Source of the DNA: Dehalococcoidia bacterium
GTDB lineage: Bacteria > Chloroflexota > Dehalococcoidia > SAR202 > UBA11138
DNA length: 5,674 nt
Reading direction: 5' to 3'
NCBI GenBank assembly: GCA_012270625.1
Contig: JAAXHZ010000249.1
Location: 1-5,674, forward strand
The notes beneath the pieces were generated by a model. That model did no database searches, had not been told where the DNA came from, and saw only the letters and a program-made list of their open reading frames with translations. The translations under genes and the position numbers were made by a program. Shown one piece after another: positions 1 through 5,674 of this stretch. The first letter of the stretch is position 1. The number at the start of each line of letters is the position of its first letter.

Positions 1-2240
1 CCAACCTGACAGGGTTGTACCTCAACTGGAACCAGTTGAGCGGCACGATTCCGACCAGGTTGGGCGACCTGACCAACCTGGAGCGACTGGAACTCCGCAG
101 CAATGAGTTGACGGGGGAGATACCTGCCGAGCTCGGCAATCTCCCCAATCTGACGTGGCTGGTGCTCGCCGAAAATCAGTTGACGGGGGAAGTGCCAGCA
201 TGGTTGGAGGATCTGACCAACTTGGAGAGACTATGGCTCTGGAACAACCAGTTGAGCGGGCCGATTCCAACACAACTCGGCAACCTCTCCAACCTGGAAC
301 TGCTGGAACTCGGCAGCAATGAGTTGACGGGGGAGATACCTGCCGAGCTCGGCAACCTCTCCAATCTGACGGTCCTCAACCTCAGCTGGAACCAGTTGAG
401 CGGCACGATTCCGACACAACTCGGCAACCTCTCAAACCTGGAACGGCTGTACCTCAGCGGAAATCAGTTGACGGGGGAAGTGCCGGCCTGGTTGGGGGAT
501 CTGACCAATCTGGAGCGGCTGAGTCTCTGGGGAAACCAGTTGAGCGGCACGATTCCGACAGAACTCGGCAACCCCTCCAACCTGACGACTCTGAACCTCG
601 GCGGCAACGACTTGAGCGGCACGATTCCACCCGAACTCGGCAGTCTCTCCAACCTGGAGTTTCTGGACCTCGGCGGCAACGACTTGAGCGGCACGATTCC
701 AACACAACTCGGCAACCTCTCCAATCTGACGACTCTGAACCTCTGGGCCAACCAGTTGACGGGGGAAGTGCCGGCTTGGTTGGGGGATCTGACCAACTTG
801 GAGCAGCTTCAACTCAACAACAATCAGTTGAGCGGCACGATTCCAACACAACTCGGCAACCTCTCCAACCTGACGACTCTGAACCTCTGGGGCAACCAGT
901 TGACGGGGGAAATACCAGCCTCGTTGGGGGATCTGACCAACTTGGAGCAGCTTCAACTCAACAACAATCAGTTGAGCGGCATGATCCCAACACAACTTGG
1001 CAACCTCTCCAACCTGACGACTCTGAACCTCTGGGGCAACCAGTTGACGGGGGAAATACCGCCACAACTTGGCAACCTCTCCAACCTGACCGTAATCGAA
1101 CTCAGCTGGAACCAGTTGAGCGGCACGATTCCGACAGAACTCGGCAACCTCTCCAACCTGACACGGTTGTACCTCAGTGGAAATCAGTTGACTGGATCGA
1201 TTCCAACCCAACTTGGCAGCCTCACCAACCTGACACGGCTGAATCTCTCGAACAACCAACTGGCAGGGGAGATCCCAGACAGCTTTATCGGGCTGACTGA
1301 GCTGGAATTCCTATACTCCTACAACAACCCGGGCCTCTGCGCTCCTGTCGATGACGCATTCCAAGCATGGCTCCAGAGTCTAGACACATTCCTCGGCAGC
1401 AGCTGCGCGCCAGTGGACTCCCAAGAGGATAGAGACGTGCTGGCCAAGCTCTACGACGCCACAGATGGCGCCAACTGGCAGAACAGCTCCAACTGGCTGA
1501 GCGAACGACCGATCAGGGAGTGGTACGGTGTCACAACTGACGCGAGCGGAGGGGTCAGCGGACTCCACCTCTGGGGCAACCGGCTGAGTGGGTCTATACC
1601 TCCAGAGATGGGTGATCTCTCCAATCTGACATGGCTGTGGCTCTCGAACAACCAGCTTAGCGGGCAGATACCGATGTCATTGGGCAGCCTCTCCATGCTG
1701 GAGAGTCTGTACCTCAGCGGGAACCAGCTAACAGGGTGCATACCGGATGAGCTGAGAGACGTGGAGTTCAACGACTTCGATTATGTCGGTCTTCCGTTCT
1801 GCGTGCCTGGCGTGCCTGGTCCCCCCAATGTAAGCATGCTCTGGGTGGGCGACCCTATGGTGAGGATCGACTCACCTATCCCTGTGACAGCCATATTCAG
1901 CGAGCCTGTGTTCGGATTTACCGTAGAGGACGTCAGTGTGGTCAACGGCTCCGTGAGCAGCTTCGACAGCAGCTACGACGGCTCAATCTACATATTCGAC
2001 GTGACGCCGAACGCCATTGGCGATGTGACCGTGGACATTGCGGGCGGCGTGGCTCAAGATGCCGACGGCAACGGCAACACTGCGGCTGTCCAGCTATCGC
2101 TGGGCATCCCATATGACGATGATGGCGACGGCGAGATCAACAGGGATGAGGTCATCACTGCAATCGGTGACTTCCTGTTCAGTGGCACCCTAATCAGGGA
2201 CCATGTCATAGAGCTCATCGGGCTCTTCCTGTTTGGCTGA
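1..2240 (+). CDS. Leucine-rich-repeat surface protein with Ig-like and EF-hand-like C-terminus (5' partial)
   Basis: The reading frame is open from the left edge, and codons 3-14 (N-L-T-G) already belong to a repeat, so the true start lies upstream and the TTG at 15 is not a real start. Residues here count from that TTG. Residues 6-437 are 18 LRRs of exactly 24 residues, of the N-x-L-(S/T)-G-x-(I/V)-P 'plant-type' class. A cysteine cap follows (C442 and C464). Residues about 472-517 form a second LRR N-cap (D-x-x-L-x-x-L-Y-x-A-T-x-G-x-x-W, then E-W-Y-G-V), followed by three more LRRs and C596. Residues about 605-697 look like a bacterial Ig-like domain (F-S-E-P-V-x-G-F, ending D-A-D-G-N-G-N). 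D701-x-D703-x-D705-G-x-I-x-x-x-E712 is a canonical calcium loop. The protein is probably extracellular and used for adhesion or protein binding; this is inferred, because the signal peptide lies outside the window. The stop is TGA at 2238. It converges with the ACT-GlnE gene. Confidence 0.93.
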   Translation, partial: NLTGLYLNWNQLSGTIPTRLGDLTNLERLELRSNELTGEIPAELGNLPNLTWLVLAENQLTGEVPAWLEDLTNLERLWLWNNQLSGPIPTQLGNLSNLELLELGSNELTGEIPAELGNLSNLTVLNLSWNQLSGTIPTQLGNLSNLERLYLSGNQLTGEVPAWLGDLTNLERLSLWGNQLSGTIPTELGNPSNLTTLNLGGNDLSGTIPPELGSLSNLEFLDLGGNDLSGTIPTQLGNLSNLTTLNLWANQLTGEVPAWLGDLTNLEQLQLNNNQLSGTIPTQLGNLSNLTTLNLWGNQLTGEIPASLGDLTNLEQLQLNNNQLSGMIPTQLGNLSNLTTLNLWGNQLTGEIPPQLGNLSNLTVIELSWNQLSGTIPTELGNLSNLTRLYLSGNQLTGSIPTQLGSLTNLTRLNLSNNQLAGEIPDSFIGLTELEFLYSYNNPGLCAPVDDAFQAWLQSLDTFLGSSCAPVDSQEDRDVLAKLYDATDGANWQNSSNWLSERPIREWYGVTTDASGGVSGLHLWGNRLSGSIPPEMGDLSNLTWLWLSNNQLSGQIPMSLGSLSMLESLYLSGNQLTGCIPDELRDVEFNDFDYVGLPFCVPGVPGPPNVSMLWVGDPMVRIDSPIPVTAIFSEPVFGFTVEDVSVVNGSVSSFDSSYDGSIYIFDVTPNAIGDVTVDIAGGVAQDADGNGNTAAVQLSLGIPYDDDGDGEINRDEVITAIGDFLFSGTLIRDHVIELIGLFLFG
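30..1325 (+). repeat. Array of 18 in-frame 72-bp LRR-coding repeats
   Basis: The LRR block is visible at the DNA level as 72-bp units starting at each conserved Asn codon (30, 102, 174 and so on), with no insertion or deletion over 18 units. Units tend to alternate between an L-T-G-E-(I/V)-P type followed by G-D-L-T-N-L-E and an L-S-G-T-I-P type followed by G-N-L-S-N-L-T, so much of the array also has a 144-bp period. Such similarity favours unequal recombination and copy-number change; that consequence is an inference. Confidence 0.9.
750..1037 (+). repeat. Two near-identical 144-bp double-LRR modules in tandem
   Basis: Positions 750-893 and 894-1037 align without gaps and differ at 8 of 144 bases by my hand count. 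Five of the differences are clustered in the codons for V-P-A-W versus I-P-A-S. This looks like the most recent duplication in the array, made as a pair of repeats and not a single one. Confidence 0.85.
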
Positions 2241-2273
2241 CACACGTATGGGGGATCACCCTCACCCTGAGGG

Positions 2274-2460
2274 AGCTTGCAGGGGTAGGTATTCGCACTT
2301 TTCACCCTCACCCCAACCCTCTCCCTGAGGGAGAGGGGGCCTGTTGGCTGAGGTTCGTGCTTGGCTGTACATGTTTACCTACCTCTGTCAGCTGAGGGAG
2401 AGGGGAAATGTTGGCTGAGGTTCGTGCTTGGCTGTACATGTTTACCTACCCCTGTAAGCT
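2274..2460. repeat. Segment bounded by an 18-bp inverted repeat
   Basis: The minus-strand reading of 2274-2291 is TACCTACCCCTGCAAGCT. The plus-strand reading of 2443-2460 is TACCTACCCCTGTAAGCT, which matches at 17 of 18 bases. A more diverged copy sits at 2376-2393, inside the first unit of the 67-bp tandem repeat. The roughly 187-bp segment between the outer copies therefore has inverted ends, as a small non-autonomous element would. There is no transposase, and I see no clear target duplication. Confidence 0.5.
2317..2337. terminator. REP-like GC-rich hairpin between convergent genes
   Basis: Arms CCCTCTCCC (2317-2325) and GGGAGAGGG (2329-2337) are perfectly complementary around a TGA loop, giving a 9-bp, very GC-rich stem. 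It lies 77 bp past the stop of the LRR gene and 181 bp past the stop of the opposing gene, so it could block transcription from either side. It has no T-tract, so it is not a textbook intrinsic terminator. The preceding CCCTCACCCCAA resembles the leader of a REP-like repeat I recall from many environmental bacteria; that recollection needs a search. A shorter CCC-TGA-GGG version occurs at about 2265-2273. Confidence 0.5.
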
Positions 2461-2484
2461 GAGGGAGAGGGGGAATGTTGGCTG
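2325..2484. repeat. 67-bp tandem repeat, about 2.4 copies
   Basis: Copies run 2325-2391, 2392-2458 and a partial 2459-2484, each starting CTGAGGGAGAGG. The two full copies differ at 5 of 67 positions by hand count. Each full unit also carries TGTTGGCTGAGG and TGTACATGTTTACC, and the third copy breaks off shortly after TGTTGGCTG. The first unit begins inside the REP-like hairpin, so the right arm of that hairpin appears to have been duplicated with the unit. I see no convincing open reading frame or RNA gene here. The array nearly fills the gap between the two convergent genes. Confidence 0.88.
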
Positions 2485-2517
2485 GCGCTCATGCAGAGCA
2501 ACTCGGAGGGGACGATT

Positions 2518-4752
2518 CTAAAGCAGTGCCGGGGGACGATGCTCGTCCCATAGGCTTCGAGCTGCCTCCATGTGCTCCGCTATGTGACTGCTCAACAGCC
2601 CTGGTGGTTCGACCGACAACCGGTGGGCCAGGTGGTGGAACTCTCTGGTCTCTTGAGGCGGGATGTTCAGGTCCGAGGCGTTGCCTCTGACCACGCGGAG
2701 CGCGTCCACCAATCCCAGCAGGAACCTGTACGACTCCCCTATTCTCCGAGCGAGGCTGCCGTCGAGGTGGCCGCCCGACTGGAGCGCGTCGAGGGCGGCC
2801 AGCGTGTTCGTCCGGCGCACACTCCGGTCTTGTCCGCGCGCGATCTGCCACGCCTGCACGCAGTACTCGATGTCGGCCATTCCGCCGGGGCTGAGCTTCG
2901 CGTTGACCGCGCCACGCTCGACCAGCTCCGAGGCCTGCCGTCGCCGCAGATGCTGAATGTTCTCGATGTCCAGCGGCTCGGCAGAGTAAACGAACGAGTC
3001 CCTGACTCGCATGACCTGTCTGCCGAGGTCCGCGTCTCCGGCCACCGGACGCATTCTTACGAGGGCCAGCCGCTCGAACTGACGCGCGTCCCCGTCGCGT
3101 CCGTAGTAGTCTTCGAGCGCGGCCAGCGACGACGCGAGAGCGCCCTTCGAGCCGTATGGCCGAAGCCTCATGTCAACCTCGAACACCCCCTGCTGTCGCG
3201 TCTCGAGCACCCGCAGAAACTCGCGGACGGCTTCACCGAAGAAAGTCGATGCGCGCGTCGGCTGTGGGCCGTCGGTCGATCCTTCAGCCTGATAGACGAA
3301 GATAAGCTCCAGGTCAGACCCGAAGCCCATGTCGGACCCTCCGAACTTACCCAGCGCGAAAACGGCCCATGCACACTCGGCGCCGTCGTCGAGGCGCGGA
3401 GCGCCGAACTGGGAGCGCATCGCGTCCACGCTGAGAGCGAACGCCTTCTCTACCACGACCTCGGCGAGCGTCGATAGCTCATCTCCGAACTGCTGCCGAT
3501 CGATCCTGTCGGTTATGTATCGCAGGTTGATCCTGAACATCTCCCTGTCTTTGAAGTCGTTCAAAGCCCTGACGCGCTCGCGGTGATCTGAGCGCTCCGA
3601 CAGCAGTGACTCTATCGAATCCTCCAGCTCGGATCGTGGGCAGCTGCGGTAGAGAGCGGGCATGTCCAGCAGCACCGGGAACAGGTTCTCGTGCTGGACT
3701 CTCAGGAACTCCTCCCAGAGGAAGCGGCTGGCGCCCATCATCTCAGCCAGAGTCTCCAGGACTCCCGGGGCCTCCAGGTCCTCGAATTCCGACGTCCAGT
3801 CCGGTCGGGACAGAAGCTGGTACGTCAGGAGGTTGAACTGCCGCAGGGCCTGACCTGGATCGGGAGCGGTGGGAAGCAGGTGGGTAAATTGCTTGATGAG
3901 CACGGCGGCGGCCCTGATCTGTTCGAGCCGACGTTCCGACTCGATCTTCTCGCCGGACGGCTCGGTAAGCCAGAAGGTGTCCCGCACCACCTCGCCGTCA
4001 GTTCGTATCCTGGACCTGAGAACGTTCACCCGAACGCTGGACAGCGCGATGCTGAAAGCGAACAGGAAGCCCGGCGTATCGACCGACGTAATCTCCAGCA
4101 GGGAGTGATCGTCTGAGGTGGCGCTGTCGGTAGAGATGTCCGCCGGCAGGTTCCCGGCAATCCAGCTTTCGGACGCCTGCATCGCGTGAGAGAAGCGCTC
4201 GATCACTTCGAGGCGAGCGGTGTCGAAGTTTCCTGCGGCGGCTTGACGGCCTGCCCGCCTGGCCTCCGTGGCAAATGCCTCCCAGTCGGGCAGCTGCTCA
4301 GATCGTGCCCTGACGCTGAACAGCATGACCGCCCATGGTGTGGAAGTCTGCGTATAGCGTCTGCGGGTAAATTTCCTGTAAAGAGCATCGGACCGTCCGC
4401 GTATCGGAGTACGGGGCAGGCTTTGCGCGCGCCGCCGCGACGGGCCCGCTGAGGTCGGTGTGGAGACGCCGTGGACGACGGTGAAGGTGTCCGCATGGAC
4501 GATGTCCAGGCCGTGGGCGGTGAGCAGCCCGCTCACGAGCGACAGCGTCCCGACCCGGTCGGCCAGACACACACCGATTCGCCACTCTCCAGCCGCGCCG
4601 TCTCGCAGTTCGATCTCAACATCCGACGTGGAGTTCACGGCGTCGAGCAGTCGCCAGACAAGCTCCAAGTCGTCCGGGTCCAGCTCGGACACGGCTCCAG
4701 GCCACTGCGCGCGGAGCGCATCCAGGGTTTCAGATGATGCGGGTGTCGTCAT
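2518..4752 (-). CDS. ACT-ACT-GlnE-type nucleotidyltransferase fusion, putative glutamine synthetase-modifying regulator
   Basis: The protein has 744 residues. Residues about 56-95 (L-A-D-R-V-G-T-L-S...H-G-L-D-I) look like an ACT domain, completed by about 140-165 after an Arg/Pro-rich insert. Residues about 217-265 (L-E-I-T-S-V-D-T-P-G-F-L) form a second ACT domain of the GlnD type. Residues about 320-580 match the GlnE catalytic family: L-G-K-F-G-G (467-472), G-S-D-L-E-L-I-F (478-485) and V-D-M-R-L-R-P-Y-G (526-534). The helical part follows, with K-L-S-P-G-G-M-A-D-I-E-Y (619-630) and N-T-L-A-A-L (649-654). Classical GlnE has about 950 residues, two nucleotidyltransferase halves (adenylylation and removal) and no ACT domains. 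GlnD has ACT domains but at its C-terminus. Here there is one catalytic half, and its usual D-x-D reads D480-x-E482. The likely role is nucleotidylation or de-nucleotidylation of glutamine synthetase (or PII), controlled by a bound ligand; this is inferred. The start is firm upstream because an in-frame TAG lies two codons before the ATG. No Shine-Dalgarno sequence is visible. Confidence 0.85.
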   Translation of the reverse strand: MTTPASSETLDALRAQWPGAVSELDPDDLELVWRLLDAVNSTSDVEIELRDGAAGEWRIGVCLADRVGTLSLVSGLLTAHGLDIVHADTFTVVHGVSTPTSAGPSRRRAQSLPRTPIRGRSDALYRKFTRRRYTQTSTPWAVMLFSVRARSEQLPDWEAFATEARRAGRQAAAGNFDTARLEVIERFSHAMQASESWIAGNLPADISTDSATSDDHSLLEITSVDTPGFLFAFSIALSSVRVNVLRSRIRTDGEVVRDTFWLTEPSGEKIESERRLEQIRAAAVLIKQFTHLLPTAPDPGQALRQFNLLTYQLLSRPDWTSEFEDLEAPGVLETLAEMMGASRFLWEEFLRVQHENLFPVLLDMPALYRSCPRSELEDSIESLLSERSDHRERVRALNDFKDREMFRINLRYITDRIDRQQFGDELSTLAEVVVEKAFALSVDAMRSQFGAPRLDDGAECAWAVFALGKFGGSDMGFGSDLELIFVYQAEGSTDGPQPTRASTFFGEAVREFLRVLETRQQGVFEVDMRLRPYGSKGALASSLAALEDYYGRDGDARQFERLALVRMRPVAGDADLGRQVMRVRDSFVYSAEPLDIENIQHLRRRQASELVERGAVNAKLSPGGMADIEYCVQAWQIARGQDRSVRRTNTLAALDALQSGGHLDGSLARRIGESYRFLLGLVDALRVVRGNASDLNIPPQETREFHHLAHRLSVEPPGLLSSHIAEHMEAARSLWDEHRPPALL
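4336..4467 (-). other. Arg/Pro-rich insert splitting the first ACT domain, containing repeat DNA
   Basis: Residues about 96-139 of the ACT-GlnE protein are low in hydrophobic residues and rich in Arg, Pro, Ser and Thr (for example P-S-R-R-R, L-P-R-T-P-I-R-G-R and F-T-R-R-R). They fall where ACT domains normally have a short turn between the strand A-D-T-F-T-V and the strand A-V-M-L-F-S-V. The DNA includes the dispersed repeat (4397-4421), a short AT-rich island at about 4367-4384 unlike the surrounding gene, and a GTCTGCG direct repeat (4346-4352 and 4359-4365). I infer an in-frame insertion, but its exact ends cannot be fixed from one sequence. Confidence 0.45.
4397..4421. repeat. Dispersed palindromic repeat, copy 1 (inside the ACT-GlnE gene)
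   Basis: These 25 bases match 4923-4947 at 23 positions in the same orientation. The core is GTATCGGAGTACGGGGCAGG. The hairpin arms are CCGCGTA and TACGGGG, with one mispair. On the coding (minus) strand it encodes S-L-P-R-T-P-I-R-G (residues 111-119) without breaking the frame. Confidence 0.75.
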
Positions 4753-4759
4753 GGTCTAA

Positions 4760-4783
4760 GAAAATTGCATAAGTGCAATTTTC
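4760..4783. promoter_or_regulatory. Perfect 10-bp-arm palindrome at the ACT-GlnE start (operator or leader hairpin)
   Basis: Arms GAAAATTGCA (4760-4769) and TGCAATTTTC (4774-4783) are exactly complementary around TAAG. The nearest arm ends 8 nt before the ATG of the ACT-GlnE gene. It lies where a Shine-Dalgarno sequence or a promoter -10 would be, and no recognisable ribosome binding site is present. It could be a dimeric repressor operator, or an RNA hairpin hiding the start codon. It is AT-rich within a GC-rich context. The binding protein is unknown. Confidence 0.6.
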
Positions 4784-4922
4784 GAGGAGTGAGTGGAGAG
4801 GAGCGAGAGTCTCCCCTGACCACCCCAATGGTGATCCATCTGGGACTTATGAAAATCTCTCATAGTCTGGGATGCTGGGCGTTGACCTTTACGATCATGA
4901 TAGCATGGTGGGTCGCACGGAA

Positions 4923-4947
4923 CCCCGTATCTGAGTACGGGGCAGGC
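4923..4947. repeat. Dispersed palindromic repeat, copy 2 (phosphodiesterase leader)
   Basis: CCCCGTA (4923-4929) and TACGGGG (4936-4942) form a perfect 7-bp stem around TCTGAG, followed by CAGGC. It matches 4397-4421 at 23 of 25 bases, and this copy has the perfect stem. It ends 11 bp before the start codon of the downstream gene, and its loop contains an in-frame TGA that bounds that gene's start. Confidence 0.75.
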
Positions 4948-4949
4948 GC

Positions 4950-4954
4950 GGAGG
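4950..4954 (+). promoter_or_regulatory. Shine-Dalgarno sequence of the phosphodiesterase gene
   Basis: GGAGG is followed by a 4-nt spacer (GGGT) and the ATG at 4959. The in-frame TGA at 4932-4934, with no start codon in between, makes 4959 the first possible start. The site lies just past the hairpin of the dispersed repeat, so folding of that hairpin could affect ribosome access. Confidence 0.65.
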
Positions 4955-4958
4955 GGGT

Positions 4959-5674
4959 ATGCCTGGAGTAGAAGCGCTGATAGAGGCGTTCGCAGACAGG
5001 AAGCTGCTGCGGCCTCGACACGATCTGCCGAACCTGGTGGACCTGGCGGGGGCGGTCGCCAGGCTGTGTGGCGTCGACCTCAAATTGTCGGGCCACGCCG
5101 AGGACATGGTCGATGCTATCGGGACGTCGGACCACCTGGTGCTCACCCTTGCCGATGGTGTGGGTATGAACATGGTGGAGATGCTGCCGGAGGACTCGTT
5201 TCTGCCCAGTCATCTGCAAAGCGAGATGCTGACGGTCTTTCCGACCACGACCGCGGTGGCGCTCACGTCGCTGACGACGGCGCAGTGGCCGTCCGAGCAC
5301 GCCGTCATGGGATGGTGGACGTACCTGCCCGACCTGAACGGGGTCGCGACCATCCTCCAGTACACAGACCGCAGCACTGGCGTGGACCTTGTCAAGCGTG
5401 GAATCGATCCTGAGCGGACGTTTCCGGTCAAGTCGGTCTGGCCGCGGATGAAACGAGACGCGCTGATCGTCGTCCCTGAGCGAATCAAGGACTCGGTCTA
5501 TTCGAGATACTTCAACGGAGGACTTGAAAGCGTCGGGTACAGGTCGCTCTCAGAGGCAGTCAACATAGTGACCGAGCGGGTGCTCGACGCGCGTGAGCCG
5601 ACCTTCACCTACCTGTACGTGCCGCGCGTGGACAGCCTCGCGCACCTGCACGGGATAGCCCGACCGGAAGTGAA
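4959..5674 (+). CDS. Alkaline-phosphatase-superfamily protein, type I phosphodiesterase/nucleotide pyrophosphatase type (3' partial)
   Basis: The frame is open from the ATG to the window edge, giving 238 complete codons; the C-terminal part is outside. The family hydrolyses phosphodiester or phosphate-ester bonds using two metal ions and a catalytic Thr or Ser. L-T-L-A-D66-G-V-G matches the first metal-binding Asp motif near the N-terminus. F-P-T-T-T98-A-V-A-L-T-S-L carries the expected nucleophile; T98 is my choice by alignment to the family's P-x-x-T-x pattern. W-P-S-E-H114-A-V-M-G-W corresponds to the family P-x-x-H-G-x-x-G, with Gly replaced by Ala. Y-L-Y-V-P-R-V-D225-S-L-A-H229-L-H-G is the second metal-site motif, again with Ala where G-H is usual. 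Family proteins of this kind run to about 350-450 residues, so a little over half is seen. There is no signal peptide, so it is probably cytoplasmic. The substrate cannot be told. Confidence 0.88.
   Translation, partial: MPGVEALIEAFADRKLLRPRHDLPNLVDLAGAVARLCGVDLKLSGHAEDMVDAIGTSDHLVLTLADGVGMNMVEMLPEDSFLPSHLQSEMLTVFPTTTAVALTSLTTAQWPSEHAVMGWWTYLPDLNGVATILQYTDRSTGVDLVKRGIDPERTFPVKSVWPRMKRDALIVVPERIKDSVYSRYFNGGLESVGYRSLSEAVNIVTERVLDAREPTFTYLYVPRVDSLAHLHGIARPEV

Follow-up and report, generated by a model that had tools for sequence, protein, structure and literature searches.

Among regulatory systems built in layers, the GlnD–PII–GlnE cascade is a textbook case. In the E. coli GlnE enzyme, AMP is attached by the C-terminal half and taken off by the N-terminal half (PMC12409994). 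A sequence-only reading of the DNA analysed here had started from the enteric scheme, in which the glutamine signal passes via GlnD and PII to GlnE; this premise was incomplete, since AT/AR is itself allosterically regulated by glutamine, as stated in PMC5448240. Direct glutamine sensing by GlnE therefore has a precedent; what would be new is sensing through an ACT pair of the GlnD type. Our search of the open-licence literature (with subscription papers mostly outside its scope) found no paper on GlnE together with an ACT domain, and the lineage-centred open-licence search yielded nothing on ACT-GlnE among the matches listed. Sequence databases do hold such proteins, some of them named glutamate-ammonia-ligase adenylyltransferase or ACT domain-containing protein among the matches listed.

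The window, by which we mean the whole 5,674-nucleotide stretch of Dehalococcoidia DNA that was analysed, encodes a protein that joins two GlnD-homologous ACT domains to a single nucleotidyltransferase head of the GlnE type, whose acidic residues are conserved (Table 1). Two ACT-like domains followed by a single GlnE-type head, as the sequence-only reading had it, were confirmed, with the bounds now as tabulated. PF03710 matched at 157.4 bits (curated cut-off 24) and PF01842 (ACT) at 38 bits (cut-off 27), in the profile search that the sequence-only reading had called for, and the expectation that the N-terminal part folds as ACT domains also held, the first domain showing the ACT fold and PF01842 matching the second. 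Because the 744 residues contain one PF03710 stretch, and not the two heads per chain of GlnE, we speak of a GlnE-type head and not of a bifunctional GlnE; the protein also scored below the NCBIfam bifunctional-GlnE equivalog cut-offs (206.8 versus 487, 182 versus 625 and 153.1 versus 724 bits). In the 59 aligned sequences, all of which share the tabulated acidic catalytic residues, most of the GK-GG loop is conserved and E replaces the second D, giving D-x-E where the canonical GlnE heads that we saw have D-x-D; D480/E482 would be a putative metal site. The protein thus differs from GlnE in having one head instead of two, two ACT domains in front, the D-x-E motif and a head of separate lineage.

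Table 1. Features of the ACT-ACT-GlnE locus (positions in the window).
Feature	Position	Strand	Evidence
ACT-ACT-GlnE protein (single-headed GlnE-type nucleotidyltransferase), 744 aa	2518..4752	(-)	
ACT1, residues ~46-172, low-confidence insert within	4237..4617	(-)	
ACT2, residues ~204-295, DTPGFL turn, nearest to the second ACT of GlnD	3868..4143	(-)	PF01842 218-281
GlnE-type head, residues ~297-741, catalytic fold and helical domain	2530..3864	(-)	
Metal-site-type motif D480-L-E482	3307..3315	(-)	D and E invariant in 59/59
Third acidic residue D527 (FEVDMRLRP)	3172..3174	(-)	invariant in 59/59
Divergent intergenic region, 206 bp, common to the ACT-GlnE and phosphodiesterase genes	4753..4958	(.)	
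NPP-type phosphodiesterase (PF01663), cut by the window end	4959..5674	(+)	PF01663 E 4.5e-10

The ACT part of the window protein has the GlnD ACT pair as its best sequence match, and the profile PRK03381 covers both ACT domains and PRK05092 the second. Unlike in GlnD, where the pair is C-terminal, the ACT domains are N-terminal, the head is of the GlnE type and the profile search found no HD domain in the 744 residues; the GlnD order of NT head, HD and ACT pair is consequently not present, and TIGR01693 reached 42.3 bits against a cut-off of 519.4. With hhalign, the second ACT aligned to residues 811–871 of E. coli GlnD at a probability of only 24% (E 8e-4) and the first was not recovered. The structural neighbours of the pair include the ACT domains of aspartate kinase and IlvA, and GlnD was absent among the matches listed from Foldseek and a second structure comparison, an absence that carries no weight. 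The two domains are probable amino-acid sensors. Elsewhere in the window, positions 3–2240 (+) encode a large leucine-rich-repeat protein with its 5′ end cut, which has 19 LRR_1 stretches and an Ig-like domain (Big_12) and ends in an Asp-rich stretch that weakly resembles EF hands. Upstream of ACT-GlnE, separated from its start codon by 7 bp, is a perfect inverted repeat of 24 bp (4760–4783; 10-bp arms, 4-base loop); as a conserved operator it was discarded, with no match in the 146 loci searched.

ACT-ACT-GlnE is a conserved family and a real architecture. Of 7994 candidates scored, 683 were homologues at E ≤ 1e-3, the best 120 of which were inspected, and full-length homologues on many independent contigs rule out a chance fusion or frame error. 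Among the matches listed, a single-headed form, mostly of ~680–840 aa (start codons being uncertain), occurs in Dehalococcoidia and Desulfuromonadales, and a two-headed form of ~1200–1320 aa, consisting of a canonical head, ACT-ACT and a second head, is found in Planctomycetes and in Chloroflexi of the Anaerolineae type, some of whose records carry only the title Chloroflexi. A canonical GlnE head is fused to ACT-ACT-head in 15 two-headed forms. One ACT-GlnE frame (L035, 1477–4611) has an N-terminal extension of ~300 residues that no Pfam family matches, possibly from an overextended start.

Heads were cut after dropping duplicates (L033, L042), cut copies (L011, L030, L031), a split one (L027), short ones (L049, L050) and L044, whose frame was lost through ORF choice. 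From the resulting 72 heads, both L116 heads (the L032 gene again) and that of L013, which is truncated, were left out. In the tree of the 69 others, with conventional heads from seven proteins only, a single long branch (length 1.36; support 100/100) separated the 40 ACT-linked heads (25 from single-headed and 15 from fused proteins) from the fused N heads and from both the N and the C heads of conventional GlnE. Judged from this tree, the ACT heads are a third lineage, separate from transferring and removing heads; nearest to the window protein were those of genomes G001 and G018. Assigning the ACT heads to the transferring or the removing type by phylogeny was tried and gave no decision, with AU p values of 0.372 for their joining the conventional C heads and 0.13 for their joining the fused N heads, and with the best tree joining them to the conventional N heads at a support of only 66/50. 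Both phmmer and Foldseek ranked the E. coli removing half first.

The survey of glnA, glnB, glnD and glnE that the sequence-only reading had called for was run in relatives, with a sample of 393 genomes from the same class as G001 (Dehalococcoidia by title). ACT-GlnE was present in 17, PF03710 was confined to exactly these, and that search found no conventional GlnE across the 393. Adding G018 gave 18 Dehalococcoidia carriers (the G390 copy being in pieces), of which 10 have GlnD at scores below the NCBIfam cut-off, with the N- and C-terminal parts in one frame in G007, G075, G336, G360, G292, G152, G096, G321 and G398 and only the C-terminal part in G390. In the other eight (G001, G018, G378, G353, G097, G035, G076, G055), GlnD was not found: PF08335 matched only the ACT-GlnE protein, and TIGR01693 matched its ACT part and a middle stretch of another frame. 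These second frames, seen in all eight, are ~470–610 aa long, match within model positions 310–565 and do not include the catalytic N-terminus; one more weak TIGR01693 stretch was seen in G076. Since carriers are mostly metagenome bins without stated completeness, such absences may be gaps.

PII genes were clear in G001 and G018, each with one PF03710 match; G035 gave no PII match and G097 and G076 only weak ones. Residue 51, the site uridylylated in E. coli, is V, V, Y, V and A in G001, G018, G378, G353 and G055 respectively, so that four of the five PII proteins read in GlnD-less Dehalococcoidia lack the uridylylated tyrosine; Tyr51 is present in all nine glnD-adjacent PII proteins, and two further copies in GlnD-positive Dehalococcoidia have one Y and one F. 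Altered T-loops without Tyr51 were seen in the PII of GlnD-less Dehalococcoidia at L119, L120, L122 and L123. Loss of Tyr51 is no strict mark of GlnD loss, as G378, G008 and G028 keep it without GlnD matches. Outside the class sample, eight Chloroflexi carriers (G008, G011, G016, G021, G022, G028, G029, G030) have the two-headed form, except G011 and G030, where ACT-GlnE is cut at contig ends. None of the eight yielded GlnD beyond ACT-GlnE itself and short middle stretches, and PII was absent (G011, G021, G029) or weak (G016, G022, G030) in six, G008 and G028 having a clear PII with Tyr51. GlnD and PII are present in the four Planctomycetes surveyed (G012, G014, G017, G026); four Desulfuromonadales (G002, G003, G005, G015) have both of these and also a conventional GlnE with two heads. 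Among nine Desulfuromonadales loci (L002–L006, L009, L010, L013, L015), eight come from genomes with the single-headed ACT-GlnE in addition to a conventional two-headed GlnE, which was not seen in G013 (L013).

The survey thus divided in its bearing on the proposal that the modifying enzyme bypasses PII and GlnD. The relatives' genomes G001 and G018, with a single PF03710 match, no GlnD found, a PII without Tyr51 and the GS tyrosine kept, support a shortcut without GlnD or uridylylated PII in the window's lineage, and in 8 of the 18 Dehalococcoidia carriers neither GlnD nor a conventional GlnE was found. The eight Chloroflexi carriers from outside the class sample, none with GlnD found and six with PII absent or weak, also speak for it. 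However, the 10 carriers that keep GlnD, and the Desulfuromonadales that keep a normal GlnE, mean that the shortcut is not general and applies to some branches only.

To look at glutamine synthetase (GS) as the target, one long GS was taken from 31 of the 33 surveyed carrier genomes (all but G003 and G011). The GSI-beta-type insertion is present in 30, the G008 fragment ending short of it, and 30 have Tyr at the column that aligns with E. coli Tyr397 (398 when Met is counted), the G321 sequence being truncated there. Second, short GS proteins have Tyr at this column in one of nine. In a control set of 20 GS genes, all taken from Dehalococcoidia in which no GlnE of any kind was found, there were 15 Tyr and 5 Phe, so the tyrosine is weak evidence and serves poorly as a test of coevolution; the within-class contrast (16/16 versus 15/20) was borderline at a Fisher p of 0.053 that ignores relatedness. 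GSI-beta presence was likewise discarded as a marker, being unspecific: 303 of 393 genomes match a GSI-beta query at E ≤ 1e-60, the weaker of which may be short GS. On a gene-neighbour map of 50 loci, which include many short ones and two duplicates, glnA adjoins the ACT-GlnE gene at L016 with one ORF between, and the ammonium transporter gene amtB lies one to two ORFs away at L006, L015, L022, L024 and L029. Beyond amtB, the conserved Desulfuromonadales neighbours (SDR, POR, GAPDH) offered no functional lead.

The divergent neighbour in the window is an NPP-type phosphodiesterase, whose family occurs in 16 of the 17 carrier genomes and in 66 of the 376 others (Fisher p 5e-11, relatedness ignored). 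By match coordinates it is divergent within 700 bp of ACT-GlnE in 10 of the 17 and within 1.4 kb in 12; it shares the contig in 13, including G360, where it is convergent at 5.3 kb, lies on another contig in three and was not found in G055. The divergent pair is also present in G018. At E ≤ 1e-5 the phosphodiesterase was not found in nine Desulfuromonadales nor in 12 further Planctomycetes and Chloroflexi carriers. Distant relatives (27–30% identity) occur in seven Anaerolineae-type genomes, on contigs other than that of the carrier gene, and one (28%) in G032, which has conventional GlnE only. The 66 genomes with the phosphodiesterase and without ACT-GlnE rule out an obligate pairing; eight of these loci were opened, and none of ten neighbour proteins scanned from seven of them was GlnE-type or plainly of nitrogen control.

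In alignment numbering, D79, D238 and H242 are invariant in ten phosphodiesterase sequences, and the nine long enough to cover D280, H281 and H397 all share these as well; the six residues are presumably the metal ligands of NPP chemistry. A model of the L001 copy (nine aligned sequences; pLDDT 77.1) matched ENPP6, ENPP5, phosphonoacetate hydrolase and Xac NPP at query TM ~0.5–0.6, with snake venom phosphodiesterase at rank 21. The protein therefore resembles NPP-type phosphodiesterases in PF01663, in the NPP-family structures at the top and in the invariant D/H set, and differs in that the window copy has no signal sequence visible by eye and adjoins a GlnE-type gene. With one head and no second PF03710, Dehalococcoidia carriers miss an AMP-removing partner, for which the phosphodiesterase is a candidate, and it could replace the missing head; a dedicated cellular hydrolytic eraser of GS-AMP would, to our knowledge, be new. 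When AMPylation was discovered, the enzyme that freed AMP from adenylylated GS was snake venom phosphodiesterase (PMC12409994), which belongs to the same broad family as the window's neighbour. A two-gene reversible switch free of PII and GlnD can be envisaged on this basis, in which ACT-GlnE would write AMP on GS at high glutamine and the phosphodiesterase would erase it by hydrolysis. We regard this as tentative and on balance doubtful, the family being common without ACT-GlnE and missing from the G055 matches.

Of the readings weighed, the best is that ACT-ACT-GlnE is a GS-inactivating enzyme with a built-in sensor, which we hold to be somewhat more likely than not. The ACT pair would bind glutamine and so turn the head on; the head would then move AMP from ATP onto the conserved tyrosine of GSI-beta GS, lowering GS activity when nitrogen is plentiful, and in the window's lineage neither GlnD nor uridylylated PII would be required. 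A removing head on its own would have no AMP to take off, so where this head is the sole GlnE of a genome it must at least be capable of transfer. Nevertheless, ACT domains bind several amino acids, and the aspartate kinase and IlvA neighbours would fit a pair that binds another amino acid or only aids assembly, with PII binding driving the head; PII is clear in G001 and G018, and 10 of the 18 Dehalococcoidia carriers keep GlnD. Against this stand the GlnD ACT pair as best sequence match and the several carriers with no PII or only weak PII matches, so that we hold it to be unlikely, if the least so of the rivals.

A sensor built in with a target other than GS, the head modifying PII or another protein, would suit the four Desulfuromonadales in which ACT-GlnE stands beside a complete GlnE/GlnD/PII set and GS is already served, as well as the separate lineage of the head and its D-x-E motif. 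It fits poorly with the Dehalococcoidia carriers, which keep the GS tyrosine and in which no other GlnE was found, with the two-headed forms of Planctomycetes and Anaerolineae-type Chloroflexi, where the head shares a chain with a canonical GlnE head, and, for PII as the target, with G035, which lacks a PII match; we consider it improbable. A single head that removes AMP, or that works both ways and reverses itself with phosphate so that no second enzyme is needed, agrees with the first rank of the E. coli removing half and with the placement beside conventional N heads in the best tree (66/50); to this reading we give still less credence. A decayed, inactive relic, for which the D-x-E in place of D-x-D might speak, is very hard to reconcile with acidic residues invariant in all aligned sequences and with full-length open frames on many contigs.

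With the built-in sensor as the preferred reading, a GlnD-type sensor placed directly on a GlnE-type writer shows how the cascade can be shortened, and in some branches GlnD, the tyrosine of PII and a removing head all appear to be missing. The ACT-GlnE lineage is a natural test of what PII contributes to glutamine sensing and, if the phosphodiesterase is the eraser, it would reveal a new way of reversing protein AMPylation in bacteria.
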